A stretch of 64,000 nucleotides of DNA from Parachryseolinea silvisoli (GTDB lineage Bacteria; Bacteroidota; Bacteroidia; Cytophagales; Cyclobacteriaceae): the NCBI RefSeq assembly GCF_021190955.1, contig NZ_JAIOAO010000003.1, forward strand, positions 434,001 to 498,000. Direction: 5' to 3'. Both the position numbers and the translations under genes were made by a program. Below, one piece after another: positions 1-64,000 of this stretch. Position 1 is the first letter of the stretch. Every line of letters begins with the position of its first letter. Under the pieces are notes generated by a model. It was not told where the DNA came from. It saw only the letters and a list, made by a program, of their open reading frames with translations, and made no database searches.

Positions 1-512
1 CTATCTGAAATCTTGCGGCCATTACGAGTCTTCAAGTATATAGCACCAGGATATCCCCTGATCAGGTATTTTTCAAAGAATCATATTCGTCTACCTCATC
101 TTCCGCATATAGTATTAACATGTCGCCAGGTTTGGGCTAAAGATGGTGGCTAAAAAAGAACCAGGTTCTTCTCAAATCTTTGGGCGGGCAATTAAGCCCA
201 TGCGCAAGAAACGTCATGGGGTTTGCACCGATTTGACGGCAGTTTGCGCTATTCCCTTATCCGAAAGGTTTAGAAAGCCTCCGGGCATCCATGTTTAAAA
301 CCGTTGATTTAAAACGTTTGTATAGAATCTTCCGGTGATGGTTAATAGAAGTTTTTTCACTAGAAGTTGAGAAGTTTTATAATACATATTCGGGTGAGCA
401 TGAAAAACTTGTTCCTTGACGGTCGCTGCAGGTTGTATTGCGAAGCTGTCCCGATGCTGAACATTTGCTGGCTTGTGAAAATATCATCTGACAGATGAAA
501 CCGTGATTCTTT
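1..512. other. Left-edge non-coding stretch
   Basis: No convincing gene is seen in these 512 bases. On the minus strand an ATG at 121 opens a 19-codon reading frame that stops at 62-64. A different minus frame then stays open from there to the window edge. Together they could be the start of a frameshifted gene running leftwards, but neither piece is recognisable. The part nearest 513 is AT-rich and presumably holds the promoter of the following operon. No exact TAnnTTTG element was found there. Confidence 0.4.
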
Positions 513-1463
513 TTGCTTATGACGAAAACTAACATATTGTTGTGGATCTGCTGCGTCCTTTACCTGGGAGCGCAGGGCCAGCAGATTTCTAAAGAAGAAC
601 TCGTTTTTCTAACGCCGGAATGGAAGGGAGAGCGGTATACCGATGGAAGACCGAAAGTTCCAGATGCTATTCTTGAGCGAATGAAGTTTGTGACGTTGGA
701 AGAAGCGTGGGCGGTGCTTCGCAATGAAAATTATAAACATCAATACGACGACGGATGGGTAATGATCAATCCCGATAGCGTGCTTGTCGGCAGAGCAGTC
801 ACGGCTACGTTTATGCCCGGTAGGCCGGACATTCATACGGTAATTGATGACCGTGGTCACAACCATGATAAGAGGATCAAATCACAAAATTCGTGGCCAA
901 TCGACCTGTTAACAAAGCGCGATGTGTATGTCGTAGATCAATTTGGCGCGCACGAGGACGGCCCGACTATCGGTGATAACCTGGGCAACTCTATTTTTGC
1001 GAAGACGGGAAACGGTATAGTATATAATGGTGCAGTACGCGATATCAACGGTCTTAGGGAAATCGGGTCCTTCACGTCTTTTTTTCGGAGTTACCATCCG
1101 TCGCATCACCTGAATGATCCTAAGGGGCAACTCAATACGACGTTGGTTGGTATCAATACGCCGACGCGCATTGGAAAGGCAACGGTCATGCCGGGCGATG
1201 TGGTATTAGGAAGAGATGGTGGAGTAATTTTTATTCCGGCCCACCTGGCCGAAAAGGTAGTGAAGACATCCGAGATCGTACGGCTTCGTGATATGTTTGG
1301 TCATCAGCGCTTGCGCGAACAAAAGTATACGCCGGGTGAAATTGATTCCCGATGGTCGGAAGAGATCGAAAAGGATTTTTCGAAATGGTTAACCAGCAAT
1401 ATCGATACGCTACCGGTACCCAAAGAACAAATTCAGGAATTGCTAAAGCAACGTACGTGGTAG
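513..1463 (+). CDS. Exported RraA-like family protein (possible keto-acid aldolase)
   Basis: A 316-residue protein with a hydrophobic N-terminal signal ending near AQGQQ (about residue 23), so it probably acts in the periplasm. Two stretches match the RraA / HMG-aldolase / dimethylmenaquinone-methyltransferase-like fold: NGAVRDINGL, carrying the Arg-Asp pair that binds metal and substrate in this family, and PGDVVLGRDGGVIFIP, the typical C-terminal strand. Family members include metal-dependent aldolases of 4-hydroxy-4-methyl-2-oxoglutarate type and RNase E inhibitor proteins; an exported form fits an enzyme rather than an RNase regulator (inference). It lies 24 bases upstream of an exported enolase-superfamily dehydratase and is probably co-transcribed with it. 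A possible role is cleavage of the 2-keto-3-deoxy acid made by that neighbour. The family call is firm; the substrate is unknown. Two in-frame ATGs (513 and 519) are possible starts. Confidence 0.8.
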   Translation: MLMTKTNILLWICCVLYLGAQGQQISKEELVFLTPEWKGERYTDGRPKVPDAILERMKFVTLEEAWAVLRNENYKHQYDDGWVMINPDSVLVGRAVTATFMPGRPDIHTVIDDRGHNHDKRIKSQNSWPIDLLTKRDVYVVDQFGAHEDGPTIGDNLGNSIFAKTGNGIVYNGAVRDINGLREIGSFTSFFRSYHPSHHLNDPKGQLNTTLVGINTPTRIGKATVMPGDVVLGRDGGVIFIPAHLAEKVVKTSEIVRLRDMFGHQRLREQKYTPGEIDSRWSEEIEKDFSKWLTSNIDTLPVPKEQIQELLKQRTW

Positions 1464-1487
1464 TGCGCCCCTATAAACCTTATATAC

Positions 1488-2771
1488 ATGGAAAATATTT
1501 CGTCGAGAAGAGCCTTTTTTAAAAAGGCCATTACCACGGGGGCTGCGGTGTCTGCGGCAGGCGCGTTGTTCGGAACCGGCCTGGTGCAGGCGGCAGATCG
1601 AAACCCGATGTATTCAAAGCCCGCCGACCTGAAGATTACCGAAGTTCAGTGCGCCTTTATACGATTTGGACATGGGCTCTTCGTGAAGATACACACCAAT
1701 CAGGGTATCTATGGGTGTGGCGAAGGCGTCGATGCCGTGGCTGGTACCTACCACTTTGTCAAGATGCTGGAGCGAAGATTGAAAGGCAAAAACCCCTTGA
1801 ATGTACACCGCTTATTTGACGATCTGCGCAAGTCGGGTGTCTTTGAAGGCGCACAATCCGGTATGTTTGTGGCCGTATTGTCGGCTATCGAAACGGCGCT
1901 ATGGGATATCATGGGCAAGGCGCTAGACGTTCCGGTATACCAGTTGCTGGGCGGGAAGTTTCGGGACAAAATCCGAGTGTACTGCGATACGGCCTTGTAT
2001 CAGCAGAATCTGCCAACGCCGGACGATTTTGCAAAGGCGGCGTTAGAGGCTAAGAATATGGGATTTACAGCCATCAAGTTTGATCTTGATCAGCGGAACG
2101 ATCCCAACAAGTATGATCTGTACAATTGGACGGCTAGCCCCGGAGAATTGACACGGATGGTTGATCAGGTGACGGCGGCGCGGCAGGCGGTGGGTCCCAA
2201 TATCGATATATGCTGCGATATGCACGGGCGATATGATACCATTACGGGGCAACAAATTGCCAGGCGACTGGAGCCGCTTAACCTGATGTGGCTGGAAGAG
2301 CCGATTCCTGCGGAGAACCCCGAAGCATACAAAATTATATCCGACGCCACGGCAACGCCCATCTGTGCAGGCGAAAATCTTTTCCTGGCGTATGGTTTCA
2401 GAAGGCTGCTGGAGATCGGTGCAGTGGACATCATCATGCCCGACCTCCAGAAAGTCGGAGGATTAGGTGAAGGCCAGCGCATCGCCAATCTGGCTAACCT
2501 GTACTATGTTCCTTTCGCCCCGCATATGGTTGCCTCCTATTTGGGCGCCATGGCATCGTGCCACGTTTGTGCTTCTGTTCCGAACTTTATGATTTTGGAG
2601 TGGCAATCTTACTTTCACACAGACCCGATGTTTAAAGATATCGTGACGTTTGACGGTCCCATGGTCGAGAATGGGTTCATCACAGTTTCTGAAAAGCCTG
2701 GTATCGGTGTAGATATTAACGTAGAGGGAATGAAGAAGTATGCCACGGAAGGCTACCCATTCTTTAAATAG
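1488..2771 (+). CDS. Tat-exported mandelate racemase/muconate lactonizing enzyme family dehydratase
   Basis: A 427-residue enolase-superfamily enzyme. The N-terminus has a twin-arginine signal (SSRRAFFKKA, residues 5-14) followed by an Ala/Gly-rich hydrophobic stretch, so export of the folded protein is likely. The capping domain is followed by a barrel with the expected catalytic line-up: K197 in IKFDLD, D244 in CDMHG, E270 in WLEEP, E296 in AGENL and H346 in PHM. This pattern is typical of acid-sugar dehydratases (galactonate, gluconate or mannonate type), which turn an aldonate into a 2-keto-3-deoxy acid using Mg2+. It sits between the RraA-like gene and a SusC/SusD pair, which suggests that sugar acids are processed in the periplasm. 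The exact sugar acid cannot be read from sequence. Confidence 0.87.
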   Translation: MENISSRRAFFKKAITTGAAVSAAGALFGTGLVQAADRNPMYSKPADLKITEVQCAFIRFGHGLFVKIHTNQGIYGCGEGVDAVAGTYHFVKMLERRLKGKNPLNVHRLFDDLRKSGVFEGAQSGMFVAVLSAIETALWDIMGKALDVPVYQLLGGKFRDKIRVYCDTALYQQNLPTPDDFAKAALEAKNMGFTAIKFDLDQRNDPNKYDLYNWTASPGELTRMVDQVTAARQAVGPNIDICCDMHGRYDTITGQQIARRLEPLNLMWLEEPIPAENPEAYKIISDATATPICAGENLFLAYGFRRLLEIGAVDIIMPDLQKVGGLGEGQRIANLANLYYVPFAPHMVASYLGAMASCHVCASVPNFMILEWQSYFHTDPMFKDIVTFDGPMVENGFITVSEKPGIGVDINVEGMKKYATEGYPFFK

Positions 2772-2851
2772 AGGTATGGATTTCTGGCAGTGACGTTGCG
2801 CCGGTTAGTTAAATGTAAGACGTCTACCAATATACATTTCCATGTTTTGCC

Positions 2852-2888
2852 GCGGCACAGGGAGCGATAGCCCTGTGCCGCTCTTTTT
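2852..2888 (+). terminator. Rho-independent terminator
   Basis: A perfect 11-bp inverted repeat (GCGGCACAGGG at 2852-2862 and CCCTGTGCCGC at 2871-2881) encloses an 8-base loop and is followed by TCTTTTT. It lies 80 bases after the dehydratase stop codon and before susC. It would end or attenuate the RraA/dehydratase transcript, so the SusC/SusD pair may have its own promoter in 2889-3036. Confidence 0.9.
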
Positions 2889-3036
2889 GGATAACGCTGG
2901 TTTAAATGGTCATCGCAATCGTGTGCAATATTCAACGGTGTTTGTTATTGGAAGTATGACAGAGGGGTGACCGATATCTTCGTTACCGTGGCCTTGCCGA
3001 ATAGCCACGTCAATTCTTAACCCTAACCTAGTAAAC

Positions 3037-6000
3037 ATGCTAAAACATTACTTAATCGTTTTGATTGGTGCACTTTGTATAGTGTGTCCTCATACGTCAG
3101 CCCTCGGCAGCGGATCGCGGGTTGCAGGTTCGTTCTTACCACTGCCACAGCAGCAAACGATTCGTGGGACCGTAACGGATGAGAACGGCGTTGTTTTTCC
3201 CGGCGTCAATGTGGTTGTGCAAGGTACTGGAATCGGTACGGTGACCAGTTCCGAAGGAATGTATTCACTGGACATTCCCGCAGGAGCAACAACACTTGTT
3301 TTTTCATTTGTCGGATATATTGCGCAGCCGGTGCCGATCGATGGAAAAACCACTATTGATGTCGCGCTTGCCCCCGACGTCGCCTCCCTGGGCGAAGTGG
3401 TGATAACCGCGTTAGGTATTCAGAAGGAATCGAAGAAGCTTGGTTACGCCGTTGAAACGGTGCAGCTCGATGCACTGCAGAAAAACAGAACAGTCAATGT
3501 AGGAGAATCGCTGGAAGGCAAAGTCGCCGGGCTGGATATCTCGCCGCCGTCGTCGGGGGCCGGAGCCAGTACAAAAATCCGTCTCCGTGGTCAGTCCGGC
3601 TTCGCAGGTGCGAATAATTCACCGCTTATCGTAATCAACGGTCTCCCCATGGATCAAGGCGCCCAGAGCGCCAATGGCAACGATTCGCGTGATCGGGGTG
3701 ACAATCTTCAGATCGTCAGTCCGGACGATATCGAAAGTATGACCGTATTGAAGGGCGCGACGGCAGCGGCGTTATATGGTTCACGCGCGGCGAATGGTGC
3801 TGTCATCATCACGACAAAATCAGGTAGGAATAGCCACGGCATTGGGGTGGAGCTTAATTCTAATTATACGCTCGGCCGCGTCATGGATTTTACCGATTTC
3901 CAACACGAGTTTGGGCAGGGTCAATTGGGTAATAGACCGACTACACAAGGCAACGCTGTGTCCACTGGCATGTTGGGCTGGGGCGCAAGGTTGGATGGAG
4001 AACCGACGATCAATTTTGATGGCCAAATGAGGCCCTACACGGCCAACCCAAACCGCATCAAAGAGTTCTTTCGCGACGCCCGGACATTCGCCAATACGGT
4101 GGCAGTCTCCGGCGGCGGCGCGAATGGCAATTTTAGACTATCCTATTCAAAAACAGATGCTGAAGGGATCACGCCGGATAATACGTATTCCAAGGATATT
4201 GCTAACCTGGGGCTTCAACAGAATGTCACCGACAGGCTGAGCGTTACCGCGAACATCAACTTCTCGCACGAGATCAACAAGAACCCGCCGCAGGTAGGTG
4301 TACAAGGACCCGGCGCAGCCAACTTTCTATACCGGATGTCCACCTCAGTTCCGTTGAGCGCATTAGAGGAAAATGCTGTTGCGCCGAATGGTACGGAAAC
4401 ACCAACGTCCGGATTTCAGACGACGCTGATCAATCCTTACTTCCAGATGGGACGGCAGTTCTTTAAGAACAAGAAAGACCGCTTTCTGGGAACGGCCACC
4501 GTGCGTTATAAGCTGACAGACTGGTTGTTTATACAAGGTCGGTATAACTACGACTACGGTGTAGGATTGACCGAGTACAATACGCCTACGGGTATGGGAA
4601 CATCTACCCCGTACAATTCCGCAGGCACCGCTTTCAACGGTACATATGATGCCAACGACGCACAGGGCACGCAGGTGAACACCGATTTCCTGCTCGGCGC
4701 AAATAAAGAGTTCGGTAATTTTTCTGTTGATGCCAGCGTTGGGGGAAATATTTTCAAACGCAGCAATCGCACGGCTAACCTGAGCGTGCGGGAGTTCACG
4801 ATACGCGATGTTTATTCATTTGCCAACGGTGTCATCAAAACGAACGTCGATGATACGCGGCTTACAGACTATACTATTTCCCGTGACCAGGTCAATTCAT
4901 TGTATGGGTTGCTGGAGTTGGGGTATAAGGGAATGTTATACTTGAATATTACCGGCAGACAGGACTGGTTCTCGGTATTAAACCCTGAAAATAACAGCGA
5001 GTTTTATCCTTCCGTGTCGGGTAGCTTTGTTTTCTCGGAAATTTTACCTGACGCCGAGTGGTTGTCGTATGGTAAGCTGCGGGGCTCGTGGGCGCGCGTG
5101 GGAAGCGCCAACGGTGTATCTCCTTACGAGGGTACTTTGCTTTATGGGTTGGTGCAAAATCAATTTAACGGTCAGACGCTCGGCACCATTCCCAGTACAA
5201 CCTCTCCGAATCGGTCGCTTACTCCCTTCACCGTGACAGAAAAAGAACTCGGTCTGGAGGCGAGGCTTTTCAACAGTAAAGTCAGGTTGGATATAGCAGC
5301 CTACGAAAAAGTTACCACGGACCAGATCCTCAATGTCCAGGTTTCCAACGCCTCGGGCTATCTCGATACAAAACGCAATATCGGATCGCTTCAAAATCGC
5401 GGCATGGAACTCATGGTAGAGGTTGTGCCGGTTCAATACACCAATTTTAAATGGACGACTTCTTTTAACACGGCGCTGAATACAACGGAAGTGCTCGCCC
5501 TGGCCCCCGGCGTGAACAGGTTTACCGTGCAATCATTCTCGGGCAACGAGTTCATCGGGTCGTTGGTATATGAAGTCGGGCTACCGCTCAATCAACTTTC
5601 TGCCCGCACGTATCAGCGGAATGAGAACGGGCAGATCGTGGTAAATGATAATGGAACGTTGATAGCGACGGCCCAAAATGTGAATTTTGGAAGCGCGCTT
5701 CCCAAGTGGACGGGGGGCTGGGTGAACACCCTGTCGTATAAAAACCTGAGCTTGATGGTACATGTCGATTTCAAAGCGGGCGGTAAGATCCTTTCTTCAA
5801 CAGCCTTGAATGGGTTACGGCAGGGGCATACAAAAGCTTCCCTGGTTGGCCGTCGTGAAGGTGAAACAGGGGTGGTGTTCGATGCTGTATATGCCAATGG
5901 TGAAAGAAATACCAGCGCGGTGAATCCGCAGGATTTTTACACCGGATACCGCAATGCGCAGATCGCCGATCCCTTCATCTTTAAATCGGACTTTGTCAAA

Positions 6001-6234
6001 CTGAGAAATATAATGCTTAGTTATGATTTGACCTCGTGGGTGAAAAGCCGCGTGAAGTTTATCCAGGGGCTGGCATTGTCCGCGTCTTGCCGTAACGTGG
6101 CGATTCTGTATAAAGACTTGGCTGATCTGGATCCGGAGGCGTTTGCGTCTTCCGGTGATAACCGGGTAGGGTATGAGCAGACCTCGCTGCCGACGACGCG
6201 TAACTACAGCATTAACCTGAATGTTAAATTCTAA
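3037..6234 (+). CDS. SusC/RagA-family TonB-linked outer membrane transporter
   Basis: A 1,065-residue protein, the usual SusC size. It has a signal peptide, then a carboxypeptidase-regulatory-like domain starting near IRGTVTDENG (about residues 42-115), a TonB-box-like segment at EVVITALGIQ, a plug domain containing the family sequence LKGATAAALYGSRAANGAVIITTK in its variant form, and a long beta-barrel ending in the aromatic NLNVKF. SusC proteins import oligosaccharides through the outer membrane using TonB energy, with a SusD lipoprotein as lid. The susD partner follows at once, overlapping or abutting the end of this gene. With the exported sugar-acid enzymes upstream and the pentonate operon downstream, the cargo may be a uronate- or pentose-containing oligosaccharide (inference). 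Confidence 0.95.
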   Translation: MLKHYLIVLIGALCIVCPHTSALGSGSRVAGSFLPLPQQQTIRGTVTDENGVVFPGVNVVVQGTGIGTVTSSEGMYSLDIPAGATTLVFSFVGYIAQPVPIDGKTTIDVALAPDVASLGEVVITALGIQKESKKLGYAVETVQLDALQKNRTVNVGESLEGKVAGLDISPPSSGAGASTKIRLRGQSGFAGANNSPLIVINGLPMDQGAQSANGNDSRDRGDNLQIVSPDDIESMTVLKGATAAALYGSRAANGAVIITTKSGRNSHGIGVELNSNYTLGRVMDFTDFQHEFGQGQLGNRPTTQGNAVSTGMLGWGARLDGEPTINFDGQMRPYTANPNRIKEFFRDARTFANTVAVSGGGANGNFRLSYSKTDAEGITPDNTYSKDIANLGLQQNVTDRLSVTANINFSHEINKNPPQVGVQGPGAANFLYRMSTSVPLSALEENAVAPNGTETPTSGFQTTLINPYFQMGRQFFKNKKDRFLGTATVRYKLTDWLFIQGRYNYDYGVGLTEYNTPTGMGTSTPYNSAGTAFNGTYDANDAQGTQVNTDFLLGANKEFGNFSVDASVGGNIFKRSNRTANLSVREFTIRDVYSFANGVIKTNVDDTRLTDYTISRDQVNSLYGLLELGYKGMLYLNITGRQDWFSVLNPENNSEFYPSVSGSFVFSEILPDAEWLSYGKLRGSWARVGSANGVSPYEGTLLYGLVQNQFNGQTLGTIPSTTSPNRSLTPFTVTEKELGLEARLFNSKVRLDIAAYEKVTTDQILNVQVSNASGYLDTKRNIGSLQNRGMELMVEVVPVQYTNFKWTTSFNTALNTTEVLALAPGVNRFTVQSFSGNEFIGSLVYEVGLPLNQLSARTYQRNENGQIVVNDNGTLIATAQNVNFGSALPKWTGGWVNTLSYKNLSLMVHVDFKAGGKILSSTALNGLRQGHTKASLVGRREGETGVVFDAVYANGERNTSAVNPQDFYTGYRNAQIADPFIFKSDFVKLRNIMLSYDLTSWVKSRVKFIQGLALSASCRNVAILYKDLADLDPEAFASSGDNRVGYEQTSLPTTRNYSINLNVKF

Positions 6235-6244
6235 GAAACTGATT

Positions 6245-7804
6245 ATGAGAAAATATATAATTCTTCTGGTATCTGTGACAATCCTCGGTTTTTGGGGATG
6301 TGATAATGGTTTTGAGGAAATGAACAAGAATCCATATGGCGTTACAAAAATTGACCCGGCATTGCTCTTTGCCAATGCCGTGCGGACCACGCACACAGGA
6401 TCGTGGGAAGGTGAGCAGACTATCGTACAACAATTTTTAAATGCATACGATCTTGGTGCTACTTCTGGGTTTAATTTCAATCTGGATAATAACAATTTCA
6501 ATAACCTAAAATGGAACGCCAATTATGAAAATACCATTAAGTTGCTTGTTCAGGCGATTGCGCTAGCGAAGGAAGAGCCGCAGGGGAACGTAAACCTGAT
6601 GAGTATGATGCGTATCTGGAAGGCTTATGTGTTTATGACCTTAGTGGATACCTACGGTGATGTGCCATATTACGCCGCCGGCGGAGCGTATTTAGAGCAG
6701 AATTTTTTTCCTGAATATGATGATGACGAGGAAATATACGAGGACTTGTATCGGGAGTTGACGGCGGCGTCGAACGCGTTGGATCCTGCGGGCAGCTATG
6801 TTCCAGAAGATTTGTTCTATGGTTTTTCTTCTGCCACGCCTGCTGTCACGGCTGACGTTCAGGCAGGAAAATGGAAAAAGCTGGCCAATTCACTATTGCT
6901 GCGACTGGGCATGCGGTATTCGAAGATTAACCCCGGCAAGGCCAAAGACATTGTCGCCGAGGCCGTCAATGCGGGTGTGATGGAAACGAACGCCGACAAC
7001 GCCTACCTGCGGTTTACTACCGTATATCCCAACCAGCTTAACCAGGGACCACGAACCATTAATCCACGTTATTATTATTTGGCCGAGCCGTTCGTTGATC
7101 AACTGAAAGCCACAAACGATCCGCGGGCTAAATACATCTGGGGCAAATATGCCGAGCCGAACGATGCTCCGAATGCAATTCCCGATGTTTCCCCCGCGAA
7201 TCAGGTCGGCTTTCCCGTGGGGTACAACCAAAATACCATCACGGAGCATCCGGACTACCAGGGAACCGCAGGCCAGGGTTTTAATTACTCGCAGCTCAAT
7301 TTTAGTGTCGTAGGCAGTGCCATTGCACCTATATTCTTTGTTACAAACGCACAGACAAAGTTGTTGATGGCAGAGGCTGCTCACCTGGGATGGATCGATG
7401 GCGCTGCGCAGCAGTATTACGAGGAAGGGGTACGCGCAAGCATGGATGAATGGTCGCTCTATCCGAATACACCGGACGTTGCCATCACACTGGAAGAGCA
7501 GGACGATTACCTGGCGCTTCCCGAAGTGGTCTTTAACACGAACGATGCGCTGGAGCTGATCAATACACAATATTGGATCGTAAATGTCGCGAACGGTGCC
7601 GAGGCTTTTGCCAACTTCAGACGAAGCGGATTTCCGACGCTTACGCCCAATGCTGTCAACGGGGGGCTTGGCGGAGGGGGCTTTGCGCGACGTATGGCCT
7701 ATCCGGACGATGAAAGTTCTGAGAATGAAACCAGCTATCAGGCCGCTGCGCTGGCCATCGGTGGTGACAACCTGACCACCCGCGTGTTTTGGGATAACCC
7801 TTAG
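6245..7804 (+). CDS. SusD-like (SusD/RagB type 2) starch-binding outer membrane lipoprotein
   Basis: The protein is 519 residues from the ATG at 6245. This start gives a clean lipoprotein signal (MRKYIILL..., lipobox FWGC) just after the susC stop at 6234. An upstream in-frame start at 6221 would only add eight residues and overlap susC. The sequence has the SusD-like_2 pattern: NGFEEMNKNPYGVTKIDPALLFANA near the N-terminus, helical TPR-like repeats (MRIWKAYVFMTLVDTYGDVPY) and LMAEAAHLGW in the C-terminal half. SusD proteins cap the SusC barrel and bind the glycan at the cell surface. The C-terminus ends in a Gly-rich segment and TTRVFWDNP, usual for this subgroup. Confidence 0.93.
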   Translation: MRKYIILLVSVTILGFWGCDNGFEEMNKNPYGVTKIDPALLFANAVRTTHTGSWEGEQTIVQQFLNAYDLGATSGFNFNLDNNNFNNLKWNANYENTIKLLVQAIALAKEEPQGNVNLMSMMRIWKAYVFMTLVDTYGDVPYYAAGGAYLEQNFFPEYDDDEEIYEDLYRELTAASNALDPAGSYVPEDLFYGFSSATPAVTADVQAGKWKKLANSLLLRLGMRYSKINPGKAKDIVAEAVNAGVMETNADNAYLRFTTVYPNQLNQGPRTINPRYYYLAEPFVDQLKATNDPRAKYIWGKYAEPNDAPNAIPDVSPANQVGFPVGYNQNTITEHPDYQGTAGQGFNYSQLNFSVVGSAIAPIFFVTNAQTKLLMAEAAHLGWIDGAAQQYYEEGVRASMDEWSLYPNTPDVAITLEEQDDYLALPEVVFNTNDALELINTQYWIVNVANGAEAFANFRRSGFPTLTPNAVNGGLGGGGFARRMAYPDDESSENETSYQAAALAIGGDNLTTRVFWDNP

Positions 7805-7854
7805 GCCTGCCTGATGTTCGTACACAGGTAATAGTGTCTGGAAGCGATAGTATC

Positions 7855-7895
7855 GGCGGAGTATACGGATTCTTATGATTCCGGCATATTCCGCC
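7855..7895. terminator. Possible bidirectional terminator between convergent genes
   Basis: An imperfect inverted repeat (GGCGGAGTATACGGA at 7855-7869 against TCCGGCATATTCCGCC at 7880-7895) lies in the 121-base gap between the susD stop (plus strand) and the GntP stop (minus strand). T-runs are short on both sides. The position between converging genes favours a terminator; the stem mismatches lower confidence. Confidence 0.5.
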
Positions 7896-7925
7896 TTTAT
7901 CGTATCAACAAGTCAAACGGTTGCT

Positions 7926-9239
7926 TCACATCAGATAGTTGAGACACAAGACACCCAGGAGGCCGACGACCGATACGATTGATTCCATGATCGTCCAGGA
8001 GCGTAGCGTGTCCGTTATTGTCAATCCGAAATACTCCTTAAACAGCCAGAATGCCGTATCGTTGACATGCGAACAAAACAGGCTTCCTGCGCCGATGGAT
8101 AGCACCATGAGATTTGGATCGACTCCCACCTGCAAAGCAAGCGGCGAGAGAATGCCGGCAGCCGTCAGGCCGGCGATCGTAGCCGAGCCAAGCGCTATCC
8201 GAAGGCCGGCGGCTACCAGCCACGCGAGGAGCAGGGGAGGTAACGGCCAGCTTTTTAAACTTGTGGCCAGTGCGTTGCTGACGCCGCTATCGACGAATAT
8301 TTGCTTTAAAATGCCGGCGCTGCCAATGATCAGCAGAATCATGGAAATGTCTTTGACGGCGTCGGCATAGACCGCCATGATCTGGGAAATCTTTTTGCCG
8401 CCGCGGATGCCCAGCGAATACGTGCTGATCACAATCGTCAGCACCATGGCGATATTGGGATCAGCAAAAAAAGCGAAGATGTTTTGTGCGGAATCATTCA
8501 GGCTATATATTTTCTCAAGTACTGTTGCCGCACCGATGGTAATGACCGGAAGTAATGACGATACAAAACTGTTGACGACACCGGGCAAATCGGCGTCGGC
8601 GTTTGTCGTACAAAGGCTCACGGTTGGATCAGAGGAGGCGATGTGTTTCAACGATCGCGCAAACAACGGACCGGCAATGATGATTGCCGGGATGGCGATG
8701 ATAATGCCGTAGCTGAAGGTCGTGGCCATGTCGGCGTGAAACTGCATCACGAGCGCCATAGGCGAAGGATGAGGGGGAAGGAAGCCATGCATGACGGACA
8801 GGGAGGCAAGCATGGGAAGGCCGATGTATACCAGTGGAAGCTTATAACGGTAGGCCACTGAGAAAATAATTGGCATGAGCAGTACAAACCCTACGTTGTA
8901 GTATAAGGGTATTCCGACCAGAAAGCCGGTGAATGCCATCGCCCACACCAGATGACGTGTTCCAAACAGGCGCTGCATCGTGTCGGCAATGCGTTGCGCA
9001 GCACCGCTTTCGGCCACGAGTTTACCGAGCATCGCGCCCAGCACAATGACGATCACCAGAGAACCCAGCGTATTGCCTATGCCAGTAGTGACAGATTGTG
9101 AAATTTTGCTTAACGGCATTTTTAGTAACACACCTGAAAGTATGGACACGCCGAGGAACGCCAGGAATGGATTGATCTTGCCCCAGGTTATCGACAAGAC
9201 TAAGCAGCCCACACAGGCAAACAGAATGAAAAATGTCAT
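7926..9239 (-). CDS. GntP-family gluconate/aldonate:H+ symporter
   Basis: A 437-residue, very hydrophobic protein with about 12 predicted membrane segments. It carries GntP-family features: the N-terminal INPFLAFLGVSI segment, TGIGNTLGSLVIVIVLGAMLG in part, VGIPLYYNVGFVLLMPI and HGFLPPHPSP, the last being characteristic of gluconate permeases. The family imports gluconate and other sugar acids with protons. It is the last gene of a five-gene minus-strand operon and starts 12 bases after the aldonate dehydratase stop. In that context the substrate is probably a pentonate or related acid that feeds the dehydratase; this is inference. Confidence 0.9.
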   Translation of the reverse strand: MTFFILFACVGCLVLSITWGKINPFLAFLGVSILSGVLLKMPLSKISQSVTTGIGNTLGSLVIVIVLGAMLGKLVAESGAAQRIADTMQRLFGTRHLVWAMAFTGFLVGIPLYYNVGFVLLMPIIFSVAYRYKLPLVYIGLPMLASLSVMHGFLPPHPSPMALVMQFHADMATTFSYGIIIAIPAIIIAGPLFARSLKHIASSDPTVSLCTTNADADLPGVVNSFVSSLLPVITIGAATVLEKIYSLNDSAQNIFAFFADPNIAMVLTIVISTYSLGIRGGKKISQIMAVYADAVKDISMILLIIGSAGILKQIFVDSGVSNALATSLKSWPLPPLLLAWLVAAGLRIALGSATIAGLTAAGILSPLALQVGVDPNLMVLSIGAGSLFCSHVNDTAFWLFKEYFGLTITDTLRSWTIMESIVSVVGLLGVLCLNYLM

Positions 9240-9251
9240 CGGTAGACGGGG

Positions 9252-10964
9252 CTAATGAGAATCGCGTAGCACGCGTGACCCCGATTTACCGACGAGAAAA
9301 TCCAGGTCGGCCCCTTTATCGGCCTGTTGCACATGGTTGATATACAGGTTGGCATAACCGCGGTCCGCGGTCGGCGTGGGCTGTTTCCAGTGCTGCCGGC
9401 GTCGCGTAAGCTCTTCGTCAGAGACGTGCAGGTGAATCCGCTTTTCTTCGACATTTAATTCAATCAGGTCCCCGTTTTCAACCAGTGCCAGGTTGCCGCC
9501 AATCGCCGACTCGGGCGACACGTGCAGCACCACCGTGCCGTAGGCCGTTCCGCTCATGCGACCATCGGAAATTCGCACCATGTCGGTGATGCCCTTGTCC
9601 AGAAGTTTTTTCGGAAGCACCATGTTGCCAACCTCCGGCATGCCCGGATAGCCCACGGGCCCCACACTTTTCAGCACCATGACACAGGTTTCGTCGATGT
9701 CGAGGTCGGGGTCGTCGACACGATGGTGATAGTCTTCAATGTTTTCGAAAACCACCGCGCGTCCCGTATGTTTCATCAACGCAGGGGTGGCCGCCGACGG
9801 CTTTAGCACGGCCCCGTTTAACGCCAGATTGCCTTTCAGTACGACGATGCCGGCTTCTTTAATGAGTGGAGTGTCGTAGTCGGCAATGACATCTTTGTTA
9901 TAGCAATCGTGACAGCGTTCCAGATTTTCTCTATGTGTTTTACCATTGACCGTTAGCGTATCCAGGTGTAAAATGGATTGTAATTCTTTCAGTATGATCG
10001 GTAAACCACCGGCATAGTAGAAATCCTCCATCAGGAACCTGCCCGATGGCATGAGGTTTAACAGTAAGGGGACTTTGCTTCCAACGTCATCAAAGTCTTG
10101 CAGGTTTAACTCAACGCCTATACGGCCTGCAATAGCCGTGAGATGGATGATGAAATTTGAAGACCCGCCAATGGCGGCATTTACTTTGATGGCATTTTCA
10201 AAAGCGTTGCGTGTAAGAACTGTCGACATCTTCAGGTCTTCTTTAACCATTTGAACAATCCTTCTTCCGGAGAGCTGGGCTAATACCTTTCTACGCGAGT
10301 CTGTCGCCGGTATGGCCGCCGCGCCGGGTAACGTCATGCCCAGGGATTCTGCCATGCAGGCCATGGTTGACGCGGTGCCCATAGTCATACAGTGCCCGGG
10401 ACTGCGCGACATACAACTTTCGGCGTGCGCATATTCATCGTATGAGATCTTGCCGGTTTTAAGCTCGTCTGTGAGCTGCCATACGGCTGTACCCGAACCG
10501 ATGTCCCGTCCCTGATATTTCCCATTGAGCATCGGGCCACCGGGTACAACCAACGTCGGAAGGTCCACGCTGGCTGCGCCCATCATCGTAGACGGTGTTG
10601 TTTTATCGCAACCCGTAAGCAAAACAATTCCGTCGAGGGGATTGCCGCGGATGGATTCTTCGGCGTCCATACTGGCAAGATTCCGGAACAACATGGCGGT
10701 TGGTTTCAAGAGGGTTTCCCCAAGCGACATGATTGGGAATTCAAGCGGAAACCCACCGGCCTCGTAAACACCTCGTTTCACCCATTCGGCAATATCGCGC
10801 AGGTGCGCATTGCAGGGCGTAAGCTCCGACCAGGTGTTACAAATGCCAATGACGGGACGGCCATCGAACATATCTTCCGGGATGCCCTGGTTTTTCATCC
10901 AGCTTCGGTAGATGAATCCCATTTTATCTTTTTTACCAAACCATTCGGCACTTCTGTAGCTCAT
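9252..10964 (-). CDS. IlvD/Edd-family aldonate dehydratase (arabonate/xylonate type)
   Basis: A 570-residue member of the IlvD/Edd family of Fe-S dehydratases. Cysteines expected to hold the cluster are visible at C51 (SELTPCNAHL), C119 (LLTGCDKTTP) and C192 (SPGHCMTMG). The length and the N-terminal YRSAEWFG...GFIYRSWMKNQG resemble pentonate dehydratases rather than dihydroxyacid dehydratase. It would convert L-arabonate or D-xylonate to the 2-keto-3-deoxy pentonate, step two of the Weimberg route. It lies 22 bases downstream of the semialdehyde dehydrogenase gene in the same operon, and both neighbouring enzymes fit that pathway. Confidence 0.9.
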   Translation of the reverse strand: MSYRSAEWFGKKDKMGFIYRSWMKNQGIPEDMFDGRPVIGICNTWSELTPCNAHLRDIAEWVKRGVYEAGGFPLEFPIMSLGETLLKPTAMLFRNLASMDAEESIRGNPLDGIVLLTGCDKTTPSTMMGAASVDLPTLVVPGGPMLNGKYQGRDIGSGTAVWQLTDELKTGKISYDEYAHAESCMSRSPGHCMTMGTASTMACMAESLGMTLPGAAAIPATDSRRKVLAQLSGRRIVQMVKEDLKMSTVLTRNAFENAIKVNAAIGGSSNFIIHLTAIAGRIGVELNLQDFDDVGSKVPLLLNLMPSGRFLMEDFYYAGGLPIILKELQSILHLDTLTVNGKTHRENLERCHDCYNKDVIADYDTPLIKEAGIVVLKGNLALNGAVLKPSAATPALMKHTGRAVVFENIEDYHHRVDDPDLDIDETCVMVLKSVGPVGYPGMPEVGNMVLPKKLLDKGITDMVRISDGRMSGTAYGTVVLHVSPESAIGGNLALVENGDLIELNVEEKRIHLHVSDEELTRRRQHWKQPTPTADRGYANLYINHVQQADKGADLDFLVGKSGSRVLRDSH

Positions 10965-10986
10965 ATAGGTATACTTAAGACGCTCG

Positions 10987-12594
10987 TTACTTTATTGATT
11001 CTCGTGTTTGTTCTCCGTTGAGGAGTCGCCAGATGCCCAACGGATTATTATCCTGCAGTTCGGCCGGCAAATGTCCCTGCGGCATGTTCTGATAGCATAC
11101 CGCGCGTGTGAAGCGGAATATCGAGGCTGTTCCGACGGATGTACTTCGTCCGTCGGTCGTCGCCGGATAGGGGCCGCCATGCACCATGGCGTGCGAAACT
11201 TCGACACCGGTTGGGAAGCCGTTGATCACAACCCGGCCGACCTTTTGTTCAAGGATATCGAGTAATTCGCGGTAGGCATCAAGATCTTCATCCGTTCCAT
11301 GTACGGTAGCCGTGAGATGTCCCGATAGAGTACGTGCGATTGAAAGTACCTCGTTTCGGGAAGCGGCTGAGACGATCATGCTTGTTGGTCCGAATACTTC
11401 CTCGGCAAGTGCAGGATGCTGTGCAAATACCGCCCCCGTAGTCTTAAAGAGTATAGGGAGTGCACAGTTTTGCGTCGGACCGTCTTTTCCACGGGCAAGC
11501 ACTTCCAGTTCACCTTGTGTGATATGCCGGGTAATGGCGTTTGTATAGGAGCGGAGAATATTTGCTGTCAGCATCGGTCCGCCCGAGGTGTTTCCAAACT
11601 CCGTGGTGAGGTATTTTTGAAATGTGCGGCCGGGCTCATTTTCTTCGTACACCAGCAACCCCGGATTGGTACAGAATTGCCCAGTGCCAAGGGTAACCGA
11701 CGCAGCGAAGCCCTGCGCTATTTTTTGACTCGCCGCCTGCATCGCCCGCGGCAAAATAAAAACAGGGTTGATACTGCCCATTTCTGCATAGACGGGTATG
11801 GGCTCGTCGCGTTGGGCGACAGCCTCGGACAGCGCTTTGCCGGCTGTGAAAGACCCTGTGAAGCCAACTGCTTTTATGTGTTTGTTCTTAACCAGTTGTA
11901 TGCCTGTAATGTTTCCATGGCCATGCAGCAAAGAAAATATACCATCGGGCATGTTTGTCGCCTTCGCTGCGCGTACAATGGCTTTTCCCACCAGCTCGGA
12001 TGTGGCCGGGTGGGCCTCATGCGCCTTTACGATGACGGAGCACCCCGCAGCGAAAGCCGCGGCAGTATCGCCCCCTGCCACCGAAAAGGCCAGGGGGAAA
12101 TTGCTTGCTCCGAATACGGCAACGGGGCCGAGGCCGAGGTGCATTGTGCGCAAATCGGGCTTCGGAAGGGGCGTACGCATGGGGTTTGCTGTGTCGATGC
12201 GGGCGCCTATCCACGAACCTTCGCGCAGCATGCCGGCAAACATCAGCAACTGGCTTACAGTGCGGTCACGCTCGCCTTCCAGGCGTGGTTTGGGAAGTGC
12301 TGTTTCGAGGTTGCAGATTTCGATGAGCTGGTCCCCCAGTGATTTTATTTCAACGGCGATTGCCTCTAGGAATGCTGCCTTTGTGGCTCCCGTAGCTTTA
12401 CGATACTGCTGAAATGCTTCCGAAGCTTTTTCGCACGCCTGGTGTAGTTCGTCTGCTGTGGCTTTGGCGAAATGATAGGGCAATGGCGCGCCGGTAGCTG
12501 GATTGGCGGACTGGAAAAATTCGGAGCCCCGTCCACTTTCTTTAAATCCAATGAGTTGGTTTCCTTCGATAGGGATCATAGCGATGACCGTCAC
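10987..12594 (-). CDS. 2-Oxoglutarate semialdehyde (2,5-dioxovalerate) dehydrogenase, NADP-type ALDH
   Basis: A 535-residue aldehyde dehydrogenase of the ketoglutarate-semialdehyde branch. It has the catalytic cysteine C308 in [10 protein letters not shown], the general-base glutamate E271 in YAEMGSINP, and the coenzyme loop [13 protein letters not shown]. The AEMGSINP and QFCTNPG forms are typical of this branch; most ALDHs have ELGGK and GQxC. It oxidises 2-oxoglutarate semialdehyde to 2-oxoglutarate, the last step of oxidative pentose degradation. The start codon overlaps the stop of the upstream FAH-family gene by four bases (ATGA), so translation is probably coupled and the 12594 start is well supported. 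Confidence 0.9.
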
Positions 12595-13427
12595 GCGACG
12601 GTGTTTTCTAGTGTACCAATAGGCTCGATTCTTATGCTGATCACGTCCTGCGCGAGTAGCGTGAAATTATCTGGCGGAACAATTCCGGTTCCCGTCATTA
12701 AATATGTACCGTGCGGAAAGCTGACTTCGCGAAACAGGTATTCTACCAATTCGGTGTGCTTTCGTTTCATTCTGTCGATGGAAATCTCATTTGTGAAAAC
12801 GGTTTTACCCTGGCGGTTGATGGAGATGCTGATTTTTGTGCCGGGATCGATTGGCTTTTCGGATACAAAGAGGCAAGGGCCAATGGCGGCGGCACCGTCG
12901 TATGATTTTGCCTGCGGCAGGTAGAGCGGATTCTCGCCCTCGATATCGCGCGAAGACATATCATTGCCTATAGTATATCCCTCAATGGTGCCGGCGGTAC
13001 AGATGAATAACGTTAATTCCGGCTCGGGAACATTCCATTTTGAATCTTTTCGAATGCGTACCGGTTGATTCGGTCCGACGGTTCTATAGGCGGGAGCTTT
13101 GAAAAAAAGCTCGGGGCGATCGGCTTCGTAAACGCGTGCGTAGAAGTCGCCGCCACCGGCATCCTTCGATTCTTCCATACGGGCTTCGCGGCTACGCAGG
13201 TAGGTAACACCCGAGGCCCATACTTCCTGACTACCGATGGGCGCGACGGAGCTTGCCTGGCAACGTGCGGCGAGTGCTGAATCGGATTGTAGTCGGTCGA
13301 TTTCACGTAGGATTTCTGCATAGAGGTTTGGGCGGTTAACGAAGGTGTCCCAGTTTGCCTCGTTTGAACGATAGTGATGCTGCTGGTGCTCGATGATTAT
13401 TTCTGTTGCCGTTTTGTATACTTTCAT
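12591..13427 (-). CDS. FAH-family 2-keto-3-deoxy-pentonate dehydratase
   Basis: A 278-residue fumarylacetoacetate-hydrolase-fold protein. Characteristic stretches are [27 protein letters not shown] (metal-binding glutamates), [15 protein letters not shown] and [13 protein letters not shown]-fold enzymes in pentose operons remove water from 2-keto-3-deoxy-arabinonate or -xylonate to give 2-oxoglutarate semialdehyde. Here it lies between GH3 and the semialdehyde dehydrogenase, exactly as expected for that step. It starts 11 bases after the GH3 stop and overlaps the next gene by four bases. The pathway role rests on gene context; the fold alone would also fit hydrolases of acylpyruvates. Confidence 0.87.
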
Positions 13428-13438
13428 GTCGCGGTATG

Positions 13439-16072
13439 TTAGGGTATAGGTATGGAAGTTTTCAGTATATTAGATGTCATGGGGAAATGTGTATCGGGCT
13501 GACCGCCACCGATACTAAGCTCCAGCGGCCCTGAGGCGCCGGGTGGAATTTTCACCATGAGTGTTACGGACTGTGTTTCGCCCATGTTAAGATGTACTCG
13601 TTTGTAGGCCACCAGCGAACGAATCGGATGGCCGGTTTTACGGGTAAGGTCTTTTGTGGAAGCATATACCTGAGCGACTTCGTCGCCGTCGCAACCACCG
13701 GTGTTCTGCACGCGTGCAGAAACCTGAATGCTATCGGTGCCGGGGATACGTGCCGCGTGCAAATCTGCGTATAAAAACGTGGTGTAACTCAGCCCATACC
13801 CAAACGGATAGAGCGGTGTGCCTTTGAAGTAGCGGTAGGTTTGGTTTGTGATGTTGTAGTCGTCGAAGGGAGGGAGGTCGCGTGTGGATTTGTAAAATGT
13901 TACAGGTAATCTTCCTGCCGGATTATAGTCGCCAAACAAGACGTCGGCCAGCGCCTGCCCCGCGGCCTGCCCCGGATACCAGGCTTCCACAATTGCTGGT
14001 ACGTGGTCATTTTCCCACTTCACGGCTAGTGCGCCGCCATTGAGCAAGACCAGTACGATAGGTTTGCCTAACGCGTGAATGGCCTTGATGAGGTTCTGCT
14101 GCGACTGAGGAAGGTCGATGTGGGTTCGGTCGCCACCCCGAAAGCCATCTATCATGACATCCATCTCTTCGCCTTCCATACGCGGGGTGAGCCCCATGCA
14201 CATTACCACCACATCCGCCTGACGGGCAGTTTCGATGGCATTGCGCAGGAGGTTGGGTTTAGGCGCCGCCCAGACCAGCTGCACCTGGGCGTCGGCAAAT
14301 GTTTCGATGGCTTCCACCACCACTTTATATCTCCTGCCTGCTTCCAGTTTCATAGGGGCTGTTTTTCGCAAGCGTGGATCGCCGTATTCATCGCGAAAGT
14401 GATAAATCGTTTTTGTTACGAGGCTATCGTCTATGTATAGCTTTGTATTGCACGTCGAAATAAACCCCAGTTGGTACGTGCCGGAAAGTTGTGGAATGAT
14501 GGCGCCGGTCCACCGCACGCTAAAGTTATCGTCATCCATGCCTTTGCGCGGGGCATTGTTTGACCAGTTGGCGTCCAGGGTCGAATCGACTTCCGTGTAC
14601 AGGGGCTGTCCCGTCAAAGTTATATTGTTGTAGTACGCTGCCTGCAGCCCCGGCGTATTTTCGTTGGTAAAGAGTACTGTTGCGGGGACGGTGTAAAACA
14701 TAGGCATGCCGTCGGCCAATTCAGATCCTTGTGCAAACAATACACGCGTTTGACGGGAGACCTTTTCTTGAATGCCCTGCAGGGGTGTGACGGCACGTGA
14801 GGGGACACCATTGTAGTTGCCCAGCAGCATGAGCCATTGATCGGCATTGGGGCCAATGACGGCCACCGTGCCAATATCTTTTTTCAGCGGAAGTAAACGT
14901 TTTTCATTCTTTAGCAGTACGATCGACTTACGGGCTGCCGCCAGCGCCAGGGCTTGATGTTCCTTACTATCAACGGTAGAATATGGTATTTGTGCATATG
15001 TTACCCTTTCCGCGGGGTCGAACATGCCTAATTTGAATCGCGCATAAAAGAGCCGTTTTACAGCGATGTCTATTTCTTTTTCCGTGATAAGGTTTTTTGA
15101 AACCGCTTCCTTCAGGTGCGAATAGACATTACCACATTCCAGGTCGGTACCCGCTCTGACCGCTACGCTGGCAGCTTCTTCGGGACTTGCTACGATTTTA
15201 TGATACTTGTAGATGTCCGTAATCGCTTCACAATCGGAAACCACGTAACCTTCAAAACCCCACTCATTTCGTAGGATGTCGTTCAGTAGGCCCGGGCTTC
15301 CGCAACAGGCTTCCCCGTTGTATCGGTTATAGGCGCACATGACGGAGTATGGTTTACCGAGTCGAATTGCCATCTCGAATTGCGGCAAGTACATGTCGCG
15401 CAGGTCACGTTCGTCTGTTACGGCATTGAAGCTGTGACGTTCGGGCTCCGGGCCGCTGTGCACGGCAAAGTGCTTGACCGTAGCCACCGTTTTCAGATAG
15501 CGAGGATCGTTTCCCTGCAATCCCCGAATGAATTTAACGGCTAAGGTTCCTGTCAGAAAGGGATCTTCCCCATACGTCTCTTGTCCGCGACCCCAACGCG
15601 GATCGCGGAAAATATTTATATTCGGGGACCACAGGGTAAGTCCTTGATAAATGAACCGCTTATCCTTCTTCTCAAAATCGTGATGCTTTGCACGCGCTTC
15701 ATCGGCTATGGCTGTTGATACCTGATGAATCAGTTCTTGATCCCATGTTGCTCCAAGCGCGATGGATTGTGGAAATACGGTTGCCAATCCGGCGCGGGCT
15801 ACACCATGCAGTCCTTCCGACCACCAGTTGTAGCGTGGTATATGGAGCCGTTCGATGGCAGGAGCATCGTTCATCATTTGGCCGATTTTCTCTTCCAGCG
15901 TCATGCGCGCGACCAGGTCATTGACGCGCTGGTCTATGTTCAACGCCGTGTCCAGGAATGGAAACGGTGCGCTACTTTTTTTATCTGAACAGTCCGTTCC
16001 CGTCAGTGCCAGTGATAACATGAGACAAGCGCAAAGGGCTTTGCGTATTCTCCAACTCAGCCGTTTCGTCAT
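13439..16072 (-). CDS. GH3 glycoside hydrolase with PA14 insert, beta-xylosidase-like
   Basis: An 877-residue exported enzyme. A positively charged N-terminus and hydrophobic stretch end at a cysteine (TGTDC, not a perfect lipobox). The GH3 N-terminal barrel includes [39 protein letters not shown] and the nucleophile D280 in VVSDCEA. A PA14 domain is inserted at about residues 465-610 (LQAAYYNN...), then the second GH3 domain follows ([15 protein letters not shown]), and a C-terminal fibronectin-like domain ends the protein. The VVSDCEA form and WSEGLHG are common in bacterial beta-xylosidases, and the operon encodes pentonate oxidation, so beta-xylosidase or alpha-arabinosidase activity is favoured over beta-glucosidase. 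It is the first gene of the five-gene operon, transcribed away from the AraC gene. Confidence 0.92.
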
Positions 16073-16356
16073 AAAATGTGTAGTATCGCATTCCTCGGTC
16101 GTTCATGTATGCAGGCGTCGTTCCTGAAAGAATGAACCTGATATCGGTCCTGCAAGCTGAATAGTCTTGGCCAGACAGACTTCCAATAAAACCCGCCGTT
16201 GAATTTTATACACGATTGCGGTAACGATATAAATTGTAAATTTTGACGTTTTTGAGTTTGGATATCCATCTGTTTTTTCCAGATTTGTCAGATGTGGGTT
16301 TGCAGCTCCGCGTTAAAGCAATACTGATGCTTTGATATTGTCGATTTAATTTTACC

Positions 16357-17235
16357 ATGAACCAGTTTCTTTTAAATCAAGGCGCGTCACAGGAATTAGA
16401 TGGTTTTGGTCATATCCGGGAGATCGGTATTCGAAAGAATACCAGTGTACAGCTCAATTCACTTTGTTCTACGACCACCGACAATATTCGTATCTATTAT
16501 ATTCTGGACGGGAAGTTTGAATGGTTCATCCATGATCGGTCTCATATTCTGTATCCGGGAGACCTCGCGATCATTCTGCCCGGCCAGTCCTTTGGCGGAA
16601 GCAGGGGATTTGTTGATATCGGCACCTTTTGTTGGATAAGCATAGAAGTAAAACACGCTGATAATAGTCGAAGAATGGTTTTGGGCGACTGGAGCGGACT
16701 GTCGGAAAGTGATAGTGTTACGATTAGTAAGATTCTGCAACTGAACAATATTGTCGTCCTGTCAAAGGTGAAGGAAGCCTTCATCATTCTTCAGGCAATC
16801 AAAGACGAATTGTTTCAACGGGAGATTGGTTACACCACGCGGGTTAATCACCTCATTGACGAGCTCTTGATTTTTATTGCGCGACAGTCAGGTCGTCAGA
16901 CCAACCTGCGGCGGGATTTTCCAGAGATGTTTACAAAGATGGAGGAAGCGTTGCGGCAGAACCTGGGGCACCAATGGACCGTGGAAGAGATGGCCGCGCT
17001 GATCGGTCTCGGAACGACTGCTTTTTCGGAGAAAGTGAAGGTCTTCACCGGATTCTCTCCGTTGAATTATCTGATCAACATTCGTATTTCAGAGGCCATC
17101 AAGCTGTTGAAGAAACCAGAGATCAATGTAACGGAGATTGCGTTAGAAACAGGGTTTTATTCGTCTCAGCATTTTTCAACGACGTTTAAGAAGCTTACGG
17201 GCTATACGCCCATGGAATTCAGGAAGAAGAAATAG
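16357..17235 (+). CDS. AraC-family transcriptional regulator
   Basis: A 292-residue regulator. The N-terminal half is a cupin-like sensor domain (YYILDGKFEWFIHDRSHILYPGDLAII in part) that in AraC proteins binds a sugar or other effector. The C-terminal ~100 residues form two helix-turn-helix units: WTVEEMAALIGLGTTAFSEKVK, and VTEIALETGFYSSQHFSTTFKKLTGYTPMEFR in its usual form. It is divergent from the GH3 pentonate operon across a 284-base gap and 20 bases upstream of the FGGY kinase. It therefore probably controls one or both in response to a pentose or aldonate (inference). Confidence 0.93.
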   Translation: MNQFLLNQGASQELDGFGHIREIGIRKNTSVQLNSLCSTTTDNIRIYYILDGKFEWFIHDRSHILYPGDLAIILPGQSFGGSRGFVDIGTFCWISIEVKHADNSRRMVLGDWSGLSESDSVTISKILQLNNIVVLSKVKEAFIILQAIKDELFQREIGYTTRVNHLIDELLIFIARQSGRQTNLRRDFPEMFTKMEEALRQNLGHQWTVEEMAALIGLGTTAFSEKVKVFTGFSPLNYLINIRISEAIKLLKKPEINVTEIALETGFYSSQHFSTTFKKLTGYTPMEFRKKK

Positions 17236-17255
17236 GGAAATAAATATACATCGAA

Positions 17256-18779
17256 ATGGAATGTGTAATTACAATAGAGCTTGGAACAAACGCGGTACGT
17301 GTCTTTGCCTTCGATTTGAACGGAAATGTGGTGGCGTCGGCCAAAGGCTCCTACCCGACATTTCACATTCAGCCAGACTATAGCGAGCAAGACCCTGAGC
17401 AGATTTTTATCACGATGTTGTACGTGCTGAAAAATTTGATTACTGAGAACCTACAACCTCAACGGTACGCCGTTCAATCGATATGTTTTATAGCCTCCAT
17501 GCATAGCGTTCTCGCCATCGATAAACAAGGTGCTCCTCTCGGGAACGTTATTACGTGGGCAGATAATCGGGGTAAAAGAGAGGCGGATGAGTTAAAAGAT
17601 TCCGATTTAGGAAAAGTGCTGTACCATGCCACAGGAACACCTATTCACCCCATGTCTCCCTTGGTAAAAATAGCGTGGCTAAAAAACAATGACAAAGATA
17701 GATTTGCGCATACCTCTAAATTTCTTTCGATAAAGAGCTATATTCTTCAGCAACTTACCGGGGAATACGTGATTGACCACAGTCTGGCTTCCGCCACCGG
17801 GTTACTGAATATTCACACTGTGCAGTGGGAATCGAAGGCACTTGAATTTGCTGGCATTCATTCCGGGCAGTTGCCGGAATTGATGCCAGTATTCGGTAAC
17901 CCGGGTAAGCTGCGGAAAGAGTATCAAAAATCACTAGGTCTGGGTGCGAACACACGGGTTATGGTCGGCTCAAGCGACGGTTGCATGGCAACCCTGGGCG
18001 CGGGTGTATGGCGCGAAGATAAAGCCGTGGTTACCATAGAAGACAGTGGTGCTGTTCGTATTGTTGGAAATCACGTTCTGCGCGACGATAGGCGACGGTT
18101 CTTTAATTATCTTCTGGCAGAAAACTATTATGTGTCCGGTGGCCCGACAAATAATGGCGGAGTGGTCTTTGAGTGGTTTGCCCGACAGTTTGGTGATTTT
18201 CGCGTTCCATTCGACACTGAACAAATCATGGAAAATCTGATTCATGAGGCATCGCGTGTGCGCGCAGGGTCAAATGGTCTGTTATTCTTGCCTTATCTTC
18301 TTGGTGAACGCGCCCCGATCTGGAATGCAAATGCCCGCGGATCATATTTTGGTCTGAATATAAAACATGAGCGGCAGCATTTTATACGGGCTACGATTGA
18401 GGGTATTTTGTATGAGGTGTATAGTATCGGAAAAATTTTACAAGAGCATCGCACCATCAACAGCCTGTCTATAAATGGTAGCTTTGCCACAATCCCTTTT
18501 TGTGCGCAACTAATGGCTGATATTTTTAATAAACCTATTAATATGGTGAAGAACTTAAATAGTGCGAGTCGTGGCGCTTTTTTGTTAAGTGCGATCGATA
18601 TGGGAATTTACCCTGATTTCGAGAAAGCTGCAGGGAGTACCGATTACCAGCATACGATTATGCCTCGTGAAGAGGATCATGCGACCTATAACCGATACTT
18701 TCAGATTTTTGAGCGTCTAAGTGTTAAACTTAAAGATGAATTTGAGGAGCTGGCAGCGCTTCAACACGGCGCTCAGTAA
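17256..18779 (+). CDS. FGGY-family carbohydrate kinase, gluconokinase-like
   Basis: A 507-residue sugar kinase of the usual FGGY length. The N-terminal ATPase lobe starts with TIELGTNAVRVFAFD, in which the phosphate-binding motif is GTNAVR rather than the usual GTT/SS. TWADNRG is the substrate-loop motif. GTPIHPMSPLVKIAWL resembles gluconokinases of the Bacillus GntK type, and GSSDGCMATLGAG leads into the second lobe. It would phosphorylate an aldonate or pentulose with ATP. It follows the AraC regulator by 20 bases and probably forms an operon with it. Assignment to gluconate over xylulose rests on the HPMSPL motif and on the GntP permease nearby. Confidence 0.85.
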   Translation: MECVITIELGTNAVRVFAFDLNGNVVASAKGSYPTFHIQPDYSEQDPEQIFITMLYVLKNLITENLQPQRYAVQSICFIASMHSVLAIDKQGAPLGNVITWADNRGKREADELKDSDLGKVLYHATGTPIHPMSPLVKIAWLKNNDKDRFAHTSKFLSIKSYILQQLTGEYVIDHSLASATGLLNIHTVQWESKALEFAGIHSGQLPELMPVFGNPGKLRKEYQKSLGLGANTRVMVGSSDGCMATLGAGVWREDKAVVTIEDSGAVRIVGNHVLRDDRRRFFNYLLAENYYVSGGPTNNGGVVFEWFARQFGDFRVPFDTEQIMENLIHEASRVRAGSNGLLFLPYLLGERAPIWNANARGSYFGLNIKHERQHFIRATIEGILYEVYSIGKILQEHRTINSLSINGSFATIPFCAQLMADIFNKPINMVKNLNSASRGAFLLSAIDMGIYPDFEKAAGSTDYQHTIMPREEDHATYNRYFQIFERLSVKLKDEFEELAALQHGAQ

Positions 18780-18931
18780 ATAACACAGTCGTATGATATC
18801 GATTGGGAAGATGCTATGGTGGACGCTGACTAGTAATCGATCTGGGCAAAGTTGCCATTATTGATGATTTTAAGTTCGTTAGAATTTATACAGTACGTGC
18901 GCCAAACTGTAAGCCTTTAATTAACGGGATC

Positions 18932-21358
18932 ATGATCGGAAGTTACCTCAAAACATCGTCGCGCAACGTCATGCGCAACAAGCTGTTTTCGGCCATCAAT
19001 ATTGCTGGCCTTTCTATCAGCATGTCCGTCGGAGTACTGCTAATCGCCTTCGTTCTCGACCTGCAGTCGTATGACAGGTTTAATGAAAATGGAGAGAGGA
19101 TTTATCGCGTCTCCAGCATACTTACATCGAATGGTGCACGAGGTACCAAATATGCTTCGACATCGATAAAGGCTGGAAAGCTTATCCGTGACCAGGTAAC
19201 TGGCATTGAAGAGGTCGCGATTCTACGCTACGACTTTTCGAAAGATGCGATTGTCGGCAAAAATATCCTGCCGATAAAAGGCTATTGGGCAGAGCCATCG
19301 CTGCTCAAGATCTTCACGTTTCCAATGCTGGAGGGAAATCCCGACACGGCGCTGAAAGATCCGTACTCGATTGTTCTTACAGAAACGGCAGCGAAGAAAC
19401 TATTCGGCAACCAAACAGCGCTCGGCAAATCCGTCAAATTTGATACACTTGATTACCAGGTGACGGGCATACTGAAAGACGTGCCCTTCTTTTCACACAT
19501 CACCTTCGAAGCATTGGTGTCCTTCTCAACACTTGAACAGGAAAGTATAAACGACAGGAGTCTTCAGGCGTGGACGGATATGTCGTCGAACTACGTGTAC
19601 CTCCTGCGGCAGGAAAATGCCGACATGACTTCAATCCAGTCGCAGCTCAACGCGATTGCGAAAATCCAAAATCTCACGGAAGAGACGAATACGATCCAGC
19701 TCGAATTGCTTCCTCTCTATGAAACTGTCGTCGGGGAGGAATTCCACGCATCCGAGGGAGGTCCCGGATCTATTGGCGTACACATGTCTCCGCGTGTACT
19801 TTGGATACTCGGAGGGCTTGCAGTCATAGTCATATTGTCTGCGTGTTTCAACTATACGAATCTTTCGATGGCACGCGCCATGCGACGTTTTAAGGAAGTA
19901 GGTCTTCGGAAAGCTATCGGTGCAAAAAAAGGCCAGGTACAGCAGCAGTTCCTGGCAGAATCGATTATGATCTCCCTGATAGCCCTTCTTTTTTCATACT
20001 TATTATTTCTCGGATTGCGGCAAGAGCTGATAAACATAGCGCCGGAGTTGCAGCGCATGGTGAAGCTCGAAGTCACTCCTCTGATGGTTATAGCCTTTAT
20101 TATATTTTCGGTCATTGTTGGGGGAATTGCCGGCTTCATGCCTGCCATGCTCTTTTCGAAAGTCAGCACTATTAGCGCGCTCCGGAATGTGTCATCGGTA
20201 AAAGTATTTAAACACCTTGCACTTAGACGGGTGCTGGTGGTGATCCAATATACAGCGACGCTAATCTTTATAACGACCACCACGGTCGGTTATGTGCAGT
20301 ACAAAGATATTCTTGCATTCGACCTGGGGTTCAACACGGAGAACATTCTGAATATTGATATGCAGGGTAATAAGCCCGATGCGCTTCTTAAAGAACTTAG
20401 CGAGATGCCAGAAGTAACTGGGCTATCCCGCTCATTGATAGTCACCAGTGTTGGGAACGCGTGGGGTGGATTTATGAAATACAAAGATTCCCGGGACTCT
20501 GTACTGGTCTTGACTAACCTTGTGGACGAAAACTACCTATCCGTGCATCAACATGAGCTCGCCGCCGGGGGGAATTTCATTACGCGACCTACTACAGCAG
20601 AAGCTGCTACGGAAGTTGTTGTGAATGAGCAATTCCTAAGACGATTTAACATCGGCAACAACGACCCTGAGAAAGCCATCGGAGAGGAGATCACTTTCAG
20701 CAGTTTCAAGGTACGTCATCGCAAGATGACCATTGTTGGAGTAATGAAAGACTTTCACTATGGCAAGCTTGATAACCTCATCGAGCCAGTGGCATTTATG
20801 TTCTGGACGCCTAACGACCGGGCGATCATTAATGCGAAAATAAACAGCACCGATATGCCGACAACCATAGCCAAGATTGGGTCTGCATGGAATAGAATCG
20901 ATCCTGTTCATCCTTTCCAGGCTAAATTTTTTAATGAAGAAATTGAAGACGCATACCGTGAATTTTCGGTTCAGATCAAAATCATTGGCTTTCTTTCAGT
21001 TCTCGCCATTTCTATTGCATCGATGGGGTTGTTCGGAATGGTGATATTCACAACCGAGACAAGACTGAAAGAGATTAGCGTTCGAAAGGTGATGGGGGCC
21101 AGCGCCGGCAGCCTTATATACCTGTTGAGCCGTGGTTTTTTGTCGCTCTTGTCCATCTCGGCGCTCATTGCTCTGCCGGTAACGTACATCTTCTTCGAAA
21201 AATTTGTGCTCACGAATTTCCCATATCACACACCCGTACAAATTGCCGAGCTGCTCGTTGGCGTGTTAGCGGTATTGGTGATCGCGTTTATTATGATCGG
21301 GTCGCAGACCGTGAGGGCCGCTCGACGTAACCCCGCCGAAGTATTGAAGAGCGAATAA
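18932..21358 (+). CDS. FtsX/MacB-type ABC transporter permease
   Basis: An 808-residue inner-membrane protein of the two-module type common in Bacteroidota. It has an N-terminal membrane anchor (NKLFSAINIAGLSISMSVGVLLIAFV region), a MacB-like periplasmic core, an FtsX block of three membrane segments near residues 285-420 (ACFNYTNLSMARAMRRFKEVGLRKAIGA in part), a second periplasmic core, and a final FtsX block (TRLKEISVRKVMGAS). Such proteins often act with an ATPase in efflux or signalling. No ATPase gene is adjacent, so the partner must lie elsewhere. It is separated from the kinase by 152 bases and appears to be an independent transcription unit. Its substrate is unknown. Confidence 0.92.
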   Translation: MIGSYLKTSSRNVMRNKLFSAINIAGLSISMSVGVLLIAFVLDLQSYDRFNENGERIYRVSSILTSNGARGTKYASTSIKAGKLIRDQVTGIEEVAILRYDFSKDAIVGKNILPIKGYWAEPSLLKIFTFPMLEGNPDTALKDPYSIVLTETAAKKLFGNQTALGKSVKFDTLDYQVTGILKDVPFFSHITFEALVSFSTLEQESINDRSLQAWTDMSSNYVYLLRQENADMTSIQSQLNAIAKIQNLTEETNTIQLELLPLYETVVGEEFHASEGGPGSIGVHMSPRVLWILGGLAVIVILSACFNYTNLSMARAMRRFKEVGLRKAIGAKKGQVQQQFLAESIMISLIALLFSYLLFLGLRQELINIAPELQRMVKLEVTPLMVIAFIIFSVIVGGIAGFMPAMLFSKVSTISALRNVSSVKVFKHLALRRVLVVIQYTATLIFITTTTVGYVQYKDILAFDLGFNTENILNIDMQGNKPDALLKELSEMPEVTGLSRSLIVTSVGNAWGGFMKYKDSRDSVLVLTNLVDENYLSVHQHELAAGGNFITRPTTAEAATEVVVNEQFLRRFNIGNNDPEKAIGEEITFSSFKVRHRKMTIVGVMKDFHYGKLDNLIEPVAFMFWTPNDRAIINAKINSTDMPTTIAKIGSAWNRIDPVHPFQAKFFNEEIEDAYREFSVQIKIIGFLSVLAISIASMGLFGMVIFTTETRLKEISVRKVMGASAGSLIYLLSRGFLSLLSISALIALPVTYIFFEKFVLTNFPYHTPVQIAELLVGVLAVLVIAFIMIGSQTVRAARRNPAEVLKSE

Positions 21359-21784
21359 GGTGCAATGCCATCTGCGCAGCGTTAGAAAGGGTCTGGTATA
21401 GTACATACCATCTACTATGTCCTGTTGTGTTTTAGGTAAGTCCAGTATTTTTTAATTATTTCTACCTATCAGCGCAAACGATTGAAAAAGTTCTTGGCAA
21501 TAAGTATGAACATACATACATTTATGTAGCTAAATACTAAATCATGACGCGGCTGATACTTCCTCTATCATACGTAACTGCATTCGGGCAATTGCGGGCC
21601 CAGATTATTGCTCATAGAAATCTAGAAGGGAAGGTGAAATTGGAAGACCACTTCGGATCCATCCGTGCCGGACACGTAGACTATCACCCGGACGTGCGAA
21701 CGATTCCTTGGGTACATATATCATACAGTTACTGTTAAAGGCCTGGCAAGGAGGCAAGTCCATCACCTGACAACATTATTAATA
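21359..21784. other. 426-base intergenic region before the PUL
   Basis: No convincing gene. A 64-codon frame (21544-21738, plus) matches nothing recognisable. A short perfect hairpin, TGGTAT-AGTAC-ATACCA (21394-21410), has no T-tract and is not a clear terminator. AT-rich sequence at about 21440-21545 and just upstream of 21785 is the likely promoter area for the polysaccharide locus. No regulator gene adjoins the locus here. Confidence 0.5.
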
Positions 21785-24490
21785 ATGAGAAACTTCCAAT
21801 TTATTACTCGTTCGATCACTGTCCTTTTCTTTTTTACGGCAAAAGCCTGGGCGGGGCCCGACAATATCGCTTCGCAGGCGAACATTACTGCATCGACGTA
21901 TCTGGGAGAGTCCTATACGCCGGCTAATGTGGCGGACGGGATCATTCATATTGCCGGCCAGGGCGAGTGGGCCTGCCAGGGCGACACCACCGACTGGGGG
22001 TATGTACGGTTTCCATGGCTTCAGCTGGAGTGGAAGTCTCCGCAACGGGTGAACCGCATAGTGCTCTACGACCGGGTGACATCACGCAACCACATCGCCA
22101 CCTGCAAGCTGCTCTTCAGTGACGGTAGTACACTCTGGGTGAACCAGATCCCTGACGACGGTACGGGCAAAGCGGTGGAGTTCCAGACCAGAACAATTGT
22201 ATGGGTTAAGATCGTTGTCACAGACGGCACTGGCCGCGACCTCGGGTTCTCGGAGGTCGAGGTCTTTCCCTCTGCCGATCAATTTACCGACTATGTATCG
22301 ATGGTGGATCCTTATATCGAAACGAACCGGGGCCGCTACTTTTTTTTCATTACCGGAGGTCGCCCGTTTGGGATGACGGGCGCCGCACCGCATACCCGCA
22401 ACAAGAATCAGGGCGGTGGCGGCTATAACTATAACGAGGGGCATATCCTCGGTTTCGGCCAGGTTGCCTGCTGGATGCTCTCGGGCCTGGAGATCATGCC
22501 GGCCAACAAGGATGTAAACCCTTCCGGCGGTGAACAGGCGTGGAAGTCGCGTTTCACGCATGCGGAAGAAATTGTTCAGCCCGGCTATCATCGGGTATAT
22601 CTGCAGGATCCACGAACGTGGGTGGAGCTGACCGCAACGGAACGTGTTAGCTTCTACCGCTTCAGGTTTACGGACGATCGGCAGACGCAATTGCTGACAA
22701 ACCTGGGCGGGTATCTCTGTGGCACCACAATGGCCAACGCGTCGGTGAAGAAGAACAGCGACAGGGAATTTGAAGGATCGTTTAGCTCGGTGGACCGCTA
22801 CTGGGGTGGTCCCAGGGATGTTAAGATTTTCTTTGTGGTGCAGTTCGACAAACCGTACGACCAGCTCAATGGGTGGGTGGGAAGTAAACACCACCAGGGT
22901 GTATCCACACTGCAGGGCGACAGTCTCGGGCTGTCCGCGACCTATACAGTAAAGGCAGGGGAGGTCGTGCAGATGAAGATCGGCATCTCCTATACCAGCA
23001 TCGACAACGCCCGAGATAATCTACAGAAAGAATGTGCGGGCTGGGATTTTGACGCTGTGCGCCAGGAATCTAAAGCGGTTTGGAACGAATGGCTCGGAAA
23101 AATAGACGTGCAGGGAGGCCGCACGGACCAGCGCGTGAAATTCTATACGGACTTGTGGCACGTGCTGCTGGGCCGGCACAAGATCAACGACATCTCGGGC
23201 GATTATCCCGACCGTACGCAGGGAAAGCGCGAAGGAACTTTTACCGATGCCGTTTTCAAGGTTAAAACGCTGCCGAAAAACGCCGATGGTAGTCTGCGCT
23301 ACAACATGTATAATTCAGACGCCTTCTGGCTGTCGCACTGGAACCTCAATATTCTGTGGGGCCTGGCGTGGCCCGGCATACAGGACGAGATGTCTGCGTC
23401 GATGCTGCAGTATGCAGACAATGGCTACTTACTACCGCGCGGCCCTTCGGGTGGCGGATATTCGTACATCATGACGAGCTGCCCTACCACCAACCTCATT
23501 GTGAGCACATACATGAAGGGCATGCTCACAAAAGCCGATCCGAAACATGCTTTTGAAATTCTGAAGCGCAACCACCTTCCCGGCGGCATGCTCGGGTCAG
23601 CGGACGACATCAACTTCTATACGAAGAACGGCTGGTGGCGTAACAACGCAGGCATCACCATAGAAGCGGCCTTTCAGGATTGGGCCATCGCCCAGATGGC
23701 GCTACGCCTTGGCAGGAAGAAAGACTATACCTTCTTTATGAACCGTTCGCAGGGATGGAAGAAGTGTTACGACCCGCAGCAGAAGCTGCTGTTTCCGAAA
23801 GGCGATAACGGGAATTTTGTGCATCACAACCCGCTGAGCGGACAGGGGTGGGTGGAAGCGAATGCGTGGCAGGCTACGTGGGGTGTATCGCATGACATCA
23901 AAGGACTTGCTGCGCTCATGGGAGGCAACGATACGCTGTGCCACAAGCTGAACCATGCTTTCGAGAAGGCAAGCGCTAGCGATTTTGTATTCGCCTACAA
24001 CGACGGCTATGTGAGCTACGCTAACCAGCCCGGTTGCTCCAATGCCCATGTATTCAACTACGCGGGCAAGCCCTGGCTTACGCAACAGTGGGTGAGACGA
24101 GTAAAAGAGCAGGCGTACGGCGGTACCACGCCCGACCTCGGCTACGGCGGGCATGACGAAGACCAAGGGCAGATGGGCGGGGTGAGCGCGCTCATGGCCA
24201 TGGGGCTGTTCAGCCTGCAGGGTAATGAATCGGCTGTTCCCACTTACGAGATCACGAGCCCGATCTTCGACAGGATCACCATCCGGCTCGATCCGAAGTA
24301 CTACATGGGGAAGCAGTTCGTGATCACCACGCACAACAACGCCCCCGAGAACATATATATACAGCACGCGTCGCTGAACGGCAAACCGCAACAACGCTTC
24401 TGGTTCACGCACGAGGAATATGCAAAAGGTGGAGCACTGGAAATCTGGCTGGGAGATAAACCGAATACGGCATGGGGAACAGAAGAGTAA
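21785..24490 (+). CDS. Exported GH92-like glycoside hydrolase with N-terminal discoidin-like domain
   Basis: A 901-residue exported protein. A signal peptide (to about residue 23) is followed by a discoidin/F5-8 type C-like sandwich (about residues 27-165: NITASTYLGES...VADG, and FPWLQLEW). The rest has GH92 features: VDPYIETNRGRYFFFITGGRPFGM, YNYNEGHILGFGQVACWMLSGLEIMP in part, YNSDAFWLSHWN and the late acidic motif GHDEDQGQMGG (D791, E792, D793). GH92 enzymes are Ca2+-dependent exo-alpha-mannosidases. The canonical late motif is GNDDxGQ; the GHDEDQG form here and the weak similarity elsewhere suggest a divergent subgroup, so specificity is open. It is the first gene of a seven-gene plus-strand locus and lies 51 bases before susC. 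Confidence 0.78.
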   Translation: MRNFQFITRSITVLFFFTAKAWAGPDNIASQANITASTYLGESYTPANVADGIIHIAGQGEWACQGDTTDWGYVRFPWLQLEWKSPQRVNRIVLYDRVTSRNHIATCKLLFSDGSTLWVNQIPDDGTGKAVEFQTRTIVWVKIVVTDGTGRDLGFSEVEVFPSADQFTDYVSMVDPYIETNRGRYFFFITGGRPFGMTGAAPHTRNKNQGGGGYNYNEGHILGFGQVACWMLSGLEIMPANKDVNPSGGEQAWKSRFTHAEEIVQPGYHRVYLQDPRTWVELTATERVSFYRFRFTDDRQTQLLTNLGGYLCGTTMANASVKKNSDREFEGSFSSVDRYWGGPRDVKIFFVVQFDKPYDQLNGWVGSKHHQGVSTLQGDSLGLSATYTVKAGEVVQMKIGISYTSIDNARDNLQKECAGWDFDAVRQESKAVWNEWLGKIDVQGGRTDQRVKFYTDLWHVLLGRHKINDISGDYPDRTQGKREGTFTDAVFKVKTLPKNADGSLRYNMYNSDAFWLSHWNLNILWGLAWPGIQDEMSASMLQYADNGYLLPRGPSGGGYSYIMTSCPTTNLIVSTYMKGMLTKADPKHAFEILKRNHLPGGMLGSADDINFYTKNGWWRNNAGITIEAAFQDWAIAQMALRLGRKKDYTFFMNRSQGWKKCYDPQQKLLFPKGDNGNFVHHNPLSGQGWVEANAWQATWGVSHDIKGLAALMGGNDTLCHKLNHAFEKASASDFVFAYNDGYVSYANQPGCSNAHVFNYAGKPWLTQQWVRRVKEQAYGGTTPDLGYGGHDEDQGQMGGVSALMAMGLFSLQGNESAVPTYEITSPIFDRITIRLDPKYYMGKQFVITTHNNAPENIYIQHASLNGKPQQRFWFTHEEYAKGGALEIWLGDKPNTAWGTEE

Positions 24491-24541
24491 CGAACGTAAC
24501 GCATTTTATGAAAGCAATATAAAAGTCTTAACCAATCAATT

Positions 24542-27500
24542 ATGAACAGAAAATTCTACCGCATTTTTTATCGGTTATTGCTACTGTTAAGTATGGCGTT
24601 GGGCGTCTCCTTCGAAGTGTTTCCGGAGGGAACGGTTCAAGGGAGAGCCGTGAGCGGAAAGGTGATCGCATCGTCGGGTGAACCGCTGCCGGGTGTCAGT
24701 GTGTTGATGAAAGGCACCACCATCGGTACGGTCTCGGACGCCGACGGTAATTATACCCTGAATGCCGGTCCGGACGTTGTGCTGGTCTTTTCTTTCATTG
24801 GTTTTTCGCCGGAAGAGGTCACTGTGGGGACGCAGACCACTGTGAACGTTACGCTGACTCCGTCGCTCGAGACGTTGTCAGAAGTGGTGGTGATCGGTTA
24901 CGGTACGGTAAAGAAAACGGACCTTACCGGGTCGGTGGCATCGGTGAAAGCAGAAGAGATCACGGCCGTACCCACTACATCGTTCGACCAGGCGCTGCAA
25001 GGCCGGGCCGCGGGCGTTCAGGTCATGCAGACGTCAGGCGCACCGGGAGCGGAAGCATCCATCCGCATCCGCGGGATCAGTTCCGTTCTCGCGGGAAATG
25101 AACCTTTATATGTCATCGACGGCATGCTGGTGAACAGCAACACGGCGGAAGTGACCAATGGCACCATTGGAAGCGCGCCGCGCATCGGTCCGCTGGCCGC
25201 CATCAACCCCAATGACATCGAGTCCATCGAGATCCTCAAAGACGCTTCCGCTACGGCTATATACGGAGCGCGCGGCGCCAACGGCGTGGTGCTGATCACC
25301 ACCAAGCACGGAAAGAAGGGTACGAGCGCTGTGACGGTGGATAGCTACTATGGCGTGCAGGAACCATCGAAATATATCGATCTGCTTAACGCACAGCAAT
25401 TTGCCGAGTTCGTCAATGATGCGCGCATCAACGGTGGCCAGGTGCCGGAATATGTCAACCCATCTACGCTGGGCGAGGGCACTGACTGGCAGAAGGAAAT
25501 GCTTCGCACGGCGCCCATTCAGAGTCACCAGGTCGGTGTTTCCGGCGGGAGTGAAAAGACCACGTTCAACATTTCCGGAGGTTATTTCGGCCAACAGGGG
25601 ATCGTGATCAACTCCGACTTCTCGCGGTATAATTTTCGCTCGAACGTTACGACCGAGGTGACTAAAAAACTCAGCATCGGCGCCAACATTGCGTATGCCT
25701 ATACGCGGGGAAATTCGGTGAACACCGGGCTGCAACAGATTACGCCGGGGGTGATCGGCGGCGCGCTGGGCATGAACCCCATCCTCCCGGTGTATGATCC
25801 TGCCGTGCGCGGTAAATATACCTATGAGAACGACCGGGGCATCGTGATCGGAAATCCCGTGGCCGAAGCAAAGGAGCACAAGGCCTACAGCACCGCTAAC
25901 CGCGTACTGGGCAACGTCGAGGCGCGCTACAAAATCCTGCCGTCGCTGACGCTCAAGAGCACGTTTGGCATTGACGGCATTTCGTCCCGCGACAGGACGT
26001 TCGCGCCGGACTTCCTGAAATCGGCGGCAGGCTCCAAGGGGGAAGCCGGTGTTGCAACGCTCGAAGCCCTGACGTGGCTGAACGAGAATACGATCACGTT
26101 TGACAAGACTATAAACAATAAACACTCAATCGCGGCGATGGCGGGATATACGCTGCAGGGATTCAAGAGCGAACGGCTCACCGGATATGTCTTCGGTATT
26201 TCTGATCCCCGCCTGGGGTACCACAGCCTTCGCGGCGCAGCCGAACCTCAACCCCCCCAGGTAGGCGAGTCGACGTGGTCCATGCAATCTTACCTGGCGC
26301 GGGTTCAGTATGCGCTGAATAGCAAGTATCTCGTTACCCTTACCGGGCGGGTAGATGGATCCTCGAAGTTCGGCGCGAATAACAAATACGCGTTCTTCCC
26401 GTCGGCGGCCCTTGCCTGGAGGGTCGTGGAAGAAAAATGGATGAAGCCTGCGGAGTTCATATCCGAGCTCAAGCTGAGAACATCCCTCGGTATCATCGGC
26501 AATCAGGCCATCGATTCGTACCAGTCGCTCGCGCTTGTCGGAGTGTACGGCGAGGGCGTCTTCAACCACGGTGCGACGCTCGACTATTATTCCAGCAGCC
26601 AACCTACCGCCTATAGCAACCCCGACCTGAAGTGGGAGACCACGCGCCAGTTCGACATCGGCATCGACGCAGGGTTCCTAAACGACCGGATCACCCTCAC
26701 GGCCGATCTGTATCAGAAGTATACCTATGACCTGCTGCTGAGCACGCCCATCCCGTTCACATCGGGCTTCGATGCTACGACGCTAAACATCGGCGACCTG
26801 AAGAACACGGGACTAGACATCGACCTGCGCACCGTGAACACCACCGGCAAGCTGAAATGGAGCTCATCCATCAACTTTTCTACGTATAGCAACAAGATTA
26901 CCCGGCTGGCGGAGGAAGGGAAAGACGTGAACCTTGGCTCGGGCCTTATCCTGCGGGAGGGTCAGCCCCTCGGTACTTTTTACGGTCTGCAATTCGACGG
27001 TATTTTCCAGACAGACGAAGAAGCAGAATCTTCGGCGGTGCTCAACGGACAGCATAACATTCCCGCCAACGCGCTCACTCGTGCGCGCGCCGGCGACAGG
27101 AAGTACCGGAATCTTTCCGCCCCCGACACGGTCATCAACGAGCTTGACAGAACCATTCTCGGTAATGCGCTTCCGGATTTTACCTGGGGGTTCAACAACA
27201 CGCTCTCGTACGGCAACTTCAGCCTGAGCGTGTTTATCCAGGGATCGCAGGGCAACAAGATGGCGAACTTCAACGCTTTGGCGCTGGAGGACTTCCGCGG
27301 GGTGCAGAATATATCCGCGGAGGCGGGATTAAACCGCTGGACCCCGGAGCACCCCAGCAACCGTTATCCGCGCGCACTGGCTAACCGCACAGTCGATGTG
27401 GGCACGTTCTCGTCGGCGTATGTGGAAGATGCCTCGTACGTGCGCATCAAGAACATTACGCTGGGGTACAACATTCCCCAGGCGCTACTGGACCGGGCCA

Positions 27501-27676
27501 ACGTACGGACCTTACGCGTCTATGTAAGCGCCACCAACCTGGCTACGTTCACGAAGTATACCGGCTATGATCCCGAAGGAAGCTCCTACGGCATCGCTAC
27601 AGCCATGCCCGGCGTAGACCAGGGACGCTACCCCATGACGAAGACCTACGTGGTGGGAGTAAACATTGGTTTATAA
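24542..27676 (+). CDS. SusC/RagA-family TonB-linked outer membrane transporter (second locus)
   Basis: A 1,044-residue SusC protein. The signal peptide is followed by a CarboxypepD_reg-like domain beginning VSGKVIASSGEPLPGVSV, a TonB-box-like VVVIGYGTVKK, a plug with LKDASATAIYGARGANGVVLITTK in its family form, and a barrel ending in VVGVNIGL. It imports oligosaccharide through the outer membrane together with the SusD product 20 bases downstream. It is clearly different from the SusC at 3037, with a divergent barrel and different partner type, so the two loci take up different glycans. Confidence 0.95.
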   Translation: MNRKFYRIFYRLLLLLSMALGVSFEVFPEGTVQGRAVSGKVIASSGEPLPGVSVLMKGTTIGTVSDADGNYTLNAGPDVVLVFSFIGFSPEEVTVGTQTTVNVTLTPSLETLSEVVVIGYGTVKKTDLTGSVASVKAEEITAVPTTSFDQALQGRAAGVQVMQTSGAPGAEASIRIRGISSVLAGNEPLYVIDGMLVNSNTAEVTNGTIGSAPRIGPLAAINPNDIESIEILKDASATAIYGARGANGVVLITTKHGKKGTSAVTVDSYYGVQEPSKYIDLLNAQQFAEFVNDARINGGQVPEYVNPSTLGEGTDWQKEMLRTAPIQSHQVGVSGGSEKTTFNISGGYFGQQGIVINSDFSRYNFRSNVTTEVTKKLSIGANIAYAYTRGNSVNTGLQQITPGVIGGALGMNPILPVYDPAVRGKYTYENDRGIVIGNPVAEAKEHKAYSTANRVLGNVEARYKILPSLTLKSTFGIDGISSRDRTFAPDFLKSAAGSKGEAGVATLEALTWLNENTITFDKTINNKHSIAAMAGYTLQGFKSERLTGYVFGISDPRLGYHSLRGAAEPQPPQVGESTWSMQSYLARVQYALNSKYLVTLTGRVDGSSKFGANNKYAFFPSAALAWRVVEEKWMKPAEFISELKLRTSLGIIGNQAIDSYQSLALVGVYGEGVFNHGATLDYYSSSQPTAYSNPDLKWETTRQFDIGIDAGFLNDRITLTADLYQKYTYDLLLSTPIPFTSGFDATTLNIGDLKNTGLDIDLRTVNTTGKLKWSSSINFSTYSNKITRLAEEGKDVNLGSGLILREGQPLGTFYGLQFDGIFQTDEEAESSAVLNGQHNIPANALTRARAGDRKYRNLSAPDTVINELDRTILGNALPDFTWGFNNTLSYGNFSLSVFIQGSQGNKMANFNALALEDFRGVQNISAEAGLNRWTPEHPSNRYPRALANRTVDVGTFSSAYVEDASYVRIKNITLGYNIPQALLDRANVRTLRVYVSATNLATFTKYTGYDPEGSSYGIATAMPGVDQGRYPMTKTYVVGVNIGL

Positions 27677-27696
27677 GACAGTAACCCTTTTCTGAT

Positions 27697-29169
27697 ATGA
27701 AATTCATCAAACGAAACATAAAGCTCGCCAGTATATTTCTGCTGCTGGCGTTCCTGGTCCCATCGTGCAAGGATTTTCTGGAAGAAGATCCCCAAAACTT
27801 CGTGGCGGTATCGAACTTCTATAAAACGGAGGAGGACGCCGTATCGGCCGTGAACGCCATTTACGGGCACCTGAACTCACAGAGCGGTGATACGTTCGGC
27901 GGGGTATACCACAGCAACTTCTGGATCGCGGTAGGGTTGGCGTCGGATGAGATGCTCAACAACCAGGTGGGAATGACCGATGCCGATCAGCTTTCGAACT
28001 TCACCTATTCACCGCAGAATGGAATCGTGACCGATGTCTGGAAGCAACATTACAAAGCCATCTCGCTGGCCAACATTGCCATCGAGAAGATTCCGGCGAT
28101 CGACATGAACACCGCGCTGAGAACGAGGTTGGTGAACGAAGCGAAATTCCTTCGGGGCCTGCTGTATTTTAACCTTGTACGGATGTTCGGAAAAATTCCC
28201 CTGCTGCTGAAGGTAGAAGAACCTCTCAAACCCACTGCGGCGGAAGTGAACGACATCTACACTCAGATTATCGCCGATCTGACCGACGCGGAGGAGCTTC
28301 CGGTAGACCAGGCGGAGGGAAGGGGAAGGGCTACTCAGGGCGCGGCCAAGGCGCTGCTGGCCAAAGTATACCTCACCCGCCAGGAGTATGGCGCGGCAGC
28401 CGCCAAGGCGTTGGAAGTGATCTCCTCTGAGAACTATGCGCTGTGGGACGACTACGTGGATGTATTCAAGATCGAGCACCGCGGCGGCAAGGAAGCGATC
28501 TTCAGCGTGGGCTTCGGCGATGCGGGCGGCAAGATCATCTTTTGGGAAAGCGGACAATTTCACACGCGTCTGCTTCCCAATGCGCTGGTGAAAGCGGGCA
28601 TCACCAATAACACCCTGGGATGGCAGGTGCCGACACAGGCGCTGGCCGACGCATACCCTACAGGTGATAAGCGCGACTCCGTGACCGTTTTCAATGCGTT
28701 CGACGAGACCGTGGCCGGCACGCGCTACACTGTGCCGTTCGATAAATATTACTTCAGAAAGTATTGGGACGTGACGAATCCCGATGAGTTCACCAACGCG
28801 AAAACAGCGCAGGATTTTCCCGTGATCCGCTATTCCGATGTGCTGCTGATGTATGCTGAGGCGCTGAACGAGGACAACGGCCCTACCACCGACGCCTATA
28901 CCCACCTGAACATGGTGCGCCACCGCGCGAATCTGGGCGACGTCTCGGGCCTTACCAAAGACCAGTTCCGTGACGAAGTACTGGAGCAGCGCAGGCTGGA
29001 ACTGGCGGCAGAAGGTCACCGATGGTTCGACCTGGTGCGCACCGGAAAGCTGGAGGCACTGGTGCCCCTGGCCAAACCGGGCGTGACGCCACAGGCAAAG
29101 CATTACCTGTTTCCCATCCCTCAGCGGGAGCGCGACCTGAATACGAACCTTCCTCAGAACGATTACTAG
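27697..29169 (+). CDS. RagB/SusD-family outer membrane lipoprotein
   Basis: A 490-residue lipoprotein with signal and lipobox ending VPSC, followed by KDFLEEDPQNF, the standard SusD mature start. Typical SusD helices and signatures follow: EAKFLRGLLYFNLVRMFGKIPL, TQGAAKALLAKVYLTRQEYG, VIRYSDVLLMYAEALNE and RRLELAAEGHRWFDLVRTGK (some shortened here from longer matches). It ends with HYLFPIPQRERDLNTNLPQNDY in the usual form. It serves as the glycan-binding lid of the SusC encoded just upstream (20-base gap). Confidence 0.96.
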   Translation: MKFIKRNIKLASIFLLLAFLVPSCKDFLEEDPQNFVAVSNFYKTEEDAVSAVNAIYGHLNSQSGDTFGGVYHSNFWIAVGLASDEMLNNQVGMTDADQLSNFTYSPQNGIVTDVWKQHYKAISLANIAIEKIPAIDMNTALRTRLVNEAKFLRGLLYFNLVRMFGKIPLLLKVEEPLKPTAAEVNDIYTQIIADLTDAEELPVDQAEGRGRATQGAAKALLAKVYLTRQEYGAAAAKALEVISSENYALWDDYVDVFKIEHRGGKEAIFSVGFGDAGGKIIFWESGQFHTRLLPNALVKAGITNNTLGWQVPTQALADAYPTGDKRDSVTVFNAFDETVAGTRYTVPFDKYYFRKYWDVTNPDEFTNAKTAQDFPVIRYSDVLLMYAEALNEDNGPTTDAYTHLNMVRHRANLGDVSGLTKDQFRDEVLEQRRLELAAEGHRWFDLVRTGKLEALVPLAKPGVTPQAKHYLFPIPQRERDLNTNLPQNDY

Positions 29170-29196
29170 ACCGTATCAACCTTATATGCTAAAGCG

Positions 29197-30036
29197 ATGA
29201 AAAAGTATCGTCAATATCTACTGAATCTTATGCTGGCTGCGTGCGCGTGCGCCCTTTCGTGCGAAGACGATTATGAGTCCAATGCAGACAAGCTGGGCCT
29301 GGAGCTTACCATTCCGGGACAGAATATCAAGATCGCCGGGTATGGCCAGTACCGCTCGCAGGTGCAGGAAGGTGACGAAGCGGTGGTAACGGTAAAGCTC
29401 CCTTCGGACGTACGCTCGCTGACTATTACGAAGTCTGTGAACCTGGCCGAGGACACTGACTATGGCACCAACGGTGTTCTTACAGTAGACGCGTCAGCGC
29501 TTTCATCGGGCGGTGAATATACCTTTCTGTACCAGGGCCGGGAAGAAGACATTGACCAGTTGATCGGGTTTGCCTTCCGCGCGGAGACGGCATCCGGCGA
29601 TGTGGTGAAAAGCGATCTCACCCTGGCGGTGGCCGCCGCGCCGCGCATAAACCTTTCCCGCCGGAAGTGGATGTTCACATCGAAGATCTGGGTAAACAAA
29701 GCGAACAAAGAAGACATCCTGGAGTGTGAAAAAGATAATTATTATCTGTTCCATGCCGATGGGCTCATGGATTCATTCTACGGCTCCAACCACGCTGGCG
29801 GATGCGAGCTGGAGGAATTCAACGACTACGACGCCTGGGAGCTTTCGGAGGACGAGACTACGTTCAAGATGAAATATCACGGCATATTTACCCCCGATGT
29901 GTTTGTCACCGATACCTATCGGGTGAAAACACTTACCGTCGACAAGCTCGAGCTGGAGATCCATATTGACCTTTCGTGGGCCGGCGAGAGCAACGACGAA
30001 GTGTTTATTTACAAATATGTGGCAGCTCCTAAATAG
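29197..30036 (+). CDS. PUL-associated surface lipoprotein with lipocalin-like C-terminus, function unknown
   Basis: A 279-residue putative lipoprotein (signal peptide with ACALSC before EDDYES). The first half looks like an Ig-like or SusE-type beta domain. The second half (from about residue 150, RKWMFTSKIWVNKA) has the pattern of lipocalin-like domains: a start of Trp-containing strands, D/N-rich loops and a closing ELEIHIDLSW...VFIYKYV. The gene follows susD by 27 bases and precedes another lipoprotein. This is the usual place of the SusE/SusF or surface glycan-binding protein. A binding role is inferred from position; no catalytic motif is seen. Confidence 0.75.
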   Translation: MKKYRQYLLNLMLAACACALSCEDDYESNADKLGLELTIPGQNIKIAGYGQYRSQVQEGDEAVVTVKLPSDVRSLTITKSVNLAEDTDYGTNGVLTVDASALSSGGEYTFLYQGREEDIDQLIGFAFRAETASGDVVKSDLTLAVAAAPRINLSRRKWMFTSKIWVNKANKEDILECEKDNYYLFHADGLMDSFYGSNHAGGCELEEFNDYDAWELSEDETTFKMKYHGIFTPDVFVTDTYRVKTLTVDKLELEIHIDLSWAGESNDEVFIYKYVAAPK

Positions 30037-30052
30037 TAATGTTAAATTGAGT

Positions 30053-31237
30053 ATGATGAAACAGATCGCTTTTTATCGTGTGTTGATTGCGCTGGCCGTA
30101 GCCGGAGTAGGGACGTCCTGTCAGCAAAAGAAAGAAGAGCAGAAAGAAACCACCTATTCGGTACATGCCGCGCCGGAATGGACAGCATTGTTCACGCGCT
30201 CGCAGGGGTGGTTCGGCGCTGACGGCATCTTCTCCATTCCCCTGAAAGGGAATGATGGCCTTGCGTCTGACGATACCGTGCTCTTTGTTTTCAGCGACAC
30301 CATGTTCGGTGAGGCAGGCGATCCCAGCCAATCCGGGGCGCCCGGCCTGGCCATGATCAATAATTCGGTGATGCTGCTGACGGGGAACGAGCCGCGGGAA
30401 GGCAACGCGAAGTTCATCGTAGGGAAAGACACGACCTCGGTATTCCTGCCGTCAACACCAAAGGCACAGCCCGGCGACTATTACTGGTTGGGTGACGGCG
30501 TGGTGGATCATGAAGCGGGAGACAGCCTGTATATCTTCGGATACCTCATTCAGAATACGAATGACGGTTCAAAGTTCCCGTTCCGTCAGGTAGGAACAAC
30601 GTTGCTGATCTGTCCTCCGCATACTACAGATTTCTCGAAGTCGAAGCAGATAGACCTGCCGCTCGTCTCGCCCAGCGATGACCCGGCGGCCACGGCGTTC
30701 GGGGCGGGCATCTATGCCAATACCGAGGCGGCAGGTTCTCCCGATCCGGATGGCTATCTATACATTTATGGCGTTCGCGGACCGGGGAAGGACCTGGTCG
30801 CGGCGCGGACGAAAGCCGGGACGCTGGCAAGGTTCTCGTCCTGGGAGTTCAGGACTTCCGACGGATGGACGAAGGACCTGAAGGAGGCCGCTCGGCTGGC
30901 CGACAGCGTTTCAAACGAGATGAGCGTCTCGGCCATCGGCAACGGCCAGTACGCGCTAATCTATCAGCTCGGCGGCATCTTTTCGCAGATTTGCATGCAG
31001 ATCGGGTCTTCGCCGGCCGGACCTTTCGAACGGCGAAAAGTGATTTGGGATACATCGTCCGAGCTTACGGAGAAAGATATCTATACCTATAATGCCAAAG
31101 CACATCCCGCGCTTTCGAAGCCGGGCGAGCTGCTCATCAGTTACAACATCAACAGCTTCAACTTCCTGGAGCAATTGAAGAAGACTCCGAACTTCTATCA
31201 CCCCCGGTTTATAAAAGTAGTCTTTGACAAAAAATAA
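30053..31237 (+). CDS. DUF4185/DUF5005-type five-bladed propeller lipoprotein, putative glycosidase
   Basis: A 394-residue protein from the ATG at 30053 (a second ATG follows at 30056). An upstream in-frame start at 29966 would overlap the previous gene by 71 bases and bury the signal peptide, so it is rejected. The lipobox is VGTSC. The mature region has RSQGWFGADGIFSIPL, VLFVFSDTMFGE, YYWLGDGVVDH, LYIFGYLIQ, DGYLYIYGVRG and LLISYNINS, a pattern of repeated blades seen in DUF4185/DUF5005 proteins. DUF4185 includes the GH183 endo-D-arabinanases. Acidic residues at the start of blades (GADG, FSDT, LGDGVVD) could be catalytic. Family placement is by pattern and not certain. It lies 15 bases after the lipoprotein gene. 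Confidence 0.65.
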   Translation: MMKQIAFYRVLIALAVAGVGTSCQQKKEEQKETTYSVHAAPEWTALFTRSQGWFGADGIFSIPLKGNDGLASDDTVLFVFSDTMFGEAGDPSQSGAPGLAMINNSVMLLTGNEPREGNAKFIVGKDTTSVFLPSTPKAQPGDYYWLGDGVVDHEAGDSLYIFGYLIQNTNDGSKFPFRQVGTTLLICPPHTTDFSKSKQIDLPLVSPSDDPAATAFGAGIYANTEAAGSPDPDGYLYIYGVRGPGKDLVAARTKAGTLARFSSWEFRTSDGWTKDLKEAARLADSVSNEMSVSAIGNGQYALIYQLGGIFSQICMQIGSSPAGPFERRKVIWDTSSELTEKDIYTYNAKAHPALSKPGELLISYNINSFNFLEQLKKTPNFYHPRFIKVVFDKK

Positions 31238-31243
31238 CAGCGA

Positions 31244-33259
31244 ATGAAACGTACGCGCAGCATCGTTATGCCGTTCAGGATCCTGGTCGTTCTTTGTAGT
31301 ATGATTGCACTTCTTGCCGTTGATCTAACGGTCAAGGCCGGCGTAAAGCTGCCGGCGATCTTTCGCGATCATATGGTACTTCAGCGGAACGCGCCCCTTA
31401 AAGTGTGGGGGTGGGCCTCGCCGGGAGAAAAGGTTCGCGCTACCTTGGCGATGCAATCGGCTACTGCAGTCGCAGATAAGTTGGGCAAGTGGAGTCTCGC
31501 ACTACCCGCCATGGAAGCAGGCGGACCCTTCGAGCTGAGAGTGGAAGGAAAAAACGCTATCCTATTGTCAGACGTTCTGATCGGCGATGTTTGGATCTGT
31601 GGCGGGCAATCTAATATGCAGTGGAATATAGACCAGACGGGCTTCCAGGAGCAAGATAGCACCTTCCTGAAACACGGGCAGGTTCGCCTGTTCACGGTGC
31701 ACGTGGACATCGACTACCTGCCTGCCGAAGATATTAAAGGCGGGACCGGCTGGAACAAGTTAACCCAGGAGAATATAAAATATTTTTCGGCCGTAGCCTA
31801 TCACTTCGGAAAGAAACTGTACCAGGAGCTGAACGTACCCATCGGCCTGATCAGTGACAACCTGGGGGCTACCAGTATTGAAAGCTGGATGAGCAACGAA
31901 GCACTTCTTTCGTTCGAGCAGTTCCGGGCCGACCTCGCGCCGGTACTGAAACGCAACAAGAACTTCGCTGCGATGCGTGCCGACTTCGAGAAGATGAAGC
32001 CCGCGTGGTATAAAAAGTATTATTACAAGGGGCCGGGTCTCGCCGAAGAATGGTTCAGAGTAGATACTGATCTTTCGGAATGGAAGCCTATCGACGCCAT
32101 CGGCAATACGTGGGAGGCCGTGCCCGACCTGCGCGACCACGACGGTGCCGTGTGGTTCAGGACAACGTTCGACCTGCCCGCGAACTATACCGGTAAAACC
32201 TTTCACGTGGGGCTGCTGCAGGTAGACGATTACGACATCGCCTGGGTGAATGGCATGAAAGTGGGAGAGAACTATGGCAACTACAACCATCATGGGTACG
32301 ATGTGCCGGTGGACATCTTGAAGCCGACAGGCAACGTACTGGTGGTACGCGTGTTCGACGTCGGCGGCATCGGCGGGTTTACCACGGCCGCCATGTGGGC
32401 GCACAATATTTTACAGGGAGACTGGTTGTACAGAAAAGGGCAGGCGATCGACGCCGCTAAATTCCCCAAGGTGCTCGTGCCCAACGCCACCCCCTTTTCT
32501 TCTCCCGCCGTATTGTATAACGGCAGCATCGCACCGCTGACCAACCTGGCCATCAAAGGCGTGATCTGGTACCAGGGAGAAGCCAATGCTGACCGCGCGT
32601 ATGAATACCGCACGCTTTTTCCGACGATGATCAACGACTGGCGCTCGAAGTGGAAGCAGCCTAATCTTCCTTTTCTCTTTGTACAGCTTGCCAATTATAT
32701 GGGCGAGTCTCCGCTACCGGTGCCGAGTGCCTGGGCCGAGTTGAGGGAAGCGCAAGCCTCCGTGTTGACCATGGCCAATACCGCCATGGCCGTGGCCATC
32801 GATATCGGCGAAGGTAACGACATCCACCCGAAGAACAAGGAAGATGTGGGCAAGCGGTTAGCCCTCGGTGCGCTGAGCAATGTATACAGCAAGGACATTG
32901 TAAGTGCTGGGCCGACCTTCCGTTCCATGAAGGTATCGGGTAGCAAAGCGGTTATGGAATACGACCATACAGGCGGCGGCCTGATGACAAAAGATAAGTA
33001 CGGCTTCGTGCGTGGTTTTCAGATGGCAGGCGAGGACAGAAAGTTTTACTGGGCGCAGGGCATTATCGTCAACGGAAAGGTGGAGGTTACCAGCAGCAAC
33101 GTCACAAACCCCGTCGCGGTGCGTTACGCGTGGGACAACAACCCCGGCCAACTGGACCTTTGCAACGCCGAGGGACTTCCAGCAGTACCGTTCCGCACGG
33201 ATGACTGGGAGGGCATCACCGTCCATAACAAATTTCAGACGGGACAACCGAGATTTTAA
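31244..33259 (+). CDS. Sialate O-acetylesterase-like carbohydrate esterase
   Basis: A 671-residue exported SASA-family esterase. A signal peptide ends near VKAG. The N-terminal beta domain (LPAIFRDHMVLQRNAPLKVWGWA, shortened) is followed by the SGNH-type nucleophile S123 in GGQSNMQW. A jelly-roll-like insertion lies at about residues 270-390. The second half holds VIWYQGEANADRAYEY and the catalytic histidine H528 in NDIHPKNK. SASA enzymes remove O-acetyl groups from sugars, not only sialic acid, and are frequent PUL members acting on acetylated plant or microbial glycans. It starts seven bases after the previous gene, so it is in the same operon. Confidence 0.93.
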   Translation: MKRTRSIVMPFRILVVLCSMIALLAVDLTVKAGVKLPAIFRDHMVLQRNAPLKVWGWASPGEKVRATLAMQSATAVADKLGKWSLALPAMEAGGPFELRVEGKNAILLSDVLIGDVWICGGQSNMQWNIDQTGFQEQDSTFLKHGQVRLFTVHVDIDYLPAEDIKGGTGWNKLTQENIKYFSAVAYHFGKKLYQELNVPIGLISDNLGATSIESWMSNEALLSFEQFRADLAPVLKRNKNFAAMRADFEKMKPAWYKKYYYKGPGLAEEWFRVDTDLSEWKPIDAIGNTWEAVPDLRDHDGAVWFRTTFDLPANYTGKTFHVGLLQVDDYDIAWVNGMKVGENYGNYNHHGYDVPVDILKPTGNVLVVRVFDVGGIGGFTTAAMWAHNILQGDWLYRKGQAIDAAKFPKVLVPNATPFSSPAVLYNGSIAPLTNLAIKGVIWYQGEANADRAYEYRTLFPTMINDWRSKWKQPNLPFLFVQLANYMGESPLPVPSAWAELREAQASVLTMANTAMAVAIDIGEGNDIHPKNKEDVGKRLALGALSNVYSKDIVSAGPTFRSMKVSGSKAVMEYDHTGGGLMTKDKYGFVRGFQMAGEDRKFYWAQGIIVNGKVEVTSSNVTNPVAVRYAWDNNPGQLDLCNAEGLPAVPFRTDDWEGITVHNKFQTGQPRF

Positions 33260-33316
33260 GTTAAGTATAAATATAAAATGTAAAGTATGCGTCAACCATC
33301 AATCACACAGGATAGC

Positions 33317-34468
33317 ATGAAACTCCGGATACTTCTCATACTGATATCAGCCTTCCTGGCCGTGAGGGCTTCCGCGCAAAAGGCAGGCTTTGACGGCATC
33401 GGCACAAACATGGATAACCTCTACAGATTGTCGGATGCGCAGACGCGGTCGATAAGCCCGGAGAATCCAACCGGCGAAAAAGGCAAGGGCGGCATGGCGA
33501 AGGAAGGCACTGCCTCGGGCCCCGCGAAAGACCTCGGTCCGGGATGGAAGATCAACCCGTTCATCCGCATCGCCGCGCATACCACCTATACCATCGCCGA
33601 GATCGACGGCGGTGGTGCTCTGCAGCATATCTGGATGACACCGACCGGCAACTGGCGCTACAGCATTCTGCGCATGTACTGGGACGACGAGAAGGAACCG
33701 TCGGTGGAGGTGCCCGTAGGTGATTTCTTTGCCGCAGCGTATGAATATAAGCCAGTCACATCGCTCGCGGTGTGTGTCAATCCCGGTAGCGCCTTCAACA
33801 GCTACTGGGTGATGCCCTTCCGGAAGAAATGCCGCATCACAATGGAGAACGTAGCGGATGAAGAAATGATCCTGTACTATCAGATTGACTACACGCGCAC
33901 AACGGTGCCCGAGGACGCCGCCTATTTTCACGCGCAGTTCCGCCGGGTGAACCCGTTGCCCTATAAGGAAGTATATACCATCGTCGATGGTATCAAAGGT
34001 AAAGGACACTATGTCGGTACGTATATGCTCTGGCAGAGCAACAGCAATGGCTGGTGGGGAGAAGGGGAGATCAAGTTCTATATGGATGGTGACACGCAGT
34101 ACCCCACGATCTGCGGCACAGGCACGGAAGACTACTTTTGCGGTTCGTATGCGTTTGCCGTGAAGGACGCTAACGGCCGGCAGCAGTATGAGGATTATTC
34201 AACTCCGTATGCGGGCTTCCATGTGTTCAAACCGGACGGCGCGTTCAAATCTCAGACGATGTTCGGAATGTACCGGTGGCACATCACCGATCCGGTTCGT
34301 TTCAATCAGAATTTGAAAATCACGATTCAGGCGCTCGGCTGGCGCAGCGGCATGCGCTATCTGCCGTTGCAAGACGATATTTCCTCCGTAGCCTTCTGGT
34401 ATCAGACGGAGCCACATGCGCCATTTCCGAAGATCCATTCCAGGGACGGATTGGAAATTGTGCGGTAG
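33317..34468 (+). CDS. GH172 (DUF2961) family glycoside hydrolase, exported
   Basis: A 383-residue protein from the ATG at 33317, which gives a clean signal peptide (MKLRILLI...ASAQ). The upstream ATG at 33287 adds ten polar residues before it. DUF2961 features are DNLYRLSDAQTRSISPENP (shortened), GGALQHIWMT, FFAAAYEYKPVTS, GSAFNSYWVMPFRKKCRI in part, GTGTEDYFCGSYAF with E271, and YRWHITDPVRFNQNLKI. DUF2961 is now CAZy family GH172, which includes alpha-D-fructofuranosidases/difructose-anhydride enzymes and alpha-D-arabinofuranosidases. It is the last gene of the locus. With a DUF4185/DUF5005-like protein three genes upstream, activity on D-arabinofuranosyl or fructofuranosyl links is plausible. 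Confidence 0.88.
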   Translation: MKLRILLILISAFLAVRASAQKAGFDGIGTNMDNLYRLSDAQTRSISPENPTGEKGKGGMAKEGTASGPAKDLGPGWKINPFIRIAAHTTYTIAEIDGGGALQHIWMTPTGNWRYSILRMYWDDEKEPSVEVPVGDFFAAAYEYKPVTSLAVCVNPGSAFNSYWVMPFRKKCRITMENVADEEMILYYQIDYTRTTVPEDAAYFHAQFRRVNPLPYKEVYTIVDGIKGKGHYVGTYMLWQSNSNGWWGEGEIKFYMDGDTQYPTICGTGTEDYFCGSYAFAVKDANGRQQYEDYSTPYAGFHVFKPDGAFKSQTMFGMYRWHITDPVRFNQNLKITIQALGWRSGMRYLPLQDDISSVAFWYQTEPHAPFPKIHSRDGLEIVR

Positions 34469-34565
34469 GATTTGGTGCCGCGTTAGCACTCCGCGCAGTG
34501 TCAGTTTTTTTTTAAAAATACCGCTTCTTTTTGCTTTCCTGGTTCGTTGCCCGATCATAGTTTCG

Positions 34566-35015
34566 TTACCCCTTTTCATACAGAATGAAATCCGTATTCA
34601 ACGGATCGATTCCGCTTTGCCGGAAGTCGGTGGCAATTTGCGCCCGGTGGTACGTAGAATGATTAATGATATGAAATAGGAGGTCCGACGCCTTTTTGTG
34701 GCAGGCCTTTCCCCTCATCGTGAAATTGACAGTGGCATTCAGATCAAGCGTGTTCAGGATCTGGAGGGTGTGTTCATAGTTCGCCTGATCAATATCCCGG
34801 CATGCCTCGATGGTGTGCAAGTCCCAAACGCCGAAGGCGGTAAGCCGCTTGTCAATCCTATTGTTCCAGATCTGGTGTGCATTTACAATATGGCTATACA
34901 GGGCCAATACCCTTTCAGACGTCTTTCCGGCGTTGGCCTGAAAGGCATCCCACAATTTTTGATTGGTGGAGTAATTGTAGTTAAATAGATCCTTGAAAAA
35001 ATCCTTCATATCCAT
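34566..35015 (-). CDS. DinB-family protein
   Basis: A 149-residue four-helix-bundle protein. It has the DinB metal-binding histidine pattern: H42 and H48 in YSHIVNAHQIW, and HIINHSTYHRAQ near residue 120. Bacteroidota have many such proteins; some act as thiol transferases or S-transferases (bacillithiol or mycothiol type) and most are uncharacterised. It is downstream of the outer-membrane barrel gene on the same strand with a 29-base gap, and converges with the GH172 gene. Confidence 0.9.
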   Translation of the reverse strand: MDMKDFFKDLFNYNYSTNQKLWDAFQANAGKTSERVLALYSHIVNAHQIWNNRIDKRLTAFGVWDLHTIEACRDIDQANYEHTLQILNTLDLNATVNFTMRGKACHKKASDLLFHIINHSTYHRAQIATDFRQSGIDPLNTDFILYEKG

Positions 35016-35044
35016 TGCTTATACGGCAAAATCTTTGCCCTAAG

Positions 35045-35863
35045 CTAATGTTTTTTCTTGATTGGCTTTCGGTGAACGTCTTTGTCCTGCGTACTCTTTC
35101 CTTTCCTGGATTCTTTCAGATCGATATCGAACAAGTATGCAATGGTGAGGCTGACCACCTTTTCGTTTGCGCGTAGATTGTCTGTGAAACCGAGCGTACG
35201 CCAGCTTGCACTGGTGGGCTTACCGTAAAAGGTATGTCCCGAGGTGAAGCGAAGCTCGGTCAGCAGGCGGTGCGATCGCCTTAGCGGTGCGATAAAACCA
35301 GTTCCGATATTCACGCCAAACAGCCATCGATTTACATTGGTTAAATACATCTTATCAAAGTCGGGCTGAGGTGGCTCCAGTGGCATAGGGCCAAAAACAA
35401 GATCATAGGACTGAAGGCCACCGGATCCGATCTTTCCGTGGCCGCCGATCCAATAGCTGATGTTAGGCCCCAGGTTGACGAACCATTGTGTGGGGATATT
35501 TTTTCTTATTCGTAATGGAAAAGACTTTCTCAACAGCATGGACGCGTCAGCATAATAGTACGTAGCAGAATTAGTCCACGTGTCTGCATTCGAAAGGATC
35601 TTACGCCCGCGTTGGGAAAGTCCGATCTCTGTTTCAAAGGAATAGTTATTCTTTAATGGAAATATGATCAGGCCGGCTCCCATGAAACCGGGCTTGTTCC
35701 GTTGTGAGAAATCTTTGCGATCGAATTTGTCAGCGATTACAGATCTGGACAGCAGTGGGCCAACCTTCAATCCGAGCGAAAAATTCTGTGCTTTGAGTGT
35801 ATAGTTAACATTCATTGCGCAGACGAATGCGACGCTGATAAGTGTATATTTGAAAAATGTCAT
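35045..35863 (-). CDS. Outer membrane beta-barrel protein (PorT/OMP_b-brl-like)
   Basis: A 272-residue protein with a signal peptide ending near LKAQ (about residue 26). It is followed by alternating strands typical of small Bacteroidota barrels (FSLGLKVGPLLSRSV, GFMGAGLIIFPLKNNYSFETEIGLS in part, WLFGVNIGTGFIAPLRRSH in part). The C-terminal ~20 residues are lysine/arginine-rich (ESRKGKSTQDKD...KPIKKKH), which is unusual because barrels normally end in an aromatic strand. That strand (VSLTIAYLFDIDL) lies just before the basic tail. The function is unknown. Confidence 0.75.
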   Translation of the reverse strand: MTFFKYTLISVAFVCAMNVNYTLKAQNFSLGLKVGPLLSRSVIADKFDRKDFSQRNKPGFMGAGLIIFPLKNNYSFETEIGLSQRGRKILSNADTWTNSATYYYADASMLLRKSFPLRIRKNIPTQWFVNLGPNISYWIGGHGKIGSGGLQSYDLVFGPMPLEPPQPDFDKMYLTNVNRWLFGVNIGTGFIAPLRRSHRLLTELRFTSGHTFYGKPTSASWRTLGFTDNLRANEKVVSLTIAYLFDIDLKESRKGKSTQDKDVHRKPIKKKH

Positions 35864-36273
35864 CTGACTATCTGATCGACAAACATAACTCTTTATTAGT
35901 TACTTCGAACAGCGATTGGTAACCTCTACCTTGCACGCGGATCAAATGCCATTCGAAAATTTTTCTTTCTCTAAATCATTGGTTGCTTTGCAAAGAAGCG
36001 TTGCGCAATATTTTTTGTGAGCTGGAATTTGTGACTTCTTTTAAAATAACTCACATTCACATAGATGTTTCTTTGCCACCGCAACTGGCCAGTCGCTCAA
36101 AAGTGTCGACACTTACATTGTTCAGGTTGCCGGATACTCATGGCGATTTACTGTTGCGATTTTTTGGAATCATTGTTTATACTAAAAAGTACATCGTCAA
36201 TTACTATTTGAGACCGGTCGGTATGAAGAAGTAGAACGATGGTGATGCACGGTTTTTAAAAGACCCTTCCAGA
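35864..36273. other. 410-base divergent intergenic region
   Basis: It separates the minus-strand barrel gene from the plus-strand T9SS substrate operon. On the minus strand TATGTTTG (35887-35880) matches the Bacteroidota -7 consensus TAnnTTTG, 16 bases before the barrel start codon. No good -33 element could be fixed. An 83-codon TTG-started frame (35983-36234, plus) is not supported as a gene. The remainder is AT-rich and must hold the promoter for the 36274 operon. Confidence 0.5.
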
Positions 36274-39243
36274 ATGAAACACCTTTACCTTGCCTGTATG
36301 TGCATTACGGGCTTCTTTGCCGTAAAGGCTCAGCAGCCGGTAATTGTGAAGATTGAACCTATGCGCACGTATCCTCTGGATACCGTGTTGATAACGGGTT
36401 CGGGCTTCAGTGCAACGGCGTCGCAAGTGTGGTTCGATCATGTCAAAGGACGGATCGTGCGCGCTTCGGAGTTTTCCGTACTGGTCGCTGTGCCAGCGCA
36501 AGCCCGGTATCACAACGTAGAGGTTATTAATTTAACGACGCGCCTTTCGGCGAAGTCGCCGCTGAAATTCTTATCTTCCTTTAGCGGTACCACTTTCGAT
36601 CCTGCGAAATTTCAGTCTATTGATCTTTCTGCCAATACACCCTCGGTATTTGATCTCTGTTCTGCTGATCTCGACAGTGATGGCAAGCCTGATTTGATCG
36701 GAACCCGCAACGATGGCGGGACCGACCTGGTTGTGCTTCACAACAAGAGCGCCATCGGGTCGGTGAGCTATACTAAATATGACAAGAGCAATCTTCCGGT
36801 GCTCAATCTCACGCAACCTACGCAACATATCGCGTGCGGAGATCTAAACCTGGATGGCAAGCCAGACGTGGTCGTGTCACGCGCCGGGGCGACGGCTAAC
36901 AGTATATTTATATTTCGGAACACCAGCGCAGCAACACCAGATTTTGCCAGTGCGATCGAGCTCTTTCTGGACATCGGAAACCTGGCACGCCAGGTTTCCA
37001 TCCATGACCTGAACGGCGATGGTAAGCCTGAGATCATCGTTGCCAACTCCGCCAATTCCAGTAACCTTTATGTATTCGTAAACCAAAGCGCTGGAGGTGC
37101 TCTGAGCATCAATCCAACGCCCCTGAAGTTTGCCGTTGCAGGTGCCCCCAATACACTGGCCTTAGAGGTGCAAGACTTTGATAATGACGGGAAGACGGAT
37201 ATCATCGCTTCGCAAAACCAGGGCGCTAATTTATTCTTCCTGAAGAACACGAGCACGGCGTCTGTAAATTTTGCGGCGGCTCAATCCATTAGCGTGGCCG
37301 GTACAATCAATGACATAAACTCCGCCGACTTCAATGATGACGGTAAGTTGGATCTTGTCGTTACGAGTGTTTTTGGTGGACAGGTATTCTTGCTTCTCAA
37401 TCAGACCAGTGGTGGAACGGTTGCATTTTCCTCCCAAATTCCAGCGGCGACGGGCACCGGACCTTTTGGTGTGGAATGCGCAGACATCAACGGCGACGGT
37501 TTTACCGATATCATTGTTCAGAACAGGCAAACATCGTACATCTCGGTTTTTCTGCACAACGGAAATTTTGCTACACCCACGTTTACATCATCGACTATTG
37601 CAATCCCTTTGAAACAGGGGTGGTTTAGCAGAGTAGCGGACTTCGACGGTGATGCCAAGCCCGACATTGTGTTTACAAGTGCCGTGGGGATTGGCGCTTC
37701 CAACACCATCACGATGCTGCGCAACAGCAACTGCCATTACCCGGTAATTTTGAACGATCCCCCGCTTACCATTTGCCCCGGGCAAAACATTCGCCTCGAA
37801 TCCATCCCCATACCCAACGTCACATTCGAATGGATGAAAGATGGTGTAACCGTAAAACCAGTCAGCGGTGATCCTTTTGCATACATTACCAGTGCGGGAT
37901 CATATACCGTCAAGGCAGTCGGAGAGAGTGGCGCTTGCGCTATTACGTCTGGCCCACTGGTTGTCGGTTCCGGAACAGGAGCCGTCCCGCCCGATGCTAT
38001 CATTGGCCCCATACCGCTTGCCTGTGCGGGCAGCGACCTGACCATTACCGCCACTGCGGTAGTGGGTGCGACTTACCGTTGGCAAGGCCCGAACGGCTTT
38101 ACCGTGGAGGAGACCGACAATCAACTGGTCATTCCGGCCATCACACCAGCACAGGCTGGGATGTATTCGGTCCAATTGAAGATGGGCGGATGCACCGGCG
38201 ATGAGGACACGGAAGAGGCCACCGTGGCGGACGTCGGGAGCTTTGTTATTAGCAGCAGCAATGCTTCGGAACCGTTGTGTGAAGGCGGGAATATCACGCT
38301 GTCGGTTGCGTCAGCTTCGAGCAGATCCTATCAGTGGGTGAAGGATGGCGCAGACATTGGCGGGCAAATATCCAATACACTCACGCTGACAAATGTCTCG
38401 CCGGCATCGGCCGGGAGCTATAAAGCGCGGATATCCTTTAGCGGGTGTTCGGAGGAAACATCACCGGTCGCCGTCGTCATCCGGAAAAAGCCTGTTGCCA
38501 GGTTTACCTTCAGCACCCCGTGCCTGCATGAAGCGACTCTATTTACCAATACCTCTACCGTTGACGACCTGGCGGACGTGACCTACACCTGGGCTTTTGG
38601 TGACGGTGAAGCAAGCACAGACGTCTCGCCGACACATACCTATTCCGATTCACCGGCACAAGATCCTTCCCTTACGATACAGTATACCGGACTACCAGCC
38701 TGCACCGCTGCGATTTCGAATACCATGACTGTTCTGGCTTCGGAGAAACCGGAAATTGCGGCAAGCGCCCCTGACCTCTGCCCGGGCAATACGGTGACGT
38801 TGTCGCTGACCGGAATCTTTACTTCGGTCGAGTGGTTTTCGGGAAGTACGAGCATCGGTACATCGCCGACTATTGACATTACCGAACCCGGGTTGTATGC
38901 TGTTGTTGTGCAACACACTAATGAATGTACAGGAACAAACGAAGTTGTGATAGATCGTTCTGCCGATTGTTCCGTAGTGGATATTGTCGTGCCGAATATG
39001 TTTTCTCCGAATGGGGACGCAAGAAATGACCGCTGGGAAATCCGTGGTATTGAAAGCGTCCCGGGTTGCACCATGAAAGTTTTCGATGACCGGGGCGTGA
39101 AACTATTAGACAAAGATGGATACGACATCAACGGTTGGGATGGTACTTACAATGGAAGGGCTCTTCCCGATGGTGTATACTTCTATATCCTGACCTGCCC
39201 TGATCGAAAGCCGATCACCGGGTCAGTTTTAATCATCAAGTAA
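36274..39243 (+). CDS. T9SS type B secreted protein with TIG, FG-GAP, Ig-like and PKD domains
   Basis: A 989-residue secreted multi-domain protein. It has a signal peptide (to about residue 20), an IPT/TIG domain (about 22-105, starting VIVKIEPMRTYPLDTVLITGSGF in part) and FG-GAP/VCBS blades with DxDxDGxxD calcium loops (about 125-480: DLDSDGKPD, DLNLDGKPD, DLNGDGKPE, DFDNDGKTD, DFNDDGKLD, DINGDGFTD, DFDGDAKPD). Ig-like domains with paired cysteines follow (about 485-740 and 823-900), a PKD domain (AFGDGEASTDVSPTHTYS), and a CHU_C type B sorting domain (VVPNMFSPNGDARNDRW, last 90 residues). It is probably attached to or released at the cell surface by the type IX secretion system. It is nine bases upstream of the giant adhesin gene, so the two are co-transcribed. 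Confidence 0.93.
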   Translation: MKHLYLACMCITGFFAVKAQQPVIVKIEPMRTYPLDTVLITGSGFSATASQVWFDHVKGRIVRASEFSVLVAVPAQARYHNVEVINLTTRLSAKSPLKFLSSFSGTTFDPAKFQSIDLSANTPSVFDLCSADLDSDGKPDLIGTRNDGGTDLVVLHNKSAIGSVSYTKYDKSNLPVLNLTQPTQHIACGDLNLDGKPDVVVSRAGATANSIFIFRNTSAATPDFASAIELFLDIGNLARQVSIHDLNGDGKPEIIVANSANSSNLYVFVNQSAGGALSINPTPLKFAVAGAPNTLALEVQDFDNDGKTDIIASQNQGANLFFLKNTSTASVNFAAAQSISVAGTINDINSADFNDDGKLDLVVTSVFGGQVFLLLNQTSGGTVAFSSQIPAATGTGPFGVECADINGDGFTDIIVQNRQTSYISVFLHNGNFATPTFTSSTIAIPLKQGWFSRVADFDGDAKPDIVFTSAVGIGASNTITMLRNSNCHYPVILNDPPLTICPGQNIRLESIPIPNVTFEWMKDGVTVKPVSGDPFAYITSAGSYTVKAVGESGACAITSGPLVVGSGTGAVPPDAIIGPIPLACAGSDLTITATAVVGATYRWQGPNGFTVEETDNQLVIPAITPAQAGMYSVQLKMGGCTGDEDTEEATVADVGSFVISSSNASEPLCEGGNITLSVASASSRSYQWVKDGADIGGQISNTLTLTNVSPASAGSYKARISFSGCSEETSPVAVVIRKKPVARFTFSTPCLHEATLFTNTSTVDDLADVTYTWAFGDGEASTDVSPTHTYSDSPAQDPSLTIQYTGLPACTAAISNTMTVLASEKPEIAASAPDLCPGNTVTLSLTGIFTSVEWFSGSTSIGTSPTIDITEPGLYAVVVQHTNECTGTNEVVIDRSADCSVVDIVVPNMFSPNGDARNDRWEIRGIESVPGCTMKVFDDRGVKLLDKDGYDINGWDGTYNGRALPDGVYFYILTCPDRKPITGSVLIIK

Positions 39244-39251
39244 GATTTAGC

Positions 39252-42200
39252 ATGAAGCACGCCATACCACACAAAATATTTTTAGAAGAAAAGGTACAAT
39301 CGCTCAGATTTGCTTTTTGCGTGTTATTAATCCTTGTGGGAGGATCTGCGTTCGCTCAAATTGACTGTAGCAAGAACGCGAATTGCGGGGATCCTTACTG
39401 CGCACCTGTTGCCAATGATGGAAAGGAACTCGGGTGCGAATGTTTCGACACCGTCGATAATGACGGCGATGGTAAAACGGATCAGGGCGATCCGAACTGC
39501 GCGACCTATTACGGGTTAACTTTCGTAGGCGAGGGCTCGGATTGCAGTATAACACCTCCTGGTGCAAGTACTCCCTTTGACCTGGTTGGACCTCCCATTG
39601 TGTCCGGTCAGAATACTGCCGACACGCAATCAAAAGTAGCGGCAGCCGACGTGGATGGAAACGGAATGCCTGATATTTTGATCACCTCCAAATGGAATGC
39701 AGAAGTACGCCTTGTTGCGTCGACTGCGCAAACTGGTGTGGCCGCGCTGGGTGGCGGTAGCTTTGCACCGGGAGATATCATCGCCGACTTTCGACTTTCC
39801 GGCGCTGGTATTTCCAGTCGGTTTGATAACATCGGTTGTGGTAAAACCGCCAACCTGGTATTTGAGTATGAAGTATTGACGGCGGACATTGATGGCGATG
39901 GTCGTTCGGAAGTTTTTGCCGTTGTCAGCAATCGCGCGGGAAGTCCCAAAAGTCCACCGACATGTTTTTTCCTCGTGGGACTAAAGCTGCAGGGCTACGG
40001 AGCGCAAGGCATGACTCTTATCCCGGGCTATCCTGTGTATTTAGGTACGAATCGTCCGGGTATCTTCGGCATTGCCGACATGGATGGAGATGATAAGGCC
40101 GAGATCTATCTGCGTGACCGGATCTTCGCGGCTGAAAACGGAAAATTGCTTGCCAGTGAAGGTGGTAAGGACATGACCAACACATCGCTGTGGGATGTTG
40201 ATGTAACGGCTGCGCCCGTAGCCGTAGATATTAAGTCGGCAGGGGCTGATGGCAATGTAATGGAGCTGATCGTTGGCCCCAGAATATACAAAGTCCCGTC
40301 ACTTACGAGCCGCAATCCCGTCAGCCCCGCCGCGCTGACATTGTGGCGCGACATGAATTCACTCAGCTTCGACATCAACAAAGACGGCGCGCCTGACAAG
40401 TATTATGTCAAGTTGATGAACGATCCCGTAGAGTATGGGATAGATAGCCACAGTAGTACGAGTATAGCCGATATCGATAAGGATGGATATATGGATGTGG
40501 TGGTAACGGGTGCTTTGAATTCGTCGCTGGGTAGAACAACCGTCTTTTATTGGAACGTGCAGAAAAATACGGTGAGCGGGTTTATAACACTGAGCGCTGC
40601 AGACATGGGCATTGCGCCCGGAACGGAGCCTGCCGGTAAATGTCCATCGGGCCTTAGCTATACGAACTATCAAAGCGGCTGGATCTGGGGAACAGGTCGC
40701 GTAAACATCGGCGACGCCAATGGCGATGGCAAGTTGGATTTTTCATTCATCGCCGGAAGTCATCTATACTGTGTTACCACAGATGCGCCCGGAACGAATA
40801 TCGTTCCTTTGTGGTCAAATCCGCGCACGATTAACGACTCACGCTCCGGCGTCCTGACGGTGACTCTTTACGATTTCGACAACAACGGTAAACCTGAAAT
40901 GATATACCGCGATTCGCAGGAAGTGGTTGTGATCGATGGCGCGACCGGCGCTACAAAATACTGGTCATCGATCTGCCAGTCGCATACCTATACAGAAGGC
41001 CCTATCATTGCTGATGTGAATGGAGACGGTGCAACGGATATATGCGTTGCGTGTAATCGGAGTAATTCCTTTGATATCTGCGACGACATTCAGCAGCAGG
41101 CCTTGGGAGAAGTGCGTCTTTACTTTTCCAAAGGCAACGAATGGTTGCCTACAAGAAAAGTCTGGAATCAGCCCGGGTATCATGTCGTCAATATCAACGA
41201 CGACTTAACGCTGCCGTTTCCGCAGCTCGATCCGGGTATGGTGTTTGGCAATGCTCCCTGTGCCAACGGGCTTCCGGGACCTCAAACACCCCTGAACGTC
41301 TTTTTGAATCAGATACCGTTTCTAAGCGCCGAGGGCTGCCCCGTGTTTCCCGCGCCCGACCTGGCCTTTACCGGCGACGTGCCCAACCCCCTGTGCAGTG
41401 TTAATCCGACGCTGCCGGGTTGTGATTCCGATGGAGATGGCGTATACGATCCGGCCGTGGTCGTAATTCCCCCCATCTGCGGTAACCTGGCCATTCAGGT
41501 TTATTGCAATATCATCAATTCGGGAGACCTGCCGATCTCGGATGTTGTTCCGATCAGCTTCTTCAACGGCGATCCGACAACCAATCCCGCCGCGCAGCTC
41601 CTGAGTAGCACCACGGTCACCATTTCGAATTTACAGGTCAATCAGACATTCCGCACACCGACCGTCACGTTCAACGGTCCGGGTACAGTGTTCGATCTGT
41701 ACATCGTCATGTATAATAACGGCGCCGTGTTACCGGTTGTCCTGACCGGTGGTTCTGCGAAAGAATGCAGGATCGAAAACAACATGTACAAAGTGACGGT
41801 GACACCGAGTCCGTTTTCTGCCGGGATACAAAAGATCCGCGACAACCTCAAGTGCGTGGCCGCCGATCCGAATGTTGGTGAGCTACGCGCGCGGCTCTAC
41901 AAGTCAGCCACTGCGGGCACCAATGAAATTGTCGACTATAGCGACTACACCTTCCAGTGGTACTACGGGTTAAATACTTCGAATGCCGTGCCGGTCGCGC
42001 TGGGCGGCAACAACTATACGATATCGGGCTTGCCCGAAGGCGATTATTCCTTTGTGGCCACCAATGTGTCGAAGGGTTGTACAACTACTTTAGTGAGCGC
42101 ACGTGTTGATCTGGGTATCACGCTGCCGGCTGTAACCATTAACGTGTTGTCGGATCAAACCACCTGTGCACCTCCCAATGGTGTGCTGGAAGCTGTCGTT

Positions 42201-45200
42201 GCCGGTGGAAACACAGGCTTTAGTTTTGAATGGTACAGCAACGCGGCGCCACTAGGTGTCTCGACTGCTACTGCCACAAACCTGGCCGGTAACAATTACA
42301 CGGTGGTAGTGACGCGAAATGGTTGTACAACAACAGCATCCGAAGTAGTGGACGACCTGGCCTTCGAACCCGATGTGACCGCGACGTCTACGCCTGTCGT
42401 GAATTGCGCAAACCTCGCAAGCGGGTCGGTCACTGCACAGGCACTCTTGACAGGCGTTCCTCAAAATGCTGCTGGTTTTACGTTCAATTGGTATTTTCAT
42501 ACTATAGCCGATGGCTCCCGGGGAAGTATCCTTCCGGCAGCGAACGGAACGGGACCCACGCGAACCGGTTTGGCCGCCGGATTCTATGAGGTTGAGGCTA
42601 TTACGAATGCGACACAATGTAAATCGGCTCCTTTTGTAATCGAGGTTAAAAACGAAACTGTTCTGCCGTCGGTTGAGATTACACAGCTGGCGCCTCAAAC
42701 TTCGTGCGATCCAACAGCACCCAATGGAAGATTACAAGCGGTAGCGCTCATCGGTGGCGTTCCCCAAAGCGCTTCCGACTTCACGTTCCAATGGTTTGTG
42801 GGCCAAAATACACTCCCTCAGAACCTGCACACGGACGTTTCAGGAACGAACGGAAGTATCGCGGATAGTGTCAAAGGCGGAGGTCAATCGTACACGGTCA
42901 GGATCACCTCGGCTTTTCAATGTACCGCCATGGCAGATTCCGTAATTCAGGAGGTCATTAACATACCCGTCGTCACGCTGACCCCTACGCCCAATGGTAT
43001 ATGCGATGAGGTGCTGGCAGGCAAGGCGTTCTCAGGAGCGGTTTCTGCGTCTGTCACATTTGGCGGTAACCTCGTGAACGATTTCACGCAATATAGCTTT
43101 ACATGGTATACCGGTTCGTCGGCCATCGGCGCGCCGAGACCCGAGACCGGAAATTCTTTAGCCGCGCTGGACAGCGGGTTCTATACCGTGGTGGTGAGTC
43201 GGACAGATCTGAAATGTACCGCCGCGCCGGAGACGGGTCTCGTGGAAGACGAACGTATCCTTCCGACGATCACGGCAAATCCGGTGCCGTCCACAAACTG
43301 TACCACAGCACCGAATGGATCGATGGTTGTGACGAACGTAACTTCGGGCACCACCTCGGGCACGGGTTCTCCTTTTGTATATGCCTGGTTTGATGGTGTC
43401 GACGCTACAACGCTGATACCGGGAGAAACGGGCACGAGTTTAGGCAGCATACAAGGCGGTGTTTCGGTGCTCCGCACCGTTCGCGTCACCAATACGAACG
43501 ACGGCTGCAGAAGTACCAACACACAACTCATTTCCGACAACAGGCTTTTACCAATTTTAGCATTAGAGGCCGATCCAAATACGATCTGTGATCCGGATCT
43601 CACATCTCCTCGCCGTGAATTCAATGGAGAGGTAAGAGCAACGATTACCAATGCGGGCCAACCTCAGTTTGTCGATCCTACCTTTGTCTTCGCCTGGACC
43701 AACACCACGGCCGGATCAGCCATAGCCGACACCGACGCCACGATTTCACTCCTCAACAATGGCAGCTATACGGGCGTTGTCACACACCAGCCTACCGGTT
43801 GTGTTTCTGCGCCGGCAAACATCGACGTGATCCCCCAGAAGGTACCCCTTGTGATCGATGCCGTTGCCAATCCATCAACCAACTGCCCGCCGGTAGCCGG
43901 TAACGGTAACGTGGTGATCAACAGCGTGACGGCGGGTGCTATATCGGGCATTGGAGCGCCATTCAAATACCAATGGCACGATGGATCGAATCTCAGTAGC
44001 CCTATTGCGGGTGCAGTGGGGTCTTCTATTCTCAATCAACAGGGTGGTGTTGGCGTATTCCGCACGGTATTGGTCACCAATCAATTGGACGGTTGCCAGA
44101 TGACGGATACGAAAGAGATCGGAGATGCCCGCGTGTTGCCCGTACTGCAGCTGTTGGCGACGCCAAACTCCATTTGTGACCCGGCGCTTGCCGGTAAGCC
44201 ATTCAACGGCGCGGTAGCGGCTACTATCACCAACCTGGCGGATATTGGCGTCCCGCAGACATTCACCTATGTATGGACGGACCAGGAGACCGGTACAATT
44301 ATCGCAGGTGCGACGGGATCCAACCTGATCGAACGTGACAGCAGTTTTTATACCGCGGTTGTTACGCACGTTCCCACCGGCTGTAAATCGCCGGCGGTGA
44401 TAGCGCAGGTTACGCCTGCACAGATACTACCAGTGATCGGCGCAAGTGCCGTGGCTTCTACGAACTGCGATCCTGCAAAAGCCAATGGTTTGGTGCAGGT
44501 CGACGATGTCGATGGAAACTCATCGCCGTTCGCAGGGTATACTTTCGCATGGCGCGGTGGTCTGACGCAAACAGGTCAGCTCATTGCGAATAGCGCTGTT
44601 AGTCCTGATACGCTACAGGGCGCCATGGGTAAATTTTACAACGTCCTGGTGACCAACACCAACGACGGGTGCAAAAATACTTTTGCAGTAGAATTGCCGG
44701 ACGCCCCGGTCAAACCCGTACTTACGTTGTCGGCAAATCCGAATACCATTTGCGACCCCGGAATTGCCGGCGTATCGGAGAATGGCAGCGTACAACAACT
44801 TTCTCTCTCGTATAGCGGAACGTATGCGGGGGCGCAAACCCTGGTTTATAAATGGTTTAACGGTGAATACACCGGGGCGTCGCTTCCGCCGCATACGCCG
44901 GCGCAGACAGCCGTCGATAACATTGGCGCTTTGTCCTTTGGATTCTATTCCGCTACTGTAACAATCGATGAGATCGGCTGTACTTCTGACATCGTTTCGA
45001 TCGAGGTAAAAGATAATTTCTTTACGCCACCGGTCAATATCACTCCGGTCAACCAAACCTCGTGTGATGATCTGAATCCTAACGGAATGCTTACGGCAAC
45101 GGTCGATGAGACTACCATCGGCGGATCGGCAACGGAGAACTCGTCATCGTTGTACGACATCAACTGGTTTAATCGGGACAATCCCATCGTGACGCCGGGA

Positions 45201-48200
45201 ACTGCCGTCACAACGACTACCGCGATCAACGGGCAGATCAACCGTCTGGAGGGTAACCTGTTCTACACGGTGGAGGTGGTTCGGTTGTTAACCGGATGTA
45301 TCAACACGGAGACGGTTTTTCTGCCGGAGATCATTACTTACCCTGTTGTCGCTGCGGCTGTAAGCGCCGACGTGACACGATGTGATTTTCCTAACGGCGA
45401 AGCGATCGCTGACGTCGGTGGTATGCAAAGCGGCTACACATTCTACTGGTTGAATGAGAAAGGGTTGAGCCAAACCACCGTGGCGGCGGACGTGATCGAC
45501 CAGGCGGATGCCACCCAGGTGGATGATGGTCAATATGTCGACCTGATCCCAGGTACCTACACCGTTGTTGCGAAAGACAATTCGACAACCTGTATTTCCC
45601 AGCCTGTAAGCAGAGTGGTGGCTGATAATACCAATAAAACATCGATCGCCATTTCGATCGATGTGAGGCCGGCACATTGCGCCATCGGGGGGGGAGAGAT
45701 GACAGCCACACTGACCGGCGGCGACGGGCCTGCTTTTGACTACGCGTGGTTCAGGGGTGGTCCATTGAACGACAGCATCAACTTTTTCAACAATCCTCCC
45801 ATCTTTAATCCGGCCACAGCCTTTGATCAAACGTTGGGGGGCGGTGTGTCTGATCAGATCACAGGACTTAATTCAGATCTTTACACGTTGGTGATTTCGG
45901 ATAAAGGCAACGGATGCAGTAACTTAAAAACGATCTTCCTGCCATTCTCGAATGCCCATGTCGTTACGCCGGTCGTGACCCCGTCTACGATCTGCCCGTA
46001 CGATATCGGCAATGGTGCCGTTGAAGCAACAGTTACTAACCTGGATGTTGGTAAAACGATCGATAATTATATCTACCGATTCTACAAAGGAGAAAACCCG
46101 CTGGCGGCAAATCAGATCGGACCCAGTGTCGGCCCTGCGCCGGGCAATCCGAATCCCATTACCTATGCCTCGCTCGCGCCCGGCATGTACACCGTCGAAG
46201 TAAGACAAGGCTTTGCGCCGAACTGCCCGGTGTACGAAGTGGTCGAAGTTAAATCGCAGGCACTTGCGCCTGTCATTAATCTGAACGGCGCTTTGTCCGC
46301 TAATACTTCTTGCGATACCAATGTTGCTGACGGTTCTGCGCAGATTGCCATCAACCGGAATCCCGCGGATGTGACCACGGGCTTTACCTATTCGCTGGAT
46401 GTACTGCCTGCACCTGTAGGGTGGGGTGGCGCTGTGGTAACGGGGCCTTATGCTGTCCCGGATCCGGCCGCCGGTGCTCCTGAAATAGTAACCGTCAACG
46501 GCTTGCGACCGGATAATGAAGTGCCGGAATACACCGTCCGTGTAACGTCATCCAACGGCTGTGAGGCAGAGCGATCGATATCTATTCCGAATCAACCGGC
46601 CGTGGCTGAACTGGTCGACGGCGATGTAGTCAGCCAGAATGCCCTGTTCTGTGAGACATCGCTTGAAACCAACGCGCAGATAGAGGTACGATCGCTTGCG
46701 ATCATCGATGGCCCGGCGGATGATCTGGGGGACTACCGGTTTGACTGGTATACCGATCCGGCGCTTACAGTCGCTTCGCGCGTATTGAGTGCAAATGGAG
46801 ACAATACAGCCGCGAAAGGAGGAGAGATACTCTCGAACGTCGGAGCGCCATTGCCTGCTGCAAAGATAACCGCAGGCTCTTATTATGTGGTGGCCAGCAA
46901 AGTCAATGCCGGTACAACGGGTGGTGTAGGGTGTTTTAGCGCTCCGTTCCGCGTGGATATTCTCGACAAAACTGTCAGGCCGGCTCTTACAATAACGCCC
47001 ACTTCAAATACAGCATGTGATACCAATTTTGAAGGTGCGGTGAAAGTAACCGTAACCTCGCCCGGCTCTGTAAATCCGCTTCCGGGTGTGGCGTATACGT
47101 ACGACTGGGTGGTTGCGGCCACGGCCATAACGCCACCGGCGACGTCGGATGGCGACGGTGTGGGCGTGGATGACAATTTCACAGGGTTGAATGATGGCGG
47201 GTATACGCTCGAATTGAGGAACAATGCCAGTGGATGTACCACGACCGGTTCGACCACCGTTACACCGCTGTTCGTTCCGATCATCATCGCGAAGGCTACC
47301 GCCGCGCCCCAGGTCTTGTGTATTGCCGACGGCAGCGTAACGGTGACACAGGTCGATGTAGGCGCCGCGAACTTTGTCAGAGGGGTGGATGCGGAATTCT
47401 TCACCAACTTCTCGTACTCCTGGTATAAGGACAGTCCGCTGCCGGCGACGGCTTTCTTAACCGACGATGCGTCGGCCAGGATCCAGGTGCCGCAATTAGT
47501 TGCCGGGACGAATGCAGGCGAGTATTCAACCATGGGCGCCGGTATATACTATGTGCAGGCAAAACGAATTGCCGGCGCGCCGGGATCCGGATGTGAGTCT
47601 GCGCCGCTGCGTGTAGATGTAGGCGATCAGCGCAGAAATCCGAATGCAGTCCTGTCACCGTCAAACGACACGTCTTGTGAGACCGTTGGCGGCTTTGAAG
47701 GCGCCATTCAGGTTACTGTGATCGATGCGGGTTCAGGCCCGTTGCCGCTCAACTATACCTTTGACTGGACGACCACGGAACCGTCTGTGCCTGCAGATGG
47801 CGCGGTATATTCCGATACGGAGTCTTTCACGGGGTTAAAGGATGGTGACTACTCCGTCCGCATGACCAACAATACCAGCGGTTGTTTTTCCAATTTCGCG
47901 ACCCAGATCCAGCGCTCATCGGTTCCGATCATCATCGCCTCTGCCGATGTTACGAATCAAATTATCTGCAATCCCGACGGAAGCGTGCGGGTAACGCGTA
48001 TCGATGTCGGTTCATCGGATAGCTATGTACCGGCAGATGCGGCCTTCGGAGATTTTGTGTTCTCATGGACAAAAGCGAATGCCAATAGCGCAGCATTGGA
48101 AGACGATATGGGAGATCCGATTACCGGTGGTGCTTTGCTCCCCGGAACCAACGCCGGCGAATACTCCCAGCTGCTGGCGAATAGTTATTACGTTACGGCG

Positions 48201-51200
48201 AAACGTGCGGCCGGGGGCCCTGGATCGGGTTGTATCTCTGCGCCCTTACGGAAAGATATCATTGACCTGAGCTTTGATCCGGTTGCCCGACTGACTCCCC
48301 TGACAAACACGTCGTGTGATCCGGTGTTCTTTGAAGGTGCCATTACCGTTGACGTGGATGATCCGGGGGCTATGCCAACGCCTTCACCTGTGGCGACCTA
48401 CACCTATCGTCGTGTTTCGGGCCTCAACCCGGTGCCGGTGGTCAATGCCGGACAAGATGGTGCCGCGGATAATTTTGCCGGACTCCGCGACGATACCTAT
48501 GTCGTTCGTGTAACCAATGAGGTCAGCGGCTGCTTTACGGATGTATCCACGATTATTACGCGATCACTGATCCCCGTAACCACGGTGGAGGCACTGGTTA
48601 CCGACCAGCTTGTGTGCTTGAATGACGGAAGGATTGTCGTAACGGAAGTGGCCGTCGGAACGGACAACACGCGCCCCTTTACTGAGTTTGATTTCAGCTG
48701 GTACAAAGATTCGCCGACAGCTGGAAACAGAATTGCCTCGGCGAGCGGTGTTAATCGTTTCGATCTGAATACGACGACGATGCCAGCCATTAAAGCCGGC
48801 ACCTACTATGTAAAAGCCAAACGCATTTTGGGCAGCCCTGGTTTTGGTTGTGAATCGGCGCCATTGCGCAGGGAAATCCTGGATAAAAGCGTAGCGCCGG
48901 ACGTGTCCTTCGCTTTCACACCGGCATCCAACTGTGCTGGCGCGTTACCCAATGGTCAGCTGATTGCCACGGCTATCGAAAGAGATGGAAGCCTTGACGG
49001 GGATAAGGATGGTGTGACCGATGTTTACGCCTTCACCTGGACATTGAACGGCGGAGGCCTTGACCCGGCAACCACGGAAAACTATATAAATCCCACAAGC
49101 ACGCTCGATCGTGCACGGCAAGGAATATATTCGGTGCGCGTCGACAATGCCGCTACAGGGTGCCTCTTTGAAAGAGGAATGGAATTAAAGCTTGACCTGT
49201 CGATGAGCCTTCCCAATATTGTGGATATCGATGTCGTCGATCCGGTGAATTGTTTCCCTAGCGGAACTGCGCAGGTGGTTAAAATTACTATCGGCGGCAC
49301 CACAACCATAACCGATGTCATACAACTGGATGCAGATTTCGACTACAGCTGGTTTAAAGGAACGTATCCCGGTACGCCGCTTGCCGATGCTGGAAATGTT
49401 CCTTATCAGCAAGCGCTGTTGCCAGACCAACTACCCGATAGATATTTTGTGACGGTCCGGGATTTGACGACCAATTGTGAATCGTCGCCGGTTGAAGCGG
49501 TGATCGACTCCGCAGACATCGTGTATCCAGACGTCGATATTACGCAGACGTTACCTCAGGTCAAGTGCGAGCCTTCTTTGGATGGCTCGGCCCGATTGGT
49601 GGCTACGGTAGACAACGGACAAACCAGTGCAAACGCGAATTATAGGTTTGAATGGTACCGGTCATTGGATGGGATGCCTCCGGTTCTTTTTGCGCCGCCG
49701 GCTAATTCTACCATCTCAAATCTGAAAGCGGATAACTATTCGGTGACAGTATTAAATCTCGCAACGAACTGTAGCAGTACAGCGATGTTCATCGTTCCCG
49801 ATGCATCGCCGCGGTTCCTGCCGCAGCTTTCGCTCTCAACCAACGCGCGGACCCGGTGCGATATTACCGATGGGTCGCTATTCGTCAGCGGTGTGCCATT
49901 CCCTGTTGATCTTTTGAACCCGCTCAATAATTACCCGTTCCCATACAGTTACCAGGCGGATCTGTATGCAGGAGCTCCTCCTGCGGACATTGACAATCCG
50001 GATCTTGGAGCCATGGCGAACGATCCGCAGTTCCCGACGTTCACGTCCAACTTCTTGCGTTCAGGATTAGCAGAAGGTGAGTATACGGTGCGCCTGACGG
50101 ATCTCAATACCGGCTGTGTGACGGTCGATTCCACCGATATTCAGGATGACAGAACACCGCCGACCATCGCCATTGTTCAGGACAACCCACTCACGAATTG
50201 TGATCCGCTCCGTGCTAACGGACAGCTCACGGCTACTGCCGATGGTAGTCGGGTGGGGGGATACTCTTTTGCCTGGCATCAGGGTGATGAGGCCATGGGA
50301 CCGGTGCTGACAAATTTCAATACACTTATTGGAGAGACCATCGGGGCGTATACAGTACGCGTCACCAACAATACCACTTTCTGCTCTGCAGATTCTACCG
50401 GTATGATAACCGATGGTACAGTGAAGCCACCCGCACCGGATCCGTCGTTGGTTCAGGGGCGTTCAAACTGTATTACGCCGAACGGCTGGGTAACGGCGGA
50501 TGTTGATGGTGTAACCCTCGGCTATTCGTTCGATTGGTATGTCGATGATGTGCATGACTTTAAGGGTGTCGACTACATCGGTCTTGATATTCGCGAGTAT
50601 TCAGTAACCGCCACCGATGATGTGACGGGATGTGTTTCGCAACCGGCATTTATTACTGTTCCGGATTGGCGAAAGACGCCGATCGTGAACCTGACCAGCA
50701 CACCGTCATACTGCCTGACACCGACGGGAAGCGTGTTGCTCGGACTCGTGAACGGCGACGAAGTGACCCTGGCTGACGTTACGTGGTTCAACGAGGAGAA
50801 CGGTTTACAAGTCGGGAGCGGTCCTGCTACGTATGAACTGTTCACAGGCCTTTACATCGCTCAATTTGTGAGCTCGGAAGGATGTGAAGGGGAGTCACGC
50901 GTGGAGGTGGGCACCGAAATCCTTTCCTACAACCTTGTATCCGTTAACGCGGACAGTCGAAACGACTTCTGGACGATTGATTGTATTCAGAATTTTCCGT
51001 CGAACAATGTAAAAGTATTCAACCGTTCCGGAGTAAAAGTTTACGAAGCGGATGGTTATAATAATGCCGACATAGTGTTTAGAGGCGTCGGTGAAAGAGG
51101 ACTTTATACACTTGGAAACGAGTTGCCGGATGGCACGTACTTCTACATTATAGACAAACGCGATGGTTCGAAGCCGGTATATGGGTACCTTGAATTAGTA

Positions 51201-51206
51201 CACTGA
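39252..51206 (+). CDS. Giant SprB-like T9SS type B adhesin with about 30 tandem repeats
   Basis: A 3,984-residue secreted protein in a single open frame. A signal peptide (to about residue 36) is followed by a Cys-rich segment (DCSKNANCGDPYCAP). FG-GAP/VCBS calcium-loop repeats lie at about residues 130-600 (DVDGNGMPD, DIDGDGRSE, DMDGDDKAE, DINKDGAPD, DANGDGKLD, DVNGDGATD), then DSDGDGVYD near 726 and a CARDB-like domain (about 740-850). From about residue 865 to 3,890 there are some 30 repeats of 80-115 residues. Each opens with Cys-(D/x)P...NGxLxAxV, then YxFxWYxG, GxYxVxVTN and a second Cys, like SprB repeats. The last 90 residues form a CHU_C-like sorting domain. In Flavobacterium, SprB is a mobile gliding adhesin secreted by T9SS; the directly following PorP/SprF gene fits this model. 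Confidence 0.93.
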   Translation: MKHAIPHKIFLEEKVQSLRFAFCVLLILVGGSAFAQIDCSKNANCGDPYCAPVANDGKELGCECFDTVDNDGDGKTDQGDPNCATYYGLTFVGEGSDCSITPPGASTPFDLVGPPIVSGQNTADTQSKVAAADVDGNGMPDILITSKWNAEVRLVASTAQTGVAALGGGSFAPGDIIADFRLSGAGISSRFDNIGCGKTANLVFEYEVLTADIDGDGRSEVFAVVSNRAGSPKSPPTCFFLVGLKLQGYGAQGMTLIPGYPVYLGTNRPGIFGIADMDGDDKAEIYLRDRIFAAENGKLLASEGGKDMTNTSLWDVDVTAAPVAVDIKSAGADGNVMELIVGPRIYKVPSLTSRNPVSPAALTLWRDMNSLSFDINKDGAPDKYYVKLMNDPVEYGIDSHSSTSIADIDKDGYMDVVVTGALNSSLGRTTVFYWNVQKNTVSGFITLSAADMGIAPGTEPAGKCPSGLSYTNYQSGWIWGTGRVNIGDANGDGKLDFSFIAGSHLYCVTTDAPGTNIVPLWSNPRTINDSRSGVLTVTLYDFDNNGKPEMIYRDSQEVVVIDGATGATKYWSSICQSHTYTEGPIIADVNGDGATDICVACNRSNSFDICDDIQQQALGEVRLYFSKGNEWLPTRKVWNQPGYHVVNINDDLTLPFPQLDPGMVFGNAPCANGLPGPQTPLNVFLNQIPFLSAEGCPVFPAPDLAFTGDVPNPLCSVNPTLPGCDSDGDGVYDPAVVVIPPICGNLAIQVYCNIINSGDLPISDVVPISFFNGDPTTNPAAQLLSSTTVTISNLQVNQTFRTPTVTFNGPGTVFDLYIVMYNNGAVLPVVLTGGSAKECRIENNMYKVTVTPSPFSAGIQKIRDNLKCVAADPNVGELRARLYKSATAGTNEIVDYSDYTFQWYYGLNTSNAVPVALGGNNYTISGLPEGDYSFVATNVSKGCTTTLVSARVDLGITLPAVTINVLSDQTTCAPPNGVLEAVVAGGNTGFSFEWYSNAAPLGVSTATATNLAGNNYTVVVTRNGCTTTASEVVDDLAFEPDVTATSTPVVNCANLASGSVTAQALLTGVPQNAAGFTFNWYFHTIADGSRGSILPAANGTGPTRTGLAAGFYEVEAITNATQCKSAPFVIEVKNETVLPSVEITQLAPQTSCDPTAPNGRLQAVALIGGVPQSASDFTFQWFVGQNTLPQNLHTDVSGTNGSIADSVKGGGQSYTVRITSAFQCTAMADSVIQEVINIPVVTLTPTPNGICDEVLAGKAFSGAVSASVTFGGNLVNDFTQYSFTWYTGSSAIGAPRPETGNSLAALDSGFYTVVVSRTDLKCTAAPETGLVEDERILPTITANPVPSTNCTTAPNGSMVVTNVTSGTTSGTGSPFVYAWFDGVDATTLIPGETGTSLGSIQGGVSVLRTVRVTNTNDGCRSTNTQLISDNRLLPILALEADPNTICDPDLTSPRREFNGEVRATITNAGQPQFVDPTFVFAWTNTTAGSAIADTDATISLLNNGSYTGVVTHQPTGCVSAPANIDVIPQKVPLVIDAVANPSTNCPPVAGNGNVVINSVTAGAISGIGAPFKYQWHDGSNLSSPIAGAVGSSILNQQGGVGVFRTVLVTNQLDGCQMTDTKEIGDARVLPVLQLLATPNSICDPALAGKPFNGAVAATITNLADIGVPQTFTYVWTDQETGTIIAGATGSNLIERDSSFYTAVVTHVPTGCKSPAVIAQVTPAQILPVIGASAVASTNCDPAKANGLVQVDDVDGNSSPFAGYTFAWRGGLTQTGQLIANSAVSPDTLQGAMGKFYNVLVTNTNDGCKNTFAVELPDAPVKPVLTLSANPNTICDPGIAGVSENGSVQQLSLSYSGTYAGAQTLVYKWFNGEYTGASLPPHTPAQTAVDNIGALSFGFYSATVTIDEIGCTSDIVSIEVKDNFFTPPVNITPVNQTSCDDLNPNGMLTATVDETTIGGSATENSSSLYDINWFNRDNPIVTPGTAVTTTTAINGQINRLEGNLFYTVEVVRLLTGCINTETVFLPEIITYPVVAAAVSADVTRCDFPNGEAIADVGGMQSGYTFYWLNEKGLSQTTVAADVIDQADATQVDDGQYVDLIPGTYTVVAKDNSTTCISQPVSRVVADNTNKTSIAISIDVRPAHCAIGGGEMTATLTGGDGPAFDYAWFRGGPLNDSINFFNNPPIFNPATAFDQTLGGGVSDQITGLNSDLYTLVISDKGNGCSNLKTIFLPFSNAHVVTPVVTPSTICPYDIGNGAVEATVTNLDVGKTIDNYIYRFYKGENPLAANQIGPSVGPAPGNPNPITYASLAPGMYTVEVRQGFAPNCPVYEVVEVKSQALAPVINLNGALSANTSCDTNVADGSAQIAINRNPADVTTGFTYSLDVLPAPVGWGGAVVTGPYAVPDPAAGAPEIVTVNGLRPDNEVPEYTVRVTSSNGCEAERSISIPNQPAVAELVDGDVVSQNALFCETSLETNAQIEVRSLAIIDGPADDLGDYRFDWYTDPALTVASRVLSANGDNTAAKGGEILSNVGAPLPAAKITAGSYYVVASKVNAGTTGGVGCFSAPFRVDILDKTVRPALTITPTSNTACDTNFEGAVKVTVTSPGSVNPLPGVAYTYDWVVAATAITPPATSDGDGVGVDDNFTGLNDGGYTLELRNNASGCTTTGSTTVTPLFVPIIIAKATAAPQVLCIADGSVTVTQVDVGAANFVRGVDAEFFTNFSYSWYKDSPLPATAFLTDDASARIQVPQLVAGTNAGEYSTMGAGIYYVQAKRIAGAPGSGCESAPLRVDVGDQRRNPNAVLSPSNDTSCETVGGFEGAIQVTVIDAGSGPLPLNYTFDWTTTEPSVPADGAVYSDTESFTGLKDGDYSVRMTNNTSGCFSNFATQIQRSSVPIIIASADVTNQIICNPDGSVRVTRIDVGSSDSYVPADAAFGDFVFSWTKANANSAALEDDMGDPITGGALLPGTNAGEYSQLLANSYYVTAKRAAGGPGSGCISAPLRKDIIDLSFDPVARLTPLTNTSCDPVFFEGAITVDVDDPGAMPTPSPVATYTYRRVSGLNPVPVVNAGQDGAADNFAGLRDDTYVVRVTNEVSGCFTDVSTIITRSLIPVTTVEALVTDQLVCLNDGRIVVTEVAVGTDNTRPFTEFDFSWYKDSPTAGNRIASASGVNRFDLNTTTMPAIKAGTYYVKAKRILGSPGFGCESAPLRREILDKSVAPDVSFAFTPASNCAGALPNGQLIATAIERDGSLDGDKDGVTDVYAFTWTLNGGGLDPATTENYINPTSTLDRARQGIYSVRVDNAATGCLFERGMELKLDLSMSLPNIVDIDVVDPVNCFPSGTAQVVKITIGGTTTITDVIQLDADFDYSWFKGTYPGTPLADAGNVPYQQALLPDQLPDRYFVTVRDLTTNCESSPVEAVIDSADIVYPDVDITQTLPQVKCEPSLDGSARLVATVDNGQTSANANYRFEWYRSLDGMPPVLFAPPANSTISNLKADNYSVTVLNLATNCSSTAMFIVPDASPRFLPQLSLSTNARTRCDITDGSLFVSGVPFPVDLLNPLNNYPFPYSYQADLYAGAPPADIDNPDLGAMANDPQFPTFTSNFLRSGLAEGEYTVRLTDLNTGCVTVDSTDIQDDRTPPTIAIVQDNPLTNCDPLRANGQLTATADGSRVGGYSFAWHQGDEAMGPVLTNFNTLIGETIGAYTVRVTNNTTFCSADSTGMITDGTVKPPAPDPSLVQGRSNCITPNGWVTADVDGVTLGYSFDWYVDDVHDFKGVDYIGLDIREYSVTATDDVTGCVSQPAFITVPDWRKTPIVNLTSTPSYCLTPTGSVLLGLVNGDEVTLADVTWFNEENGLQVGSGPATYELFTGLYIAQFVSSEGCEGESRVEVGTEILSYNLVSVNADSRNDFWTIDCIQNFPSNNVKVFNRSGVKVYEADGYNNADIVFRGVGERGLYTLGNELPDGTYFYIIDKRDGSKPVYGYLELVH
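41850..50920 (+). repeat. Coding array of about 30 SprB-like Ig repeats
   Basis: About 30 repeat units of roughly 250-350 bases were counted by the opening Cys motif. Examples are TTCAPPNG, TSCDPTAPNG, TICDPDL, TNCPPVAGNG, TSCDTN, QIICNPDG and SNCITPNG. In two blocks the units alternate between two kinds: at about 42996-45015 TICDP...NG units alternate with TNC...NG units, and at about 47008-48890 TSCD..FEGA units alternate with Q-x-x-C-x-x-DG units. Higher-order periods are about 585 and 650 bases. One 17-base word, GTTCCGATCATCATCGC, recurs exactly at 47274 and 47932. This indicates growth by duplication of two-unit blocks. Confidence 0.85.
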
Positions 51207-52135
51207 TGAAAAAGATCACAGCCATAATCATAGGTGGTTTGATGTCGCTGATGGCGTCGGCACAGCAACGTCCTATTAATTCACTTTACATGTTTGATCC
51301 ATTGGTGGTCAATCCTGCGTACACCGGTACGCAGGTGCAGCTGAGTGCAACGGCCATTTATCGAAACCAATGGGTGAACTTTCCCGGGGCGCCGAAGACA
51401 TTTACATTCAGCGCCAGCTCCGGCTTTAAACAAAACCGGGTGGGGGTAGGTATTCTGGCCGGTAGTGACCAGATTGGAATACACACGGAAAATACCTTGT
51501 ATCTTCTATACTCCTATAAGTTGCCATTTTCGAAATTCAATTCAAAGTCGTATTTGTCTTTTGGGTTGCAGGGTGGATTCAACGAGCTCAAATCGGATTT
51601 TGGGAAGCTCAATCCGAGAGATGAGGCAGATCCATACTACGGAGTTGTAGATCGGAACATGACCTGGAATTTTGGTGGCGGTTTGTTTTTAAAGCACAAT
51701 TCGTTCTATGCAGGATTATCAGTTCCGTACATCATGAACAATAAAGTGATCAATGCCGAGGTGTTCTCAAGCTCCGCGCGCCAGTATCGTTACTATTATC
51801 TCACCGCCGGGATCACGCGAAAACTCTCAACTAATGTCAAAGTAATACCCTCGACGCTGATCCGCTTCCAGGAAAAGGCGCCTTTGAGCTTTGATCTCAA
51901 CCTGATTACGGTGTTTTACAATGTTGTCGGATTGGGTGTATCGTATCGTCTGGATGATTCCGTTGTGGGCTTATTTGAATTACAGCTCAATGAGAACTTT
52001 CACGTAGGGTATGCCAACGATTTTACGATGTCTGATCTGAGGCGCTATTCCAATAGCTCACACGAGATCATGATAAACTATCGCATCAGGATCGATAAGT
52101 GGCACCGGGGAATAGAGTGTCCTTCCTACTATTGA
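51206..52135 (+). CDS. PorP/SprF-family type IX secretion membrane protein
   Basis: A 309-residue outer-membrane protein of the PorP/SprF family. It has a signal peptide ending MASAQQ, then the family start RPINSLYMFDPLVVNPAYTG (YMFDP...NPAYTG is the hallmark), GIGILAGSDQIG-like and beta-barrel strands, ending RIRIDKWHRGIECPSYY. In Flavobacterium johnsoniae SprF is needed to export SprB, and each type B substrate tends to have its own PorP/SprF paralogue. Its start codon shares one base with the stop of the giant adhesin gene, so translational coupling is likely and the two products are probably partners. Confidence 0.95.
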   Translation: MKKITAIIIGGLMSLMASAQQRPINSLYMFDPLVVNPAYTGTQVQLSATAIYRNQWVNFPGAPKTFTFSASSGFKQNRVGVGILAGSDQIGIHTENTLYLLYSYKLPFSKFNSKSYLSFGLQGGFNELKSDFGKLNPRDEADPYYGVVDRNMTWNFGGGLFLKHNSFYAGLSVPYIMNNKVINAEVFSSSARQYRYYYLTAGITRKLSTNVKVIPSTLIRFQEKAPLSFDLNLITVFYNVVGLGVSYRLDDSVVGLFELQLNENFHVGYANDFTMSDLRRYSNSSHEIMINYRIRIDKWHRGIECPSYY

Positions 52136-52174
52136 AAGGGGACTGAATATTTTTCGACTATTCAAAACTTGAGG

Positions 52175-52909
52175 TCATTTCTCGAAAAGGTCGAGAAACT
52201 CCTTTTTTTTGGTCGAAGAAACCTCCAACTCCTGATTGTTCTTCATCGTGACGTAGCCGCCTTTTCCTTTGGAATATCGGATCACATAATCCGGATTGAT
52301 CATGTAAGAGCGGTGAATGCGGAGGAAGCGGTGCGGAGTAAGAACCTCTTCGAAGTATTTTAAGGTGCGGCAGATCAGCAGCGGGGCAGTGTGCTCGAAA
52401 TGGAAGCGCGTAAAGTTATCGACGGCTTCGCAGTAGAGGATGTCCTGTACGGCGACGATCTCGAACCCCTCGAGGGTCGGTAACATGATCTTTTGAGGGC
52501 CGGTGGCGCGGATGTTGTCGACGAGTACTTTCGCGTGACGAACCCGGTTATCGGCATGCTCGGCTTTGATCTTTTCCACGGCTTTGATAAGCTCGTCGAT
52601 ATCGATGGGTTTTAGCAGATAGTAGGCGGCGCTTTGATTGAGGGCCTGGATGGCATAATTATCAAAGGCGGTGACGAAGACTGTTTCGAAGGAGATGTCG
52701 CCGGCTTTGTCGAGCAGGTCGAAGCCGTTGCCATAGGGCATCTCGATGTCAAGGAAGACGATGTCGGGGATATGCTGGCGGATAGCTTCGAGGCCCGTGG
52801 CGACGGATTCTCCGAAACCGCATACGGTCACGTCAGGGCAATATTTTTTGAGATAGCTGGCCAGGATTTGGCGGCTGTCTTTTTCATCATCTATGATCAC
52901 AGCTTTCAT
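52175..52909 (-). CDS. LytTR-family response regulator
   Basis: A 244-residue two-component regulator. The receiver domain has the acidic pair D7-D8, phospho-acceptor D54 in VFLDIEMP, T in FVTAFD and K in LLKPI. The C-terminal LytTR DNA-binding domain includes CEAVDNFTRFH, RFLRIHRSYMINPDYV and a closing strand before STKKKEF. LytTR regulators bind direct repeats upstream of targets. Its start codon overlaps the stop of the histidine kinase by four bases (ATGA), so the two form a coupled pair. It converges with the PorP/SprF gene across 39 bases, but control of that operon is only a guess. Confidence 0.96.
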   Translation of the reverse strand: MKAVIIDDEKDSRQILASYLKKYCPDVTVCGFGESVATGLEAIRQHIPDIVFLDIEMPYGNGFDLLDKAGDISFETVFVTAFDNYAIQALNQSAAYYLLKPIDIDELIKAVEKIKAEHADNRVRHAKVLVDNIRATGPQKIMLPTLEGFEIVAVQDILYCEAVDNFTRFHFEHTAPLLICRTLKYFEEVLTPHRFLRIHRSYMINPDYVIRYSKGKGGYVTMKNNQELEVSSTKKKEFLDLFEK

Positions 52910-54924
52910 GGCAGTATCCTTTCTGTTTTATGAAGAGGCAGCGCTATGTGTACACGCGTGCCCGGGCCGGGCTGCAGGTCTTCGATGGTAACCCGATAGT
53001 CGGCTTTATATACTTTGTTGATAATGTCGAGGCGCTCCTGAATGTTCTTCAGCCCGGTGGAGTTGTGTTTCTTCTGATTGGCAGTCTTCAACGCCGCGGA
53101 GCGTTTGCGTCCAATGCCGTTGTCGCTGATCTCGACCATCAGCGTTGCGTCTTGCTGATAGAAGCGCAGGGTGAGCATGCCCCTCTCTTCTTTGTAACGC
53201 AATCCGTGCCACACAGCGTTTTCGATATAGGGTTGGATGAGCATGGGGGGAACTTCGATCGCTTCGGCGTTGATGCCCTCGTCGATATCGATGCGATAAT
53301 CGAATTTATCGCGGAAGCGGTAGTGTTCAAGTTTGAGGTAGAGTGCCAGGATCTCCTGTTCTTTGAAGAGCGGGCTGAAGTCTTCCTGCGAGTTCTCCAG
53401 CACGAGGCGCATGAGCTGAGAAAATTCGGAAAGGAATTTATTGGCGGTTCGCTCATCTTGCTCAGCGATGAAATGGTTTACGGAATTGAGGGCGTTGAAG
53501 ATGAAGTGGGGGTTCATCTGGCTGCGCAGCGACTTGAGCGCCAGGAGCTGGTTGGCCACTTTGCTGGCCTGGGCGTTCTTGTATATATAGTATGACGTGA
53601 TGGTCGTGATGAGCAGGATCATCAGCAGGCCATAAATGACGAGTTTCTGGCGCGTTACGGTAGCCTGTTCAATCGTTTCTTCGCGTCTACCGACGGATAC
53701 TTCTTTACTGAGCTCTTCAATGTCGCGTTGTTGGCCCAGGAGCGAGGAGTTGGTGTTCTGTCGTTCTTCCTGGATGCGTTGCGACCGGGTCATGGCGTCG
53801 CTGTACTTGCGGTAGGCACCTAGCGCCTGGGTGGTCCTGCCGTTCTTCTCATAGATGTCGGCCAGGGTGAGGTATGCATTGGCTTGTGCCTGGGGGTTTG
53901 CGAGCGTGTCGGCGATGCGTGCGGCTTCTTCGATCTCGCGGAGGGCTGCGGCGTCTTCTCCTTTCGCTACGAGGGTTTTGCTGATCTCCACTTTATCGTT
54001 GGTAGCCTCGTCAAGGTTCCTGCTCTCCAGGTTGAATTCGATGGACTTGTTGCGCAGCTCGATCTCGTCGTCGTAGCGGTTCTGCCCGCGGAGCACATCG
54101 GCTATCTCTTCCTTGGTTTCTTGCAGCGACTTCACGCCTTCGGCGTCGTTCTTGTTGGCGCGCAGTTGGGCGAGGGAGTTGTCGTAGAGGTTCTTGGTTT
54201 GTGGGATGTCGTTCAGCCGCGCGTATATCTTGGCCTTTTGATTTTGGACGCGCATGTCCAGGGTATTGCTACTGATTGCCTTACCACCCTGTGGGGGAAG
54301 ATTGTCTAATACCCTGAGCGCTTCGGTATAGTTGCTCATCTGGTAATAGGTCTCAGAGAGATCGATGGTACGGTCTATGCGCTGGTTGCGATCGAGTCTG
54401 AGGTCGAGCGCCTGCTGAAAATATTGGAGCGCCGCGTTGAAGTCGCCAAGCTTGAGGCTGGTGTTGCCCAGACCACGCAGCGTACGCTGATAGTCCTCAG
54501 TAGTGGTGGCAACATCTTTGGAATCTTTATAGGTGTTTAGTATCTGATGGGCTTGCAGGTAGTTTTCGTGGGCGGGTTTCCATTCCTGGATACCTTCGTT
54601 GATCTCGCCGATCAACATGTGACTGCGCGCTTCGTTGAGCACGTCGCCCGAGGCCAGGCTCAAGCCCAGCGCTTCGCGTACCTTGTTGAGCGCTTCCCCC
54701 GGGTTGTTGTCTTTCAACGAAGCCGCTTCCTCCAGCAGATCCGCGGGGTTTGTACGGCGGGATAATTTCTTGAAGGTTTTGTACGCCCCTTTGTCCTCGA
54801 CCACCTGCTCATTTTTTTCAGCCGCCTTTTGTTTAGGCGACGGCGCCTTCTTGCCGTCCTGTGCGGCGGCTTGACCGATGCAAAAGAATGCAATCAGGCT
54901 CAATGTGAGGGTATAGCGCATCAT
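52906..54924 (-). CDS. TPR-containing LytS-type sensor histidine kinase
   Basis: The protein is 672 residues from the ATG at 54924 (another follows at 54921). This start gives a signal sequence ending IGQAAAQ; a longer frame back to 55218 has no sensible N-terminus and is rejected. After the signal, about 400 residues of TPR repeats form a periplasmic sensor (LRGLGNTSLKLGDFNAALQYFQQAL in part; ILLITTITSYYIYKNA is the single membrane helix). A coiled linker precedes the PF06580 His_kinase domain with phospho-acceptor H473 in QMNPHFIFNAL, then the HATPase with VEISDNGIGRKRS and NIQERLDIIN. This domain order is standard in Bacteroidota for kinases paired with LytTR regulators. Confidence 0.94.
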   Translation of the reverse strand: MMRYTLTLSLIAFFCIGQAAAQDGKKAPSPKQKAAEKNEQVVEDKGAYKTFKKLSRRTNPADLLEEAASLKDNNPGEALNKVREALGLSLASGDVLNEARSHMLIGEINEGIQEWKPAHENYLQAHQILNTYKDSKDVATTTEDYQRTLRGLGNTSLKLGDFNAALQYFQQALDLRLDRNQRIDRTIDLSETYYQMSNYTEALRVLDNLPPQGGKAISSNTLDMRVQNQKAKIYARLNDIPQTKNLYDNSLAQLRANKNDAEGVKSLQETKEEIADVLRGQNRYDDEIELRNKSIEFNLESRNLDEATNDKVEISKTLVAKGEDAAALREIEEAARIADTLANPQAQANAYLTLADIYEKNGRTTQALGAYRKYSDAMTRSQRIQEERQNTNSSLLGQQRDIEELSKEVSVGRREETIEQATVTRQKLVIYGLLMILLITTITSYYIYKNAQASKVANQLLALKSLRSQMNPHFIFNALNSVNHFIAEQDERTANKFLSEFSQLMRLVLENSQEDFSPLFKEQEILALYLKLEHYRFRDKFDYRIDIDEGINAEAIEVPPMLIQPYIENAVWHGLRYKEERGMLTLRFYQQDATLMVEISDNGIGRKRSAALKTANQKKHNSTGLKNIQERLDIINKVYKADYRVTIEDLQPGPGTRVHIALPLHKTERILP

Positions 54925-55102
54925 GGTTATCAATCGCAGGAAAGTTAGCACTTTAATTCTTACCCGTTTCCGGCCCCGCCTGTCCGTAAGCCTGGGTTCA
55001 CTCAGTCGGTGGGGCATTTCACCCAGTGGCACGGCGCGGTCACGAAGTGTAGGTACCCCTGCCACGCTTTTAGCGTAAAATTTACCAAAAACATCCAAGA
55101 TC

Positions 55103-56275
55103 ATGAAGACGATATACACTTCCATCCAATTTCTGCCGCGTCTGGCCACTGTGCTCCTTTTGCTGCTGGTGACGGTGCATTGCCAGCCGGTACATTCAGA
55201 AAACCGCCGCGGAGACACCCCGGCCGTCGAAAAAGATCAGGAGATCATGCTGGCACTTTTGCTCGACACCAGCAACAGCATGGACGGCCTGATCGAGCAG
55301 GCCAAATCGCAACTTTGGAAAGTGGTAAACGAGCTGGCTGCCGCGAAGTGCGCCGATGGCGCGAGGCCGAGCATCAAGATTGCGCTCTATGAATATGGCA
55401 ATGACAATCTTTCTCCCAACGAGGGCTACGTGCGCCAGGTAAGCGGGTTAACGGACGACCTGGACCTGATCTCTGAAAAGCTCTTTGCGCTGACGACCAA
55501 TGGTGGCGAAGAATATTGCGGCAAGGTGATCCTGACCTCGTTGCACCAGCTGGTGTGGTCGGAGTCGGCGGCTGACTTAAAGCTAATCTTCATCGCCGGG
55601 AATGAACCCTTCACGCAGGGGCCTGTATCGTTCCGGCAGTCTTGTGCGCTGGCCAAAGAGAAAGGCGTAGTGATCAACACGATCTTTTGCGGCAGCTTCG
55701 ACGAAGGCGCGAACACCAGCTGGCAAAGTGGCGCGACGATCACCGGTGGCACGTACATGAGCATCGCGCAAAACGAGAAAACAGTATATATTCCTTCACC
55801 ATATGATGAAAAGATCGATGCCCTGAACGACCAACTGAATGATACCTATATTTATTACGGTTCGTCAGGCAAATCCAAGAAGGCTGCACAGATCGCACAA
55901 GATAATAACGCCGAAAGCTACGGACAGTCCAACAAGGCTGAGCGGGCGATCTCAAAAAGCACGCACGTCTACAAAAACTCGACCTGGGATCTGGTGGATG
56001 CGGCCAAAGACGATTCAAAAGCGATCGAAAAAGCGAAGACCGAGGAGCTCCCCGACGAGATGAAGAGCATGAACGTAGAGCAACGCAAGAGCTACATCAA
56101 ACAGAAATCCACCGAGCGTCAGCAGATCCAAACGGAGATCCAGGAATTGAGCAAAAAACGTCAGGAGTATATCGCCAAACAAGCAAAACAAAGCGGCGAA
56201 GCGGGCATGCTCGACGCGTCCATGATCGAGGCAATCAAAAAACAAGCGACTGCAAAGAAATTGCGTTGGCAGTAA
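55103..56275 (+). CDS. Exported von Willebrand factor A domain protein
   Basis: A 390-residue protein. An N-terminal hydrophobic segment (ATVLLLLLVTVHC, cysteine at 27) may be a signal peptide or a poor lipobox. A VWA domain follows with a MIDAS start D55-T-S-N-S and a second metal-loop residue group near LTTNGGEEYCG (about residues 130-140). VWA domains bind partner proteins through a metal ion. The C-terminal 130 residues are rich in Lys, Glu and Gln with heptad-like spacing (YIKQKSTERQQIQTEIQEL in part), suggesting a coiled coil. It is divergent from the histidine kinase across 178 bases. The function is unknown. Confidence 0.88.
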   Translation: MKTIYTSIQFLPRLATVLLLLLVTVHCQPVHSENRRGDTPAVEKDQEIMLALLLDTSNSMDGLIEQAKSQLWKVVNELAAAKCADGARPSIKIALYEYGNDNLSPNEGYVRQVSGLTDDLDLISEKLFALTTNGGEEYCGKVILTSLHQLVWSESAADLKLIFIAGNEPFTQGPVSFRQSCALAKEKGVVINTIFCGSFDEGANTSWQSGATITGGTYMSIAQNEKTVYIPSPYDEKIDALNDQLNDTYIYYGSSGKSKKAAQIAQDNNAESYGQSNKAERAISKSTHVYKNSTWDLVDAAKDDSKAIEKAKTEELPDEMKSMNVEQRKSYIKQKSTERQQIQTEIQELSKKRQEYIAKQAKQSGEAGMLDASMIEAIKKQATAKKLRWQ

Positions 56276-56290
56276 GTGTATCTTCGGATG

Positions 56291-56320
56291 AAGAGGGCGT
56301 CAGAGGAGGCGCCCTCTTTT
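56291..56320. terminator. Bidirectional rho-independent terminator
   Basis: A 9-bp perfect inverted repeat (AAGAGGGCG at 56291-56299 and CGCCCTCTT at 56310-56318) has a 10-base loop, a T-run after it on the plus strand and A residues at the foot. It sits 16 bases past the VWA stop and 78 bases before the end of the converging Crp/Fnr gene, so it may serve both. Confidence 0.85.
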
Positions 56321-56397
56321 GATTTGAGACTGTCGCTATCTATAATTCGCACCATGTCCTTTATTCTGAGTGTACTCCAGGCTATTTAAAATAATGA

Positions 56398-57120
56398 TTA
56401 CATTTTTCTTGGGTTCAGTCCCATCAGGTTCGCTTCTTTTATTACTCCCTTACGGTCGATGATGCGGATCATCTTGTCTGTTTTTTCAATGAGTCCGGCC
56501 CGTTTGAATTCCTGCAGTAAACGCACCAGCGTTTCTTTTGCGGTGCCTACCATGTTGGCAAGATCCGTACGGGAAAGATTGATGTCACTGGGTATGCCGG
56601 GCTGGACCGAGGATTTAAATTTTTCATCCAATATCAGCAGGTTAAACGCGAGCCGCTCCCGGACCGACTTGGTGGCCAGGTTGGTAATACTATTAATGAA
56701 TAAACTGAACTCGTGACCGAGCGCCTTTAACAGCGTATTGGATAGCTCCGTCGAGTTGCGCAGCACTTTCAGAAAATTATCTTTCGGGATAAAGGTGATC
56801 TGGGAGTTCTCGATGGTGGCAGCTGAGTCCGGGTAGAACTCTTCTCCCAGTAAGGCATGATAACCCAGCAACTCTCCTTCACTGCACAAATAGAATATTT
56901 GTTCCCCTCCCTTGGCTGTCGCCTTATATTTCTTTACCCGCCCCGAAAGCACGTAAAATATTCCCGTGGGAATACCCCCCTCCCGGAAAATGATCTCCCC
57001 TTTACTATACAAGTGCGTAACCCCGGATCCCATGAGGGATTCATGCTCTTCGGCGGTCAGGCCCTCAAAAAGCTGATCGGTTTTAAGGCGAAAGTTCCCC
57101 GATAAAAAGTTCTTGAGCAT
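56398..57120 (-). CDS. Crp/Fnr-family transcriptional regulator
   Basis: A 240-residue regulator. The N-terminal cyclic-nucleotide-binding-like beta-roll includes LYSKGEIIFREGGIPTGIFYVLSGRVK in part, FYLCSEGELLGYHALL and FIPKDNFLKVL. A long dimer helix follows, then a winged HTH in which the recognition helix VGTAKETLVRLLQEFKRAG keeps the E...R pair that in CRP and FNR contacts the TGA half-site. Only one cysteine lies in the sensor domain, so an FNR-type 4Fe-4S cluster is not expected; the effector is unknown. The gene is divergent from the small-protein/sigma operon, and two FNR-like palindromes lie in between, suggesting that it regulates that operon, itself, or both. Confidence 0.95.
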   Translation of the reverse strand: MLKNFLSGNFRLKTDQLFEGLTAEEHESLMGSGVTHLYSKGEIIFREGGIPTGIFYVLSGRVKKYKATAKGGEQIFYLCSEGELLGYHALLGEEFYPDSAATIENSQITFIPKDNFLKVLRNSTELSNTLLKALGHEFSLFINSITNLATKSVRERLAFNLLILDEKFKSSVQPGIPSDINLSRTDLANMVGTAKETLVRLLQEFKRAGLIEKTDKMIRIIDRKGVIKEANLMGLNPRKM

Positions 57121-57170
57121 GGCGATGTGTTAAATACTGGCAAATTTCATTCAATACATCAACACTTTGA

Positions 57171-57206
57171 TTGACTAAAGTCAATGGATACGTTGATCAT
57201 TTTCAA
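57171..57206 (+). promoter_or_regulatory. Two tandem FNR-like palindromes, probable Crp/Fnr binding sites
   Basis: Box 1, TTGAC-TAAA-GTCAA (57171-57184), is a perfect 5-4-5 inverted repeat like the FNR box TTGAT-N4-ATCAA. Box 2, TTGAT-CATT-TTCAA (57193-57206), is a weaker copy. Their centres are 22 bases apart, two DNA turns. With a start site near 57241, inferred from the -7 element, the centres fall near -64 and -42, close to the classical class I and class II activator positions. The adjoining regulator has the matching recognition residues. Confidence 0.65.
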
Positions 57207-57228
57207 TATAAATTAAAAAATTGGCGTC

Positions 57229-57236
57229 TAACTTTG
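57229..57236 (+). promoter_or_regulatory. Bacteroidota -7 promoter element TAACTTTG
   Basis: An exact match to TAnnTTTG lies 37 bases before the start codon at 57274. A clear TTTG -33 element at the usual spacing is missing; box 2 of the FNR-like pair occupies that place. This is what one expects of an activator-dependent promoter. Confidence 0.55.
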
Positions 57237-57273
57237 CCCCGGGAGATTCAAAACAGTATGAAATATCTTTTCA

Positions 57274-57537
57274 ATGGAAGCCTTTTGTAGTGAGATAGTA
57301 GCGGAGATCAGAGAGGCCCAAAGTGAGGCAGAATTAATCAAAGTGATTGGCCACTCCATATCGCAGCTTCGAAAGGACCGAAAATCCTATAACGAATCGG
57401 GCTACATCATGAACATGATCGTCTCTCTCCGGTCTACGAAACCTGGGGAGGTTACTACTGAAACGCTTGACAATGTTAAACTGGCCATTGCCATTTTCAG
57501 GCAATTCCAGAAAGAAAGCCGCGAACGCATTTGCTGA
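57274..57537 (+). CDS. Small helical protein, paralogue of the next gene, function unknown
   Basis: An 87-residue acidic, mostly helical protein with no signal peptide, so cytoplasmic. It is related to the 82-residue product of the next gene. Shared features in order are F near the start, I..A.SE.E, V...SI..LR (residues 24-33), G(Y/H)I......S(L/M) around residue 43-52, and N..(L/I)AI.(I/L)FR..Q at the C-terminus. No known domain was recognised. It is the first gene behind the two FNR-like boxes and is 95 bases upstream of its paralogue, in a group that ends with a sigma factor. A role in sigma-factor control or stress response is a guess from position. Confidence 0.72.
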   Translation: MEAFCSEIVAEIREAQSEAELIKVIGHSISQLRKDRKSYNESGYIMNMIVSLRSTKPGEVTTETLDNVKLAIAIFRQFQKESRERIC

Positions 57538-57631
57538 TCAACGCACAGGTTGACTTTAAGTCACTTTCAAGGCCTGGTAAAGCGCACAGACGACTGTTCT
57601 ACAAATCCGTCCACCACCTGGAACTCAATCA

Positions 57632-57880
57632 ATGACACATTTCAAACAGACAGTACTGTGGCAGATCCAGTCTGCTTCGGATGAACAAGAGGTCGAACAC
57701 GTAGTTGATCTTTCGATCCAGAAACTAAGATCCCAAAATGTGAATGGCCATATCATCCAACGGTTCATTCTGTCCATGGATAAAGTTCTCCGCGACGCAA
57801 AGTTGCAAGATTCCGCTGAAAAAAAAGGACAGAACATGAACATCGCCATCGGCCTGTTCCGGAAACTTCAAAGACCATGA
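57632..57880 (+). CDS. Small helical protein, paralogue of the preceding gene, function unknown
   Basis: An 82-residue cytoplasmic, helical protein. Over the first 32 residues about ten positions are identical to the protein at 57274, and the C-terminal NIAIGLFRKLQ matches LAIAIFRQFQ there. The middle (VLRDAKLQDSAEKKGQN) is charged and differs. The pair therefore came from an old duplication. No enzyme or DNA-binding motif is seen. It lies 58 bases before the sigma-factor gene. Conservation of both copies beside each other suggests that both are used, possibly as subunits of a heteromer. Confidence 0.72.
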   Translation: MTHFKQTVLWQIQSASDEQEVEHVVDLSIQKLRSQNVNGHIIQRFILSMDKVLRDAKLQDSAEKKGQNMNIAIGLFRKLQRP

Positions 57881-57937
57881 CGGACTGCAGTATTTCATTC
57901 CATCAGGATAGTATTCATTTAAACCCGGAAAGCATCC

Positions 57938-58800
57938 ATGAGATCACTTAAGATCGCCAAACAGATTACCAACCGCGAAAGCCAATCGCTGGATAAATAT
58001 TTACAGGAGATCGGAAAAGTAGGTCTTATTTCAGCAGACGAGGAGGTGATACTGACGCAGCGCATCCGGGAGGGCGACCAGGCTGCGCTCGATAAGATGG
58101 TGAAAGCCAATCTCCGGTTTGTGGTCTCGGTGGCCAAGCAATACCAGAGCAGCAGTTTTTCGTTGGGAGACTTGATCAATGAAGGAAACGTCGGGCTAAT
58201 GAAAGCCGCCATCCGTTTCGATGAGAAGCGCGGGTTCAAATTCATTTCCTATGCGGTATGGTGGATCCGCCAGTCTATTCTGCAGGCACTTTCCGAACAA
58301 TCCCGTGTCATTCGGATTCCATTAAACCGGGGAGCTTCACTGAATAAGCTCAACAAGACATTTGCCACGCTGGAACAGAAGTTTCAACGCGACCCGTCTG
58401 CCGAAGAACTGGCTGAGGTCATGGAGGTCGCCCCGGAAGAAGTCAGAGAACAGCTCAAATAGGAACGCGCCACGTTTCCATCAACGCCCCCTTCATACAG
58501 GGAGAAGAGAACGGACTACTCGATGTATTGGAGGACGAATCCGGAACAGCACCGGATTCAACGTTGATCGCTACGTCTTTATGCCAGGATGTCCAGCGTT
58601 CTCTCTCTACGCTGACGGCAAGGGAATCCGATATCATATCCCTCTACTACGGACTTAATGGTCTGCCTGCCATGACCCTGGAAGACATAGGGTTTAGGTT
58701 CAATCTCACCCGCGAACGCGTCAGGCAAATAAAGGAAAAGGGTATCCGCAGGCTCAAGCAATCGTCCAGAAGTCACGTACTAAGAGATTATCTCGGATAA
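57938..58800 (+). pseudogene. RpoD/SigA-type primary-like sigma factor with one-base frameshift
   Basis: The first frame (57938-58462) encodes sigma regions 1.2 to 3: [20 protein letters not shown] in part, [44 protein letters not shown] (region 2.4) and the -35/-10 linker to EEVREQLK, followed by TAG. The next frame, open from the same place to 58800, continues with TRHVSINAPFIQGEENGLL, LTARESDIISLYYGLNG and the region 4.2 helix FNLTRERVRQIKEKGIRRL. Adding one base near 58457-58460 (an AAA run) joins the two into 287 residues, the normal length for Bacteroidota RpoD. Several residues differ from typical housekeeping RpoD (for example SSSFSLGDL and [10 protein letters not shown]), so this is probably a second copy. 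Sequencing error and true mutation cannot be told apart here. Confidence 0.85.
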
Positions 58801-58907
58801 AATACCACACACGCGCTTCCCGCCGGCTTGCTCCAGTTTCTCCCTCAACGCTATAGTACTGGCTTCCACACCCCAGCAAACAATGAGCCGAGTTATACCT
58901 CTCACTC

Positions 58908-59678
58908 TTACTCCTCGTGCGGCGTACCGCCTCCGAATGTCACCGTCACCACGGCTTTATGCCCACCCGGCGCGCCGTCTTCCCCACGAGTCTGCTCGAA
59001 ATAGAGATAACTCGCCACGGCTGTCAGTGCACGCACCGCCTCGCGGTCGGCGGCTGGCGTCAGCCCCTGTACAACCCCCATATCCCCCAGCACGCCCTCG
59101 GCATCAATGGTAACCGAAATCCGAACCACTCCTTCGACATCTTCCTGCTCCGGATGCTGGTTGACTTCCCGCGCTAATATCTCCTGAAACCTGGCGCCGT
59201 TCAGCTCACAGATAGCCAACTCGGGCGTCTCTTCCATGACGGGCATACCCGTTGTCGACTCGACCATCGTTATTGGTTCGACATCCACACTGGGTATATT
59301 AATAAGCGAAAGCGTTGGCACAGGCAACGTATCCACCGTCGGTTGTTCCTCGACGGTGAGGGCTGGTGGCATGGCTATTTCTCCGGTAACTTCCTGCACA
59401 TCCTGTCGCGACGTACACGCTGTCGCCGCCAAAGTAGTCGCCACCGACGCAGCCGCCACCCGGCGCAGAAAACGGGCACTCAGCTGGTCGCGATTAAAAA
59501 TGCCGCACACCCGTTTCCCCCTGGCTTGCCGCAGGGCAAGCTGTAAGGCCTCTGCCGACTGGCAGCGAAAATCTGTAATGGCATGGGCACACCTGGCACA
59601 GTAGAATCCTCCCTCGGCGGGAGTCTCCAGCTTTTCCGAACACGGAAACGCCAGGGTAACGTTAGTGATGGCTGACAT
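58908..59678 (-). CDS. Zinc-ribbon/membrane/TonB C-terminal domain protein
   Basis: A 256-residue protein. The N-terminal ~65 residues match a module common in Bacteroidota: CS..(C13)...GGFYCARC (C27, C30)...ITDF...GKRVCGIF (C58)...QLSARF, probably a metal-binding ribbon in the cytoplasm. One membrane segment follows (about 71-88, VAAASVATTLAATAC), then a Pro/Thr/Val-rich linker and a C-terminal TonB_C-like domain (VEGVVRISVTIDAEGVLGD in part, then AVRALTAVASY). Full TonB activity is doubtful because the linker is short. The protein may instead sense or transmit a signal across the inner membrane. The sigma-factor gene and this gene converge. Confidence 0.8.
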   Translation of the reverse strand: MSAITNVTLAFPCSEKLETPAEGGFYCARCAHAITDFRCQSAEALQLALRQARGKRVCGIFNRDQLSARFLRRVAAASVATTLAATACTSRQDVQEVTGEIAMPPALTVEEQPTVDTLPVPTLSLINIPSVDVEPITMVESTTGMPVMEETPELAICELNGARFQEILAREVNQHPEQEDVEGVVRISVTIDAEGVLGDMGVVQGLTPAADREAVRALTAVASYLYFEQTRGEDGAPGGHKAVVTVTFGGGTPHEE

Positions 59679-59741
59679 AGAATTAAGTTTATCCCATAAC
59701 GCAGAATGCTCAAAAGGTCACAGTCGAGGCAAAATTTGCGT

Positions 59742-59749
59742 TACCTTTG
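59742..59749 (+). promoter_or_regulatory. Possible -7 element TACCTTTG
   Basis: An exact TAnnTTTG match lies 65 bases upstream of the ATG at 59815. No TTTG was found at the expected -33 distance, so it is a weak candidate promoter for the small membrane protein. Confidence 0.35.
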
Positions 59750-59814
59750 ATTACTTTATAGTATATTGATGGCATCCATATTATCCCAGTCGGCGCAGTA
59801 TATAATTGGCTCAA

Positions 59815-60297
59815 ATGAAAATCGACGTTAAGACATCTCCCTTTTTCCCGTGGACAATAAATATTATGGGCATCGCGCTGGTGTTTTTAGCTGGGATAGT
59901 GATTTTTTTTCATTTTCTGATTGGCCTCGCCTTGTTGATCGGTAGTGCACTGATTTTCACCACACACTACCGACTGATGATCGACCTCGATCAACGGGTT
60001 TACCACGACTATGTTTGGATAATGGGAATGAAGCACGGTAAGCCGGCCTCGTTCGAGAAAATCGATTACCTGTTCATAAAAAAGAGCCACACGGTTCAGA
60101 ATATGTATGCGCGGGTTTACACAACAACCCTGAGGAAAGATGTGTACGACGCTTATTTACGTTTCTCGGAAACCAAAAAAATACATCTTGTTACACGGGA
60201 GAGCAAACACCGGCTTGTGAAGCAAGTAAAAAGTCTGGCCGCGCAGCTGGGGGTAGAGGTCATCGACTACACGGACGGAGAAGGAAAAACGCTCTAG
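59815..60297 (+). CDS. Small membrane protein with two N-terminal helices, function unknown
   Basis: A 160-residue protein from the ATG at 59815; a TTG start at 59806 would add only three residues. Two adjacent membrane segments (about residues 12-50: INIMGIALVFLAGIVIFF and LIGLALLIGSALIFTT) form a hairpin. It is followed by a ~110-residue soluble domain with alternating strands (YRLMIDLDQRVYHDYVW, KIHLVTRESKHRLVKQVKSLA). This looks like a PH-like or bPH domain of the type found in small bacterial membrane proteins, but that is a guess. It converges with the sorbosone-dehydrogenase-like gene, and no partner gene is obvious. Confidence 0.72.
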   Translation: MKIDVKTSPFFPWTINIMGIALVFLAGIVIFFHFLIGLALLIGSALIFTTHYRLMIDLDQRVYHDYVWIMGMKHGKPASFEKIDYLFIKKSHTVQNMYARVYTTTLRKDVYDAYLRFSETKKIHLVTRESKHRLVKQVKSLAAQLGVEVIDYTDGEGKTL

Positions 60298-60335
60298 TAG
60301 CGAGAAACCCTTCGTCAACATTCGGAGATGTGAAT

Positions 60336-62117
60336 CTATTTCAATCCCGCTCGCACCGCTTGCACCTCTTCTGCCTTGATGGCCGATCCGCCATGGGTCA
60401 TCCGGGCACGCACGTAGCTGAGAATATCGGCCACCTGCGCATCGGAAAGGAAAGCATGTGCAGGCATCACACCATCATATGTCTTGCCCCTTACCTCTAT
60501 CGGCCCTGTAAGTCCTTTCAGTACAACTTCGATTAGCGTCTTGTTCGGGCCGCTTACCCATTTCGAACCGAACAGTGGCGGATACCGGTTGCCATCGCCC
60601 TGGCCGCCGGGCAGGTGACAGGAAGCACAGTATTGGGTGTAAGCGATAGAGCCCGGCGTATCCTTGAACAGGTTGTCTTTCTTCTCGTCGGGTTGCTTAA
60701 TGTTCGTGGCTGTTTGTTTCCGGGTTGCCATTCCGGCCAGCTGCTGCTCGCCAAACGCTGCCTTGTCGCCCTTGAACATGATCCTCCAGATCTTGCCCTT
60801 CACGCTTTCAGTTACATAAAGGGAGCCGTCAGGCCCTTCGGAAAGCCCCATGGGCCGCGCCTTCGCATCGGACGTATTGACAATCGTATCCAGTTGCGCA
60901 AACCCGTCGGCAAACACCTCCCAGGGGCCGGACGGCTTTCCGCCACTCATCGGTACAAATGCTACGAAATATCCCCCTTGCGGATAGGGCGCCCGTATGG
61001 TGGAGCCGTGAAAGGCGATGAACGCGCCGTTCTTATAGCGTGCAGGAAATTGATCGCCGCGGTAGAAAAGTAGGTCATTGGGTGAAAAGTGTCCGGGGAA
61101 ACCGATGAGGGGTAGGGCTACCGTGTCAGCGCCGTCGGCCTTCTTGCCATCGCCGCCATATTCCGGGTTCAGTACTTTCTTGTCCTGCATGTTGTCGAAA
61201 TAATAGTAGGGCCAGCCGCCGTTAGTACCCTCGGTAATCCGGAAGAACTCTTCCGAAGGGAGCAGCGCGCTTTGCCAGGGTGAGTAAAGACCCGGCCACG
61301 TCCTGGCAAAATCATCGCGTCCGTGCTGAACGGCGAACAAATTGCCATCTTCGAAATTCCAGGCCATCGCCACCAGGCTTCGCATGCCGGTAGCATATTT
61401 TTTTCCATCACCCTGAATCTGTCCGGGCTTGTTGGCATCGAATTGCCAGACACCGCCGTGAATGTCAAGCTGCGGGCAAGGAAACATACCGGGAGCTCCG
61501 GGCCTTCTGTTCTCTTCCTGGCACACGTCGCCGGGAGCGCCAAAGGGAACATAGATGTGCCCCTTGTCATCAAAGGTGATCGGCTTTGTAATGTGCTCCG
61601 TTCCACGGGGATTGGCCCGGTAAGCGTCATCGATTACCATGGGCTCGGCCATCGTATCGGGCAGGAGCTGACCGGGAATGAGCTTGCTCCGGTATACCAC
61701 ACCGGTGGACGCATAATAGATATAGCCATTGTATATGCGCATACCGGTCCCGTATGCGCTCGGGTCTTTGTACGTACCGAAGTATTTCACAATATCGGCT
61801 TTGCCGTCGCCTGTCGTATCGCGCAGGGCCACCGTCCCACCCTGGGGGGGCACGTTGCGGAGCTTCACATAGATATCGCCGTTGTCGTTCACGGCCAGGT
61901 GTCTTGCCCGGCCCACGCTGTCCACCACCACCAAAGCCTCGAAGCCGTCAGCCAACGCAAGCTTTCCATTGTCAGGGTCACCCTTGGGAAGCGAGGCTTT
62001 CGTATCGCCCGGTGAACACCGGCTCCACAGTAATATCAATAAGCCTAAATGCGCGACAGCTAAACCCCGAAAGATCAGCTTCTCTCGGGTTCTTGGGGAC
62101 AGTCGTAGTACCTTCAT
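60336..62117 (-). CDS. PQQ-type sorbosone/glucose dehydrogenase-like propeller fused to cytochrome c
   Basis: A 593-residue exported protein. The N-terminal hydrophobic stretch (LAVAHLGLLILLWSRC) ends at a cysteine that could be lipidated. About 430 residues of six-bladed propeller follow (GFEALVVVDSVGRARHLAVN region, HITKPITFDDKGHIYVPFG in part, RPMGLSEGPDGSLYVTES), as in PQQ-dependent sugar dehydrogenases and L-sorbosone dehydrogenases. The last ~110 residues form a cytochrome c with C497-A-S-C-H501 and the distal methionine in GVMPAHAF. This would oxidise a sugar or aldehyde in the periplasm and pass electrons to heme. It might supply aldonic acids to the GntP/IlvD route, but it lies 45 kb away and this is speculation. 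Confidence 0.88.
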   Translation of the reverse strand: MKVLRLSPRTREKLIFRGLAVAHLGLLILLWSRCSPGDTKASLPKGDPDNGKLALADGFEALVVVDSVGRARHLAVNDNGDIYVKLRNVPPQGGTVALRDTTGDGKADIVKYFGTYKDPSAYGTGMRIYNGYIYYASTGVVYRSKLIPGQLLPDTMAEPMVIDDAYRANPRGTEHITKPITFDDKGHIYVPFGAPGDVCQEENRRPGAPGMFPCPQLDIHGGVWQFDANKPGQIQGDGKKYATGMRSLVAMAWNFEDGNLFAVQHGRDDFARTWPGLYSPWQSALLPSEEFFRITEGTNGGWPYYYFDNMQDKKVLNPEYGGDGKKADGADTVALPLIGFPGHFSPNDLLFYRGDQFPARYKNGAFIAFHGSTIRAPYPQGGYFVAFVPMSGGKPSGPWEVFADGFAQLDTIVNTSDAKARPMGLSEGPDGSLYVTESVKGKIWRIMFKGDKAAFGEQQLAGMATRKQTATNIKQPDEKKDNLFKDTPGSIAYTQYCASCHLPGGQGDGNRYPPLFGSKWVSGPNKTLIEVVLKGLTGPIEVRGKTYDGVMPAHAFLSDAQVADILSYVRARMTHGGSAIKAEEVQAVRAGLK

Positions 62118-62437
62118 ATCATCAAGTAAAATATTCCATGTGTTGACCGCGACCTATGCACGCACAAATTCTCGTTGGTCCGGTTGTACCTTCGGTTAAT
62201 AAAAAAAGTAATATAATGTTTTCCAAACATGTGGGGGAAGTACAGGCGGTAGCAGGAGGCCATCAGTGGGGATTTCGTCCGCATGCAATCGGCTCAACGT
62301 GGTCTGGGCTCTAACCGGAGCATCAGATCTGTTAACATCCGTGCGGAAGGATTTTATTATTATCTTGTCTTACCGGCCCTGCCCTATGGTGGAGCATGTA
62401 TTAGAAGAATATTTCTCTCTCGTACCGGAGCATTCGG
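62118..62437. other. 320-base divergent intergenic region
   Basis: It lies between the propeller-cytochrome gene (minus) and the nuclease gene (plus). A 60-codon GTG-started plus frame (62266-62448) overlaps the nuclease start and is unlike any known protein, so it is not called. No exact TAnnTTTG element was found in either direction. AT-rich sequence at about 62195-62225 may be a promoter. Confidence 0.4.
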
Positions 62438-64000
62438 ATGACAAATAACATGCTTATGCGATATATTTCTGACGATATCCATCTGGTTGCAACAGATTTG
62501 TCCAATCACCTAAGTTGCGAGCATTTGACCCAGCTGAACAGACGAGTGGCTGCCAGGGAAATACCGAGGCCTTCCTGGCATGACCCTTCACTAGAAGTAC
62601 TCATAAAACGCGGTGAGGAACATGAAGCGGCCTATGTCGAATATTTGAAAACGAAAGGTCTTTCGTGGATATACTTAAAGGGACAACCGTTGGAGGCTAC
62701 GCTCCAGGCAATGAAGGAGGGAAAGGATGTGATTGTCCAGGCTTTTCTGGAGGCGGGAAAGTGGTCGGGGTATTCGGACGTACTTCTGAAAGTGCCGGGG
62801 AGAAGTAAATTCGGAGACTGGTCGTACGAAGTGCAGGATACTAAATTGTCACAAAATACAAGGGCCTCCGCAATTTTGCAGTTGTGTTTGTACTCCGAGT
62901 TGTTATCGCTGCTTCAGGATAACGCCCCGGAGAAGATGCACATTGTAAAACCAGGTGTGCAATTTCCCGCCGAATCCTATCGCTTTGCTGAATTCCGGGC
63001 CTACTATAATTTGATTCGGAAGAATCTGGAGTACACGATAACCCGACCGGCGTTGCCAACATACCCCGACATTTCGGAGCACTGTTCGATCTGCAGCTGG
63101 TGGCGCCTATGCGACCAGAAGCGCCATGATGACGATCATCTTTCACTCGTAGCCGGCATACGATCGCTTCAGATCGTCGAGCTCGAAAGACAGAAGATCA
63201 CTACATTGGAACAGTTCGCAACGACAGACAAGCTTGCACGTCCGGAACGTGGCAATAAAGAAACACTCGATAAAAAGCAACGTCAGGCCAGTATACAGTT
63301 AGATGGTAGAAACCAGGCAAAGTTGCTCTATAATATTCAGCCGATAGAGCCTGGACGCGGGTTAAATCGGTTGCCGGATCCTGATGAAGGAGATGTTTAC
63401 TTCGATATCGAAGGCGATTCTTTTTACGAGGACGGAGGACTTGAATACATCCTGGGATATGTTTATAAGGAAAATGGGGAGCTGGTATATCGACGACTAT
63501 GGTCGACGAATCGGAAGGAAGAGGGACTTGCCTTTGAGCAATTTATGAAGTTCATAACGGCCAGATGGAAGCAGTATCCAAAGATGTATATTTATCACTT
63601 TGCGCCGTATGAACCTTCCGCGATCAAGCGATTGGCGCGGGTACATGCGCGGTTTGAACAGGAGGTAGATAGGCTACTTCGCGCCGAACGATTTATTGAC
63701 TTGCACGCCGTCTTTAAAGAGTCGTTACTTGCCAGTGTGGAGGTATATTCGCTGAAAGAGCTCGAGAGGTTTACCCCGTATACCCGGAAGGTGGCGCTGC
63801 ACGATGCCAGTGTGGCAAGAAAGTCGGTCGAGATCGCGTTGGAGCTTCATGATTTTAAATCACTACCGCATGAAACTGCCCAAACCGTCGAGGTATATAA
63901 CGAAGATGACTGCTTTGCTACCGAAGCACTGCATCGATGGTTAGAGAATTTACGTTCTGATAGTGCGCTGACCGGAACAAAGTTTGAACGGCCTGAATTG
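62438..64000 (+). CDS. TM0106-family RecB-like nuclease, N-terminal part (runs off window)
   Basis: An open frame of 521 codons reaches the right edge without a stop. The ATG at 62438 is the first start; ATGs at 62450 and 62456 are also possible. The N-terminal part is a RecB-type nuclease: LSNHLSCEHLTQL (first cluster cysteine), then GYSDVLLKV and SYEVQDTKLSQNTRASAILQL (D...E.xK type active site), and CSICSWWRLC near residue 217, which with the first cysteine would hold a 4Fe-4S cluster. A RNase H-like (YprB-type) domain follows from DVYFDIEGDSF. Family members often continue with a superfamily I helicase, which would lie beyond the window. The role is probably DNA repair or defence-related nucleic-acid processing. 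Confidence 0.88.
   Translation, partial: MTNNMLMRYISDDIHLVATDLSNHLSCEHLTQLNRRVAAREIPRPSWHDPSLEVLIKRGEEHEAAYVEYLKTKGLSWIYLKGQPLEATLQAMKEGKDVIVQAFLEAGKWSGYSDVLLKVPGRSKFGDWSYEVQDTKLSQNTRASAILQLCLYSELLSLLQDNAPEKMHIVKPGVQFPAESYRFAEFRAYYNLIRKNLEYTITRPALPTYPDISEHCSICSWWRLCDQKRHDDDHLSLVAGIRSLQIVELERQKITTLEQFATTDKLARPERGNKETLDKKQRQASIQLDGRNQAKLLYNIQPIEPGRGLNRLPDPDEGDVYFDIEGDSFYEDGGLEYILGYVYKENGELVYRRLWSTNRKEEGLAFEQFMKFITARWKQYPKMYIYHFAPYEPSAIKRLARVHARFEQEVDRLLRAERFIDLHAVFKESLLASVEVYSLKELERFTPYTRKVALHDASVARKSVEIALELHDFKSLPHETAQTVEVYNEDDCFATEALHRWLENLRSDSALTGTKFERPEL

Follow-up and report, generated by a model that had tools for sequence, protein, structure and literature searches.

A narrowly distributed cassette of a Crp/Fnr-family regulator, small helical proteins, and an RpoD-type sigma factor in Cytophagales

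In Parachryseolinea silvisoli, a gene for a Crp/Fnr-family regulator is divergent from a putative operon coding for two proteins of 82 to 87 residues and an RpoD-type sigma factor. Do these genes form a regulatory unit, and if so, what might the regulator and the small proteins do for the sigma factor? The locus lies in a 64,000-nucleotide stretch of contig NZ_JAIOAO010000003.1 (positions 434,001 to 498,000), the whole of which is referred to here as the window; positions are counted from its first nucleotide (Table 1). The genes and their divergent layout agree with a preliminary description of this arrangement, and the regulator has both a cNMP_binding domain (PF00027, 7.8e-19) and an HTH_Crp_2 domain (PF13545, 1.3e-14), each above its cut-off. 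The description had also taken the small proteins, s1 and s2, to be related; BLASTP of the pair is blank and a profile comparison is clear (hhalign 97.4%, E 1.3e-11, 82 columns), by which measure s1 and s2 are paralogues. The sigma factor gene that it named is present but is not an open frame, with a TAG codon at 58460-58462 after 174 amino acids, in which Pfam recognizes region 1.2, region 2, and a portion of region 3; the remainder is in another frame, and regions 1.2, 2, 3, and 4 do not fall within a single open frame.

Table 1. Positions of the cassette genes and control elements in the window
Feature	Position	Strand	Remark
Crp/Fnr-family regulator (P0001)	56398..57120	-	240 aa; Pfam domains, orthologues
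Weak -7-like block for crp, GAAATTTG in crp direction	57141..57148	-	36-bp offset from box 1
Third half-site ATCAA	57158..57162		22 bp upstream of matching half of box 1
Box 1, TTGACTAAAGTCAA, FNR-like palindrome	57171..57184	+	Predicted centre -63.5
Box 2, TTGATCATTTTCAA, FNR-like	57193..57206	+	Predicted centre -41.5 (class II position)
-7-like promoter element, TAACTTTG	57229..57236	+	Predicted transcription start about 57241
Small protein 1 (s1)	57274..57537	+	87 aa; four predicted helices
s1-s2 gap, 94 bp	57538..57631	+	AONS-family gene sits here in Chryseolinea loci
Small protein 2 (s2)	57632..57880	+	82 aa; four predicted helices
RpoD-type sigma, N-terminal part	57938..58462	+	174 aa; in-frame TAG at end; cassette sigma clade
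RpoD-type sigma, C-terminal part (region 4)	58459..58800 (about)	+	Another frame; Pfam region 4

The cassette is real and is not confined to the window. Crp, small gene or genes, and an RpoD-type sigma gene follow one another in this order at five further loci, spread over four Cytophagales genomes, and the sigma frame is open at each: two loci are in Chryseolinea lacunae (contig19 and contig1), and one each in Chryseolinea serpens, O. koreensis, and a metagenome-assembled genome (MAG) that is titled 'Chitinophaga' and that genome taxonomy puts in the genus of the window. The Crp proteins of these loci are 76-81% identical to the window Crp. Divergent from crp, C. lacunae contig19 and C. serpens have s1, a gene for an AONS-family (BioF/serine palmitoyltransferase-like) enzyme, s2, and sigma; C. 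lacunae contig1 has an AONS remnant (tblastn E 6e-12), s2, and sigma; O. koreensis has s2 and sigma; the MAG has s1 and sigma; and the window has s1, s2, and sigma. Either s1 or s2 is absent from three of the six loci, and in all six, one small gene is directly 5' of the sigma gene; the AONS gene is absent from the window, O. koreensis, and MAG cassettes, which retain a small gene and sigma. The s1-s2 gap of the window contains a faint AONS trace, with a score that 10 of 1000 equally long random stretches also reach, and the gap is possibly a vestige of the AONS gene, on weak grounds. P. silvisoli also has an AONS-family gene away from the cassette (C7:1370484-1371731), with a product 81% identical to that of the C. 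lacunae cassette gene.

The preliminary description asked whether this synteny recurs across Bacteroidota; it does recur, but in the genomes sampled it is confined to two genera, both of the same family. Single-sequence searches identified s1 in 2 of 148 family genomes, its own included; of 390 order genomes, two matched s2, these being its own and one with a match at E 0.005 (G241). With a small-protein profile, and at most 14 candidates per genome scored, there are matches in 6 of 390 family genomes, five of them strong; the sixth (G120) is at E 4.1e-4 and lies within a 554-aa frame. At the same limit of 14 candidates, the five strong genomes have small proteins at 11 places, all of them in or beside cassettes, the opposite of a family that mostly occurs away from sigma or Crp neighbors. 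A phylum-wide search matched the source genome alone among 395 genomes, a sample evidently without the other four. Among 10 genomes of the two genera, five have both a cassette-type Crp (≥76%) and the small proteins, and five have neither. From these searches, the small-protein family is narrow and patchy in the genomes sampled, and we found no description of the cassette in the open-access literature.

A sister genome without the cassette Crp (G508; best Crp 44%) is 86.6% identical to the window up to position 56300, and divergence begins just to the left of the cassette. The protein encoded to the right of the cassette (58908-59678) has one weak match only among nine related genomes, and this flank also looks accessory. 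Elsewhere in the window, a gene for a 3984-residue repeat protein followed by a 309-residue gene (39252-52135) presumably resembles the SprB-like adhesin and PorP/SprF pair of type IX secretion.

The tandem FNR-like boxes predicted between crp and the operon were located as two TGA-N6-TCA boxes (Table 1). In all six loci, the boxes are 14 bp long and of TTGA-N6-TCAA type, with 22 bp from the start of box 1 to the start of box 2, and a TAnnTT element (Bacteroidota -7-like) starts 36 bp after box 2; box 2 deviates from the type in the MAG, where it begins ATGA, and in O. koreensis, where it ends TCAT. When the six control regions are aligned (two stretches being shorter at the operon side), only one of the 26 invariant columns falls outside the two boxes, the third half-site, the -7 element, and a crp-facing block; the TCA of the third half-site is invariant in all six regions, and the crp-side block has two invariant columns. 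Read in reverse from box 1, this -7-like block begins TA in three loci and GA in three, and the offset of the TA type is 36 bp in two loci and 37 bp in one; the operon and crp promoters may thus share the same sites, read both ways. When each of the six homologous regions was dinucleotide-shuffled 20,000 times, the two-box plus -7 geometry never reappeared; the pattern was, however, itself derived from these regions.

An excerpt of a study of Flavobacterium psychrophilum promoters (PMC9723704) gives the sigma-A box as TAnnTTTG at -12 to -5, and with the cassette -7 element placed in the same way, the predicted centres are -41.5 for box 2 and -63.5 for box 1. In an excerpt of PMC5934665, a site for Fnr with its centre at -42 counts as class II. 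By geometry, in six of six loci, box 2 would be at a class II activator position, with a second dimer two turns upstream. The placement of the boxes fits the earlier proposal that the regulator switches on the operon, and the argument for activation is one of promoter anatomy. The layout is like that of FNR/CRP class II (and class I) promoters in having TTGA-N6-TCAA-type sites with the near site predicted over the -35 region, and is unlike them in having a Bacteroidota -7 element instead of a -10 element.

A scan of five genomes with a pattern of the double box and -7 element returned 11 matches, and the same pattern read backwards as a control returned none. Six of the matches are the promoters used to build the pattern, and for 10 of the 11, the crp or sigma gene of a cassette is no more than about 1.3 kb away. 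Two further matches (C. lacunae contig19 and C. serpens) precede a methyltransferase gene that converges on crp, one precedes a degenerate s1 copy in C. serpens, one precedes a gene that is porin-like by eye in O. koreensis, and the eleventh is elsewhere in the MAG genome. The extra s1/s2 copy of C. serpens (L087 3349-3835) is degenerate, inverted, and facing the cassette, and has its own double box but no crp or sigma gene. The makeup described earlier, with crp, small genes, and sigma, stands, but it overlooked the broken sigma frame of the window and the enzyme partners of the Chryseolinea module, which are AONS and a methyltransferase whose gene has a double box to itself.

What kind of Crp/Fnr protein is this? 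FNR proper has four cysteines that hold a 4Fe-4S cluster, and in CRP proper an Arg-Ser of the phosphate-binding cassette contacts cAMP. Unlike FNR, the 240-residue cassette Crp has a single cysteine, which is absent from two Chitinophaga Crp homologues, and lacks the FNR oxygen-sensor cysteine set. It scores 73.6 against the FNR model NF008365 (cut-off 228) and, for CRP, 48.4 against NF008732 (cut-off 266), and its presumed cAMP-contact site, picked out by eye without alignment to CRP, reads PDSAA, with no Arg.

Of eleven Crp loci, we scanned the six more distant ones (43-50% identity) for the module genes, and found no small proteins and no sigma gene in the flanking DNA examined, and a double box in one of the six. 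Three of them have a methyltransferase gene divergent from crp. In G028, where Crp is 47-48% identical, methyltransferase and then AONS genes are divergent from crp, with no TGA-N6-TCA box between crp and the methyltransferase gene. In Chitinophaga sp. CF118, the methyltransferase gene follows a GcvH-like gene (Pfam GCV_H 7e-15), in front of which is a double box with the cassette's 22-bp spacing and, also at the cassette's offset, TACCTTTG; in C. oryziterrae a single TGA-N6-TCA box with TACCTTTG, also at the same offset, is before the same GcvH-like gene. These Chitinophaga loci are like the cassette in their related Crp (47-50%), divergent layout, and box or boxes at the same offset, and unlike it in having no small proteins or RpoD-type sigma gene in the flanking DNA examined. 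The GcvH-like and methyltransferase operon (L090 5864-6869; L092), with boxes at the class II offset, is a possible conserved Crp target outside the cassette. The Crp loci of Nonlabens and two Flavobacteriaceae have no methyltransferase, AONS, or double box. The methyltransferase genes of both Chryseolinea species carry a double box, and the methyltransferase operon is probably an older Crp target, to which the sigma cassette would be a later addition; the AONS-family enzyme also appears to be among the older targets.

In a set of 35 sequences, the cassette sigma factors group in a single clade (94/86) that excludes primary-like RpoD and the other paralogues, and the window sigma factor is in this clade and distinct from the primary-like sigma factor of the same genome (L074). 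The nearest outsider is a sigma factor of G015, and the stretch read around its gene has no crp or small-protein match. The cassette sigma factors share 71-78% identity with the primary-like sigma factor of P. silvisoli, and their presumed regions 2.4 and 4.2 are nearly those of primary RpoD; the presumed -10-reading helix is nearly unchanged, and fixed changes are elsewhere, for example L54M, T55V, and A269G. Because regions 2.4 and 4.2 are so similar, a distinct regulon is not evident, and the sequences fit a group 2 type sigma factor with overlapping specificity. They are like group 2 sigma factors (RpoS and the cyanobacterial types) in being non-primary with RpoD-like regions, and unlike them in forming their own clade near the Bacteroidota primary sigma factor and in having a Crp-linked gene; the intact C. 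lacunae sigma factor does not reach the NCBIfam cut-off for RpoS, for cyanobacterial RpoD, or even for RpoD itself. The P. silvisoli genome has seven matches to the N-terminal part of the sigma factor (E 1e-20 or better), and other matching family genomes have one to five; at least three full-length RpoD-like sigma factors besides the primary-like one are among the loci read. Four more full-length RpoD-type sigma genes of this genome, one of them primary-like, are at C5:1575490, C7:1259747, C7:1289829, and C9:431141 (L072-L075). We found no open-access literature on RpoD-like sigma paralogues in this group.

The small proteins are as unfamiliar as first reported, in that profile searches of Pfam, NCBIfam, and PHROGs gave no family match. 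None of nine members has a Pfam match at a credible E-value (best 0.019), a search that diverged anti-sigma relatives could escape, and NCBIfam has no match to s1 or s2 of the window. Both are modeled as four helices (s2, pLDDT 93, pTM 0.82; s1, pLDDT 88, pTM 0.78); a fold search with the s2 model gave no distinctive match, no relatives of solved structure were found, and neither Pfam nor the fold searches with the s2 model link the small proteins to a sigma-related role. Small sigma-binding proteins such as AsiA of phage T4 and Rsd of E. coli are familiar; the cassette proteins resemble these in their link to a sigma-70-type factor, here known from the genes alone, and differ in that no Pfam relation or standout fold match was found. 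That they probably modulate the sigma factor is a natural guess, with a role alongside AONS as the chief competing one.

The reading that we favor, and consider reasonably probable, is that of a narrowly distributed cassette in which a group-2-type sigma factor and small proteins that modulate it come from an operon activated by Crp. The sequences themselves show the gene content, synteny, boxes, spacing, and co-occurrence; binding, the direction of regulation, an effector, and what the small proteins act on are inferred. The Crp/Fnr protein, perhaps responding to an effector, would occupy both TGA-N6-TCA boxes, of which box 2 is at the class II position (-41.5) and box 1 is two helical turns further upstream, and would thereby activate the divergent operon; Crp may also control its own gene through the same sites read backwards. 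The output would be one small helical protein, or two, plus an additional RpoD-like sigma factor of group 2 type, which would redirect part of the RNA polymerase, and the co-made small proteins would most likely tune it, as an anti-sigma factor, chaperone, or co-activator. In the window, where the frame is broken, the sigma output is probably lost or truncated.

Two other readings concern what Crp does. It could serve mainly the methyltransferase operon and the AONS-family enzyme, the small proteins being partners or regulators of AONS and the sigma factor a passenger; this would account for the AONS gene flanked by s1 and s2 in C. lacunae contig19 and C. serpens, the AONS remnant 5' of s2 in C. 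lacunae contig1, the methyltransferase and AONS genes divergent from the G028 crp, and the boxes at the methyltransferase genes of both Chryseolinea species and before the GcvH-like genes of CF118 and C. oryziterrae. Nonetheless, we think this unlikely, as three cassettes keep a small gene and sigma without AONS, a small gene adjoins sigma in six of six loci, and the box is missing from the G028 interval; moreover, AONS is encoded elsewhere in eight of eight genomes checked (69-81%), yet the small proteins were found only in or beside sigma cassettes. Alternatively, Crp could repress the operon. Divergent regulators often do so, crp and box 1 have the third half-site between them, and the sign of control is not readable from sequence; the predicted positions of the boxes, however, are upstream of the core promoter in the usual place for CRP/FNR activation and neither box overlaps the -7 element, and we find repression quite improbable.

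A third reading is compatible with the favored one of a Crp-activated sigma cassette and concerns the window alone, where the locus could be a decaying remnant with its sigma gene destroyed by a frameshift and only Crp and the small genes perhaps still working. We put the chances of this at about even. The in-frame TAG and change of frame point to it, as do the open frames of 287-288 aa in the five homologous cassettes. The non-synonymous difference of the C-terminal part of the window sigma is 0.144-0.215, versus 0.101-0.235 among intact pairs, and because this part is constrained like its intact relatives, the break would be either very recent or a one-base sequence error. The long genes across the 64 kb look unbroken by eye, which makes poor assembly unlikely and an error less likely than a recent break. 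The sigma gene is probably decaying in this genome, unless the frameshift is a sequence error.

The promoters also allow a more elaborate version of Crp activation. In the five cassettes with an open sigma frame, the -7 element reads TAnnTTG, with no third T (TAATTTGG, TAAATTGC, TAACTTGC, TAAATTGC, and TATCTTGT), and four of the five match the SM5 motif TAnnTTGY, a minor promoter class of F. psychrophilum in an excerpt of PMC9723704. The full TAnnTTTG is present in the window, with its broken sigma gene, in the sigma-less copy of C. serpens, and wherever a double-box promoter points to a methyltransferase gene, as it does in C. lacunae, C. serpens, and Chitinophaga CF118; the porin-like promoter of O. 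koreensis has TAGTTTCG. The pattern was noticed after the fact in a few related promoters, and it suggests that the sigma factor may feed its own promoter. A two-step switch, with Crp turning on a dedicated sigma factor and a new sigma-binding family, and with the sigma factor preferring the one-base-shorter -7 element and feeding its own promoter, is in our view doubtful.

An alternative sigma factor under Crp control is of a known kind; what is new is the orphan small-protein family and the narrow cassette that carries it. The cassette is compact, its promoter grammar can be read, and two of its proteins are orphans; it therefore offers direct access to the function of such a sigma factor, to the signal that a Crp of Bacteroidota conveys, and to the question of whether sigma modulators include a new class represented by the small proteins.
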